A DNA stretch of 42,146 nucleotides, from the NCBI GenBank assembly GCA_030750765.1, contig JASMHM010000004.1:67835-109980 (forward strand), written 5' to 3'. The position numbers were made by a program, and so were the translations under genes. Each line of letters starts with the position of its first letter. Position 1 is the first letter of the stretch. Of the stretch, positions 1 to 42,146 are shown piece by piece. This DNA is from Candidatus Woesearchaeota archaeon (GTDB taxonomy: Archaea; Nanobdellota; Nanobdellia; Woesearchaeales; ARS49). Under the pieces are notes generated by a model. The model made no database searches and was not told where the DNA came from. It saw nothing but the letters and a program-made list of their open reading frames with translations.

Positions 1-134
1 CCTGGATCAAATGGCACGACGAACGTGATGTCTACTCCTTCTTTGGACATGCCTTTGGTTAGCCCGTAGCATGCTGTGCCTAGTCCGCCTGTTTTGTAGG
101 GTGGGAACTCCCAGCCGAGCATGAGTATGTTCAT
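1..134 (-). CDS. Glycosyltransferase, glycogen/starch synthase-like N-terminus (partial)
   Basis: Only the first 44 codons are inside the window; the gene continues beyond the left edge. The start is ATG at 134-132, and the protein opens MNILMLGWEFPPYKTGGLGT, the hallmark N-terminus of GT4/GT5 nucleotide-sugar glycosyltransferases, where the K-T/V-GG-L-G loop binds the phosphates of ADP- or UDP-glucose. The following YGLTKGMSKEGVDITFVVPFDP continues that Rossmann fold. The start overlaps the stop of the upstream secreted-protein gene as ATGA, so the two are probably translationally coupled. A GT5 glycogen synthase or a related surface glycosyltransferase are both possible; the fragment cannot separate them. 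A second, unrelated GT3-type synthase lies at 19353-21125. Confidence 0.8.
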   Translation of the reverse strand, partial: MNILMLGWEFPPYKTGGLGTACYGLTKGMSKEGVDITFVVPFDP

Positions 135-2566
135 ACTAGTACCTCCTGCAGGGGTGGTTGGGTGACGTTCACGCGTACCACGCTGACGTTTCGGTTGTCT
201 GATGCATTAACCCTCACGCTGAGGTTGTTGTTGAGCAAGAATGTTGTTGAGTTTGCTGGCAATAATATGGTAAAGGTAGGGGCTGTGACGTCGTTCACCG
301 TGACTTCTGTGTAGATGCTTTGGTTGATGTTGTTGGTGTCATTCACCACTATGCGGATGTTGTACGTTCCTTGTTCGTGGAACAACTCTGTCGCATAGCT
401 CACGTTGAAGGTTGTGGAATCATTCGTCATGGCCAACAACAAACTACTTCCGTTTGGGAAGGTCACGTTCGCTTGCGCCGTGCTTACCTTGCCATTCTCC
501 ACAACCGTTGCGGTGATGTTTAACGTGTCTGATTGGTTGGCAGGATCGGGTTCCACGGTAAGCGCGGAGACGGCAGGCACGCTGATGTCTGTGTAGTTGA
601 AGCTGTTGGTGATGCTGTTGTTGACGTTGTTGTTGGTATCGTTAGCAATGATGGTAAAGTTGTGGACGCCGAACGGCATGTCTATGGTCATGGTTACGTT
701 CACATGATGTTCTCCAGTAAGATTTTCGGGCGTTAACAACAACGTGCTTCCGTTTGGGAAGGTGAGGTTTACAAGCACCTTGTCTACGGCTGTATCGTCT
801 GTTACGTTTGCCGTGATGTTCACTAGCGTGCCTACTTCGAAGGTGCCGTTGCCCACGACCAAGGTCACGTTGGGTTCTTCTGTGTCGCCTATCGTGTAGC
901 TCACGTTGGTGATGTTCACGTTCTGGTGGCGAGAGGTGTCGTTTGCGATAAACACGAAGTCGTGCTGACCCTGGGCGTTGGTGTCGTTAAACGTTATTTG
1001 GAACAAGCCATCCGTCTGCAACAACGTGTACTGTCTTGTGCTGCCGTTGGGTAGGCTCACGTTCAACAACACGACATCCACTTGTAAGTTGTCGGTAACA
1101 TTTGCTTGGATGGTGACTGCCGCCCCAAGATTTCCTGAGCTGCCATCTGCTGGCGCTATCTGCGTGATGTCTGGCACGGGATCGTTTCTGAACCAGTCAA
1201 ACGCTCCACACACTTGGGTTCCTGCGGTACACTCTGCGCTCAATTCTGGCTGAGAGGTGGTGATGGTGGTGAAGTTGGTGCCATTCCACAATGCAACATC
1301 GATATCATTGCCGTCTAGCATGGCCACGGCCATGATTTCTTCTGTGAGTGGGTGGCTGACAAAGTCTAGTGCTTCAATAACGCCTCCACCGGCCCCTAGT
1401 GGGTCTGTCGTGTTGGCGTCGTCTATCGCAGTCACACTCCACAACGCGGTGTCCATGTCGTAGTAGAAGTGGTGGATGCGATCATCCACGCTGTTCGTGA
1501 CATCGACATACCCAAAGATGATCTGGGTTCCGTTTGTCTCAAAGGCACAGTCAAAGCCTCCTGCACCGTTAGGATTGTCTTCTACGCTTGCCTCTTCTGT
1601 GGGGAAGCCGGTATCTACGCTGCCACTGGTTCCATTCCAGATGCGAACGTTGATATCTTTGCTGCTGTCTTTGCTGACAAAGCCTACCAAACTGGAGTTG
1701 GGGTGACTGCATAGTTTTGTTTTTTGTGCGTTGCCTCCGTTCAGCGTGAAGAAAGTTTGTTGCGCGCTCCAAGTCTTGCTTGTGGTGTTGTACGTTCGGT
1801 AAGCCCATTCGCCACCATTTTGTGGGTCTGCATACACGGCCAGTCCTTCTTCTGTGCGACCTTCCCACACAAAGTCAAAGTTGATCTCGTTGTCCTCTTG
1901 AGCGTCCACGCTGAGTGAGGTTCTGGAGGTGTTGTCAAACTCGGTACCATTCCATAGGATTCCTTGGATGGTGTTGGTGTCATCTAACGTCAGGACCATG
2001 ATGAGGTCTGTGCCTGGGCGTGCTACTGTCTTGACGATGCGTATTTCTTGGGAGACTGCTAAGCTAGAATTTTTCTCGCTGGATAGCGTGCCGTTCCACG
2101 TGCGATAGCCTAAGAACGCATCAGGATTCAGGGTGTTCTCGTACACGATCAATGCATCTCCGCTAACGTCTTCGTAGGCGAGGTCTACTTCTTGCGCGCC
2201 GGTATTTTCTGTGTCGGCGGTGAGCTCCACCAACACTTGCATGTCTCCTGTACTGTTGAGCAGCATCAAGTTCACGTCATTCACAAAGTCCTCTATCGCG
2301 ATGAGCGCTTCTTGTCGTTCGTGGCTTGCCTTTGCCACCACCCAGAGGATGTCTGCTCCGACGCTGCCGGTGTCTGTTAGCTCCGGTCCGAAATCATCTC
2401 CGGTTAAATTCCAGTAGCGGTAGCGTGGTGTTTGGATGTCTTGCTCCCCATACACTATGATGCCCGATGCGCCACTTCTATTGATGACGAAGCCTGGCCC
2501 TTCGATAGCGAGAGCGAGGCCGCTGGCGAGGAGGATTGCCAGCAGCCATGCTATATCGCGTCTCAT
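131..2566 (-). CDS. Secreted surface protein, propeller-like N-terminus plus Ig-like repeats
   Basis: 811 aa, not assigned to a named family. Residues 1-20 are a signal peptide (MRRDIAWLLAILLASGLALA). Residues about 25-460 are beta-rich with a recurring WNGT motif about every 60-90 residues (TWNGT, LWNGT, IWNGT, LWNGT), which suggests propeller blades. From about 465 on there are three to four Ig-like/cadherin-like repeats built on VxLxVxxPNGS and IxANDTxxxxN. About 45 N-x-S/T sequons are present, so heavy N-glycosylation is likely. The last Ig-like repeat stops after only about 45 residues (ends TQPPLQEVLV) and there is no C-terminal membrane anchor, so the protein looks cut short. It overlaps the AbrB-like gene upstream and the glycosyltransferase downstream, both as ATGA. 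A role in surface adhesion or substrate binding is inference. Confidence 0.8.
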   Translation of the reverse strand: MRRDIAWLLAILLASGLALAIEGPGFVINRSGASGIIVYGEQDIQTPRYRYWNLTGDDFGPELTDTGSVGADILWVVAKASHERQEALIAIEDFVNDVNLMLLNSTGDMQVLVELTADTENTGAQEVDLAYEDVSGDALIVYENTLNPDAFLGYRTWNGTLSSEKNSSLAVSQEIRIVKTVARPGTDLIMVLTLDDTNTIQGILWNGTEFDNTSRTSLSVDAQEDNEINFDFVWEGRTEEGLAVYADPQNGGEWAYRTYNTTSKTWSAQQTFFTLNGGNAQKTKLCSHPNSSLVGFVSKDSSKDINVRIWNGTSGSVDTGFPTEEASVEDNPNGAGGFDCAFETNGTQIIFGYVDVTNSVDDRIHHFYYDMDTALWSVTAIDDANTTDPLGAGGGVIEALDFVSHPLTEEIMAVAMLDGNDIDVALWNGTNFTTITTSQPELSAECTAGTQVCGAFDWFRNDPVPDITQIAPADGSSGNLGAAVTIQANVTDNLQVDVVLLNVSLPNGSTRQYTLLQTDGLFQITFNDTNAQGQHDFVFIANDTSRHQNVNITNVSYTIGDTEEPNVTLVVGNGTFEVGTLVNITANVTDDTAVDKVLVNLTFPNGSTLLLTPENLTGEHHVNVTMTIDMPFGVHNFTIIANDTNNNVNNSITNSFNYTDISVPAVSALTVEPDPANQSDTLNITATVVENGKVSTAQANVTFPNGSSLLLAMTNDSTTFNVSYATELFHEQGTYNIRIVVNDTNNINQSIYTEVTVNDVTAPTFTILLPANSTTFLLNNNLSVRVNASDNRNVSVVRVNVTQPPLQEVLV

Positions 2567-2727
2567 TTTTTGATCCTCACGTTTTTGCCATCCAGCTCAA
2601 ACTGGATGTCGTCTTGTTCTTTCCAATGCAGAAGTTGGACGAGCGCTTTGGGTATTGTTAGGGTGTACTGGTCTTTTCCCGTGCGCTGTAGCTTGCGCGA
2701 TAGTGCTTTCTTCTTCCGCTTAGCCAT
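2563..2727 (-). CDS. AbrB/SpoVT-type small DNA-binding protein
   Basis: 54 aa, starting MAKRKKKALSRKLQRTGKDQ. The core YTLTIPKALVQLLHW followed by DDIQFELDGKNVRIKK matches the swapped-hairpin AbrB/MazE fold: (Y/S)xTIPKxLVxxLxWxxGDxIxFxxxxxxIxIxK. Such proteins bind DNA as dimers and often control their own operon. The TGA stop overlaps the ATG of the 811-aa secreted protein gene (ATGA), making this the first gene of a three-gene operon. A TATA-like stretch (CTTAAATAAT on the minus strand, about 2754-2763) sits about 27-36 bp before the start, so translation is probably leaderless. The gene is short and easily missed by ORF callers. Autoregulation through the upstream repeats is inferred. Confidence 0.85.
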   Translation of the reverse strand: MAKRKKKALSRKLQRTGKDQYTLTIPKALVQLLHWKEQDDIQFELDGKNVRIKK

Positions 2728-2733
2728 ACTTTT

Positions 2734-2764
2734 TCATATGAAAAATCATAGTATTATTTAAGCC
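2734..2764. repeat. 31-bp direct repeat, copy 1 (putative operator)
   Basis: Copy 1 of a 31-bp repeat (28/31 identical to the copy at 2786-2816). It holds an imperfect dyad TATGA-N4-TCATA and the TATA-like TATTTAAG read by the minus-strand AbrB operon. It lies directly before the AbrB-like gene, where a repressor would block the promoter. Confidence 0.75.
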
Positions 2765-2785
2765 TTGTTTTTTCTCATCTAGTAA

Positions 2786-2816
2786 TCATATGAATATTCA
2801 TAGTACTATTTAAGCC
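2786..2816. repeat. 31-bp direct repeat, copy 2 (putative operator)
   Basis: Copy 2, 52 bp from copy 1 (about five helical turns, same DNA face). It contains the perfect 14-bp palindrome TATGAATATTCATA at 2789-2802. Differences from copy 1 are at repeat positions 10, 12 and 21. It sits between the divergent AbrB-like operon and the Sm-like/L37e operon. Confidence 0.75.
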
Positions 2817-2861
2817 TTTGCCAGGCATAACTTTATATATCGCCCGGCTGTATGGCAGAGT

Positions 2862-3086
2862 ATGGATCCAAGACCACTAGATGCGCTGGCAAAAGCGCGA
2901 GACAAGAAGGTCATCGTAGAAACCAAAGCAGGCAAGCAATATCTAGGTATTTTGCGTGCGTTTGACATTCATATTAACGTCGTTCTCGACGAGACAGAAG
3001 AAAGAGAGGGTGGAGAGGTCAAGAGAAAGTTAGGCAATGTGTTTCTACGCGGAGACACGATTGTGTTGATCTCACCTGCAGCATAA
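2862..3086 (+). CDS. Sm-like archaeal protein (SmAP/LSm)
   Basis: 74 aa. The Sm1 motif is visible (KVIVETKAGKQYLGILRAFDIHINVVLDE) and so is the Sm2 motif (GNVFLRGDTIVLI). Archaeal Sm-like proteins form heptameric rings that bind U-rich RNA. The TATA box CTTTATATAT (2831-2840) lies about 26 bp before the ATG, so the mRNA is nearly leaderless. The stop overlaps the ATG of L37e (TAATG), the conserved archaeal LSm-L37e pair. Size and motifs are normal for the family. Confidence 0.95.
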   Translation: MDPRPLDALAKARDKKVIVETKAGKQYLGILRAFDIHINVVLDETEEREGGEVKRKLGNVFLRGDTIVLISPAA

Positions 3087-3289
3087 TGGGTTTCAAAGGA
3101 AAGGGCGGTACCGGTACACAAGGTTTGTACTCTCGCGGAAAATCTCACATTATGTGCAGACGATGCGGAAGACGTTCTTACCATGCTAAAGATCAAGAAT
3201 GTGCTAAATGTGGTTTTGGTAAGACACCAAAACTAAGAAAGTATTCTTGGCAAACAAAATCTTTTACTGGCAGAAAGCTAAGAAAGTAA
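3086..3289 (+). CDS. rpl37e: 50S ribosomal protein L37e
   Basis: 67 aa, the expected size of this zinc-ribbon ribosomal protein. It starts MGFKGKGGTGTQGLYSRGKS and has the four zinc cysteines as CRRCG and CAKCG (C31, C34, C46 and C49 approximately), then the basic tail YSWQTKSFTGRKLRK. It overlaps the Sm-like gene by one base and shares its promoter. Confidence 0.96.
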   Translation: MGFKGKGGTGTQGLYSRGKSHIMCRRCGRRSYHAKDQECAKCGFGKTPKLRKYSWQTKSFTGRKLRK

Positions 3290-3319
3290 TCCTACTATGT
3301 TCTATCTCTGAAAGTTTTA

Positions 3320-3334
3320 TTTCTCGACGAGAAA
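3320..3334. terminator. Inverted repeat between convergent genes, possible bidirectional terminator
   Basis: A perfect 7-bp dyad TTTCTCG-A-CGAGAAA fills the gap between the convergent L37e gene and the small membrane-protein gene. A T-rich stretch (GTTTTAT) precedes it. Archaeal termination mainly needs T-runs, so the terminator role is tentative. Confidence 0.35.
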
Positions 3335-3532
3335 CTACTTTCCTTTCTTGAGTTCTTTCCACAACTTGACGTTAAATAGCCAAACTAAGATGACCAAGCC
3401 AACAAAGAATAGTGTTCCTAGTGCCTTGCCTGCAGGGCTTGCACTCATGTGCTTTCCCATCAAGCCGGTGACATCTTGCGCTAGTACGCTCGTGGCTGCT
3501 GCCAAAGCTGCAACAAAGTATGCTGTTTTCAT
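3335..3532 (-). CDS. Small secreted/anchored membrane protein
   Basis: 65 aa from the ATG at 3532 (an in-frame GTG at 3544 would add four residues). The TATA box TTATATAC (about 3552-3560) lies 20-28 bp upstream of the ATG and favours the shorter form. The N-terminus MKTAYFVAALAAATSVLAQD is a signal peptide with a likely cut after SVLA. A second hydrophobic helix (GTLFFVGLVILVWLFNV) is followed by KLWKELKKGK. The mature product would be a roughly 20-residue exterior segment, one membrane helix and a basic cytoplasmic tail. Function unknown; the gene stands alone. Confidence 0.7.
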   Translation of the reverse strand: MKTAYFVAALAAATSVLAQDVTGLMGKHMSASPAGKALGTLFFVGLVILVWLFNVKLWKELKKGK

Positions 3533-3568
3533 ACGCTTGCGCACGCAGGGTAGTATATAATAATTGTG

Positions 3569-3964
3569 TCAGTTGGCATGCGGTGTGACGATGTTTGAGT
3601 CTAGTTTGTAGATGTCTGGATGGAGGTATCCTTCAATCAATCGAGGCAGGTTTTCGTAGGCACAAGAGAGCTTTGCAAACCCGTCCAACCCGATAAAGTT
3701 AGCGAGACCTGGACGGAAGCGAACGCCACGAACAGGGATATCTTTATCCAGCCGAAGCAAGGGATTGGGAAATCCTAGGCGTGAAAGACGGTGCCGCGTC
3801 TCGATGGTGTTCCATTCGTCCTTCTCGTCGGGAATGAGGATGTAGTCCTTCCTACTGAAGTCCCAGTAGCTAGGGCTGTCTCGCTCTTCTATCAGTGCAT
3901 GGTAGAAACAGAAGTCTTCGGTGAGCCCCACGATGGTCCAACCCTTGGCGAAAAAGGCTTCCAT
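3569..3964 (-). CDS. Hypothetical protein, 131 aa, directly 3' of tRNA-Leu
   Basis: I do not recognise this protein. The open frame continues upstream through the tRNA-Leu gene, but that part (MPEWSNGRG...) is only the translated tRNA. The ATG at 3964 is preceded by GAGGAAG, a good Shine-Dalgarno at the right distance, so I start there. The protein is soluble-looking, with RDSPSYWDFSRKDYILIPDE and ENLPRLIEGYLHPDIYKL and no membrane helix. The start lies 24 bp after the tRNA and no TATA box fits between them, so it may be co-transcribed with the tRNA, with tRNA processing releasing the mRNA. Confidence 0.65.
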   Translation of the reverse strand: MEAFFAKGWTIVGLTEDFCFYHALIEERDSPSYWDFSRKDYILIPDEKDEWNTIETRHRLSRLGFPNPLLRLDKDIPVRGVRFRPGLANFIGLDGFAKLSCAYENLPRLIEGYLHPDIYKLDSNIVTPHAN

Positions 3965-3988
3965 CCAGTCTTCCTCGTGGGGTAACAA

Positions 3989-4072
3989 TGCGGGAGACAG
4001 GATTCGAACCTGCGTAGGCACTAAGCCCCGTGGGCCTAAACCACGTCCGTTTGACCACTCCGGCACACCCGC
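3989..4072 (-). tRNA. tRNA-Leu, anticodon TAG
   Basis: 84 nt, a class II tRNA with a long variable arm. Anticodon stem CGTGG/CCACG encloses loop TTTAGGC, anticodon TAG (reads CUA/CUN). T arm GCAGG-TTCGAAT-CCTGT is standard. D stem CCG/CGG. Acceptor GCGGGTG pairs with CTCCCGC except for a T6-T67 mismatch. The discriminator is A and CCA is not encoded (TTG follows). A TATA-like TTTAAAAG lies at about 4096-4103, 24-31 bp before the 5' end. Confidence 0.95.
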
Positions 4073-4095
4073 GCTAGCATGGTTAGGGCTAAGCT

Positions 4096-4103
4096 GCTTT
4101 TAA
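4096..4103 (-). promoter_or_regulatory. TATA box for tRNA-Leu
   Basis: TTTAAAAG on the minus strand, centred about 27 bp upstream of the tRNA 5' end, the standard archaeal box A position. Confidence 0.6.
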
Positions 4104-4179
4104 ATCCTTCTACCCTTTCAACAGTAAGTATTATAGTATATGGCTCTTAGAAGGGCATATGGGGCCAAAAGGGCTGTTT

Positions 4180-4204
4180 TTTATAAAAAAAGGAGTACGT
4201 ACTC
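4180..4204 (+). promoter_or_regulatory. Strong TATA box followed by 12-bp palindrome
   Basis: TTTATAAAA (4180-4188) is a near-ideal archaeal TATA box. The perfect palindrome GAGTACGTACTC follows at 4193-4204, between TATA and the predicted start near 4206-4212, a typical repressor site. No protein gene starts at the right distance. The 68-aa frame at 4159-4365 begins before this promoter, so the likely product is the structured RNA described next. Confidence 0.5.
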
Positions 4205-4207
4205 GTA

Positions 4208-4281
4208 CTCTTGGATCGTTGGAAGAAATCCAGTCTAAATTCGCGAAAACTCGCTTCAATTCTAGACTTACTGGGCCTTTT
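4208..4281 (+). ncRNA. Candidate structured small RNA upstream of the S-layer gene
   Basis: Downstream of a strong TATA box the DNA can fold into two hairpins. The first is TGGAT (4212-4216) with ATCCA (4228-4232). The second is longer: AGTCTA (4232-4237) pairs with TAGACT (4263-4268), AATT (4238-4241) with AATT (4258-4261), and GCGA (4243-4246) with TCGC (4251-4254) around an AAAC loop. A T6 run follows at 4278-4283, a plausible archaeal termination site. No C/D boxes or clear ACA box are seen, and I cannot assign a family. The 4074-4470 gap otherwise holds only promoters and the S-layer leader. Confidence 0.35.
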
Positions 4282-4357
4282 TTGGATGCCGTTTATCGAC
4301 GAGAGAATGGTCTTTTCCTTGGTTACCCCGACAAACCCTTATCCGTTTTTTCGAAAA

Positions 4358-4367
4358 GTTTATAAAA
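4358..4367 (+). promoter_or_regulatory. TATA/BRE of the S-layer gene
   Basis: GTTTATAAAA with an upstream BRE-like CGAAAAG (4352-4358). It predicts transcription from about 4385-4392, leaving an untranslated leader of about 80 nt before the S-layer ATG, in contrast to the leaderless neighbours. Confidence 0.65.
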
Positions 4368-4454
4368 CAAAACCATGGCATGGATCTCTAGTCCATACGA
4401 CTGTTACAGTTGAATGGGTCTTTACGAGAGTAAGGATAAAAAAACAACGACACA

Positions 4455-4462
4455 CGGAGGTG
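4455..4462 (+). promoter_or_regulatory. Shine-Dalgarno site deciding the S-layer start
   Basis: CGGAGGTG lies 8 nt before the ATG at 4471 and fits the 16S anti-SD. It argues against the in-frame ATG at 4414, which would place 19 polar residues before the signal peptide. Confidence 0.8.
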
Positions 4463-4470
4463 TTATTGGT

Positions 4471-7116
4471 ATGAAAAACATTGGGAAGACATTGAAAAGA
4501 ATGGCCGCAGTTGGCGCAAGTGTTGCTCTGGTAGGAGCAACAGTTATGGGTGCTGCTGCAGTCAAGCTGAGTGACTATCCGAAACCATTTGTGGTTAACG
4601 GAGTTCCAGCTTCGAATTTGGCGGTTATCGTCGGCGACCAGGCAGCTGCATCTGATGTATTAGGCATGGGCGACGTCGTTGCTGGCCTACAACAGCAGGC
4701 AAAGATCTCTACACCTGTACCGGGTGCTGGCGGTCCACGCGTGAAGTTGTTGGGCGACAGTGTGGAAATCGGAACACCTACGGACTTGTTGGAACTTAAC
4801 GAGACCTTAGGAGACGTCAGACAGACGTTGACCGAGTTCGACCTGAACATATTGAAAGGTGGAAGTATCACGACCCAAAGAGGCGTAACAAAGTACAACC
4901 AGTACTTGAACTTCAACGAGACAGCGGCTTACCGAAGCAACCGAGTCATCTTCACAGAAGATGAGTTCGACAACATCGGCCACTTCTTCCACACCGTGGA
5001 CGGAGACCAGGTATTTGACTGGACCCTAGAGTTTGAAGAAGGATTCATTTCCGACATCGAAGGCTCTAGACTACGAGACTTGGAAGACCGCGACTTGAAC
5101 ATCTTGGGCACTGAATACGCAATTGTAGGAACCAAGTTCACCAATACGACAGGTGACACGAGGGTATCCTTGCTAGGCGGACCAGTGTTTGATTCCCTAG
5201 GAGAGGGAGACAAGAAGACATACACGATGAATGACCGAACCTATGAAATTGAAGTCATCATCATCTCTGAGACCGCCAACTCTGGCGACGGAGAAGTGTT
5301 GTTGAAAGTTAACGGCCAAACGCTACCACGCATGCGTTCTGAAGAAGCAGAACCTACTGCAGACGGTACGTTGGTGGGTATCCGTGACATCATCGCCACG
5401 GGTAAGGACACGCAATCTAGCGTTGTGCGATTCTATCTTGGAGCCCAAAAGCTCGAAGTGAAGGATACCAACGGAGAAGACCAGGCGTTCACAGTTGGTG
5501 GAATGACCATCAACAACGAACTGATTGAAGACGGCGACGTCAGAATCAGATTGAGTGTGAACTCTGCACGAGACCGAGTGACCATCCAAGACATTGGTTA
5601 CGCGCTAAGAGCAGATGCTTTGGTTGGCGACTTGTTCGTACCACCGGGTCACGGCGTTCGTGAATACTTAGATGAACCAGAAGGTATGCTTGCATCCACT
5701 TGGGACATCAGGTACGAAGGATTGCTGGACACAGGAGTGACCACCATCAAATGGCACCCAATCGGCCGAGACGAGTACAAAATGGAGTTCACCAACCAGG
5801 AAGGTCTGAACTACGTGGTACCATTCTTGAGCACCCGACAAAACGGTGGCATGAGATATGGAGACTACACGAGTGGCAACGCCAGGAACCTAGTGTTCAT
5901 GGAAGCAAACCACTCTATTGGAAGTCTACCACCAGACCTCGAAGAAGGTAACATCCACGTACAGGACTACTTTGTTCTGTCCGACATTGGTACAGCACAG
6001 TTGCTGGACAATAAGGATGGAAGCGGAAGTCCAAAGTTCGCTACCGGACAGTCAGATAACACAGCATTCAGCCGTGTTCTGAAGTTCGAAAGCGTGGACG
6101 CAACCAACAACGTGCTAACCTTTACGGACTTGGCAACGGGTACCAAACAGGTAACGTTCTCCGGAACAGATGGAACTGCTACGCTTATCGCGGGCGGTAT
6201 CAGCTATGCAATCCGAGCGAACGAGACCACCAACGTCATCGCAATAGACCAGAACGCAGATGGCAAGGTTGGAGAGGTACAAGCAGCAGACACCAGAGGT
6301 GGCAACCAGACGGCTGTCATCGCAACCGAAGGTGGCGCATTGATCGTACTAGGACAAGAGAATCCTTACGACGACACAAGCGCAACTGGCGGACCTGGAG
6401 CAATGGTTGCTGTGAACCCGCAAGGTGTGGTGAACATTAGTATCATTACCCTAGCCAAGCAGTTCGACGAAGCAAGTACTGACCAGACGGTCAAGATTGT
6501 CTTCCAGAACCGAAGTAGCAACAGAATCGGCATGCTGACGACCGACATCAAGAGCAACGACAACTTCTTAACGTTGACGTTCTTGACGAGCGAGCCAGAA
6601 ATTGCACAAGGAATGGACACCTATGGTTCCTTCTACGAACTGTTCGACCCACTAACGTCGGACACGCCAGAAGAATTGACCGTTGAGTATCCACTCAGCC
6701 AGCGAGGCGTACAAATATTCGTCACCGCAGGCAGCGTGCAAGCTGAAACTGTAGGCGGAGCTGTAACCGAAAAGGTTATCCCCATCCCAGTGGGTGTGGG
6801 TAAGCTAGCCAGCGAAGTTGGAGATGTAACCTTGTACAACGCAGTTGTGCTAGGTGGACCATGTGCCAACGACGTAGCAGCTCGACTCATGGGCAACCCT
6901 GAGCCATGCTTCGCAAGCGTACCAGAGAACAAGGCTTTGATCAAGCTTTACGAACACGCCAACGGCAACGTTGCTGTGCTAGTAGCAGGATTCAGTGCCT
7001 TGAACACTCGACAAGGAGCTCGAGCATTGTTAACTGGCGATGTAGCCGGTGTCGATGCTAAGGAAGCAACCGTGTCAGGTACAACGGTGACGGACATTAC
7101 GGTGAGAGCCGTATAA
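4471..7116 (+). CDS. S-layer protein
   Basis: 881 aa from the RBS-supported ATG. Residues 1-30 are a signal peptide (MKNIGKTLKRMAAVGASVAL then VGATVMGAAA). Just after it is the S-layer module AVIVGDQAAASDVLGMGDVV (51-70), as in methanococcal-type S-layer N-domains. The body is beta-rich and acidic. The C-terminal module begins VVLGGPCAND near residue 795 and includes VAGFSALNTRQGARALL, the match to S_layer_C. Only a few N-glycosylation sequons are seen and there is no C-terminal transmembrane helix, so attachment may be through the N-terminal or lattice contacts. The strong TATA, long leader and good RBS suggest high expression. A T-rich terminator follows at once. Two other proteins here (32573-34534, 34941-37409) carry related modules. 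Confidence 0.9.
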   Translation: MKNIGKTLKRMAAVGASVALVGATVMGAAAVKLSDYPKPFVVNGVPASNLAVIVGDQAAASDVLGMGDVVAGLQQQAKISTPVPGAGGPRVKLLGDSVEIGTPTDLLELNETLGDVRQTLTEFDLNILKGGSITTQRGVTKYNQYLNFNETAAYRSNRVIFTEDEFDNIGHFFHTVDGDQVFDWTLEFEEGFISDIEGSRLRDLEDRDLNILGTEYAIVGTKFTNTTGDTRVSLLGGPVFDSLGEGDKKTYTMNDRTYEIEVIIISETANSGDGEVLLKVNGQTLPRMRSEEAEPTADGTLVGIRDIIATGKDTQSSVVRFYLGAQKLEVKDTNGEDQAFTVGGMTINNELIEDGDVRIRLSVNSARDRVTIQDIGYALRADALVGDLFVPPGHGVREYLDEPEGMLASTWDIRYEGLLDTGVTTIKWHPIGRDEYKMEFTNQEGLNYVVPFLSTRQNGGMRYGDYTSGNARNLVFMEANHSIGSLPPDLEEGNIHVQDYFVLSDIGTAQLLDNKDGSGSPKFATGQSDNTAFSRVLKFESVDATNNVLTFTDLATGTKQVTFSGTDGTATLIAGGISYAIRANETTNVIAIDQNADGKVGEVQAADTRGGNQTAVIATEGGALIVLGQENPYDDTSATGGPGAMVAVNPQGVVNISIITLAKQFDEASTDQTVKIVFQNRSSNRIGMLTTDIKSNDNFLTLTFLTSEPEIAQGMDTYGSFYELFDPLTSDTPEELTVEYPLSQRGVQIFVTAGSVQAETVGGAVTEKVIPIPVGVGKLASEVGDVTLYNAVVLGGPCANDVAARLMGNPEPCFASVPENKALIKLYEHANGNVAVLVAGFSALNTRQGARALLTGDVAGVDAKEATVSGTTVTDITVRAV

Positions 7117-7143
7117 ATTTTTTATTTTCTTTTTTTTCTTTTC
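7117..7143 (+). terminator. T-rich terminator of the S-layer gene
   Basis: Runs of 6-7 T separated by single bases begin at the S-layer stop codon; this is the usual intrinsic archaeal terminator. Confidence 0.7.
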
Positions 7144-7181
7144 ATATACAGTACAGTAAAAAAAAAACGAGGTGATAACAA

Positions 7182-7835
7182 GTGCTACAAAGAGTTGTAG
7201 ACTCCATAGTAGGCCCAATCGGTGGACTTGCAGGTGGCGTCGCTAACGCATTGCCCGGACTAATAGCAGCATTGATCGTTCTGATAGTAGGTTATTTCGT
7301 AGCTTTACTAGTAAGATGGATCGTCCGACAAGTGTTAAGTCGTGTCAACCTGGATGGCTTTACCAAGCGGTCTGGAGCAGGAAAAGTGCTAGGAGACTTG
7401 AAAGTAAGTTTTGTTCTAGCGGAATTAAGTAGGTGGTATACCTTTATATTGTTCTTACCCCCTGCTGCTGAAGTTATTAGCAGTCGATTGAGTTTGTTAA
7501 GTGAATTGTTGTATGGCATCGCGCGATGGATACCTAATTTTATCGCGGCAGTGTTGATTTTGATTGCTGGCTTGATTGCCGCAGAATACTCTGCAGGCTT
7601 GATAGAAAGCACAAAGGCCAAACACGGCAAAGTTGTTGCAGGCATCGCCAAATTTGTGGTGGTACTGTTCACGTTGTTGGTAGCCTTAAAACAGATCAAC
7701 ATTGATGTGAGCATTGCAGAGACGAGCTTCGTAATCGTACTTGCAGGCATCATGGGAGCCATAGCGATTGGATTTGGTCTAGGATTGAAGGACCATGCCA
7801 GCAGCATCATCGGCGACTATAAAAAACGGCTATAA
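7182..7835 (+). CDS. Conserved TM-helix membrane protein (MscS-associated type)
   Basis: 217 aa, starting at GTG 7182 after the RBS GAGGTG (7169-7174). It has four to five hydrophobic helices. Two copies of the TM_helix motif are visible: ALPGLIAALIVLIVGYFVA at about 23-41 and WIPNFIAAVLILIAGLIAA at about 115-133, each followed by a charged stretch. The family occurs N-terminal to small-conductance mechanosensitive channels and as stand-alone proteins; the MscS beta domain is absent here. The glycine-rich last helix (GAIAIGFGLGLKDHASSIIGDYKKRL) resembles the MscS pore-lining TM3. A pore-forming or channel-accessory role is inference. The gene stands alone between two T-rich terminators. Confidence 0.75.
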   Translation: MLQRVVDSIVGPIGGLAGGVANALPGLIAALIVLIVGYFVALLVRWIVRQVLSRVNLDGFTKRSGAGKVLGDLKVSFVLAELSRWYTFILFLPPAAEVISSRLSLLSELLYGIARWIPNFIAAVLILIAGLIAAEYSAGLIESTKAKHGKVVAGIAKFVVVLFTLLVALKQINIDVSIAETSFVIVLAGIMGAIAIGFGLGLKDHASSIIGDYKKRL

Positions 7836-7840
7836 ACGCC

Positions 7841-7867
7841 TATTTTTTATTTTTTTTTTCTTTTTTT
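7841..7867 (+). terminator. T-rich terminator
   Basis: TATTTTTTAT followed by runs of nine and seven T just after the TM-helix protein stop. Confidence 0.7.
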
Positions 7868-7905
7868 CAGTAACCCTTTAATATTCTCTTCTTCCACTCG
7901 TTTTC

Positions 7906-8505
7906 ATGGCTGGAGATGTGGTAGTAACGTTTGAAACAATCTTTGACCTAGCAAGAAAAGAAAAAGACACCCTAGAACTGCAAAAAATCGATCCTAGCTT
8001 CTTCCAAGAGGCAAGCACGTATTTGGCTGACAAACAACGCATGCTTACCAACGCTAACACTAAGAAAAGCCTGTTTTCAGAGCAAGAAAGCGAGCAATTA
8101 ACCACACAAGTGGCAAATATCAAGAAAATGTTACGAGACCTGTACGATAGAAGACAGAAAAAAGTGCTCGAAATGGCCCTTTCCAAGGCCAAAACAGACG
8201 CTGTCATCAGCCTACAAGCCATGCTACCCCCAGAAAAGGGACTGCATGAAGAATTCCTCAAAATGTTAAAGCAAGACAGAGAAGTCGTACTTTCCAAACT
8301 CTTAACAGGCACGCCAAGCCCGGCAAAACAAGAACAACCCCCCGAACCAGAAGATGGGGTGTTGCTAAAATTCAAAGAACACGTAGAACAGTTTGTAGGC
8401 AAAGAGTTAGAAGAATACGGACCCTACGAAGCAGACCAAACAGTACGGTTACCAGAAGACGTGGCAAAACTATTAATAACCTCAGGAAAAGCAGTAGAAG
8501 CATGA
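7906..8505 (+). CDS. GINS complex subunit (Gins51/Gins15 type)
   Basis: 199 aa. The N-terminal helical A domain (TFETIFDLARKEKDTLELQK, then DPSFFQEASTYLADKQ) and the C-terminal beta B domain (EEYGPYEADQTVRLPEDVAK, then LLITSGKAVEA) are both present in the A-B order of archaeal Gins51. GINS bridges MCM and Cdc45/GAN in the replicative CMG helicase. A Pro/Glu-rich linker (SPAKQEQPPEPEDG) joins the domains. TATA-like TTTAATATTC at about 7876-7885 fits a leaderless start. The stop overlaps the next ATG as ATGA, so the HAD-like gene is coupled to it. Confidence 0.85.
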   Translation: MAGDVVVTFETIFDLARKEKDTLELQKIDPSFFQEASTYLADKQRMLTNANTKKSLFSEQESEQLTTQVANIKKMLRDLYDRRQKKVLEMALSKAKTDAVISLQAMLPPEKGLHEEFLKMLKQDREVVLSKLLTGTPSPAKQEQPPEPEDGVLLKFKEHVEQFVGKELEEYGPYEADQTVRLPEDVAKLLITSGKAVEA

Positions 8506-9128
8506 AACTTGTGGTGTTTGGCTGTAATGGGGTATTGTTGCAACATTCTATTGGAGCGTTCAAGTTGTTAGCAGAGATGGCTGGCAAAGAGGACGAAATG
8601 CAATCCTTGCACGAAGAATATGAAAAAAAAAAGCAAGAAGGACCCTATGGGCTGACCCAGCTTGCGCAACTCTTCAAAGGCGTTCCAGAAAATCAATTAC
8701 GTGATTATGCTACAAGCATCGTCCAACAACGATTGCAACCACAAGCAAGAACGGTGATTAACCAACTAAAATCACAAGACATCATCGTGGCTTGCTTTTC
8801 TGCCAACCCAAAAATAGTGATGGATTCCCTGCAACAAGAACTCATGTTCGATGAGTACTGTGGGACGCAACTAGAATTCTATGACGGGCAATGCACCGGA
8901 AAAATACTACAAAAGGTCGACCGAAACATCAAAGCAGCACGCGTTACGCAGCTTATGACAAAACATAATATGTTGCCAAAGGATGTCATGATCGTAGGCC
9001 ACACTGTTTCTGATCTGCCCATGGCCAACCACGGACAGTTTTATGCTATTGATCCGCACGAAGAAAATGTTAAAGAGCAAGCGATAGAAATACTGAACAG
9101 TCTAAGCGATGTTCCCTTCCACGTTTAG
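8502..9128 (+). CDS. HAD-superfamily protein with degenerate catalytic motifs
   Basis: 208 aa, SerB-like HAD fold. Motif I should read (F)DxDGT but is VVFGCNGVLL (residues 4-13), so the nucleophile Asp is Gly7 and the acid/base Asp is Asn9. Motif II Ser is kept (CFSANPK, S100). The motif III region keeps a Lys (NIKAARV, K144). Motif IV, normally GDxxxD, is GHTVSD (166-171) with the first Asp replaced by His. The helical cap region is residues about 15-80. With both motif I aspartates missing, phosphatase activity by the usual mechanism is not expected. Translationally coupled to GINS (ATGA overlap), so a structural or regulatory role near replication is possible but unproven. Its stop overlaps the convergent gene by 4 bp. 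Confidence 0.75.
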   Translation: MKLVVFGCNGVLLQHSIGAFKLLAEMAGKEDEMQSLHEEYEKKKQEGPYGLTQLAQLFKGVPENQLRDYATSIVQQRLQPQARTVINQLKSQDIIVACFSANPKIVMDSLQQELMFDEYCGTQLEFYDGQCTGKILQKVDRNIKAARVTQLMTKHNMLPKDVMIVGHTVSDLPMANHGQFYAIDPHEENVKEQAIEILNSLSDVPFHV

Positions 9129-9445
9129 TCGCGCCAAATAATCCCGTCAACATCTGTGCTATCACAGGCTTTCTCAAAGGTAGGCATCACTTGCGAGATG
9201 TTCTTTTCCGTGACATCCCCAGACATGTGCGTTCCTGACTCCTCTCGTGTCGCAACAAACGAACTCTTCTCATGTTTTATGGTGGTAGAACCTTTCTCAT
9301 CCAACTCTGCAACGCCTTTCGTGCGTAAGAACTCTGCTTCTTCCTTAGACAGCGTTTCACCCGCTGCCTCAAAAAAGCATCTTGCAACCTCCACAAGATC
9401 TTTAGGATCAAGCTCTCCCTCGTCATGCCAGATAGTGAAGCCCAT
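9125..9445 (-). CDS. Hypothetical 106-aa protein, paralogue A
   Basis: No family recognised. It starts MGFTIWHDEGELDPKDLVEV and ends ACDSTDVDGIIWRD. It is the same length as the next gene upstream (9482-9802) and shares the pattern hydrophobic-WH near the N-terminus, an AxxFFxAA-x4-S/E helix at about 20-36, and an ACxxxxxxxGI end, so the two are tandem paralogues. Only 36 bp separate them. It is soluble and acidic with no signal peptide. The stop overlaps the HAD gene stop on the other strand by 4 bp. Confidence 0.7.
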   Translation of the reverse strand: MGFTIWHDEGELDPKDLVEVARCFFEAAGETLSKEEAEFLRTKGVAELDEKGSTTIKHEKSSFVATREESGTHMSGDVTEKNISQVMPTFEKACDSTDVDGIIWRD

Positions 9446-9481
9446 ACTGATAAGAAAACGTTCGAACTTAAAAGCGTTCGC

Positions 9482-9802
9482 TTAAGGAACCACGATGCCT
9501 TCTATGTTTTCGTCTTCCATGCACGCGTGGTTATACGCGTCTCGCACCTCACGAAGATTGGCAGGATGGTTGTTACAAACATACCCCCACACCTTCGTGC
9601 CGAACAGGGAATCGCTCACGCACGCATGCGCATTTCTTACCTCAACACAAATAAAAGGTTTGCTACCTGCATCCAAATCTCCTTTCAATTGCTTCTCTTG
9701 TTCTGGGCTCATTGCCACGTGCGCCGCCGCAAAGAAATGTGCCATACACGCCATCACCTGGTTAACTGGCTGTGGCTGGTTCTCGTGCCATACTAAATAC
9801 AT
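9482..9802 (-). CDS. Hypothetical 106-aa protein, paralogue B
   Basis: A longer open frame extends to 10153 but it runs antisense into L44e; the ATG at 9802 is supported by TATA GGTTTATATG about 26 bp upstream and by equal length with its neighbour. The protein starts MYLVWHENQPQPVNQVMACM, continues AHFFAAAHVAMSPEQEKQLK and ends ACMEDENIEGIVVP. It keeps WH near residues 5-6, the FFxAA helix and the final ACxxxxxxxGI of paralogue A. It has five cysteines where paralogue A has two, so the copies have diverged in metal or disulfide potential. Function unknown. Confidence 0.7.
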   Translation of the reverse strand: MYLVWHENQPQPVNQVMACMAHFFAAAHVAMSPEQEKQLKGDLDAGSKPFICVEVRNAHACVSDSLFGTKVWGYVCNNHPANLREVRDAYNHACMEDENIEGIVVP

Positions 9803-9872
9803 CTTGTACAAGCAAACACCGCCCCACATATAAACCTTAAGCTTTTTAAAGCCAATACTTGTTCTTCGTCTT

Positions 9873-10187
9873 ATGAAGATGCCTAAGGTTAAGAAAAAGT
9901 ACTGCCCAAAGTGCAAGAAGCACACTGAGCACAAAGTGTCCGAAGCCAAGAAGAAGACAGCGGGCAGCCGACACACGCAAAGTAGAGGCAGTAAGAAGCG
10001 AGTACGAGCCAGAGGCCTCATGAATAAAGGTAACAAAGGAAGACTATCACGAAGACCTGTAGGACAGAGAGTCATGACCGGTAAGAAACAAACCAAGAAG
10101 AGCGATCTACGCTTCAACTGTGGAACGTGCAAGCGCGTCACCCCACAACGCACCGGATTCCGAGTAAAGAAGGTGGAGTTCCAATGA
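9873..10187 (+). CDS. rpl44e: 50S ribosomal protein L44e
   Basis: 104 aa. MKMPKVKKKYCPKCKKHTEH and the second zinc pair FNCGTCKRVTPQRTGFRVKK are diagnostic of L44e (four cysteines as CPKC and CGTC). The basic middle section fits the family. TATA TTTTTAAAG (9843-9851) is about 26 bp before the ATG, so the transcript is leaderless. It overlaps S27e by ATGA and opens the conserved L44e-S27e-aIF2alpha-Nop10 cluster. Confidence 0.96.
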   Translation: MKMPKVKKKYCPKCKKHTEHKVSEAKKKTAGSRHTQSRGSKKRVRARGLMNKGNKGRLSRRPVGQRVMTGKKQTKKSDLRFNCGTCKRVTPQRTGFRVKKVEFQ

Positions 10188-10360
10188 AAGAAACATCAAA
10201 CAAATTCGTCAAAGTACGATGCGAGAAATGCAAGAACGAACAGATACTCTTTGAAAGGGCCTCAACAGAGGTTAGTTGCCTGGTGTGCAACGAAGCATTG
10301 GCCACGCCTACTGGCGGAAAGACCGAGATCAAAGGTCGTGTTCTGGAAATGCTCGAATAG
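10184..10360 (+). CDS. rps27e: 30S ribosomal protein S27e
   Basis: 58 aa from the ATG at 10184, which overlaps the L44e stop (ATGA); an in-frame ATG at 10127 lies inside L44e and is not used. The zinc ribbon is VRCEKCKNEQ and SCLVCNEALATPTGGK, followed by KGRVLEMLE, as in archaeal S27e. Confidence 0.95.
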   Translation: MKETSNKFVKVRCEKCKNEQILFERASTEVSCLVCNEALATPTGGKTEIKGRVLEMLE

Positions 10361-10370
10361 GTTTATATAG
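10361..10370 (+). promoter_or_regulatory. TATA box for aIF2-alpha/Nop10
   Basis: GTTTATATAG directly after the S27e stop and 21-30 bp before the aIF2-alpha ATG, so this pair has its own promoter inside the cluster. Confidence 0.65.
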
Positions 10371-10390
10371 CCACACTCTGTAGTTTCATT

Positions 10391-11158
10391 ATGCTTTTAC
10401 AGAGAGAAGGATTTCCTGAAGAAGAAGAATTCGTGCTATGCACTGTTACCGGATTGCAAACCCACAGCGTATTCTGCACGCTGGATGAGTATGGTGGTAG
10501 AACGGGCATGATCCACATCAGCGAGATCGCTCCAGGACGTATCAGAAACATAAGGGATCACGTCACCAAAGGAAAGAAATTAGTGTGCAAGGTTATCAAC
10601 ATCAACCAAGAGAAAGGCTACATTGACTTAAGCCTTCGCCGTGTAAGTGAGACACAAAAACGACAAAAAGCAAACAGCATCAAACAAGAACAACTCGCAG
10701 AAAAGATCGTTGAACAATACGCACGAGCCAACAAGTTGGACGTTGCAAAAATCTATCAATCCCTAACCAAGACCGTTCTTGCAAAATATCCTGGATTGTT
10801 CTTTGCCTTCCAACGAGTATCCAAAGAAGAAGTAACCCTAGAAAGTTTAGGCGTAGAAAAGAAACTAGCTGCAGCACTCACCGAACAAATCCAGCAACGC
10901 ATCAAGCCAGAAGAACGCGTCATTGAAGGAGACTTCATACTAACCAGCTTTGCACCAGACGGAGTGGAGCTCATCAAGAAAGCGTTAACAGAAACAAAAC
11001 TTGACGTACGCTACAGAGGTGCAGGCACCTACCATGTTGTTGTGAAAAGCGACGACTACAAGAAGGCGGAAAAACAGTTGAAGACTGCGACAGATAATCT
11101 CCTCAAATTTACCAAGAAAAACAAGATCGAGGCAGAGTGGCAAAGATGGGAGGACTAA
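10391..11158 (+). CDS. eif2a: Translation initiation factor aIF2, alpha subunit
   Basis: 255 aa. Residues 10-85 form the S1 RNA-binding domain (GRTGMIHISEIAPGRIRNIR, GYIDLSLRRVS). A helical domain follows at about 90-170 and the alpha-beta domain at about 175-250 (IEGDFILTSFAPDGVELIKK). It forms aIF2 with the beta and gamma subunits and delivers Met-tRNAi. Length and domain order are normal. The position corresponding to eukaryotic Ser51 regulation lies in the IAPGRIRNIRD loop. Nop10 starts inside its last codons. Confidence 0.95.
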   Translation: MLLQREGFPEEEEFVLCTVTGLQTHSVFCTLDEYGGRTGMIHISEIAPGRIRNIRDHVTKGKKLVCKVININQEKGYIDLSLRRVSETQKRQKANSIKQEQLAEKIVEQYARANKLDVAKIYQSLTKTVLAKYPGLFFAFQRVSKEEVTLESLGVEKKLAAALTEQIQQRIKPEERVIEGDFILTSFAPDGVELIKKALTETKLDVRYRGAGTYHVVVKSDDYKKAEKQLKTATDNLLKFTKKNKIEAEWQRWED

Positions 11159-11292
11159 CCATACGACAATGTCCTCAATGTGCCAAGTACACCCTCAAGC
11201 AGGACTGCTGCCAATCCACCGTCACCATCGTTCCCGCAAGATACTCCCCACAAAAGAACGCCAAGTACCGCCAGATGGCAAGAAAGGAATAA
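11146..11292 (+). CDS. nop10: H/ACA RNP component Nop10
   Basis: 48 aa, below most size cut-offs. MGGLTIRQCPQCAKYTLKQD, then CC, then VPARYSPQKNAKYRQMARKE matches archaeal Nop10: a zinc ribbon followed by the (P)PRFSP-x-YR linear segment that wraps Cbf5. The second zinc knuckle is DCC rather than the usual CPxC, so metal binding may be weaker. The ATG is 13 nt inside the aIF2-alpha gene, a conserved neighbour. H/ACA RNPs pseudouridylate rRNA. Confidence 0.92.
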   Translation: MGGLTIRQCPQCAKYTLKQDCCQSTVTIVPARYSPQKNAKYRQMARKE

Positions 11293-11302
11293 CCTTGGAT
11301 GC

Positions 11303-12058
11303 TTAGTCGGGTGCCTTTTTCATAACTTCTTGGAAGTAATTTCTAAAGCCAGCGAATCTTTGTACGCTAACCTCAATCTTTAAACGTTCGAAGCCCAAGA
11401 GTGTGTGCACTATCCTCGTTACGAGGTTCCGTATTTCGGGGCTCAATTTTTTGTACGGGATTGTGGAAAGATAGTTGAATGCTTCGGACTCGCTTTGCAA
11501 TACGGTGACGGCAGCATCTGCAATAGCATATCCTTCAGCATGTTCGTCGTTGCTTCCGCGTGCGTACAAGGAAATATAATAGTTCGTGGTGTTCCTAATG
11601 TGAGCAAGCATGGCTTTTCGTTGTTTTGCACCGAGCAGCCAGGCACTTGCCCACGCAAAGGTTTGGGCACAGGCCTCATCCATGACTTTGTATTTTTGTG
11701 AGCCATTATGTGATGTGTAAGCGATAGACTCTAGCTGCTGACAGGCTACGTGCCCGAGCTCATGCATTGTTGTGCTGAACGTTCCCGGCGCGCTAGTCTT
11801 TTCAATGCTTACGGCGGCACAACCCCAACGCGTCTTAGCCCAATGATATCCTGTACGCCCACCTTTTGTATCTTCCTTAAAGTATATGGTGGAGGGAACG
11901 TCCTTACCCGTTAATGTTCTGAAATGCTTTTTCCCAGGTTCTAGATACTGTTTCCAAGATGAAGCAGGAATCTGATTCACTTTTATAGCAAACTCACTTT
12001 TACTTAGCCGTGAGAAAAGGAGGCTATTGAGATCGTCGAACAACGGATCTGGATACAA
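11303..12058 (-). CDS. Zinc metallopeptidase, C-terminal (catalytic) part after a frameshift
   Basis: 251 residues from a weak TTG. HELGH (residues 99-103 of this frame) with DEACAQ about 25 residues later fits the HExxH...E zinc site of gluzincin-type peptidases. There is no signal peptide, so it is cytosolic or membrane-linked through the upstream part. The reading frame stays coding upstream of the TTG (KKKYAEFLQ before LYPDPLFDDL) up to an A8 run at 12078-12085. Removing one A joins it to the ORF at 12024-12455 as one 383-aa protein. So this is probably not a separate gene but the second half of one. Substrate unknown. It lies inverted between Nop10 and PAC2. Confidence 0.75.
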   Translation of the reverse strand: MYPDPLFDDLNSLLFSRLSKSEFAIKVNQIPASSWKQYLEPGKKHFRTLTGKDVPSTIYFKEDTKGGRTGYHWAKTRWGCAAVSIEKTSAPGTFSTTMHELGHVACQQLESIAYTSHNGSQKYKVMDEACAQTFAWASAWLLGAKQRKAMLAHIRNTTNYYISLYARGSNDEHAEGYAIADAAVTVLQSESEAFNYLSTIPYKKLSPEIRNLVTRIVHTLLGFERLKIEVSVQRFAGFRNYFQEVMKKAPD

Positions 12059-12455
12059 TTGAAGAAACTCTGCGTACTTTTTTTTGCATCTGTTGTTTGC
12101 TCACAGGAGGCGGTCTTTCTTCAGGTTTAGAATCCTTAAGCGATTGTTCCATATCCGCAACATATGCCTCCGTTTTTTCCATGTCTTGCAACCATTTTCT
12201 TGCCTTGATATTCCACGCCTCAATGATAGGAAGTTCTTTGTTACAAACTGTTTCTACTTTGTGTTTTGGCAACGCGTACTTGATCAAGAACGTAGGGTTA
12301 TCCCTCGTGCCATACTGGGATTCATGTAATTGGATGTGCATGAAGCGGAAGATTCTTTGTGCTGTTCCTGTCCATTTCAGCACTCCTGCGGCTCCTAAGA
12401 ATGCCGCAATATTGTGAAAGAGTCTTCGCCGTCCTTTTTTATCTGCAGTTCCCAT
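12024..12455 (-). CDS. N-terminal part of the frameshifted metallopeptidase gene
   Basis: 143 residues as read, but only about the first 126 look genuine. After the A8 run (12078-12085) the frame gives VRRVSSIVSRSVVRRSQ, low-complexity and unlike the rest. Residues 12-30 (LFHNIAAFLGAAGVLKWTG) are a weak hydrophobic segment that could anchor the protein. The rest is charged and helical (ELPIIEAWNIKARKWLQDME). TATA GCATAAAAAG at about 12479-12489 fits a leaderless ATG at 12455. The two parts overlap by 35 bp in different frames. Either a sequencing error, slippage in expression, or a young pseudogene would explain it. Confidence 0.65.
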   Translation of the reverse strand: MGTADKKGRRRLFHNIAAFLGAAGVLKWTGTAQRIFRFMHIQLHESQYGTRDNPTFLIKYALPKHKVETVCNKELPIIEAWNIKARKWLQDMEKTEAYVADMEQSLKDSKPEERPPPVSKQQMQKKVRRVSSIVSRSVVRRSQ

Positions 12456-12510
12456 TATTGCTATGCAGCAAGCAGCAAGCTTTTTATGCTTTCCCTCTTA
12501 TTAAGAGTAT

Positions 12511-13242
12511 ATGTGGAAAGTCTCTTTTACCCAAAAACCTAAGCTAACCAAGCCTTTACTAATCGAAGGATTGCCAGGAGTAGGTAACGTAGCAAAGATA
12601 GCTGCAGATTTTGTTGCAGAACAAGTAGGTGCAGAGTTATGTGCGACATTTACTAGTGATCAACTACGCCACGCAGTATTCGTCAACGACAAAAACTTGG
12701 TAGAGCCTCCAGTTATAGAATTGTACTGCAAGAAGCGACCCAAACAACAAGATCTACTATTCCTACTAGGAGACGTGCAACCTTTCGATGAAGAAGGAGC
12801 TCTAGCATTAGGAGAAGCCGTCCTGAAAACCTTCAAACAGTTTGGAGGCGTAGAAGTTCTCACCCTAGGTGGTGTGGCTACAGAACAAGAACCAAAAACG
12901 CCCAAAGTGTACTGTACTGGCACACAAAAGAAGATTGTGGGGGAATACGGAAAACTCCCTGGAGTCACCACAGAACTGTACGGTGTTGTTGGCCCTATCG
13001 TAGGCATTACGGGTGTGTTATTAGGCCTTGCTGGCTCAAAAAAGATTCCCGCAGTTACGCTACTAGCTGAGACACACGCTCACCCGGCAGCCCTAGGCGT
13101 TGCAGGCGGAAAGAAGTTGGTGGACGTGCTAGCAAAACGACTCAAGACCGCAATCAACACAGGATTACTAGCAGAAAGCTTCGAGCTCCCTAAGTTTGTA
13201 ACAAACGTCAAGGGTCACGAAGAAAACCATTACATTGGCTAA
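12511..13242 (+). CDS. PAC2-family protein (proteasome assembly chaperone-like)
   Basis: 243 aa. PLLIEGLPGVGNVAKIAADF (residues 16-35), ELYGVVGPIVGITGVLLGLA and LLAETHAHPAALGVAGGKKL are signature blocks of the archaeal PAC2 family. Members resemble eukaryotic proteasome assembly chaperones; the archaeal function is not settled. The gene usually follows Nop10 in archaea; here a 1.2-kb inverted metallopeptidase gene separates them. Its stop overlaps the convergent solute-binding-protein stop by 4 bp. Confidence 0.9.
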   Translation: MWKVSFTQKPKLTKPLLIEGLPGVGNVAKIAADFVAEQVGAELCATFTSDQLRHAVFVNDKNLVEPPVIELYCKKRPKQQDLLFLLGDVQPFDEEGALALGEAVLKTFKQFGGVEVLTLGGVATEQEPKTPKVYCTGTQKKIVGEYGKLPGVTTELYGVVGPIVGITGVLLGLAGSKKIPAVTLLAETHAHPAALGVAGGKKLVDVLAKRLKTAINTGLLAESFELPKFVTNVKGHEENHYIG

Positions 13243-14339
13243 CCAAGATCATAATAGTTGCCACTTACCAAATTCAAGATTCCTTTCTCTGAGACCTGCT
13301 TAGGACACATAGGGAACGCCATCTCTCCCTGAGCGTCAACACTAACCGTGCCAACAGTGCTCTCAAAATCTTGCACAGTTGCTAGACCATCTCTAATGCC
13401 TTGGTGTCCAGTTCCTCGACGAGAAACTGCGTCTTTGATCAACATAACGCTGTCATAGCCAAACGTGCTGAAAAATCCAGGAAACTTTTCATACTTTGTC
13501 ATGAACTTGCCAATGTAGTCTCCTGGCATGGCATCTAAGCAAAATGCGCTGGTAAACGCTTGTGTCTCGTGCTTTGTCATGGCTGCCACACCGTTTGGGG
13601 TTGCAATCGTGCCCACGGCAAGCAAAGGAATGTCGAGAATGTCCAAAACATCCATCTGATCCATTGCATTTGTTATTTGGTTTTCAATACCAATAATGTA
13701 CAGAGCATCGGGCTGTGCTTGTTTTACCTTGAGCAATTGGGTAGAGTAATCCCATTCGGTGTACGTGATTGCTTCTACAACAACGACCTCTCCACCTTTT
13801 TCCTTAACAATGCGTGTAAAAACATCTCGATAGCTATGGCCAAACAATTCGTCAACATACAAGATGGCAATCTTCTTGAAGCCAAGAGTGTCAACAGCAT
13901 ATCCTGCAATCACAGGACTGTCGCTGTCAGCGTTAGTGAACAACCTAAAGATCTGGTCTCCTTGTGAGGCAACCTGGCTAGAAGAGGATACAGTGGCTAA
14001 CATGGGTATCTGTGCCTCTTGTGCAAGAGGCGTCACGGCAAGCGCTGCACTAGCTTCTATGACAACATCAGGAGAAAAGGTTGCCATTAGGTTGTGAAAA
14101 GACGTCACCGTGGTTGGACTATCTCCTTTTCCGTCCTCAAACCGGATCTCCAGTAGCTTTCCATCTATCCCTCCCTGCGCGTTAATCTCCTCTTGAGCCA
14201 ACAGAACGCCTTCTTGGACCTCCACGCCAATATAGGAAACGACACCAGTAAGAGGGACGATGACGCCTATTTTGACGGTGTCTGCCTGCTGACCGCAGGC
14301 TGCAAGGAACAACAGTAGTACTATGAGTGCTTTTTTCAT
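13239..14339 (-). CDS. Branched-chain-type solute-binding lipoprotein (LivK-like)
   Basis: 366 aa. MKKALIVLLLFLAACGQQ has a lipobox with Cys15. The mature part is a type I periplasmic-binding fold: KIGVIVPLTGVVSYIGVEVQ, EINAQGGIDGK, then SSSSQVASQGDQIFRLFTNA and KKIAILYVDELFGHSYRDVF. This is the HAAT family that binds amino acids or similar ligands, tethered to the membrane. No permease or ATPase genes lie beside it, so it is an orphan binding protein or a sensor. It is divergent to a TrmB-type regulator over a shared promoter. Two cysteines near residues 272 and 343 could form a disulfide. The ligand is unknown. Confidence 0.88.
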   Translation of the reverse strand: MKKALIVLLLFLAACGQQADTVKIGVIVPLTGVVSYIGVEVQEGVLLAQEEINAQGGIDGKLLEIRFEDGKGDSPTTVTSFHNLMATFSPDVVIEASAALAVTPLAQEAQIPMLATVSSSSQVASQGDQIFRLFTNADSDSPVIAGYAVDTLGFKKIAILYVDELFGHSYRDVFTRIVKEKGGEVVVVEAITYTEWDYSTQLLKVKQAQPDALYIIGIENQITNAMDQMDVLDILDIPLLAVGTIATPNGVAAMTKHETQAFTSAFCLDAMPGDYIGKFMTKYEKFPGFFSTFGYDSVMLIKDAVSRRGTGHQGIRDGLATVQDFESTVGTVSVDAQGEMAFPMCPKQVSEKGILNLVSGNYYDLG

Positions 14340-14362
14340 AGATTGCCGTACACAAGCATAGC

Positions 14363-14370
14363 ATTTAAAT
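14363..14370. promoter_or_regulatory. Palindromic TATA shared by divergent genes
   Basis: ATTTAAAT is self-complementary and lies 24-31 bp from the solute-binding-protein ATG (14339) and 27-34 bp from the TrmB ATG (14397). One box can therefore position initiation in both directions, which would let the TrmB-type protein control both genes. Confidence 0.55.
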
Positions 14371-14396
14371 ATTATTCACCTCTCAAGGGGGTAGTA

Positions 14397-15128
14397 ATGG
14401 TTGCTGAGCTGCTAAAAGAGATAGGATTGACAGAAAGAGAGTCAAAAGTGTATCTTTCCCTCCTAGACCTGGGAAGGTCAACCACGGGACCACTCATCAA
14501 AGCAAGTGAGGTTCCCAACTCAAAAATCTACGAGATACTATCCAGTTTGCACAAAAAGGGTCTGGTAACTTGGGTGATCGGAGGGAAAACAAAGTTTTTC
14601 GAAGCTGCAGATCCCAAAACATTACTAAGGTTATTCGACCAAAAGAGAAGAACGCTCGCAAACATGCTTCCCGAACTTGAGGCAAGAAGAAGTAGAGCCC
14701 AGAGCCCACAATCGGTATCCTTATTCGAAGGCTTTCCCGCTATCCGCAACTTGTATATCGACCTTCTCTCCCAAGCCGGACCCAAAGTCCTATACGGTAT
14801 GACTGCTGCAGACTGGATTGAAGACAAGATGGTGGGTGATTTCTATTCTTGGTATGCAAGCCTCAAGCAGGAGTATGGAGTTACGAGCAGATTGTTAGTA
14901 AGCAAGAAGAACTGGGCAGCTTTCCAAAGACAATACAAGACCATGAAACTCTTACCCAAATGGGAAGCAAAACCAAGCCACATATCCTTTCCAGGAGACG
15001 TAGGCATCGTGGGCAAACACGTGCTCATCCTCAACTGGGACGAAGTACCAACAGCCATACTCATCCAGAGCAAATGGCTCTCCCAACAGTACATGCAGTT
15101 CTTCAAGGAAGCCTGGAGCTCGCCGTAA
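14397..15128 (+). CDS. TrmB-family transcriptional regulator
   Basis: 243 aa. Residues 1-75 are the TrmB winged helix (LLKEIGLTERESKVYLSLLD, then VPNSKIYEILSSLHKKGLVT). A coiled helix (residues about 80-100) leads to a C-terminal effector/phospholipase-D-like TrmB domain. The ATG is preceded by a GGGGG stretch and a TATA 27-34 bp upstream. TrmB proteins bind sugars or other effectors and repress or activate transport and sugar genes. Divergence from the lipoprotein gene suggests that as a target. Enolase follows 32 bp downstream but has its own promoter. Confidence 0.85.
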   Translation: MVAELLKEIGLTERESKVYLSLLDLGRSTTGPLIKASEVPNSKIYEILSSLHKKGLVTWVIGGKTKFFEAADPKTLLRLFDQKRRTLANMLPELEARRSRAQSPQSVSLFEGFPAIRNLYIDLLSQAGPKVLYGMTAADWIEDKMVGDFYSWYASLKQEYGVTSRLLVSKKNWAAFQRQYKTMKLLPKWEAKPSHISFPGDVGIVGKHVLILNWDEVPTAILIQSKWLSQQYMQFFKEAWSSP

Positions 15129-15160
15129 CCTTTTTATAAGCCATCAACTGCCGTCGAGGT

Positions 15161-16366
15161 ATGCGTATCACCAAGGTGAAGGCTCGACAAGTGTTTGACA
15201 GCCGAGGCACCCCAACAGTAGAAGCAGAGATCCATGTGGGAAGTACTGTTGCCACGGCCATCGTCCCTTCAGGTGCATCAACAGGCGTCCACGAAAGCCT
15301 AGAACTCCGAGATGGCGGCAGTGCATACCATGGCAAGGGTGTCACCAAAGCAGTTGCTAACGCCAACGCAGTGGGAAGAAAGCTCGTAGGCCACAAGTAC
15401 ACCCAAACAGAGTTTGACAACTATCTCAAACGTCTTGAGGGAGACAAGCATAAACACTTATTTGGTGCAAACGCAGATCTAGCATTGAGCATGGCTTACT
15501 GCAGAGCCATGGCATCCTACCATCACGTTCCTTTGTACAGGCACATTGCGAGCTTGTGCGGGAAAAAGAGGATACAGTTGCCGGTCCCGGCCATGAACAT
15601 GCTTAACGGCGGAATGCATGCCGGGACACGGCTTGATTTTCAAGAAATCCTTCTCTACCCCAAAGGAAGAAGCTTCACAGACATGATGAGAACAGGCGTA
15701 GAGATCTATTGGGACATGAAAGCCGCACTAAAGAAAAAGTACGGACCCTCAGCCACCAACGTAGGGGATGAAGGAGGATTCGCTCCCAACTTTGACATGA
15801 TAGAAAAAGCACTATTGTTCTTAGACGGTGTTGTAAAAGGAAGAGCAAGGGTAGGGCTTGATGTCGCAGCATCAAGCTTCTACAAAAACGGAAGCTACAA
15901 ACTAGCCGGCAAGAAAACAGACACAGCACAACTATTGCGCCTACACGAACGCATCATCAAAAGGTTCAAGCTCGCCAGCGTAGAAGACCCCTTCCAAGAA
16001 GAAGACTTTGTTAGCTTCGGACAGTTGCTTGCCAAAGTGCGAGACAAATGTCTCATCGTAGGGGATGATTTGCTCGTCACACAAACCGACCGAATCCAAT
16101 GGGCTATTGACCAACGCTCTTGCAATTGTTTACTGCTCAAACTCAACCAAGTAGGTACTGTGTCTGAAGCTATTGATGCAGGATTGCTAGCACAAAAAAA
16201 CAACTGGAAGGTCATGGTGTCGCACAGAAGCGGAGACACAGAAGATCCCTTCATAGCAGACTTTGCCTGTGGTATCAGCGCTGACTTCATCAAAAGTGGA
16301 GCTCCGTGTAGGAGTGAAAGAGTAGCAAAATATAATAGGTTGTTACGCATTGAGGAAGAGATATGA
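15161..16366 (+). CDS. eno: Enolase
   Basis: 401 aa, about 20-30 shorter than most enolases. It converts 2-phosphoglycerate to phosphoenolpyruvate. Visible: ARQVFDSRGTPTVEAE, the SGASTG loop, NMLNGGMHAG, DEGGFAPN, SVEDPF, GDDLLVT and the catalytic-lysine/His region LLLKLNQVGT and SHRSGDTED, then GAPCRSERVAKYNRLLRIEE. Metal-binding acidic residues in GLDVAAS, VEDPF and GDDL are in place. TATA TTTTTATAAG (15131-15140) is 21-30 bp upstream. It overlaps PRPP synthetase by ATGA. Confidence 0.95.
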   Translation: MRITKVKARQVFDSRGTPTVEAEIHVGSTVATAIVPSGASTGVHESLELRDGGSAYHGKGVTKAVANANAVGRKLVGHKYTQTEFDNYLKRLEGDKHKHLFGANADLALSMAYCRAMASYHHVPLYRHIASLCGKKRIQLPVPAMNMLNGGMHAGTRLDFQEILLYPKGRSFTDMMRTGVEIYWDMKAALKKKYGPSATNVGDEGGFAPNFDMIEKALLFLDGVVKGRARVGLDVAASSFYKNGSYKLAGKKTDTAQLLRLHERIIKRFKLASVEDPFQEEDFVSFGQLLAKVRDKCLIVGDDLLVTQTDRIQWAIDQRSCNCLLLKLNQVGTVSEAIDAGLLAQKNNWKVMVSHRSGDTEDPFIADFACGISADFIKSGAPCRSERVAKYNRLLRIEEEI

Positions 16367-17226
16367 TAGTAATTGGCGGAAGCAACTCACAAGACCTTGC
16401 AAGAAAAGTAGCAAGAAAGCTCAAAGCAAATTATCGCGATCTTGTCGTGAGAAAGTTTCCAGATGGCGAACTCTACCTGCGCCTGCCTCCAGCAGTCAAA
16501 GGACAAAAGGTAGTCATTGTGAACACCATGCATCCTGAACCTAACGACGCATTAATCGAGCTATTCCTATCATGGCACACTGCCAAGGAGATGGGAGCAA
16601 AGAAAGTATCCATCGTCGTACCCTACATGGGATATCTAAGACAAGACAAACGCTTCCATCCAGGAGAAAGTCTAAGCAATCATTTAGTGGCGAGCCTCCT
16701 CTCGCCAGACTTCTGTCTAACCTTAGATCCACATCTTCACAGAATACATTCCTTGAAGGAAATTTTCAAAACAAAGGCAAAACACGTCACAGCTAACGAC
16801 ATTTTGGGAGACTACATCAAGAAAAACATGAAAGGAGCCATCATCGTCGGCCCAGATGGAGAAAGCTTCCAATGGGCAGACCATATCGCCAAAAGAATAG
16901 GTCATCATGCTATTGTGTTAAAAAAGAAGCGATTCTCGTCGAGAAAAGTGAAAATAGTAGTACATTCTGACGTGCCATTGAAAGGAAAAACCGTTGTTTT
17001 AGTGGACGACATCATCAGCTCTGGCCACACCATGCTCGAACCGATCAAACAATTCAAGAAGATGGGTGTGAAAACCATCTACTGCATGTGCGTCCATGGT
17101 GTTTTCGCAGAAGGAGCACTCAAAAAAATCCAAAAGTTAGGGGCAAAAGTGCTATCCACCAACTCAGTCAACAATCCGGTGTCCAAAATAGATGTTTCTT
17201 CACTTATTGCAGAGCAGTTACGTTAG
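16363..17226 (+). CDS. prs: Ribose-phosphate pyrophosphokinase (PRPP synthetase)
   Basis: 287 aa, normal for archaeal enzymes. It makes PRPP from ribose-5-phosphate and ATP for nucleotide, His and Trp synthesis. Visible: RKFPDGELYLRLP, VVPYMGYLRQDKRFHPGES (ATP-binding flexible region), DPHLHRI, GPDGES and the PRPP loop VVLVDDIISSGHTM. It overlaps enolase by four bases and is probably co-expressed. Confidence 0.93.
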   Translation: MIVIGGSNSQDLARKVARKLKANYRDLVVRKFPDGELYLRLPPAVKGQKVVIVNTMHPEPNDALIELFLSWHTAKEMGAKKVSIVVPYMGYLRQDKRFHPGESLSNHLVASLLSPDFCLTLDPHLHRIHSLKEIFKTKAKHVTANDILGDYIKKNMKGAIIVGPDGESFQWADHIAKRIGHHAIVLKKKRFSSRKVKIVVHSDVPLKGKTVVLVDDIISSGHTMLEPIKQFKKMGVKTIYCMCVHGVFAEGALKKIQKLGAKVLSTNSVNNPVSKIDVSSLIAEQLR

Positions 17227-17267
17227 AACACCATAATTCTTTTAAACCGTATTATTAGCTATAATTT

Positions 17268-18044
17268 GTGGTAAATATCGTGGTTACTGGTGCCAGCGGC
17301 ACCGTAGGTAAGGCGCTTCTTGAGGATCTTAGCCCTGAACATGCCGTCACCTCTCTGTCTTTGAGAGAGGAGAACGGAGGGGTAAGCATGGACCGCCTCG
17401 TGAAAAGATTAAGAGGGGTGTATGGCGTCGTGCACGCAGCCTGGAACACAGGTTTGTCCAATTCGGGCAGCAATCTTGGAGATGACTACAACATCACCAT
17501 GTCTTATGCGTTGTTAGAGGCAGCCAACGCAGCAAGAGTCAAAAAATTCATTTTTGTTAGCACAGTCCACCGACAACCCTTCGGGAGATGGCCTGAAATA
17601 GAGAAAGATCATGATGAATCTGTGATGCTTCCTGGAAAGTTCTACGAACAACCTCGCTGTACTTATGGTGCTGAGAAAATACTTATAGAGTACCGAACAG
17701 AGCAAGCAGCACTCCTTGGAGACTTTTATGCCGTCAACGTAGGTTTAGGGGGGCATCATGGACATAATAAACCTCCACCAAATAATTGGCAGTCTCGTGT
17801 GTGGTTGAGCAGAAAGGATTGGGTTTCCATGGTAAGAACGTTCATGCTTGCAACGCCCAAGCAGCGAGGTTCTTATTTGTATGGTACCTCGGCAAATGAA
17901 GATCCGGTAGTCAGCACAGAAAACTGTTTTGGGTGGGAACCCATGGATTGTGCTCCCGCAGACAAGGAAAGAAGTGCTGTGCCAAAGAGCCTCACTGACT
18001 TGGATGCACTCTGGAGCCCGACCACAAATTCGCAACCCTTATAA
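17268..18044 (+). CDS. Extended short-chain dehydrogenase, uronate dehydrogenase/epimerase-like
   Basis: 258 aa. NAD-binding TGASGTVGKALLEDL is at residues 7-21. Other blocks are VHAAWNTG, then FIFVSTVHRQPFGRWP and the catalytic YGAEK. The C-terminal part (VWLSRKDWVSMVRTFMLATP, then YLYGTSANE) most resembles uronate dehydrogenases and short NAD epimerases. The substrate is probably a sugar or sugar acid. The start is GTG 17268 with TATA TTTTAAAC about 22-29 bp upstream, leaderless. The neighbouring cupin gene suggests a small sugar-modification pair. It is short compared with 300-350 aa epimerases. Confidence 0.8.
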   Translation: MVNIVVTGASGTVGKALLEDLSPEHAVTSLSLREENGGVSMDRLVKRLRGVYGVVHAAWNTGLSNSGSNLGDDYNITMSYALLEAANAARVKKFIFVSTVHRQPFGRWPEIEKDHDESVMLPGKFYEQPRCTYGAEKILIEYRTEQAALLGDFYAVNVGLGGHHGHNKPPPNNWQSRVWLSRKDWVSMVRTFMLATPKQRGSYLYGTSANEDPVVSTENCFGWEPMDCAPADKERSAVPKSLTDLDALWSPTTNSQPL

Positions 18045-18067
18045 GCTACGTCATTGGACGATTTCTT

Positions 18068-18469
18068 GTGAAACCAGAAGAACACCCTAAAGGTTGGGGT
18101 AAAGAAATGTGGATTGCCAACACCAAATACTGCGGCAAGAAGATGTGGTTGTTCAAAGGAAAAAAGTGCTCTGTGCACTATCACAAGAACAAGGAAGAAA
18201 CATTCTTTATACAATCTGGAAAGATGGAGTGCACGTTGTGGCCTGAAGGATATCCTGGACCAGCAAAGAAGCTCATTTTGGGACCTAACGATACTGTGCA
18301 CCTAGAGCCGGGCATGATCCACCAATTCATAGGAATAGATGAAGAAACCGAGTTTTTCGAGTTCTCCACCCATCATGAAGAGGAAGACTCCTATCGACTA
18401 GCTCCTGGAGATAGCCAAACCTCTGGCATGCAAGAGTTTGTCAAGGCAGAATCACCTAATTCAAACTGA
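18068..18469 (+). CDS. Cupin-fold protein, sugar isomerase-like
   Basis: 133 aa, starting at GTG. The cupin motif is complete: CSVHYHKNKEETFFIQSGKM gives H, H, E and G, and the second motif is LEPGMIHQFIG, so a metal site is likely. The N-terminal GWGKEMWIANTKYCGKKMWL resembles cupins annotated as lyxose or mannose-6-phosphate isomerase type. TATA CCTTATAAGC overlaps the end of the upstream dehydrogenase gene. Its stop overlaps the convergent 64-aa gene by 14 bp. Exact reaction unknown. Confidence 0.75.
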   Translation: MKPEEHPKGWGKEMWIANTKYCGKKMWLFKGKKCSVHYHKNKEETFFIQSGKMECTLWPEGYPGPAKKLILGPNDTVHLEPGMIHQFIGIDEETEFFEFSTHHEEEDSYRLAPGDSQTSGMQEFVKAESPNSN

Positions 18470-18650
18470 TGACTATGCCGTGATCTTTGAGTACTCGTGC
18501 AAGTTCTTTGCGGTCTTCGCCATCAGCCATATTTTCCTGTGCCGCTTTGTTGAGCTCAAGTGTTATTACTGCTCCTCGCTTGCCTTCAACCGTGAGCCTT
18601 AATTTTTCGCCTCCCAGGGCGGTCTTTACTTTTCCTTCAATAGGTATCAT
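18456..18650 (-). CDS. Hypothetical 64-aa protein
   Basis: No family recognised. MIPIEGKVKTALGGEKLRLT, then KRGAVITLELN, then a charged helix (ENMADGEDRKELARVLKDHG) and a final hydrophobic strand: a small alpha/beta protein. TATA TTTTTATGC at about 18676-18684 is about 26-34 bp before the ATG, which supports a real leaderless gene. Its 3' end overlaps the cupin gene. Confidence 0.6.
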   Translation of the reverse strand: MIPIEGKVKTALGGEKLRLTVEGKRGAVITLELNKAAQENMADGEDRKELARVLKDHGIVISLN

Positions 18651-18687
18651 GTAGACTGATCAAGAGCCCGCGCATAAAAATGTTGCG

Positions 18688-19356
18688 TTAGTAATACTTC
18701 TTCAAAGGATTTTTCTTGTTGGCCGCGTACAAAACATTTTTAGGTTTGCGTACGGCTTTCCATTTCAGCTTCTTAGGTAGAGGCAAGCCTTTGGTTCGTA
18801 CGTGGTAGATCATCGCTCTGTCTTGAGGATTCTCCAAGCTCATCTCTTTCTTGATACTCAATCGTTCAAAATATCTTCGTAACGGTCGCATACTGTTGCC
18901 ATGGCAGCTTATCGCCACAGTCATTTGGTACTTTCGCAACAAGGGTAGTAACTGCTTAAGAAAATGCAGTGTCCTTCCTTGTACCATCTTGACGCTTTCG
19001 CCAAACTCGGGTACGGTTGCGTACCCTCTCCTTATTTTCTGGACGAGGTGTGGGTTGACTTTGGTGAATTTTGTCTTGCTTAATCCTTGAAACACGCCAT
19101 AACACCTTTCAATAATCCTGTCGTCCACAAACACTTGTATCTTGCGCTTGCCAAGAACGAGTTTTAGGGTTTGTGCTGACCTTTTTTGTGAGCTTTCAAA
19201 GCCAATATCGATTGTGTAGTCTTTCAGCTGTTTCTTAGTATGTAGTGCTTCTTTTTTCCCTTTTGCGGTTAATGATGGATCTCGCCAGCCAGAGAACAAT
19301 TTCTTTTGATTGTCCGTGCTTTGCGCGTGCCGGAACACGAGGATGGTTGATTTCAT
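18688..19356 (-). CDS. Histidine phosphatase, phosphoglycerate mutase-like
   Basis: 222 aa. LVFRHAQSTDNQKKLFSGWR holds the catalytic His (RHA instead of RHG). ERCYGVFQGLSK matches ERHYGxLQGLNK of 2,3-BPG-dependent phosphoglycerate mutase, EFGESVKMVQGR matches GGES, and SCHGNSMRPL holds the second His. That pattern is closer to dPGM than to generic phosphatases. The dPGM step (3-PG to 2-PG) feeds enolase at 15161-16366. It overlaps the glycogen synthase gene by ATGA and is downstream of it in the same operon. A broad phosphatase role is the alternative. Confidence 0.82.
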   Translation of the reverse strand: MKSTILVFRHAQSTDNQKKLFSGWRDPSLTAKGKKEALHTKKQLKDYTIDIGFESSQKRSAQTLKLVLGKRKIQVFVDDRIIERCYGVFQGLSKTKFTKVNPHLVQKIRRGYATVPEFGESVKMVQGRTLHFLKQLLPLLRKYQMTVAISCHGNSMRPLRRYFERLSIKKEMSLENPQDRAMIYHVRTKGLPLPKKLKWKAVRKPKNVLYAANKKNPLKKYY

Positions 19357-21125
19357 TGTAGTGCGAGGTTGTGTGCCTTTACATAGTTTTCGATAAAGAC
19401 CTTCCAGTCTGCGGTGGCCGCAATCCTTTTTGCGGTTTGTTTATTCTCCACGCGTTCGTGCTTGGGGAATTTTCTAAACCGGTACATGATGCCGGAAAGA
19501 TCTTTGGTGACTTGCTTGTCTTGCTTACCTAGTCGGGGTATGACAAACACTCCAGGATAAGGTCCTTGTTTGCATTCTTTACAGAGATATCTTCCAAAGC
19601 CACTAAGGTCGGTGGTTACGGAGCTCACGCCGAGTGCTGCAGCTTCTAAAGGTGTGTAGCCCCAGGGTTCGTAGTATGATGGGAATACCCCTAAGTGCGA
19701 ACCTTGCATGGTTTCATAATAATCCGTATCTAGCAATCCGTCTGCTCCGCTCAAGAAGATGGGGTAGTAGATGATTTTGACAGGATCTGTTTTTGCGTTG
19801 TTCAAACCTGATTGTTTGCAGGCTTGCATGATCGGGTCTTGGCTTTCATCATACAGTTCGTGGGTGCTTATGGGTGGCTTTCCCTTTCGTAAGAATGCTA
19901 GAGTTTTCCGTTTTAGCTCGGTCAGGCTGTCCTCATCAAACAAGCTAGTCTTGCTGATGTCTTTTTGTGAGATGATGAGTTCTAGGATTCTTCTTTGGAT
20001 CTTGTCGTGTCTTCCTTCCACACTGTCTTTGAGGTCATCAAAGAGGGTCTTGCTTTCTAGAATTTCGGGTCTAACATTTTTGATGTTTCCTGGAACAAAA
20101 ATAAACGCAATGACTGGATCTTTCTTCCCTTCTTTTTTCATTCTTTGGTTTAACTGTGCCAACGCCTGTATGTAGACATCCACGCCCTTGGTGTGGAATT
20201 CTGGACGTCCAGCAATGAAGTACATCAACACGTTGCTCAGGTCCATGGTGTAGTAAGGAAAGAAGTAGGGTATGAGGAAGCTTTTGATTTTTTCTCGTTG
20301 TTTGGCATGATCTTCGCTTGCTTGTTCAAAGGTCGGAAACTTTTCCATATCCAGTCCATTAAACAAGAGTACGGGCGGTTTCACGCCTAACAATTTCTTT
20401 GCTTCCATGCCTGTAATTTCACTTACGGTGGTGAAGACATTCGCTTGGTTTGCACATATTTTTTCTACTTGATACTTTGCCCACACGCCTGGTCGTGCTC
20501 GAGCTTCTTTCTCTGCATCTATCTTTTCTTCGTAGATGTTCTTCCCTTCCGAAGCTAGGCTTCTACCGAGCATGGTGGCGTGCGTTGTAAATACTGTTCG
20601 TACCTGGCTGTGTTTTTTTAGGTACAAGACGGTGCCTCCGCATAACCATTCGTGGCAGTGCGCCACTGCTTTTTTCTTACCTGCTGCTTCTGCAAGTGCT
20701 TGGATCACTTTGCCTGCTGCGTGGGAAAAGACCATTGGTTCGTCAAAGTCATTATAGTCAGTCCCTAGGGTGTCTAGTTGGTACTCATCCCATAAGGTTC
20801 CTTTGATTGCGTTGGCATTCTTTGCGTATTCTGAAAAATCTATCAATAACGCGGGCGGACTTCCTTTCACCAGCCACTTTCCGAAATGGATCTGGATGCC
20901 TTCTTTGGCTAGCTCTCCACACACTTTCTTTAGATCTTTTGGTGCAGGTCTTTCTTCAAACACGCCTGGTGTCTTGGCCGGAAACCAAGGACCTATGAGA
21001 AGAAAGTTATCGCCGTATTGTTCCATCATGCTGCGTGCTTTACTACTCACGACAGTATAGATGCCGCCTACTTTGTTGCACACTTCCCAGCTTACTTCAT
21101 AAACTGCATCTGCTTTAGCTTCCAC
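19353..21125 (-). CDS. Glycogen synthase, GT3 (eukaryotic-type) family
   Basis: 590 aa. EVSWEVCNKVGGIYTVVSSK (residues 9-28) is the GT3 N-terminal signature, and SYYEPWGYTPLEAAALGVSS carries the E-x7-E catalytic pair typical of GYS enzymes, followed by TDLSGFGRYL. The central YNDFDEPMVFSHAAGKVI and HCHEWLCGG also match GYS. It would extend alpha-1,4-glucan from a nucleotide glucose donor. The start is GTG with TATA CTTATTAAAC 22-31 bp upstream. The phosphoglycerate mutase-like gene overlaps its end. A different (GT4/GT5) transferase starts at 134. Confidence 0.92.
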   Translation of the reverse strand: MEAKADAVYEVSWEVCNKVGGIYTVVSSKARSMMEQYGDNFLLIGPWFPAKTPGVFEERPAPKDLKKVCGELAKEGIQIHFGKWLVKGSPPALLIDFSEYAKNANAIKGTLWDEYQLDTLGTDYNDFDEPMVFSHAAGKVIQALAEAAGKKKAVAHCHEWLCGGTVLYLKKHSQVRTVFTTHATMLGRSLASEGKNIYEEKIDAEKEARARPGVWAKYQVEKICANQANVFTTVSEITGMEAKKLLGVKPPVLLFNGLDMEKFPTFEQASEDHAKQREKIKSFLIPYFFPYYTMDLSNVLMYFIAGRPEFHTKGVDVYIQALAQLNQRMKKEGKKDPVIAFIFVPGNIKNVRPEILESKTLFDDLKDSVEGRHDKIQRRILELIISQKDISKTSLFDEDSLTELKRKTLAFLRKGKPPISTHELYDESQDPIMQACKQSGLNNAKTDPVKIIYYPIFLSGADGLLDTDYYETMQGSHLGVFPSYYEPWGYTPLEAAALGVSSVTTDLSGFGRYLCKECKQGPYPGVFVIPRLGKQDKQVTKDLSGIMYRFRKFPKHERVENKQTAKRIAATADWKVFIENYVKAHNLALQ

Positions 21126-21163
21126 ACGCGCATCAAGTGTTGGTGTTTAATAAGCGTTCCACA

Positions 21164-22315
21164 CTACGCCTGAGTGGTGCTGTTTCTGGGCGTGCAGAAC
21201 TGCTCTAGGTTCTGGCTAAAGTGGTCATTCCCTCTTATCGCAACGCTCTTCCCTACCATGAGTAGTCGCACAAAGGTATGATTAAGATCTTGTCTACCTA
21301 CCTCTATCACCACATCATTGATTCCTGGGTGGATCGTGTAGTCTTTTTGGCGAACAAGAAGGCTGTCTACGTAGAACTCATAACGCACCTCTACCTGCTC
21401 TTCATACGTGCTGTTGGTGCCAAAGAACAGCCACCATCGAGTCCTACAGCTAACGTTTTGGTTCTCATACTCGTCCCCAATGATGAAGGGTTCGACGAGT
21501 TGGATTTCTGGATCGTCCTCACAGTCATTATCGTTGTATTCATTGCAATCTACAGGGCAGATTCGGTCGTCATCCTGGCATTCGTCTTGCAATAAACTAA
21601 CACACCTGCAGTTGGAGGTGCATTCTCTTCCTTCATAGCGTCCTTCGCAGAATTTGGTGCGAACCACGCCGCTATCGCAGTCTGCATCTGTTCTGCACGT
21701 GACTTCTGGCCCGCAATCGTGATCATTCTCGACAGTACATCCGGGTGTACAGTACCCATCTCCGTGCTGGCAGGTAGTGATGGGAAGATGTTGGCACAGT
21801 TTGGTAGCGGTGACACAAATATCGTTGGTGCTGGCCTTGCCATCATCACAATCGTCTTTGGTGTCGCAACTTTCCAAGTTCAAACACGGTTCCAAACAGC
21901 AGAATTTGCTGTCGGATGAGAGTACAGGGATGATGCTGCATGCTCTGAACTCTTTGCATGCCTCTCCACCAATCTCAGTACACGTTTTCAGAAGACATTC
22001 ACCGTCAACACACTTGGTGTTCCTAGCACACGTCATATCTTGACAGAGATCAATGCCGCTATCTACGCAATCCACGCTACAACAGGGCTCTCCTTGTACT
22101 GGGTTGCTTCCTGGGCACTTCTCTGTGGGTTTGCAAAGCTTCCCACCTAAAGTTTCGCACACGTAGGGGATGCACTGTCCTGCTCCGTTGTTCTCTAAGC
22201 ATCTCTCTCCTTCCCCACAAGCCAGTCTTAAGCAGGGCACTTGCTCTGCAGGGCCCATGTTTACCGTGACACACCCTATTAATGCTACCAAGAAGAGTAC
22301 GATAAACCTGCGCAT
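21164..22315 (-). CDS. Cys-rich surface lipoprotein
   Basis: 383 aa. MRRFIVLFLVALIGCVTVN has a lipobox with Cys15. Residues 25-275 hold over 40 cysteines in short disulfide modules, including GDGYCTPGCTVENDHDCGPE and DRICPVDCNEYNDNDCEDD, a small Cys/Asp knot seen in secreted archaeal and bacterial proteins. Residues about 285-370 form a Cys-poor beta domain (VEVRYEFYVDSLLVRQKDYT) like a CARDB/Ig fold. Probably lipid-anchored and exposed; ligand unknown. TATA TTTTTAAAG at about 22335-22343. Confidence 0.78.
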   Translation of the reverse strand: MRRFIVLFLVALIGCVTVNMGPAEQVPCLRLACGEGERCLENNGAGQCIPYVCETLGGKLCKPTEKCPGSNPVQGEPCCSVDCVDSGIDLCQDMTCARNTKCVDGECLLKTCTEIGGEACKEFRACSIIPVLSSDSKFCCLEPCLNLESCDTKDDCDDGKASTNDICVTATKLCQHLPITTCQHGDGYCTPGCTVENDHDCGPEVTCRTDADCDSGVVRTKFCEGRYEGRECTSNCRCVSLLQDECQDDDRICPVDCNEYNDNDCEDDPEIQLVEPFIIGDEYENQNVSCRTRWWLFFGTNSTYEEQVEVRYEFYVDSLLVRQKDYTIHPGINDVVIEVGRQDLNHTFVRLLMVGKSVAIRGNDHFSQNLEQFCTPRNSTTQA

Positions 22316-22388
22316 AGGGGCCTGAAAAGGGTCTTTCTTTAAAAAGTGTGTTGTGGACGACAGGTACCGAACCCTTAAAAAAGCACGA

Positions 22389-23330
22389 ATGTATCATCCC
22401 CTCGTGCAGAAGATAGTGACTATAGGTGGGGGGACAGGACAGTTCCAGATCTTGAGAGGGTTGAAGAACTACGAATGTAGTGTTACTGCTATCGTCAACA
22501 TGAGCGATGACGGCAAGAGTAGCGGCAAGTTAAGAGACGAATATGGTGTCCTACCGCCAGGAGATGTGCGTCAGTGTATGGTGGCTCTAGCAGATGACGA
22601 GCACGCACAGATACTTAGGGATTTGTTCAATTTTAGATTCAAGGATGGTCATTCTTTAGGAAACCTGATTATTACTGCGTTAGCAGAAATCACCGGAAGC
22701 AGCGCAGAAGGTATCAAAGAAGCGGCCAAACTCATCAAAGTTAAGGGAAAAGTGCTTCCCGTAACTGCTGATTCTGTCACACTTTCTGCAAAAACAGAAG
22801 ATGGGCGAACGTTGGACGGCCAAGATAATGTTTCTTACCCTGAAGGTGAGCACACGAAAATCACCCAACTCATGCTTGAACCTGAAGCGTTCTTGTTCAA
22901 GGATGCCGGAGAGGCTATTCGTGAGGCAGACAAAATAGTGATCTGTCCAGGAGACCTGTATGGCAGTATCTTGCCAAACTTTTGCATCAAAGGAATGAAG
23001 GAAGCACTGCAGAATAGCTCTGCCACAAAGATCTATGTGTGTAACATGTTCACCAAAGAAGGCAACTTCAATTTCAAAGCTCTTGACTTTGTTAAAGAGA
23101 TTGAGAAGTACAGCGGATGCAAGATGGATCATATCATTATAAGCCAAGACAAGCCAGACCAGGCAGTACTAGATAAGTACTTCACAGAGCATTCAAAACT
23201 GGTAGAAGATGATCTAGGTGATGATCCTAGAGCCCTAAGAGCAGACCTAGCCAAGGTGTATCCTTCTGAAGCTAAGACTATTCTACGACACGTTCCCGAA
23301 AAGATTGCTCGGGCGATTGTTTCTTTGTAA
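22389..23330 (+). CDS. YvcK/CofD-like (gluconeogenesis factor family)
   Basis: 313 aa from ATG 22389; a GTG at 22353 is upstream of the expected transcription start (TATA TTTAAAAAG near 22337). KIVTIGGGTGQFQILRGLKN, NMSDDGKSSGKLRDEYGVLP, PGDVRQC and PGDLYGSILPNF match the YvcK family, related to the F420 enzyme CofD. In bacteria YvcK binds UDP-sugars and is needed for growth on gluconeogenic carbon and for envelope building. The archaeal role is unknown. Its proximity to glycogen and glycolysis genes is suggestive. Confidence 0.88.
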   Translation: MYHPLVQKIVTIGGGTGQFQILRGLKNYECSVTAIVNMSDDGKSSGKLRDEYGVLPPGDVRQCMVALADDEHAQILRDLFNFRFKDGHSLGNLIITALAEITGSSAEGIKEAAKLIKVKGKVLPVTADSVTLSAKTEDGRTLDGQDNVSYPEGEHTKITQLMLEPEAFLFKDAGEAIREADKIVICPGDLYGSILPNFCIKGMKEALQNSSATKIYVCNMFTKEGNFNFKALDFVKEIEKYSGCKMDHIIISQDKPDQAVLDKYFTEHSKLVEDDLGDDPRALRADLAKVYPSEAKTILRHVPEKIARAIVSL

Positions 23331-23368
23331 ACCTAACCTTTTTATGCAGCGAACAAACGCGATATTCT

Positions 23369-23926
23369 ATGATTGGTAGCCAAGTTCCAGACATCGAAGT
23401 GGAAGCGTTCCACGATGAGGCAACGAAGAAGGTGAACCTTCGCGATTACAAGGGACAATGGCTTATTGTCGTTTTCTATCCTGCAGATTTCACGTTTGTC
23501 TGCCCCACAGAACTAGAAGAGTTAGCAAACCTGTACGACCAGTTCAAGCAAGAAGGTGCAGAGATCGCTTCTGTAAGCACAGACACCGTGTTCGTCCACA
23601 AAGCGTGGCATGACCATTCTGAGGCTATCAAAAAAATACGCTATCCTATGCTCGCAGATCCTACTGGCAAATTATGCAAAGCCTTTGGAACGTATCTAGA
23701 CGATGAAGGATTAGCATTGCGCGGAAGCTTTATCGTTGATCCTGATGGTGTCATCAAGGCTATGGAATTACACGACAACAGCTTGGGAAGAAGTGCTGAT
23801 GAATTATTGCGCAAACTCAAGGCTGCAAAGTTTGTTCGCGAGAACCCTGGCCAAGTATGTCCTGCAAACTGGCAACCCGGAAAGAACACGCTCAAACCTG
23901 GACTAGATTTGGTTGGCAAGATCTAA
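23369..23926 (+). CDS. Peroxiredoxin, 2-Cys AhpC/Prx1 type
   Basis: 185 aa. The peroxidatic cysteine is C45 in YPADFTFVCPTELEEL and the resolving cysteine C164 in NPGQVCPANW. It reduces peroxides using a thioredoxin-type donor. A third cysteine is C103. It ends shortly after CPANWQPGKNTLKPGLDLVG. TATA CTTTTTATG is about 25-30 bp upstream. The stop overlaps the convergent ATPase stop by 4 bp. Confidence 0.94.
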   Translation: MIGSQVPDIEVEAFHDEATKKVNLRDYKGQWLIVVFYPADFTFVCPTELEELANLYDQFKQEGAEIASVSTDTVFVHKAWHDHSEAIKKIRYPMLADPTGKLCKAFGTYLDDEGLALRGSFIVDPDGVIKAMELHDNSLGRSADELLRKLKAAKFVRENPGQVCPANWQPGKNTLKPGLDLVGKI

Positions 23927-26481
23927 GCCTTCTTGAAGAACTTTACTAGTTCTCCAATAACGAGTACGCTGGCTCCTGCAAGCGTGCACCATACCCAGTC
24001 CATGGCTGCTAGTGGGACAGCATCAAACCATAGGTTGAGCGGGCTGTAGATGACTAACACTTGGAGTAGTACGCTTGCTAGTAAGGCCCACCATATCCAT
24101 TTGTTGTTTCTCAGTACAAAGGTAGAATGTACGCCGCTTCTTTGGTTCAGAACATTAAAGAGTTGGAACATCACGAGTGTGGTAAATCCCATAGTTTGGG
24201 CATAGGCAAGGTTGGTCTCGGGGTGCGAGTAGGCAAACACGCCTAATGTTCCTACTGCCATGAGCACGCCTACTAGCAAGGTGTAGATGCTGTTATGCTT
24301 GGTGAGCACGCCTTCCTTAGGATTGCGAGGTGGACGCGCCATGTTCTTTGGCTCTGCATGCTCCAAACCTAGAGCAAGCGCAGGTGCTCCGTCAGTAACT
24401 AGGTTGATCCATAAAATTTGCATTGCAGTGACGGGCATTTGCATGCCAAACGGAATGCTCAAGAACACTGTTAACAATTCTCCAATGTTTGAACTGACAA
24501 GATACATCACAAACTTTCGGATGTTGTCAAAGATTCTTCTGCCTTCCTCCACCGCTCCTACAATGCTGGCAAAGTTGTCATCCGCGAGCACCATATCTGA
24601 GGCATCTCTGGCTACGTCTGTTCCGGACTTGCCCATTGCGATGCCGATGTCTGCTCGTTTTAGCGCAGGAGCGTCGTTGATTCCATCCCCTGTCATGGCC
24701 ACAACGTGTCCTTTCCTTTCTAGTGATGCAACAATGTGTAGTTTTTGTGCAGGTTCAATCCTTGCGTACACGGTGATGTCTTTGTTGGCGTGCTTGTCTA
24801 AATCCTTACCTTCTACTGCATTCCCTTTGAGTCCGAGTTGGCCTGCAACAGCAACGGCGGTGGACATGTGATCTCCAGTAATCATGATAACTTTGATGCC
24901 TGCACTCTGACATTTTTTGATGGCATCTCTTGCCTCTCTTCGTGGTGGGTCGATCATGGCTTGCAATCCTACAAACACCATGTCGCTCTCTTCCGTGCCG
25001 TAGGAGAAAGCAAGCACGCGTAATGCTTCGTTGGCAAACTTTTCTGCTTGCTTGAGTATTTTTGTTCTCGCTTCTGGCGTGAGGTTCATCACTCTACCGT
25101 TTGCCCATATGCGAGTGCACTTTCTGACGAGTACTTCGGGTGCACCTTTGGTGTACATGGTGGTCTTGCCTTCCATGACGTGGGTGGTGCTCATCATCTT
25201 TCTTTCAGAGGTGAACTCTATCTCGTCCTTTCTTGGGTATTGTCTTTGTAGCTGATCATAGTGCATGCCTCCTTTGCGTGCGCTCACTAATAGTGCTCCT
25301 TCTGTCGGGTCTCCTACAATTTTGGTCATGTCTTCTTCTTTGTGGAGAGTTGCGTTGTTGTTCATAGCTCCTATACGCAACAATAATGAGAATCCTTTGG
25401 GGTCTTTGGAGAACTTTCCATCTTCATCATATCCGCTGCCACTCACATTCACCACTTCATTGTTCACGTACAGCTTTCTTACCGTCATCTCGTTATGGGT
25501 GAGGGTTCCTGTCTTATCAGAACAAATTACGGTGCATGCTCCTAGTGTTTCCACGCTGGGCATGTTTCTTATGAGTGCGCTGCGTCTTGCCATGTGTTGC
25601 ACACCTAGTCCCATGGTTACGGTGACGATTGCTGGCAATCCTTCTGGGATGGCTGCAACAGCTAGTGCGATGGCTAGTAGGAGCACGTCAAATACGGGTC
25701 TTCCTGTTGCCACGCCGTGTGCAAAGATTAGTGCTGCGAGGATGAGTACGGTGATGCCTAGCCACTTGGCTAGCTGGTTGATGTGTTTTTCTAAGGGTGT
25801 CGCTTCATCTTTTGTGCTTTGTAGTAAGGATGCAACTTTTCCTATCTGGGTACGCATGCCTGTGTTGACAACAACTGCATTCGCCTTTCCCATAGTGACT
25901 GAGGTTCCGGCAAACACCATGTTGGTTCGGTCTGCAACGGTTGCCTTCACCGATACTTCGCCTAGTTTTTTTGTGGTAGAGTCGCTCTCTCCGGTGAGCG
26001 CGCTCTCCATCGCTTGCAAGTGTTGGCACGTCACCAATCTTGCGTCTGCTGCGATGTTGGTGCCGGTTTCTAGCACTAATATGTCTCCAGGTACGACCTC
26101 TACTGAGGGTATTTCTAACGTTTCACCGCCTCTTATGACTACTGCCTTGGGTGCCATCCTTTTCTTGAGCTTTTCGATGGCTTGTTCTGCTTTGTATTCT
26201 TGGATAAAGCCAAAGATAGCGTTTAGAACAATAATGAGTCCGATGGTGTACGCGCTTGTTCGTTCGTGCAATACTGCGCTTATCACGCCTGCAACGATAA
26301 GAATCCAGACTAGGGGTGATTTGAATTGTTCCCATAGTAAGGCGAGCACGCCAGGTGGTTTTGCTATTTGTAGTTCGTTTCTGCCTTCGCTTAGCCTTCT
26401 GGTGGCTTCCTGCTTGGATAGCCCTTTTTCTGTTGTGTGAAGATGCTCTAGTACTTCTTTGATACCCCTATCATGGAACAT
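23923..26481 (-). CDS. P-type Ca2+-transporting ATPase (type IIA, SERCA-like)
   Basis: 852 aa. Order: N-terminal cation ATPase segment, actuator TGES (in SALTGESDST), M4 PEGLPA, phosphorylation DKTGTLT, nucleotide-domain KGAPEVLV, hinge MTGDGINDAPALKRADIGIA, then M5 SNIGELL and M6 NLVTDGAPALALG. The Ca2+ ligands known from SERCA site residues (E in PEGL, N and E in SNIGE, N, T and D in NLVTDG) are all kept, so calcium export is the best call. Ten membrane helices are expected. TATA CTTAAAAAC is at about 26502-26512. Acidic, calcium-binding-like surface proteins are encoded elsewhere in the window. Confidence 0.92.
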   Translation of the reverse strand: MFHDRGIKEVLEHLHTTEKGLSKQEATRRLSEGRNELQIAKPPGVLALLWEQFKSPLVWILIVAGVISAVLHERTSAYTIGLIIVLNAIFGFIQEYKAEQAIEKLKKRMAPKAVVIRGGETLEIPSVEVVPGDILVLETGTNIAADARLVTCQHLQAMESALTGESDSTTKKLGEVSVKATVADRTNMVFAGTSVTMGKANAVVVNTGMRTQIGKVASLLQSTKDEATPLEKHINQLAKWLGITVLILAALIFAHGVATGRPVFDVLLLAIALAVAAIPEGLPAIVTVTMGLGVQHMARRSALIRNMPSVETLGACTVICSDKTGTLTHNEMTVRKLYVNNEVVNVSGSGYDEDGKFSKDPKGFSLLLRIGAMNNNATLHKEEDMTKIVGDPTEGALLVSARKGGMHYDQLQRQYPRKDEIEFTSERKMMSTTHVMEGKTTMYTKGAPEVLVRKCTRIWANGRVMNLTPEARTKILKQAEKFANEALRVLAFSYGTEESDMVFVGLQAMIDPPRREARDAIKKCQSAGIKVIMITGDHMSTAVAVAGQLGLKGNAVEGKDLDKHANKDITVYARIEPAQKLHIVASLERKGHVVAMTGDGINDAPALKRADIGIAMGKSGTDVARDASDMVLADDNFASIVGAVEEGRRIFDNIRKFVMYLVSSNIGELLTVFLSIPFGMQMPVTAMQILWINLVTDGAPALALGLEHAEPKNMARPPRNPKEGVLTKHNSIYTLLVGVLMAVGTLGVFAYSHPETNLAYAQTMGFTTLVMFQLFNVLNQRSGVHSTFVLRNNKWIWWALLASVLLQVLVIYSPLNLWFDAVPLAAMDWVWCTLAGASVLVIGELVKFFKKA

Positions 26482-26521
26482 ATCCCTTAACAGACTCTCG
26501 TGTTTTTAAGACTATCGGGAG

Positions 26522-26854
26522 TTATGCCAGTCGTCTGGAAATTTCTTTCTGAATATTTTTTTCTGTTGGGCCCTGCTCTGACTTTCCGTCCATAATGAGA
26601 ATTCTGTGGCATTGGTCATAAGGGAAATTTCGGTATTCAGATATAACTGTTGTAGAGTCGGGCCCGCTCCATTCTGGATCGGGGTTGTTGGCCATGTAGG
26701 CTATGCGATTATCTATTCGATACACGGTTATGCGCCATAAACAGGTGCCTTTCGAATTATGTTCCATTTGTTCACTTTCTATTTCTGAATGGTATTTCCG
26801 TAGAAATTTTTCTAGCCACCCGAGAGGCCCTGGCCCTTCATACACCGTGCGCAT
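26522..26854 (-). CDS. Hypothetical protein, 110 aa
   Basis: I do not recognise it. The ATG at 26854 overlaps the TAA of the upstream gene (TAATG), which favours it over the in-frame ATG at 26866. MRTVYEGPGPLGWLEKFLRK, then WRITVYRIDNRIAYMANNPD, then TVISEYRNFPYDQCHRILIM: an alpha/beta soluble protein with no signal peptide. It is in an operon with the secreted beta-rich protein and may be its cytosolic partner. Confidence 0.6.
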   Translation of the reverse strand: MRTVYEGPGPLGWLEKFLRKYHSEIESEQMEHNSKGTCLWRITVYRIDNRIAYMANNPDPEWSGPDSTTVISEYRNFPYDQCHRILIMDGKSEQGPTEKNIQKEISRRLA

Positions 26855-27528
26855 TAGAAATTCCACCTGAGCAGCATCTGTGCAATGCTACCTCCGTAAA
26901 TGCCCTGGTTGACGCGGAATTCGGCATGTGGTTTTCCTTTAACGTTTGGGAAGAGCTTGCGCACCACACCTATGGCGGTGCCTTTGTTCTCGCCGTTGAC
27001 GTGGATGTTTCGGTAGCCAACGCCTGCTTTCCATGTCTTGGAGAGGTTGCCACCCACGACTATGCTTGTCTTGTAAGAGTTGGGTGCGTTGTCTAAGGGA
27101 AAGTTGCCTTGGAGGGCTACGTCTACCTCGCACTTGTTATCCAAGAAGGTTTTGGTTGCGAGTACTCCTGCTCTAACGGTGGGTTTGTCTGAACCAATCT
27201 TTCCTGTAGGAACCGTCATGCCTGCAAAGCTGTTGTAATGCAGAGTTCCATGATCTCCTCTTGGACCTCCAAGGATGGTAAGATCTCCTGTGCCTTCTTT
27301 GTTCTTATTCCATACGTATGGCTGGCTGACAATGGCCCATTTGTTCTTGTCCCAATACTTTATCGCAGTGTTGGTGGATGTTGATTTCTTCTCAACGTTA
27401 TGCGTGGTAACGTTCTGTAGTTGGAGGTTGGTTGGTCCTTTCTTTCCTATGGTGAGGCCGTCGCCAAAAACGGGCAGGGCCATGGTTGCAGCTATAGCTG
27501 CGTTCCTGACGGTTTGTATAATCGTCAT
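26854..27528 (-). CDS. Secreted beta-rich protein, beta-barrel-like
   Basis: 224 aa. A signal-type N-terminus (NAAIAATMALPVFGDG) is followed by short alternating strands: TSIVVGGNLSKTWKAGVGYR, GTAIGVVRKLFPNV, HAEFRVNQGIYGGS, and the C-terminal strand IAQMLLRWNF. Ending in an aromatic after an alternating strand is the pattern of bacterial outer-membrane barrels, which is unexpected in an archaeon. A monoderm secreted beta-sandwich is the alternative. TATA GGTTATATGG is at about 27549-27558, and a 5-bp inverted repeat lies between it and the start. A TrmB gene is divergent. Confidence 0.6.
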   Translation of the reverse strand: MTIIQTVRNAAIAATMALPVFGDGLTIGKKGPTNLQLQNVTTHNVEKKSTSTNTAIKYWDKNKWAIVSQPYVWNKNKEGTGDLTILGGPRGDHGTLHYNSFAGMTVPTGKIGSDKPTVRAGVLATKTFLDNKCEVDVALQGNFPLDNAPNSYKTSIVVGGNLSKTWKAGVGYRNIHVNGENKGTAIGVVRKLFPNVKGKPHAEFRVNQGIYGGSIAQMLLRWNF

Positions 27529-27537
27529 GGTTTAGTA

Positions 27538-27550
27538 GGTGAAACTCACC
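27538..27550. promoter_or_regulatory. Inverted repeat GGTGA-N3-TCACC in divergent promoter
   Basis: GGTGAAACTCACC lies between the TATA box and start of the secreted beta-rich protein, beside a divergent TrmB gene, as expected for a regulator site. Confidence 0.45.
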
Positions 27551-27613
27551 ATATAACCTTTCGTGGCATTGGTACAACACCATATTTATATACTTGACAA
27601 GCTTCCTAAGACT

Positions 27614-28351
27614 ATGCGTCTGAGTATGTTAAGAGACCTAGGATTGTCCGACGGAGAGATCAAAATATATGGAGCTCTTCTAGACATTGGTCAGTCTCCC
27701 TTGAACAGGATTCATGAAAAGACAGGCATTGAAAGGAGAAATATCTATGACATTCTCAACAAGCTCATCGAAAGAGGTCTGGTGTCTTACGTCACCGAAA
27801 ACCGAAGACGGTTGTTCCAGCTTGCTAATCCTACCAAGCTGGTAGGGTATGTTGATGAGAAAATGTTAGATCTTGAGCGAACAAAGAAGGAAGTCCAGGC
27901 AATGGTGCCAGAAATTACCAAAAAGTTCAACGCTGAAAAGCCAGAAATCGATGCAGAACTGTTCACCAGCGAGGACGGTGTTAAAGCAGTATGGGAGGCG
28001 TGCCTGGAGCACAAGAAGATTTATTTCATTGCCGCAGGAAGGTACTGGCCTATCAACAAGCCACACTACTTCGCAAGCTGGATGAGGCGAAGGCTAGCAA
28101 AGAAAATACCCTTGCACATTCTCTTACGCCAGGAAAACATTAAGGATTTCAAGCCATTCCCTATGGAAAAAGCTCGTTTTTTACCTAAAGCGTTTAGCGG
28201 CCATCCGAACGTGATCTTCGTGTATGGGGATAACGTTGCTAACGTGATGTTACATGACCAACCTTTCGCTTTTGTTATTCGAAACAAGCAAATAGCAGAG
28301 AATTACATAAAATATTTTGATTTCTTATGGAAGCAGTCTACCGAACCGTGA
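27614..28351 (+). CDS. TrmB-family transcriptional regulator
   Basis: 245 aa. The winged helix is at 1-75 (LRDLGLSDGEIKIYGALLDI, RRNIYDILNKLIERGLVSYV), then a helical linker (DEKMLDLERTKKEVQAMVPE) and a C-terminal effector domain. An upstream in-frame ATG at 27563 precedes the TATA box (ATTTATATAC, about 27583-27592), so the ATG at 27614 is used. It resembles the regulator at 14397-15128 in layout. The nearest candidate target is the divergent beta-rich secreted-protein operon. Its 3' end overlaps the convergent lipoprotein gene by 14 bp. Confidence 0.85.
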   Translation: MRLSMLRDLGLSDGEIKIYGALLDIGQSPLNRIHEKTGIERRNIYDILNKLIERGLVSYVTENRRRLFQLANPTKLVGYVDEKMLDLERTKKEVQAMVPEITKKFNAEKPEIDAELFTSEDGVKAVWEACLEHKKIYFIAAGRYWPINKPHYFASWMRRRLAKKIPLHILLRQENIKDFKPFPMEKARFLPKAFSGHPNVIFVYGDNVANVMLHDQPFAFVIRNKQIAENYIKYFDFLWKQSTEP

Positions 28352-29285
28352 GCTTGCCCATCAATCGATTTTCTTTACCGACACAAGTGTTCCTGCATCG
28401 TAGCTCAAATGTACCTTTCTTGTCAGCAGTGAAGGTCATGGTGTTAGACTGGCGAGGTTGCAAGTCTACATGGAGGTCATACCCTTCAAGGTCAATGCCG
28501 TATACTTCATCGAAGCTGGTGAAGTAGAGTTGTACGTACTGGCCCTCTCGTGCGGTTAACTTTACCGGACTCATGCGGTGAGAAATGACTGTGATTTTGG
28601 TGATGCGTGGTCTTTCTCCAAGCGTGGTGGTTAATTTTTCTGTTAACACTTCAGGTTCGGGAACGGTCACGATTCCTAGCCGTATGTTCTCTCCGTCAAC
28701 GATGATTTTGCTGGTGCGAGGTATTGTTAGTCCAGGTCCGGTGACGCCGTGCTCGTTCATTCCTATCTTCAACACTTCTCCTCTTGATCCGGTGGTGCTG
28801 ATTTGTCTGCTGCTTTGCAACGTCACTTTAGCGTTGGAGATTTCATACACTCGGAACACTGGAGCAAACACTAATCGGTTAGCTTCAAACGTGCTCTCGT
28901 GTTTTAGGAGTTCCAAAACTATTACTGTGTCTTCTTGATTGCGTATGGTGAAGGGGTGGACAATCTTTACCGTTCGTGAGGGCATGACTGCTTTTCGCCC
29001 TGCGACCAACACCTCACCAAACTCTATGTTTAATGTGTTGAGTATTTGTGGTTCGCCTCGGAGCGTTCCTAACAGCGTAGGTTGGACTGCGTTATAAGTG
29101 ATAGGAACATCTTCAACAAGAATGTTATCAAGGGTTATCTTGTTGATCTCTACTGAAACGTTTTCTGGTGATTGCAACACGACGTGCACGTTTCCTTCTG
29201 GAACTATGGGTGCGGGAGTGCCGTAATCCACCACTTCGGGTGCAGCACAAGCCACCAATAACAATAACAGTAAAGCGCGTTTCAC
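28338..29285 (-). CDS. Lipoprotein with degenerate C-terminal cupredoxin domain
   Basis: 315 aa. MKRALLLLLLVACAAPEV has a lipobox with Cys13. Residues 30-225 are beta-rich and unassigned. Residues about 230-315 have the cupredoxin layout of CuA/nitrous-oxide-reductase-like domains: REGQYVQLYFTSFDEVYGID, then FTADKKGTFELRCRNTCVGK and a final RLMGKL. The first Cu ligand His is Tyr (VYG), the C-x3-C pair is kept, and the usual Glu and second His are Asn and Glu; a Met remains. It may bind another metal or none. It has its own TATA GTTTATAAAC (29306-29315), which overlaps the lgt stop. Confidence 0.75.
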   Translation of the reverse strand: MKRALLLLLLVACAAPEVVDYGTPAPIVPEGNVHVVLQSPENVSVEINKITLDNILVEDVPITYNAVQPTLLGTLRGEPQILNTLNIEFGEVLVAGRKAVMPSRTVKIVHPFTIRNQEDTVIVLELLKHESTFEANRLVFAPVFRVYEISNAKVTLQSSRQISTTGSRGEVLKIGMNEHGVTGPGLTIPRTSKIIVDGENIRLGIVTVPEPEVLTEKLTTTLGERPRITKITVISHRMSPVKLTAREGQYVQLYFTSFDEVYGIDLEGYDLHVDLQPRQSNTMTFTADKKGTFELRCRNTCVGKENRLMGKLTVR

Positions 29286-29307
29286 ACGTCGACAGTGTGT
29301 GGGTGGT

Positions 29308-30048
29308 TTATAAACGTTTGCGGTAGATGTATAGTCCTGCTAGGAAGACAGGAATCGTGAGCCACTGCCCCATGGTCAGGGGTCCGATCATGCCTAATTG
29401 TACATCTGGCTGGCGGACAAACTCTACCAAGAATCGGAAGACGCTGTACAGCATCATGAAAATGGCGAGCTTATGGTTTTTGGTGCGTAACAACACCAAG
29501 AAGATGAACAAGTTGTATCCTACTTCGTACAGTTGTGAAGGGTGTCTCGCCCCTTCCACTCCTGGAAAGAAGACTGCCCACGCAACATCAGAAACACGCC
29601 CATACAATTCTCCATTGATGAAGTTGCCCATCCTTCCTAGTGCTTGTGCCAAGCTTAACGGTACGACTACTACGTGGGCTAACTTCCAAAAATTGATCTC
29701 GTACTTTTTGCACACCCACCATACTGCAAGGATAACGCCCACCAACCCTCCGTGGAAACTTAACCCGCCTTGCCACACCGCAAAAATCTTCAACGGATTC
29801 GTAAGGTAGAACGACAGATTGTAGAAGAGAACGTAGAAAAGTCTAGCACCAACAACGATTGACACCGTCAACCATAACATGATGTCTTCAATTTGTTTAA
29901 CAGTAAGATCGAGCTCGCCATCCTTGACCGCTTTCTTCAAGAAGTACTGAACTAAGAAGAAGGCGATGACCCACATCACGCCATACCATCGTATCTGGAA
30001 GAATCCAAGATTCAGCGCTACAGGGTCAAGCGCGTGCGTCCATGCCAT
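29308..30048 (-). CDS. lgt: Prolipoprotein diacylglyceryl transferase
   Basis: 246 aa, seven membrane helices. GGLSFHGGLVG (H99, counterpart of E. coli H103), GRMGNFINGELYGR (R139, counterpart of R143), RHPSQLYE and the late R-F-x-x-E-F-x-R segment are the bacterial Lgt signature and active-site residues. It transfers diacylglyceryl to the lipobox cysteine at the outer membrane face. Bacterial-type Lgt is rare in archaea. Three lipobox proteins in this window (13239, 21164, 28338) are obvious substrates. It is downstream of a 6-TM protein and a microprotein in one operon. No lspA is visible here. Confidence 0.93.
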   Translation of the reverse strand: MAWTHALDPVALNLGFFQIRWYGVMWVIAFFLVQYFLKKAVKDGELDLTVKQIEDIMLWLTVSIVVGARLFYVLFYNLSFYLTNPLKIFAVWQGGLSFHGGLVGVILAVWWVCKKYEINFWKLAHVVVVPLSLAQALGRMGNFINGELYGRVSDVAWAVFFPGVEGARHPSQLYEVGYNLFIFLVLLRTKNHKLAIFMMLYSVFRFLVEFVRQPDVQLGMIGPLTMGQWLTIPVFLAGLYIYRKRL

Positions 30049-30055
30049 ACACGTG

Positions 30056-30766
30056 TTAGGAGGACAGTCGTATAAAAGCTATACGGTGCCAGCTCAATAA
30101 GGCTAGTACCAACGGAATACCAAACACGAGATAGTACGGCATGGGCAGCAATCGTAGGATGAACCGAACGTTCAAACCCACCACGCCAATAACGATGGCA
30201 GCACGACCCCACGACTTCCAATGCTTCCATGATTGATGTTTTCCATGAGCAAATGCAGCATACGCAAACGCTACTAACACGATGATGATGGCCCAGTGTG
30301 CCCACGCAAACACGTTGGTTAGGGATTGTTTGGCGACCTGCTCAAGAATATGGTGGCGTAGGCTGAAGTATTCATTCGCAACGTACGTGATACAGTATAC
30401 TATATAGTACGGTGCCAGGAGTTTGGTGAACTGCTTGACATATGCAATACTGCTTGCTTTGCCAGTCATGCCCTTTGCCAGCCACCATGCGAGGCCTTGG
30501 CCTAGTGCGCTTAGCACAAAGACTGCGATGGCTAGCACGAGATATACGATAATGGCCTGCCCTACATACTGTGATCCAAGCACGGTGACGTGCTGGTTAG
30601 ACATGTCCTGATAGATGAGAATTGCGTACTCAACCAGTTTGTCTGTTAAGGGCTTGGTCAAAAATCCTAGGATGAATAAGAAAGCGAGATCCACGAGCAT
30701 GCTAACTAGGAACAATGGCTGCCAGATGTCTTGCACGCTCTTCACTGCGGTATTGATCCACTTCAT
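30056..30766 (-). CDS. Integral membrane protein, six TM helices, unknown function
   Basis: 236 aa with no recognised family. Hydrophobic segments include PLFLVSMLVDLAFLFILGFL, AIIVYLVLAIAVFVLSALGQ, LLAPYYIVYCITYVANEY, WAIIIVLVAFAYAAF, IVIGVVGLNVRFILRLL and YLVFGIPLVLALL. Its ATG overlaps the stop of the 34-aa microprotein (ATGA) and it ends 7 bp before lgt. The operon places it with lipoprotein biogenesis, but a direct link is inferred. DUF-type archaeal permease-like proteins are an alternative. Confidence 0.7.
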   Translation of the reverse strand: MKWINTAVKSVQDIWQPLFLVSMLVDLAFLFILGFLTKPLTDKLVEYAILIYQDMSNQHVTVLGSQYVGQAIIVYLVLAIAVFVLSALGQGLAWWLAKGMTGKASSIAYVKQFTKLLAPYYIVYCITYVANEYFSLRHHILEQVAKQSLTNVFAWAHWAIIIVLVAFAYAAFAHGKHQSWKHWKSWGRAAIVIGVVGLNVRFILRLLPMPYYLVFGIPLVLALLSWHRIAFIRLSS

Positions 30767-30867
30767 GGTACGGGTGTGGGGAATATTGCATCTATGTTAG
30801 AAACGATCAATGCTAGAATAATAATAAGAATAAAAAGAAGAATAACAAAAAAAAGATCTTTGTTCAT
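30763..30867 (-). CDS. 34-aa single-TM microprotein
   Basis: 35 codons including the stop. The start ATG (30867-30865) overlaps the upstream gene's TGA and its own TGA (30765-30763) overlaps the next ATG, ATGA at both ends. MNKD is followed by a 19-residue hydrophobic helix (LFFVILLFILIIILALIV) and a short tail with PTPVP. The two precise junctions make it very unlikely to be noise. Type I or II topology is undecided. Possibly a subunit or regulator of the 6-TM protein or Lgt. Too short for usual callers. Confidence 0.75.
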   Translation of the reverse strand: MNKDLFFVILLFILIIILALIVSNIDAIFPTPVP

Positions 30868-31142
30868 CCTGCACGCGTTGTGCCGACAATCTCGTTGGAT
30901 GCTTGGGCACTGTTGATTCTTGCTTGTGTCACAGTGTCGTCGTATGCATACCGAACAGGCGCGGTTCCTTCTCGCACGTTTCCGCCGTCTTGGACCATGA
31001 AATCGCTCGATACTATCTTTCTCTCTGCGAATTGTCCTGTGGCCATGCCTCCGCGGAACAACAACACCAAGCCTACAATGGCCATGATGGCTACTATTCC
31101 TAGGATCACATACGCTACTGCGGCAGTTTCTTTGTTTTTCAT
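30864..31142 (-). CDS. Small single-TM protein, 92 aa
   Basis: The ATG at 31142 follows GAGGTGG, a good Shine-Dalgarno; upstream codons to 31205 are not needed. TATA TTTTTATAC at about 31178-31186 implies a short leader of about 20 nt. KNKETAAVAYVILGIVAIMA and IVGLVLLF form one helix near the N-terminus, with RGGMATGQF after it. The remaining 55 residues are polar (VSSDFMVQDGGNVREGTAPV). First gene of the microprotein/6-TM/lgt operon. Function unknown. Confidence 0.7.
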   Translation of the reverse strand: MKNKETAAVAYVILGIVAIMAIVGLVLLFRGGMATGQFAERKIVSSDFMVQDGGNVREGTAPVRYAYDDTVTQARINSAQASNEIVGTTRAG

Positions 31143-31240
31143 TATACCACCTCTAACTTCAAACGGCAGCCTTCCGGTATAAAAATGTTTGGTTCTTGAG
31201 CGCAATAATGCTTAAATATCCCTTACTCTTATTCAGTCGT

Positions 31241-31387
31241 ATGAAGAGCGTGTTTCGGTGTTCGAGCTGTAACTGGCGTTTCCATAGTGGTCACACGCCT
31301 CGCCTATGTCCTTATTGTGGCAAGGAAGATACAATAGTCGCTGCTTCAGTACATAGTGCTGATGATTTGATTAGCGACGTTGAGTGA
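31241..31387 (+). CDS. Small zinc-ribbon protein, 48 aa
   Basis: CSSC and CPYC (C7, C10, C23, C26) form a classic zinc ribbon: VFRCSSCNWRFHSGHTPRLC then PYCGKEDTI. The start is ATG 31241; TATA CTTAAATATC (about 31211-31220) is 21-30 bp upstream, so the ATG at 31196 is not used. Function unknown; DNA or RNA binding is the usual use. It overlaps the convergent HTH gene by 17 bp. Confidence 0.75.
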   Translation: MKSVFRCSSCNWRFHSGHTPRLCPYCGKEDTIVAASVHSADDLISDVE

Positions 31388-31901
31388 ACAATTTTCTTGC
31401 TATGGCAAGCCGATCTCTTTTTTGTGGTTCTTCTTGGACTGTTTTTCCGAGATATCCTTGTAATTCCCACTGTGAGACGCCCACAAGCTTTGCGGTTCTT
31501 GCCACGCTTAACCCATGCGTGTGCAGTTTGTACCCCTTCTTGACGCGAGCTCTATCCAAAGCTTCTTGGGTGTACATGTTGACTTTGTTGTCTGCCTTTC
31601 GCAAGACTTGCATGATGTGGCGCAACTCCTTCTCGTACTGGCTGTGTTTTTCTCTTTCTACTGCCACGATGGCCTTGTCAAGCTCTATATCTACGGATAG
31701 TTGCTTATCTTTGGATTGTGCGGCAATCTTGCCCAAGGCGTACAGCACTATGGCAGTGTGCACTGCGTGATTGTCTTGGAAAAGGATGGCGTTGTGCACC
31801 ACTTGGTTGCTTATCGCGCTTAAACTTGCATAGTCTTTAGCTTTCAGCGCTCTGGCTGCCCGTTTCAACACTTTGAGCAAGTCATCATGGCGCGGATCCA
31901 T
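31371..31901 (-). CDS. Helix-turn-helix protein, unknown function
   Basis: 176 aa from ATG 31901, supported by TATA ATTATATATT about 26 bp upstream. The N-terminal 100 residues are helical (LKVLKRAARALKAKDYASLS, then AISNQVVHNAILFQDNHAVH) and look HEPN-like. Residues about 128-160 hold a likely HTH (GLSVARTAKLVGVSQWELQG). Archaeal proteins of this layout are uncharacterised. A DNA-binding role is likely from the HTH; the N-terminal part may bind a partner. Confidence 0.65.
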   Translation of the reverse strand: MDPRHDDLLKVLKRAARALKAKDYASLSAISNQVVHNAILFQDNHAVHTAIVLYALGKIAAQSKDKQLSVDIELDKAIVAVEREKHSQYEKELRHIMQVLRKADNKVNMYTQEALDRARVKKGYKLHTHGLSVARTAKLVGVSQWELQGYLGKTVQEEPQKRDRLAIARKLFTQRR

Positions 31902-31978
31902 GCGTTCCTTTAGTTTCCCCCAATATATAATGTTTGTGGGCAAAGAATTAAATATTCAGTAGGGTGTGCCGGAATATA

Positions 31979-32515
31979 ATGTCTGCATATGAGTTAGCCA
32001 AGGGTTCACGAGAGGTACGTTTTGAATATAAGCTCATGAAAGAATTCATCATGGGTATGTTGATCGTGGTTATTATCGCGATAGGCATCTTTTGGAGGGT
32101 CGACCCAACCGAAATATCTACCGGTGTGATGATTTATGTGCTGTTCATATTTATACTTATCGCCCTCTATTTTATTCCTTTGCGTGCGCATATGCAACGG
32201 CAAGCAGGTGCGATCGTGATCTCGCACCGAAACGCCTTCTTTCTTTGTAAAAAGTGGAATGTTCCGGTTACAAAGGACACGGTTGTGTGGGCGAGGAAGA
32301 CTCGATTTGCTGCAGGTCAGCTTTATCTTAGCAAAAATCCTCCCTATGATTGTGCCATAAAGTACAAAGAAAAGGGAGTGTACCAACAAATCGATTTTCT
32401 TCCATGGTCCTTACGCTACGCCCACGTTGCTGTGCCAGGCGGTGGAAAACTGCTCACGCTCCGCGAGGTTCAGGAAATTGCCAAGTTTTTGGGCTTGCGA
32501 ATACAAGAAACCTGA
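31979..32515 (+). CDS. Membrane protein with two TM helices and PH-like domain
   Basis: 178 aa from ATG 31979, leaderless behind TATA AATTAAATATT (about 31946-31956); the GTG at 31964 is not needed. Two helices (IMGMLIVVIIAIGIFW, VMIYVLFIFILIALYFIP) are followed by a soluble C-terminal domain of about 110 residues. That domain is beta-rich (AIVISHRNAFFLCKKWNVPV, LYLSKNPPYDCAIKYKEKGV) and ends in a helix, the layout of bacterial PH-like domains. Function unknown. Confidence 0.65.
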   Translation: MSAYELAKGSREVRFEYKLMKEFIMGMLIVVIIAIGIFWRVDPTEISTGVMIYVLFIFILIALYFIPLRAHMQRQAGAIVISHRNAFFLCKKWNVPVTKDTVVWARKTRFAAGQLYLSKNPPYDCAIKYKEKGVYQQIDFLPWSLRYAHVAVPGGGKLLTLREVQEIAKFLGLRIQET

Positions 32516-32572
32516 CCTTTCTGCCAGTATATAAAAATGTATACTATTAAATACTAGTTGGGTTTTCCCTCG

Positions 32573-34534
32573 ATGATGGAAGAGCGTGCATGGCAAGCTG
32601 GCCTAGTAATTGTGGCATTGGTATCCGTTCTTTTTGGTCCTTCTATTACGGGTTTTACTGTTGCTCCTCCTTTTTGTCAGTTAGATGAGGACTGTTTAGA
32701 GATTGGAGTGGGAGATGCTTGTGTAAACAACATGTGTACTTCTTTCAGAAGCATTCCGGTAATTAGTGACCAAGTAGTTTGCAGATTCTTTAACGGTGTT
32801 GGTGGCGAGAAGTGCTACACACAAAACGATCATGGCTCCTACGGGTGCATTAACGAAGGACAAAAGTTATGTGAAGTGAAAGTCCGAGGACGCGAAGGTG
32901 AAGCGCTCACCTGGAAGAGCTCTTGTGGCGGTACTGCCTTCACATCTGTAGGCGAAGGCGGTGAGGCAGTGTTCAATTGTGGTTCTCAGCCTGTAGAGTG
33001 CAGAAGTGACCAAGATTGTGCTGAGGGTGTTTGTGAGGGTGGCAATTGTATGATTGTTGTCCCTGTAGATCCTCTTGTTCCTGATAACGTAGTGTGTGTA
33101 TTTAAGAATGGTGTTGGCAAAGAAAAGTGTTATACTCAAACTTCTTTTGGTGATTATCATTGTGTTAACGACGGTAGTAAGAAATGTAAGGCAAGGTTGA
33201 AAGGCTTGCTTGGTGAGAAGGTTACCTGGAAGAGCTCTTGCGGCGGTTATGATTACACAGTTATTGGTGAGGGCGGTGAGGCAGTGTTTGACTGTCCTGT
33301 GCAGCGAAAAATACCTGCAATCATCGCGGTTCCAGACAAGAGTCCCGCATCAACTATTGTGTTTGCACAAGACGTCTCCGAAGTTTTGTTAAGTAAAAAG
33401 CTTCTACGGGGCGTTGGAATAGTAAAGCTGTACGGTGAAATCTCATCCTTACAAGATCAAGTGACTATTCTACTACTCGAATCCCGATCTGGCTATATTG
33501 TTGTGGGAGACAGATCTCCTGCAGAACACGTCGTATTAGCTGCAGATATTGAAAGCGCTTTGAGGAGAAAAGGCCAGTTCAAAGTCGTTCTTGCTTCTGA
33601 AGTAGAACATCTTCTCTATCCTGAACCAGAATGCAGACAGAACTCTGACTGTCTTGTTAATTGCATCACCGTGGTGGGCGCTAGATGTCCTCAGGGTGCA
33701 TGCGAACAGGGCAAGTGCGTCATTATTGAGCCCATAACCATCGAGCCTCCATTCCTTCAACCTCCTGTTATCGTTGAACCTATAGAGATTGAAATTATCG
33801 ATATCGAGCCTCCAGTACTCGTTGAGTCCAGCGAGCCCATTGAAGTCGTACCCTTCTTCGCAGAGCCTCCAGAGGTTGAGCCTGCTGAGCCCATTGAAGT
33901 CGTACCCTTCTTCGCAGAGCCTCCAGAGGTTGAGCCTGCTGAGCCCATGGCCGTTCCGCTACTCAAAGAAAAGGTCAAATGCATTTTCAAAATCGGAGAT
34001 AAAGGAAAACAGACATGCAAGGCCTTGCGAAACGGAGAGTTCGTGGATGGTTGCGCAGTAGAGGGTGTTCAAAACATTGAGAGCTGTACCCTTTCCTTGA
34101 AGGGTATGAGAGGGACAAAGTTGGTCTGGGTGAGCTCATGCGATCCTGAGAAACAAACATCCGTCTTTGATGGTGTAAGCGAGTCAGTACGATTTAATTG
34201 TAAGGAATCTGATGTTGAGCCTAAGGAAGAGTTTTTCGAGCCAGAACCAATACTCATAGAAGAACCGGAGTTCTTGGACCTTGAAAGGCCACAGCCTCCA
34301 GAGCTTGAAGAAAGGAAGTGCGATGGTTGCATTTCTGGAGGGATGTGTCTACCGGTAGGTGTTCGTGATAAAGGTGAGTTCTGCACCACAGAAGGCGAGC
34401 TAAGATCACAGAAACCTGCAGACATACGCTGTGATAACAACTTCGAATGCAAGTCTAACGTGTGCGCTAACGGCTCCTGCATGGATTCTGGCGTGTTTAA
34501 GAAATTCTTGAGCTGGTTAGGCTTGTTTAGTTAG
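32573..34534 (+). CDS. Large Cys-rich surface protein with S-layer-type modules
   Basis: 653 aa; ATG at 32573 or 32576 fits TATA TATTAAATAC (32544-32553). The signal/anchor ends at GPSITGFTVAPP, a common start of secreted proteins in this group. Two 65-70-residue repeats (residues about 67 and 171, sharing NGVG-x-EKCYTQ and LTWKSSC/VTWKSSC) and a third weaker copy at about 466 are Cys-paired domains. At about 252-330 there are two S-layer-type modules (PDKSPASTIVFAQDVSEVLL; VVGDRSPAEHVVLAADIESA). A Pro/Glu-rich stalk with an exact 54-bp tandem duplication links them to the C-terminal Cys-rich region. It ends in KKFLSWLGLF, a short hydrophobic tail. Confidence 0.75.
   Translation: MMEERAWQAGLVIVALVSVLFGPSITGFTVAPPFCQLDEDCLEIGVGDACVNNMCTSFRSIPVISDQVVCRFFNGVGGEKCYTQNDHGSYGCINEGQKLCEVKVRGREGEALTWKSSCGGTAFTSVGEGGEAVFNCGSQPVECRSDQDCAEGVCEGGNCMIVVPVDPLVPDNVVCVFKNGVGKEKCYTQTSFGDYHCVNDGSKKCKARLKGLLGEKVTWKSSCGGYDYTVIGEGGEAVFDCPVQRKIPAIIAVPDKSPASTIVFAQDVSEVLLSKKLLRGVGIVKLYGEISSLQDQVTILLLESRSGYIVVGDRSPAEHVVLAADIESALRRKGQFKVVLASEVEHLLYPEPECRQNSDCLVNCITVVGARCPQGACEQGKCVIIEPITIEPPFLQPPVIVEPIEIEIIDIEPPVLVESSEPIEVVPFFAEPPEVEPAEPIEVVPFFAEPPEVEPAEPMAVPLLKEKVKCIFKIGDKGKQTCKALRNGEFVDGCAVEGVQNIESCTLSLKGMRGTKLVWVSSCDPEKQTSVFDGVSESVRFNCKESDVEPKEEFFEPEPILIEEPEFLDLERPQPPELEERKCDGCISGGMCLPVGVRDKGEFCTTEGELRSQKPADIRCDNNFECKSNVCANGSCMDSGVFKKFLSWLGLFS
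33833..33940 (+). repeat. Two exact 54-bp tandem repeats coding for a Pro/Glu stalk
   Basis: Unit 33833-33886 is repeated base for base at 33887-33940 with eight more bases of a third unit. Each encodes EPIEVVPFFAEPPEVEPA (18 aa). Complete identity implies a recent duplication. Confidence 0.92.
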
Positions 34535-34536
34535 TT

Positions 34537-34863
34537 CTAGAACGGTTTTGTCTGACCCAGTTTTTGAACGTCTGTATCAGAATCAAGTGCTCTTCGGAAG
34601 TCTCCATCCATGATGCTATTGTCGTGTAACTCAGCTCGGTAGTGTTGCCATACTGCATGCAGTGGAAAAGCTATTCTTTGCTCTAAAAGAAAGCCCAACA
34701 CGGGTTTGGCCTTATCAACCACATCATTAAGGGCAAGTTGTTCTTGAAAGTCTAAAGGTGCAGGTGGCAAAACTCGCATGCTCGCTATTTCAGCGTTTTG
34801 GTCATCAGTGTAATGTTCTGTTCCGGTTATGCGCCGAACATATGCCATGGTGAGTTCACTCAT
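34537..34863 (-). CDS. Hypothetical protein, 108 aa
   Basis: Not recognised. An open frame reaches 34995 but overlaps the start of the 822-aa gene on the other strand. The ATG at 34863 has the TATA CCTTTATAAAGG (34883-34894), a perfect 12-bp palindrome, 20-31 bp upstream, so I start there. Helical and soluble: MSELTMAYVRRITGTEHYTD, LDFQEQLALNDVVDKAKPVL, FRRALDSDTDVQKLG. Its stop is 2 bp after that of the convergent 653-aa gene. Confidence 0.6.
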   Translation of the reverse strand: MSELTMAYVRRITGTEHYTDDQNAEIASMRVLPPAPLDFQEQLALNDVVDKAKPVLGFLLEQRIAFPLHAVWQHYRAELHDNSIMDGDFRRALDSDTDVQKLGQTKPF

Positions 34864-34908
34864 GAGTTTATAAGCCGTAGTTCCTTTATAAAGGTCACCC
34901 CCTGTACG

Positions 34909-34917
34909 TTTTATATA
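34909..34917 (+). promoter_or_regulatory. TATA box of the 822-aa surface protein
   Basis: TTTTATATA, 24-32 bp before the ATG at 34941. Confidence 0.6.
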
Positions 34918-34940
34918 GGCGAACTGTTTTTTGGGGGTCA

Positions 34941-37409
34941 ATGACCGAGCATCACGCCCCTTTTGCTGTGACAGCTTTAGTGGGGTTGGTAGCACTAGCA
35001 GGGCTGTTCAGTTTAGTGAACCCTAATCCTACTGGCCTGCAAGGCTTGGACTTAGACCTCGACTTGGACTTCGACCTTGGTCTTGACTTTACAGATCTTG
35101 ACGGCACAGCGTCTACTGATCCTCCTGCGTGTTCGTTGACATCTACAGACTGTCCTAGATTGTGTTCTACATGCGTACAAGGTGATTCTTGTGTCAGCGG
35201 CGTAGATGCCGCAACATGTTCCTGCAGGCAACCTCCTGCGTGCACGGGTTGTCAGCTTACCCGTGCAACCTGTCCAACCGTGTGCGCAGCGTGCGCTCCT
35301 GGATCTACTGGGGGTGGCTGTGTGGGTGGTGTAGAAGATGATTCGTGCGAATGCAAACAACCCGCGCCTTGCACGCTTATCCCTGCATCTGAGACAACAG
35401 ATCTTGATTTGGATGATGATCTTGATTTGGGTGTCAATCTTGATCTGGATGAGGACATCACCATTAATGAACCTGAAGTTACTACTTCCACTGCACCACC
35501 ACCTGATGAAGTCTGTGATGCGTGCAGTCTGTGCGGTCCAGGTATGGAAGGCGGAGGGTGTTCCTCTTTGGATCCTGCAACAGGCCGGTGCAGGCCTCCA
35601 CCACCCTGCGTGCCCTCACGATGTGCTCTGACTGCTAGGGACTGCCCACAATTCTGCCAAGACTGCCCACCGGGTTTTATGGGGGGCGGTTGTGTTCGCG
35701 GAGTGGACGCACGCACCTGCTCTTGTAAGCAAGCATCGCCTTGCTTTGACGAGAGAGCTCCTCAAGAAAAACGATGCAGACCTGCTGGAGGTATCTGGAG
35801 GCGTTTTGTTGATGATTGTACAGACACCTGCGACTTTGCCAGGGGATTGCGCATAGGATGCGCGTATGGAATCACCCACGGATGCGATTGTGGAAGGAAC
35901 AAGTGCTGGTCCGGCTTCAAATGCGAGCCAAACGGAAACTTCCAAGACACAACCACGAGTTGCAACACTGACAGAGACTGCCCACTTATGACGTGCTTGA
36001 CAGAGCCCTGCTCCTTCAACGTGTGCCGAAACGGCTTCTGCAAGGTTACCACAACACCGATGGTAGAACCAAAAAGTCCTTGTCTAACCCAAGGGTACAA
36101 GTGCACCTCCCCTGTCAGAGGTTGTGGTCATAATCAGGAATACTCTTTGGCTTGTGAAGGTGGCGCCTTGTGTTGCGGAGACATCCCCAGATGTGGCGAT
36201 GGAGTTTGCTTCCGACATGATATTCCTAGATACGGCGAGACTCATAAAACCTGCCCGAGAGATTGTGCAGAGATTGTCCGACCGGTACTGTGTGGTAATG
36301 GTGAGTGTGATCCTAGAGAGGAGCGTACCTGTCCAGACGATTGTACCATATTGATAGATGATCCTGTAGGTACTGATCCGGAAGTCATCGTTGATCCTGT
36401 AGACGAATCCATTGAGTTGCCGGTGCGTGTTAGCTCTCCTATCAATGACGTGCTCAACCGTATCCTTAGAGATAAAGCCACCTACAAAATAATCATTCCT
36501 TCAGGAACCGGGCTAACCGCCGTCATCCAAGCTGCTTCTGATTTGGCTGCAGACATTGACGTGGTGCAAACAGCTTTGGATACAGACCAAGCACCCAATC
36601 TGGAGAACACCGCAATCGTTCTTAGCCTTTGGAACGAACAGACTCATGAGGCGTCGAACGCTCTAGCAACCACTTCTTTAAGGGGAGCCCGACTACCTGA
36701 GGATGAAACGAACGCTGTTGTGGACCTTCTTGACAACGGAAAAACGGTCGTGTACGGTGACAACCACGACAATTTGGTCGTGATAGCACCGACCGCGTCG
36801 CGCCTAGCCTCAACGCTAAGGCGTGTTGCTTCCTTGATCAATGAGCAGAGCCATCCTGGAAACGTTCTGGAACTTAAAGGATCAAGATTCGCACCTGTAG
36901 AGATAATACATGAAGTGGTGATCGATGATCCGGGAAGCGAGCCAGTGAATGGTCACATCCTCGAATTTATGGCAAAAGCACAAGAGGAAAACTATCCTGT
37001 CGTCATCGGAAGCCAGGCTTCTTCAGCAGACAACATCGCTGCCATTGACATCAGAGGAAATCTAAAGCTACCCCTCAAGACCGACGCTGCCTTCAGTACG
37101 AGAAAACCTGGCATTCTTTTGGGCGGTCCGTGTGGCAACAGGGACACTGCAGAAGTCTTAGACGTTCCCTTCAGAGGTCGCACGCCAAACGCGGATTGCG
37201 CCAGAGACTTTACCGAAGGGGAAGGAATACTCTTGTTGAAGGGAGATCACCTGATCATCGCCGGATTCTCTGCTGACGATACGAGACTAGCGGCAAAGGC
37301 ACTCATCTCAGATAAACAAGAGGTGGGTGAGGCTTTGTTCAGGTTTGACATGGTTATCGTGAGAGGATCGTTTGACAGCTTCACCGTTGAGGGTGTCAGT
37401 CAACCGTAA
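34941..37409 (+). CDS. Large Cys-rich, Asp/Leu-rich surface protein with S-layer-type C-terminus
   Basis: 822 aa. Residues 8-27 are a membrane/signal segment (FAVTALVGLVALAGLFSLVN). Two Asp-Leu alternating runs (36-54, LDLDLDLDFDLGLDFTDLD; 154-172) may bind calcium. Four Cys modules (about 64-101, 104-144, 192-223, 228-268) follow DCPxxCxxCxPGxxGGGCVxGVDAxTCSCKQ. Further knots include CGDGVCFRHD and CGNGECDPREERTCPDDC. From about 510 a Cys-poor region holds the S-layer-type modules: VVIGSQASSADNIAAIDI (about 686-703) and LLGGPCGNRDTAEVL (about 726) with IIAGFSADDTRLAAKAL. This resembles the S-layer protein end. Probably a cell-surface scaffold protein anchored into the S-layer; function inferred. 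Confidence 0.78.
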   Translation: MTEHHAPFAVTALVGLVALAGLFSLVNPNPTGLQGLDLDLDLDFDLGLDFTDLDGTASTDPPACSLTSTDCPRLCSTCVQGDSCVSGVDAATCSCRQPPACTGCQLTRATCPTVCAACAPGSTGGGCVGGVEDDSCECKQPAPCTLIPASETTDLDLDDDLDLGVNLDLDEDITINEPEVTTSTAPPPDEVCDACSLCGPGMEGGGCSSLDPATGRCRPPPPCVPSRCALTARDCPQFCQDCPPGFMGGGCVRGVDARTCSCKQASPCFDERAPQEKRCRPAGGIWRRFVDDCTDTCDFARGLRIGCAYGITHGCDCGRNKCWSGFKCEPNGNFQDTTTSCNTDRDCPLMTCLTEPCSFNVCRNGFCKVTTTPMVEPKSPCLTQGYKCTSPVRGCGHNQEYSLACEGGALCCGDIPRCGDGVCFRHDIPRYGETHKTCPRDCAEIVRPVLCGNGECDPREERTCPDDCTILIDDPVGTDPEVIVDPVDESIELPVRVSSPINDVLNRILRDKATYKIIIPSGTGLTAVIQAASDLAADIDVVQTALDTDQAPNLENTAIVLSLWNEQTHEASNALATTSLRGARLPEDETNAVVDLLDNGKTVVYGDNHDNLVVIAPTASRLASTLRRVASLINEQSHPGNVLELKGSRFAPVEIIHEVVIDDPGSEPVNGHILEFMAKAQEENYPVVIGSQASSADNIAAIDIRGNLKLPLKTDAAFSTRKPGILLGGPCGNRDTAEVLDVPFRGRTPNADCARDFTEGEGILLLKGDHLIIAGFSADDTRLAAKALISDKQEVGEALFRFDMVIVRGSFDSFTVEGVSQP

Positions 37410-37671
37410 ACAGTTCGCTGTCTCTTTGTACGTTCAAGAATCCTAGTCGTGCACCGCAGTCTAGCCAGCCATGCGCATAGTTCAGCGCTGCGAAGGCGTT
37501 GACCACGTCATCTTTGTCTTTGAACCACTGTGCGTCATCGACGTACCGAGAAGCCATGTCTAAGATGATTTTGCTTTCTTTATTTTTCTCAGAATGCGTC
37601 TTCGCCTTGGCCAGAGCTGCGCGTGTTACTTTGAAATACTTATCAAGCTTTTCAGGGGTTATCTCATGCAT
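37396..37671 (-). CDS. DUF357 family protein
   Basis: 91 aa. ITPEKLDKYFKVTRAALAKA and DDVVNAFAALNYAHGWLDCG with ARLGFLNV match the helical DUF357 family, widespread in archaea and of unknown function. The ATG at 37671 lies 8 bp inside rpoK; a TTG at 37683 is possible. Last gene of the exosome operon. Its 3' end overlaps the convergent surface-protein gene by 14 bp. Confidence 0.85.
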   Translation of the reverse strand: MHEITPEKLDKYFKVTRAALAKAKTHSEKNKESKIILDMASRYVDDAQWFKDKDDVVNAFAALNYAHGWLDCGARLGFLNVQRDSELFTVD

Positions 37672-37843
37672 GCCGTACCGCAATAGGAAGAACGCCTTTT
37701 TCGTTTTCAGCGAGCGCTATTTTGATAGGGTTGAAAGCCATGCTTTCGAGCTCCTTGTCAGATAGTTTGACAAGGAAGGGTGCGCCCATTGCTATCTGTA
37801 AGGCTCGACTTCCTATAATGCGTGCGAGTTCGTACTTGTTCAT
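37664..37843 (-). CDS. rpoK: DNA-directed RNA polymerase subunit K (Rpb6 homologue)
   Basis: 59 aa. MNKYELARIIGSRALQIAMG, then APFLVKLSD, then FNPIKIALAENEKGVLPIAV and RHA* are clear RpoK. It folds onto the polymerase clamp side and stabilises assembly. ATGA overlap with rrp42 upstream and 8-bp overlap with DUF357. It is more often found beside L13/S9/RpoN, so its place at the end of the exosome operon is unusual. Too short for many callers. Confidence 0.93.
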   Translation of the reverse strand: MNKYELARIIGSRALQIAMGAPFLVKLSDKELESMAFNPIKIALAENEKGVLPIAVRHA

Positions 37844-38601
37844 AGTGCTTTTCTCAATTCTGGTGCTTTCTTCAGCGCGATGCCTACCATGGTGTCAATG
37901 TCTGCCACGGTAAGTGTTCCAGGACCGCCTTTTTGCAATGCCACGATTGTGTTCTCTCTCGTAACCGAGATGGTTAGTCGGGAGTCTGCAAAGAGCTGTT
38001 CTTGTATGGTTGGATCCACGAATAAGTGTGGTCCTGCTTTGTACACAGTAACCGGTAGTGGGTCTCTATCCAAGGGAACGCCTACGTCTGACTTCTTGTC
38101 GTAGTTCACAACGCCATCTTCTAGCTCTGGATACTTTGCGTTTTGCAGTGCCGCCATGGCTCCAAGTCCGATAGCGTCAAACATGCCGCCATCATCGTTG
38201 AGGGTGCATGCGTCTACCATGATGTTCCACACTAGCTCTCCTTTTGTGACGCAGAGTTTCTTGACATCCAAGGCTTTACTCTCTCGGATGCCTCTGTCTG
38301 TCACTCTAGAAAGTTCGATGCCTTCTTGGGTGGGTGGTCCTGGCTCGTGTCTGTCTGCAGACAGGGGTAGGAGTTCCACGTTAACCATAAGGTTTCCTTC
38401 TTCAGGTGTGTCTGAGTAGGGTTTTTCGCAGCCCATCTTCACGCCCACAATTACTTCGGTTGCTCCGATGGTGACCTTAGCACTGCCTTCAGCGCTGTGC
38501 GAAACATCTTTTTCTACTTTGACCGGTCTGTACTCGTCTAGCTTGCGTCCGTCATAACGAACGCCTTTTGCGAGTGCTTTGAGTAAGTGTTCTCTGTTCA
38601 T
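37840..38601 (-). CDS. rrp42: Exosome subunit Rrp42
   Basis: 253 aa, RNase PH fold. DGRKLDEYRPVKVEKDVSHS and GSAKVTIGATEVIVGVKMGC, then EGNLMVNVELLPLSADRHEP match archaeal Rrp42. The subunit is catalytically inactive alone and forms the hexameric ring with Rrp41, which degrades and tails RNA 3' ends. ATGA overlap with rrp41 and with rpoK. Confidence 0.95.
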   Translation of the reverse strand: MNREHLLKALAKGVRYDGRKLDEYRPVKVEKDVSHSAEGSAKVTIGATEVIVGVKMGCEKPYSDTPEEGNLMVNVELLPLSADRHEPGPPTQEGIELSRVTDRGIRESKALDVKKLCVTKGELVWNIMVDACTLNDDGGMFDAIGLGAMAALQNAKYPELEDGVVNYDKKSDVGVPLDRDPLPVTVYKAGPHLFVDPTIQEQLFADSRLTISVTRENTIVALQKGGPGTLTVADIDTMVGIALKKAPELRKAL

Positions 38602-39308
38602 GCTGTCTCCTTAAACGCGTCTTTCAGCGCTTGTTGTTGTACGGCAAAAATGTCTGCTGCTGCCTTGGTGCCGAGTTCGATGACCTTCTTGAGGTCCTCT
38701 TGGGTTACCTCTCCGTCCAGTTGGAGGAGGGTGACCTCTCCTGTTGAGGGAACGATGGCGATCGGAATGTCTGTACTTCCACCTTCTCCTTCGTAGGCTT
38801 CTTCGTCATAGTTTACGTCTGCAACGATCTGGTTGCCTACTTTACCTAGAGCGACTGAGGTTACCAAGTCTTTCATCTCATAGCCTGCATGTGCTAGTGC
38901 CATTGCTGCTGCGGTGATTCCTGCACATCTGGTGCCTGCATCTGTTTGTGGTAACTCTACAAAAACTTCGATCATGGCGTTTGGGAAGTCTTGCAAGTTG
39001 ATCACAGGCCTTAATGCTTGTTCCATGATCATGCTGATTTCTTTGCTTCGTCTTCCGCCGCCTGGTCGTACTCTGTCTCCGTGTCCGGAGAAGGGCATCA
39101 TATTGTAGTGGCAGCGCAGTAACCCTTGTGTTGGGTCCTGCATGAATCGGGGTCGTACCTCTCTTGGGCCTCGCACTGCTGCGATGGCTACGGTGTTCCC
39201 GATCTTGAACATGGCGCTTCCTTGTGCGCTTGGCACAACGCCTACTTTGGCTTCCATTTTTCGTAGTTCTTGGAACTGTCGTCCGTCGAACCTTTTATCG
39301 TAACTCAT
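38598..39308 (-). CDS. rrp41: Exosome subunit Rrp41 (catalytic RNase PH subunit)
   Basis: 236 aa from ATG 39308 (ATGA overlap with rrp4); the open frame to 39419 is inside rrp4. MSYDKRFDGRQFQELRKMEA, GSAMFKIGNTVAIAAVRGPR and LPQTDAGTRCAGITAAAMAL are hallmarks. The RxxxR phosphate site and the DxxxD (ADVNYDEEA) catalytic acids are visible. Active in phosphorolysis. Confidence 0.95.
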   Translation of the reverse strand: MSYDKRFDGRQFQELRKMEAKVGVVPSAQGSAMFKIGNTVAIAAVRGPREVRPRFMQDPTQGLLRCHYNMMPFSGHGDRVRPGGGRRSKEISMIMEQALRPVINLQDFPNAMIEVFVELPQTDAGTRCAGITAAAMALAHAGYEMKDLVTSVALGKVGNQIVADVNYDEEAYEGEGGSTDIPIAIVPSTGEVTLLQLDGEVTQEDLKKVIELGTKAAADIFAVQQQALKDAFKETA

Positions 39309-39979
39309 TTGAATAACTCCTTGACTTTTTCGGTCAATCCTGGAAGGTGTGCCTCTGCTTCTATCTTGCGTATGGCTGCTTCCACTTTGGGGTCTTTTTC
39401 TGGTTCTGCTTTGATCCATAAGAAGCCGTTTTGGCCTACTTGGATGTCTGCTCCAGTGCCTTCTTTGATCAGGCTAATCATGCTGCCTTCTTTGCCTATG
39501 ATTCTTGGCACTTTGGCAGGGTTGACTTTGATGACTCTTCCACCAATCAACTTGCGTAGTCCTGGTCCTTTCATGCTGACGTCGATGAGCTTTTGGCTCG
39601 TGACTTTGGAGATCTTGCAGATCACCCAGTCGTCGATATCAAAGTATTGTTTCAGGTCTGCTCCTCGGGGGATGAAGTCGGATGTTGCTTCTGCGAGTCC
39701 TAGAACTGCGCTGTAGGCGCTGTTGGTGTCTATTCTCCATCCTGTCATGAGGATGTCTTTCACTCGTGCGATTATTCGATCGTTTACTTTGTGAACGTAC
39801 GGTCCTGCTAGGGGCGTTAGCTTGACGACTTTGCCGTCTACGCCCATTAATCCTAGCCTTGCGGCTCTTACGTTGTCTCCTTCTCTGTATGTTCCGTCTC
39901 CAGGGACAAAGCCCATACCTTCAGCGAGTACTTCGCCAGGTACGACCACGTCTCTGTTTTTTACAATAACTTTTTCCAT
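39305..39979 (-). CDS. rrp4: Exosome RNA-binding subunit Rrp4
   Basis: 224 aa from ATG 39979, preceded by GAGGAAAT inside the end of psmA. VVVPGEVLAEGMGFVPGDGT is the N-terminal domain, then S1 (about 60-135) and KH (VPRIIGKEGSMISLIKEGTG, about 155-200). It caps the Rrp41/42 ring and recruits RNA. Only 2 bp separate it from psmA, so SBDS is missing from the usual place. Confidence 0.95.
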   Translation of the reverse strand: MEKVIVKNRDVVVPGEVLAEGMGFVPGDGTYREGDNVRAARLGLMGVDGKVVKLTPLAGPYVHKVNDRIIARVKDILMTGWRIDTNSAYSAVLGLAEATSDFIPRGADLKQYFDIDDWVICKISKVTSQKLIDVSMKGPGLRKLIGGRVIKVNPAKVPRIIGKEGSMISLIKEGTGADIQVGQNGFLWIKAEPEKDPKVEAAIRKIEAEAHLPGLTEKVKELFK

Positions 39980-39981
39980 GA

Positions 39982-40710
39982 TTATTTCCTCTTCATCGCT
40001 TTTTCTATGTCTTCGCGGCTTAGTTTTGTGAACTTTCTGTCGCTTTTTCTGATGCAAGCGGCTTCTACGCGATCTAGATTGAGCCGCTTTTCTAGTAGTT
40101 TGTTAAGAGCGCCCATGGCTATGGCGAGTCCTTCTTCGATGGTTATCTTTTCGTTGTATTCCTTTTGGAGTATCTCTTCGATCTCTGCCTCTCCTTCTCC
40201 GATGACTGCTGCCTTGTATTGGAAGAAAATACCCGTAGGATCGGTCTCGAATAGGCGTGCTTCGCCGTCTGGGTCGATACCGCCTAGGATTACGCTAACA
40301 CCAAATGGTCGTAGTCCGCCACTTTGGGTGCAGATCTGCATTAGATTGCAGATTTCTTTTACAACAGAAACTGAATCGATCTCTGAGTCGAACTGCACGC
40401 GGTGTTGCTGTGCCTTCACTTGGGCTCTTTCGATCAGCACTCTTGCATCGCTTAGTATGCCAGATGCTGCTGCGCCAAGATGTTCGTCTATTTCGAAAAC
40501 TTTTTCTACGCTTTCTGGTATGATGAATTTGTCTACTATTCTTTTGTCTGCGATGAATACGATACCGTCAGAGCACACCATGCCTATGGTGGTGCTGCCT
40601 TGTTTGACTGTTTTCTTTGCGTATTCTACTTGTAAGAGTCTGCCATCGGGGCTGAACATGGTGATGGCTCTGTCATATCCCATTAGTTGGTGGGGCATGG
40701 GTTGTTGCAT
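39982..40710 (-). CDS. psmA: Proteasome alpha subunit
   Basis: 242 aa. MGYDRAITMFSPDGRLLQVE and YAKKTVKQGSTTIGMVCSDG are the alpha-type signature with the gate residues in the N-terminus. KAAVIGEGEAEIEEILQKEY follows. Heptamers of alpha cap the 20S beta rings. The ATG overlaps the pop5 stop (TAATG). Confidence 0.96.
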   Translation of the reverse strand: MQQPMPHQLMGYDRAITMFSPDGRLLQVEYAKKTVKQGSTTIGMVCSDGIVFIADKRIVDKFIIPESVEKVFEIDEHLGAAASGILSDARVLIERAQVKAQQHRVQFDSEIDSVSVVKEICNLMQICTQSGGLRPFGVSVILGGIDPDGEARLFETDPTGIFFQYKAAVIGEGEAEIEEILQKEYNEKITIEEGLAIAMGALNKLLEKRLNLDRVEAACIRKSDRKFTKLSREDIEKAMKRK

Positions 40711-41036
40711 TATAGGATCTCCTTCATGTTTTTGATCATTCCGCTTGTTTTTAGTGTGTTTATCGTGCTGGGTTGGTTGTTAATGCTTGTCACAAAGCTG
40801 GTGTCTGCTATTAGGTTGGTTACTTGTTTGTGGCTAACGCGTAAGATGCCTTTTTGGCTTGTTTGGTTCCATGCAGGCATGCTTAACTCTTGTCTTGCCA
40901 ATCCTTGCACTCCTTCTTGTTCTAGTACTGACTGCTGGATGGCTTGCCATACTTGTTTTTGTTGTGCCGGTTTCCCTAACACTTCAAAAGCAACGTAGCG
41001 TCTTTTGCTTCGTAACGTTGGTAACAACGGTTTCAT
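40710..41036 (-). CDS. rnp2: RNase P protein component 2 (Pop5)
   Basis: 108 aa. MKPLLPTLRSKRRYVAFEVL and WNQTSQKGILRVSHKQVTNL fit the Pop5/Rpp14 family, which helps RNase P RNA cleave tRNA leaders. It opens the exosome/proteasome operon, as in many archaea. The promoter is unclear: a TATA-like TTTTTAAAT at about 41105-41113 (minus strand) would leave a leader of about 45 nt. The partner Rpp30 is not in the window. Confidence 0.88.
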   Translation of the reverse strand: MKPLLPTLRSKRRYVAFEVLGKPAQQKQVWQAIQQSVLEQEGVQGLARQELSMPAWNQTSQKGILRVSHKQVTNLIADTSFVTSINNQPSTINTLKTSGMIKNMKEIL

Positions 41037-41047
41037 AGTGTGCTACG

Positions 41048-41066
41048 AGAAAAAAGTCTTTTTTCT
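41048..41066. repeat. Inverted repeat AGAAAAAAG-T-CTTTTTTCT
   Basis: Perfect 9-bp dyad with a one-base centre just before pop5. It gives T-runs on both strands and could form a hairpin in the pop5 leader or attenuate transcription. The rest of 41067-41260 holds weak hairpins (AAGGA/TCCTT at 41160-41176; TCTTA/TAAGA near 41200-41218) and a 16-codon ORF, without clear function. Confidence 0.45.
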
Positions 41067-41296
41067 TTCACGCTTCTCTCTCTTGTTCAAGGAAACGGTG
41101 GTCCATTTAAAAACCTTACGTTTGCGGGTTTGTTTAAAAAGAAGGAGCGAATGCCTGCACAAGGAGCTAAGATCCTTATTGATCTGTGGGAGAAATACTA
41201 ACTCTTAACGCGCATAAGAATGCCATGTTCCGAAGACTAAAGGGGATTGAATTTAGGAAGATTTAAATACGAGTTTTTTTTTTAAGAAGCTTGTTT

Positions 41297-42146
41297 ATGG
41301 CAAAAGAAACTAATCTTGGTGTCATGGTTGTTGTTTTTATTGTAGGTATTGCCTTAGGTGCAGGTCTTAATGGTGGTGGTTTTGTTGGTAATGTAGGACA
41401 TGATCTTAATTATTCAGATCCTCTACCTCCTCCCTCACCTACAGATTCATATGCTGTTGCTCCAGATCCTGTGCCTGTTCCTTCGCCTACTGATTCGGGG
41501 TCGTCGTATCCTTCTTCAGATCCTTTACCTCCTCCCTCACCTACAGATTCATATGCTGTTGCTCCAGATCCTTTGCCTGTTCCTTCGCCTACTGATTCTG
41601 GGTCGTCGTATCCTTCCTCGAATAATATACCTGATCCGGATCCTGTACCTGCAGGGGATTCTTCAACAACGCAAAGTGATGGTCCTCAACTTTGTCCAGA
41701 AGGAACCTATGAGGTGCGGCGACATGGACGTATAGATCAATGCTTTTCTGGTCTTGCAAGCCTCCAAAGGTATGTTGAGGACGAAGCTCCTAGATTAAGA
41801 TTTTGTGACGGCGCTGACGCCGACGCGAATCTTGGTTATGAATTATATTGGGTGTATCAAAAAGCTGGAGGTACTGATAAGCAGGGGGATATTTGTGCAA
41901 AACAACCCTATTGTGGAGATGGTGTTTGTGGTGCTGGTGAAGAACGAGTAGAAGTACCATGTAGTGATAATGGATATGCTGGTTTTGTAACGGGCTTTGT
42001 TACACACCCAGCAACCTGTAAATGTTACAAATGTCAAAAAGAAAGCTGCAACGACGTATTTGGGGCGAATAACTGGGATGCCTGTCCTGCTGACAAAGGT
42101 GGAAAAGCTCCTTTTTGTTGTGCAAAAAGTGCAGATTGTAACCAAC
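41297..42146 (+). CDS. Secreted surface protein with repeated Pro-rich stalk (partial, runs off the end)
   Basis: 283 complete codons are open to the window end with no stop, so it is partial at the 3' end. Leaderless start behind TATA GATTTAAATAC (about 41262-41272). An N-terminal hydrophobic helix (LGVMVVVFIVGIALGAGLNG) anchors or exports it. Then an exact-pattern 34-aa Pro/Ser-rich unit occurs twice, followed by a Cys-rich globular region with YCGDGVCGAGEE (the Cys knot seen in the 822-aa protein), CKCYKC and PFCCAKSADC. Codons end in T unusually often (GGT, GTT, GAT, CCT), unlike the ribosomal and enzyme genes here. It is probably another exposed protein of the surface family. Confidence 0.75.
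   Translation, partial: MAKETNLGVMVVVFIVGIALGAGLNGGGFVGNVGHDLNYSDPLPPPSPTDSYAVAPDPVPVPSPTDSGSSYPSSDPLPPPSPTDSYAVAPDPLPVPSPTDSGSSYPSSNNIPDPDPVPAGDSSTTQSDGPQLCPEGTYEVRRHGRIDQCFSGLASLQRYVEDEAPRLRFCDGADADANLGYELYWVYQKAGGTDKQGDICAKQPYCGDGVCGAGEERVEVPCSDNGYAGFVTGFVTHPATCKCYKCQKESCNDVFGANNWDACPADKGGKAPFCCAKSADCNQ
41414..41617 (+). repeat. 102-bp tandem repeat coding for a Pro-rich stalk (2 copies)
   Basis: Units 41414-41515 and 41516-41617 differ at only four positions, all small changes (CTA/TTA, GTG/TTG, TCG/TCT, TCT/TCC codons). Each codes for 34 residues beginning SDPLPPPSPTDSYAVAPDP. A recent in-frame duplication that lengthens the stalk. Confidence 0.92.

Follow-up and report, generated by a model that had tools for sequence, protein, structure and literature searches.

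What is the function of a membrane protein of only 34 residues whose gene is locked, by short overlaps at both ends, between its neighbours in an operon that also encodes the prolipoprotein diacylglyceryl transferase (Lgt)? The frame in question lies in a stretch of 42,146 nucleotides (here called the window) from a Candidatus Woesearchaeota genome of 1.14 Mb in 16 contigs, and it is of a size that annotation would easily miss. It belongs to a minus-strand run of five genes encoding a 92-aa protein with one transmembrane (TM) helix, the 34-aa microprotein, a protein with six TM helices (6-TM protein), Lgt, and a lipoprotein with a cupredoxin domain (Table 1). Possible relatives of the 92-aa protein at the same place in three genomes (G005, G007 and G020) have a cysteine-bearing C-terminal part, and the window copy has no cysteine. 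A small zinc-ribbon-like frame with two CxxC pairs (31196-31387, plus strand) points away from the operon and gave only weak Pfam matches.

Table 1. Features of the operon that contains the microprotein gene, with their positions in the window.
Feature	Positions	Strand	Remarks
92-aa single-TM protein upstream of the microprotein, overlapping its start	30864..31142	-	Conserved in some family members
ATGA overlap, stop of the 92-aa ORF and start of the microprotein	30864..30867	-	Identical in G001
34-aa microprotein	30763..30867	-	ATG...TGA; MNKDLFFVILLFILIIILALIVSNIDAIFPTPVP; ATG at 30867-30865
ATGA overlap, stop of the microprotein and start of the 6-TM gene	30763..30766	-	Kept at 4 nt in 12 of the 14 microprotein-bearing family genomes, and also in G221
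6-TM protein, presumed partner of the microprotein	30056..30766	-	AF2 model with pLDDT 94; no Pfam, NCBIfam or PDB relative
Lgt, prolipoprotein diacylglyceryl transferase	29308..30048	-	PF01790, E 2.2e-73
Predicted lipoprotein with cupredoxin-like domain, downstream of lgt	28338..29285	-	PF13473, E 1.3e-6; MKRALLLLLLVAC, lipobox (LLVAC) read from sequence

The microprotein consists of a short N-terminus (MNKD), one TM helix and the tail NIDAIFPTPVP, which is probably extracytoplasmic. The initial annotation had already described the MNKD start, the single helix, the PTPVP tail and the two ATGA overlaps beside the 6-TM and Lgt genes, and all of these are read directly from the DNA (30867..30763, minus strand). 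The 34 residues of the window copy include neither a cysteine nor a CxxC active site; the microprotein family has no match at a meaningful score in Pfam or NCBIfam, and no thioredoxin match was obtained for its members in either database. A genome of the same genus (G001) retains the frame with 94% amino acid identity (81% for the 6-TM protein) and with identical geometry, both ATGA overlaps being kept, and the frame is therefore not a mere product of chance. It differs between the two genomes by six synonymous and two nonsynonymous changes (dN/dS 0.087), and the other reading frames at this place contain stops or show no such substitution pattern; judged from these substitutions, the microprotein frame is under purifying selection.

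Conservation of the tiny frame between conserved neighbours had been named beforehand as the observation on which its reality should turn, and the frame was indeed found to be conserved. From a sample of 26 genomes of the family, lgt comes after a complete 6-TM gene in 21, and in 14 of these (G000, G001, G003, G005, G007, G009, G011, G013, G014, G015, G018, G019, G020 and G023) the microprotein is encoded directly upstream of the 6-TM gene; the exceptions to the overlapping junction are G007, where the two genes abut, and G019, where a gap of ~28 nt separates them. Identity to the window copy drops to 32% across the family, while the pattern MxKxD, one TM helix, N-[LI]-D-x-x-F-P-T-P persists, many members adding a short tail such as VQEAIKQAVNAT. 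The microprotein is not indispensable, since 7 of the 21 genomes with the 6-TM/Lgt pair have no recognisable copy: the slot is occupied by a different one-TM frame of 37-44 aa in G008 and G021 and by an unrelated-looking one-TM frame of 52 aa in G002, and no small frame was found in the slot in G004, G006, G012 and G017. A phylum-wide search yielded no convincing case outside the order, and none was found beside the 6-TM paralogs located elsewhere in the genomes.

For the 6-TM protein, AF2 predicts with high confidence a short N-terminal helix followed by six long helices. No family was detected for it in Pfam or NCBIfam at a meaningful score, and comparison of the model with the PDB gave nothing significant, the best match being CysZ (E 0.51; TM-scores to CysZ up to 0.41). 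A DsbB-like clue in its cysteines was dropped, as the homologs contain 0-7 cysteines per protein and their alignment has no conserved cysteine column. In many genomes the 6-TM family has a second, distant member (G000:C9:191098-191790; L042-L049) that is accompanied by neither microprotein nor Lgt and often has an unrelated long ORF before it. Frames resembling glutaredoxin (CPYC, CPWC or CPFC) occur close to 6-TM homologs or immediately downstream of them (L184 in G304, L160 in G050 and L015 in G006), which is another redox link. At the G233 and G234 loci a further membrane-protein gene, apparently related to the 6-TM gene, lies directly downstream of it.

A profile was built solely from the microproteins of the family, 13 of which were known at that point, and used to scan 353 genomes of the order. 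Its top three matches outside the family (G244, E 2e-8; G243, E 8e-7; G305, E 1e-6) are the N-termini of DsbA-like Thioredoxin_4 proteins of ~210 aa, each encoded directly upstream of a 6-TM homolog; the one in G244 reads MNKDNFFFILALLGILMLIALVLNIDKLFPLPT... and then CPYC. Ten DsbA-like proteins occupy this slot among the 6-TM homologs of the order (G050, G092, G226, G233, G234, G243, G244, G305, G307 and G310; hereafter slot DsbAs), and most of their genes end a few bases inside the 6-TM gene. When the microproteins and the slot DsbAs were compared profile to profile, they matched at 96.4% (E 1.4e-9) over the anchor and the FP-P motif, compared with 1.5% for a neighbouring one-TM family used as control. 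Nine of the ten slot anchors are matched by the microprotein profile at 11.8-33.5 bits (the exception is G307), whereas none of 14 non-slot Thioredoxin_4 proteins (13 encoded in the slot genomes, the last in G005, a member of the window's family) is recognised, all scoring ≤5.3 bits or going unreported (Mann-Whitney p 1.4e-4, with two unreported non-slot scores set to -5). The anchor sequence therefore goes with the 6-TM neighbour rather than with the thioredoxin domain, and it is mainly because of this contrast that the helix and tail are thought to form a docking element for the 6-TM protein, of which the microprotein would be the docking element alone. By profile similarity, the microprotein helix and the membrane anchor of the slot DsbAs are homologs, with the caveat that the shared match covers one TM helix and ~10 residues and that short TM segments converge easily. 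The microprotein has the properties of the anchor element in both sequence and position, i.e., a TM helix with N-x-D-x-x-F-P-x-P and a gene directly upstream of the 6-TM gene that overlaps its start. No Thioredoxin_4 protein was found in 8 of the 14 microprotein-bearing genomes of the family, the window's included, so the helix has been retained there without such a domain to anchor. The corresponding figure for the other family genomes with the 6-TM/Lgt pair is at most 1 of 7; this association of the microprotein with a lack of Thioredoxin_4 within the family is suggestive only.

We propose, with moderate confidence, that the microprotein is a free-standing anchor subunit of a complex with the 6-TM protein at its core, i.e., the anchor element of the slot DsbAs kept alone, oriented N-in/C-out and packed on the 6-TM protein, with a role as a lipidation accessory being the likeliest. 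In the window lineage the thioredoxin domain would be absent and the anchor alone retained, because the helix itself, according to this proposal, is what the 6-TM protein needs. Through ATGA coupling the microprotein would be translated just before the 6-TM protein, insert with its N-terminus inside and pack against its partner, so that coupled translation would yield the 6-TM scaffold together with a single anchor helix bound to it. The topology is predicted from the fused DsbA-like domain of the homologs: a DsbA domain should face outward, so the anchor would be N-in/C-out with its FPTP tail on the outer face of the membrane, where Lgt acts. The ends of the microprotein and of the 6-TM protein that a read-through fusion would join should then be on opposite sides of the membrane, and folding the two as such a fusion was therefore discarded. 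Since the 6-TM protein and its anchor share an operon with Lgt in this family and in a few other families, the likeliest role of the pair would be that of a membrane scaffold or substrate-presenting accessory in lipidation, and in the window lineage the pair may serve Lgt in lipidating lipobox cysteines. In the DsbA-bearing lineages the same scaffold would bring a thiol oxidoreductase to the substrates, and these versions could also keep the lipobox cysteine reduced. The suggestion in the initial annotation that the frame encodes a real, co-translated membrane microprotein acting as a subunit or regulator is strengthened by its conservation and low dN/dS, and is sharpened here to a putative partner of the 6-TM protein with apparent homology to a DsbA anchor.

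G092 and G221 form the cleanest pair in which this slot has the thioredoxin domain in one genome and lacks it in the other. The gene order in G092 is lgt, anchored DsbA and 6-TM, with ~4-base overlaps at both junctions; the order in G221, a member of another family, is lgt, a 40-aa microprotein (MKISKDVFTLAICLVILLLILLFSMLIGYVFPYPAALPTP) and 6-TM, with an ATGA onto the likely 6-TM start, and the 6-TM proteins of the two genomes are sisters (support 94/87). Such pairs could also have arisen by fusion rather than fission, in which case the microprotein would be the older subunit of the 6-TM protein and the DsbA domain would have been fused to it elsewhere; the mechanism in the window would be unchanged and only its history would differ. 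The two states are interleaved on the 6-TM tree with at least four changes, and the deep branches are weak, with support too low to give the direction. Loss is favoured over fusion because slot DsbAs occur in six of the order's families (f26, f31, f41, f58, f63 and f81) and microproteins in two. Also against fusion, the slot DsbA-like proteins L177 (G233) and L183 (G234) have a CxxS active site in place of CxxC, as though the domain were decaying, and the longer microproteins stop in their short tail at the place where a DsbA linker would go on. We regard fusion as unlikely, though deserving of consideration, and the anchor was probably made free-standing by loss of the thioredoxin domain. A broader generalization is put forward tentatively, at somewhat less than even odds: the docking helix of a DsbA-like oxidoreductase may have become an independent subunit repeatedly, on at least two separate occasions (once in the family of the window and once in that of G221), after loss of the catalytic domain, and the stripped 6-TM/anchor pair, which in both lineages sits in a bacterial-type Lgt operon, may be an archaeal accessory module of lipidation.

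The window's genome contains both Lgt and LspA, and its Lgt is 91% identical to that of the MAG ARS49. The cupredoxin-domain lipoprotein encoded next to lgt is a likely substrate of the enzyme, and a similar lipoprotein is found 3' of lgt in several relatives. As Lgt shares the operon throughout the family and in G221, the microprotein could be a direct regulator or subunit of Lgt with the 6-TM protein as a bystander. The distribution of the genes makes this highly improbable: lgt lies on another contig in G243 and G307 and is unlisted in G305 (79% complete), and in all three the anchor is still beside the 6-TM gene, while Lgt itself was found in 311 of the 353 genomes of the order, mostly without microprotein or 6-TM protein. 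Because anchor/6-TM pairs occur without adjoining Lgt, the constant partner of the anchor is the 6-TM protein rather than Lgt, and Lgt was rejected as primary partner. LspA was found in 57 relatives. That a bacterial pathway for lipoproteins is nearly universal in an archaeal order deserves a look of its own. Single genomes of the order (G304, G050 and G084) have 4-6 Lgt matches.

The ATGA overlaps at both ends could also mean that the frame merely carries ribosomes onto the 6-TM start, its peptide having no function. Synonymous sites of the microprotein are unusually conserved, with a dS of 0.30 between G000 and G001 compared with 1.5-1.6 for the 6-TM and lgt genes, and the nucleotides may therefore matter too; the first codons of the gene are identical to those in G001 and mostly T-ending, and the low dS may reflect constraint on RNA or on the U-rich codons of the TM helix. 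Apart from regulatory codons, the amino acid sequence of a leader or attenuator peptide should be unconstrained, whereas that of the microprotein, with its low dN/dS, retains TM length and the N-x-D-x-x-F-P-T-P motif across divergent genomes, and its homolog is a protein segment within the fused DsbAs, so that we consider a purely coupling function highly improbable. A decaying dsbA remnant, or a generic signal-anchor that resembles TM anchors by chance, would agree with the short hydrophobic frame and with the 8 of 14 genomes in which Thioredoxin_4 was not found, but it can be given hardly any credence in view of the dN/dS value, the frame and motif intact in 14 genomes, and the unrelated anchors of the same genomes that the profile does not match.

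One-TM accessory subunits are an already known kind of protein. The proposed 6-TM complex is undescribed, and both the microprotein and the 6-TM protein are without a known-family match. Literature searches combining Woesearchaeota with lipoprotein/Lgt or DsbA, and DPANN with lipoprotein enzymes, returned nothing on a detached-anchor family, and we know of no description of a detached DsbA-anchor microprotein family whose enzyme-bearing form still occupies the equivalent position in relatives. The origin of a microprotein can seldom be traced; in this case one slot holds the same helix with or without a catalytic domain, depending on which of the related lineages is considered, which suggests that the anchor alone still has a job. 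That the helix sequence tracks the membrane partner and not the enzyme domain leads to a direct and testable claim: rather than simply tethering a domain, a TM anchor is a subunit for specific docking.

Compared with known systems, the microprotein is closest in sequence motif and position to the membrane-anchored DsbA-like oxidoreductases (PF13462 Thioredoxin_4 / PF01323 DSBA) of the slot, which have the same motif in their N-terminal TM anchor, are encoded at the same place and usually overlap the downstream 6-TM homolog by the same short stretch; unlike them it has no thioredoxin domain or cysteine and consists of the anchor only. CydX, AcrZ and KdpF are single-TM accessory subunits of membrane complexes. 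CcoM, described as a 36-aa subunit (PMC10433244), is a further example. On genomic grounds the microprotein resembles all four in having fewer than ~50 aa and one TM helix and in being encoded and conserved with its partner, but its presumed partner is an undescribed 6-TM protein, its origin is tied to a DsbA anchor, and no sequence relation to them is expected. The bacterial lipoprotein pathway (Lgt, PF01790; LspA, PF01252) has both its enzymes in the window's genome, with a lipobox protein beside lgt; the differences are the archaeal host and the addition of the 6-TM protein and the microprotein to the operon, neither of which is known from bacterial lgt operons to our knowledge. Lipidation of lipobox proteins in archaea is also the process served by AliA and AliB, the lipoprotein lipidation proteins of Haloferax volcanii (PMC12186497), whereas the window encodes a bacterial-type Lgt.
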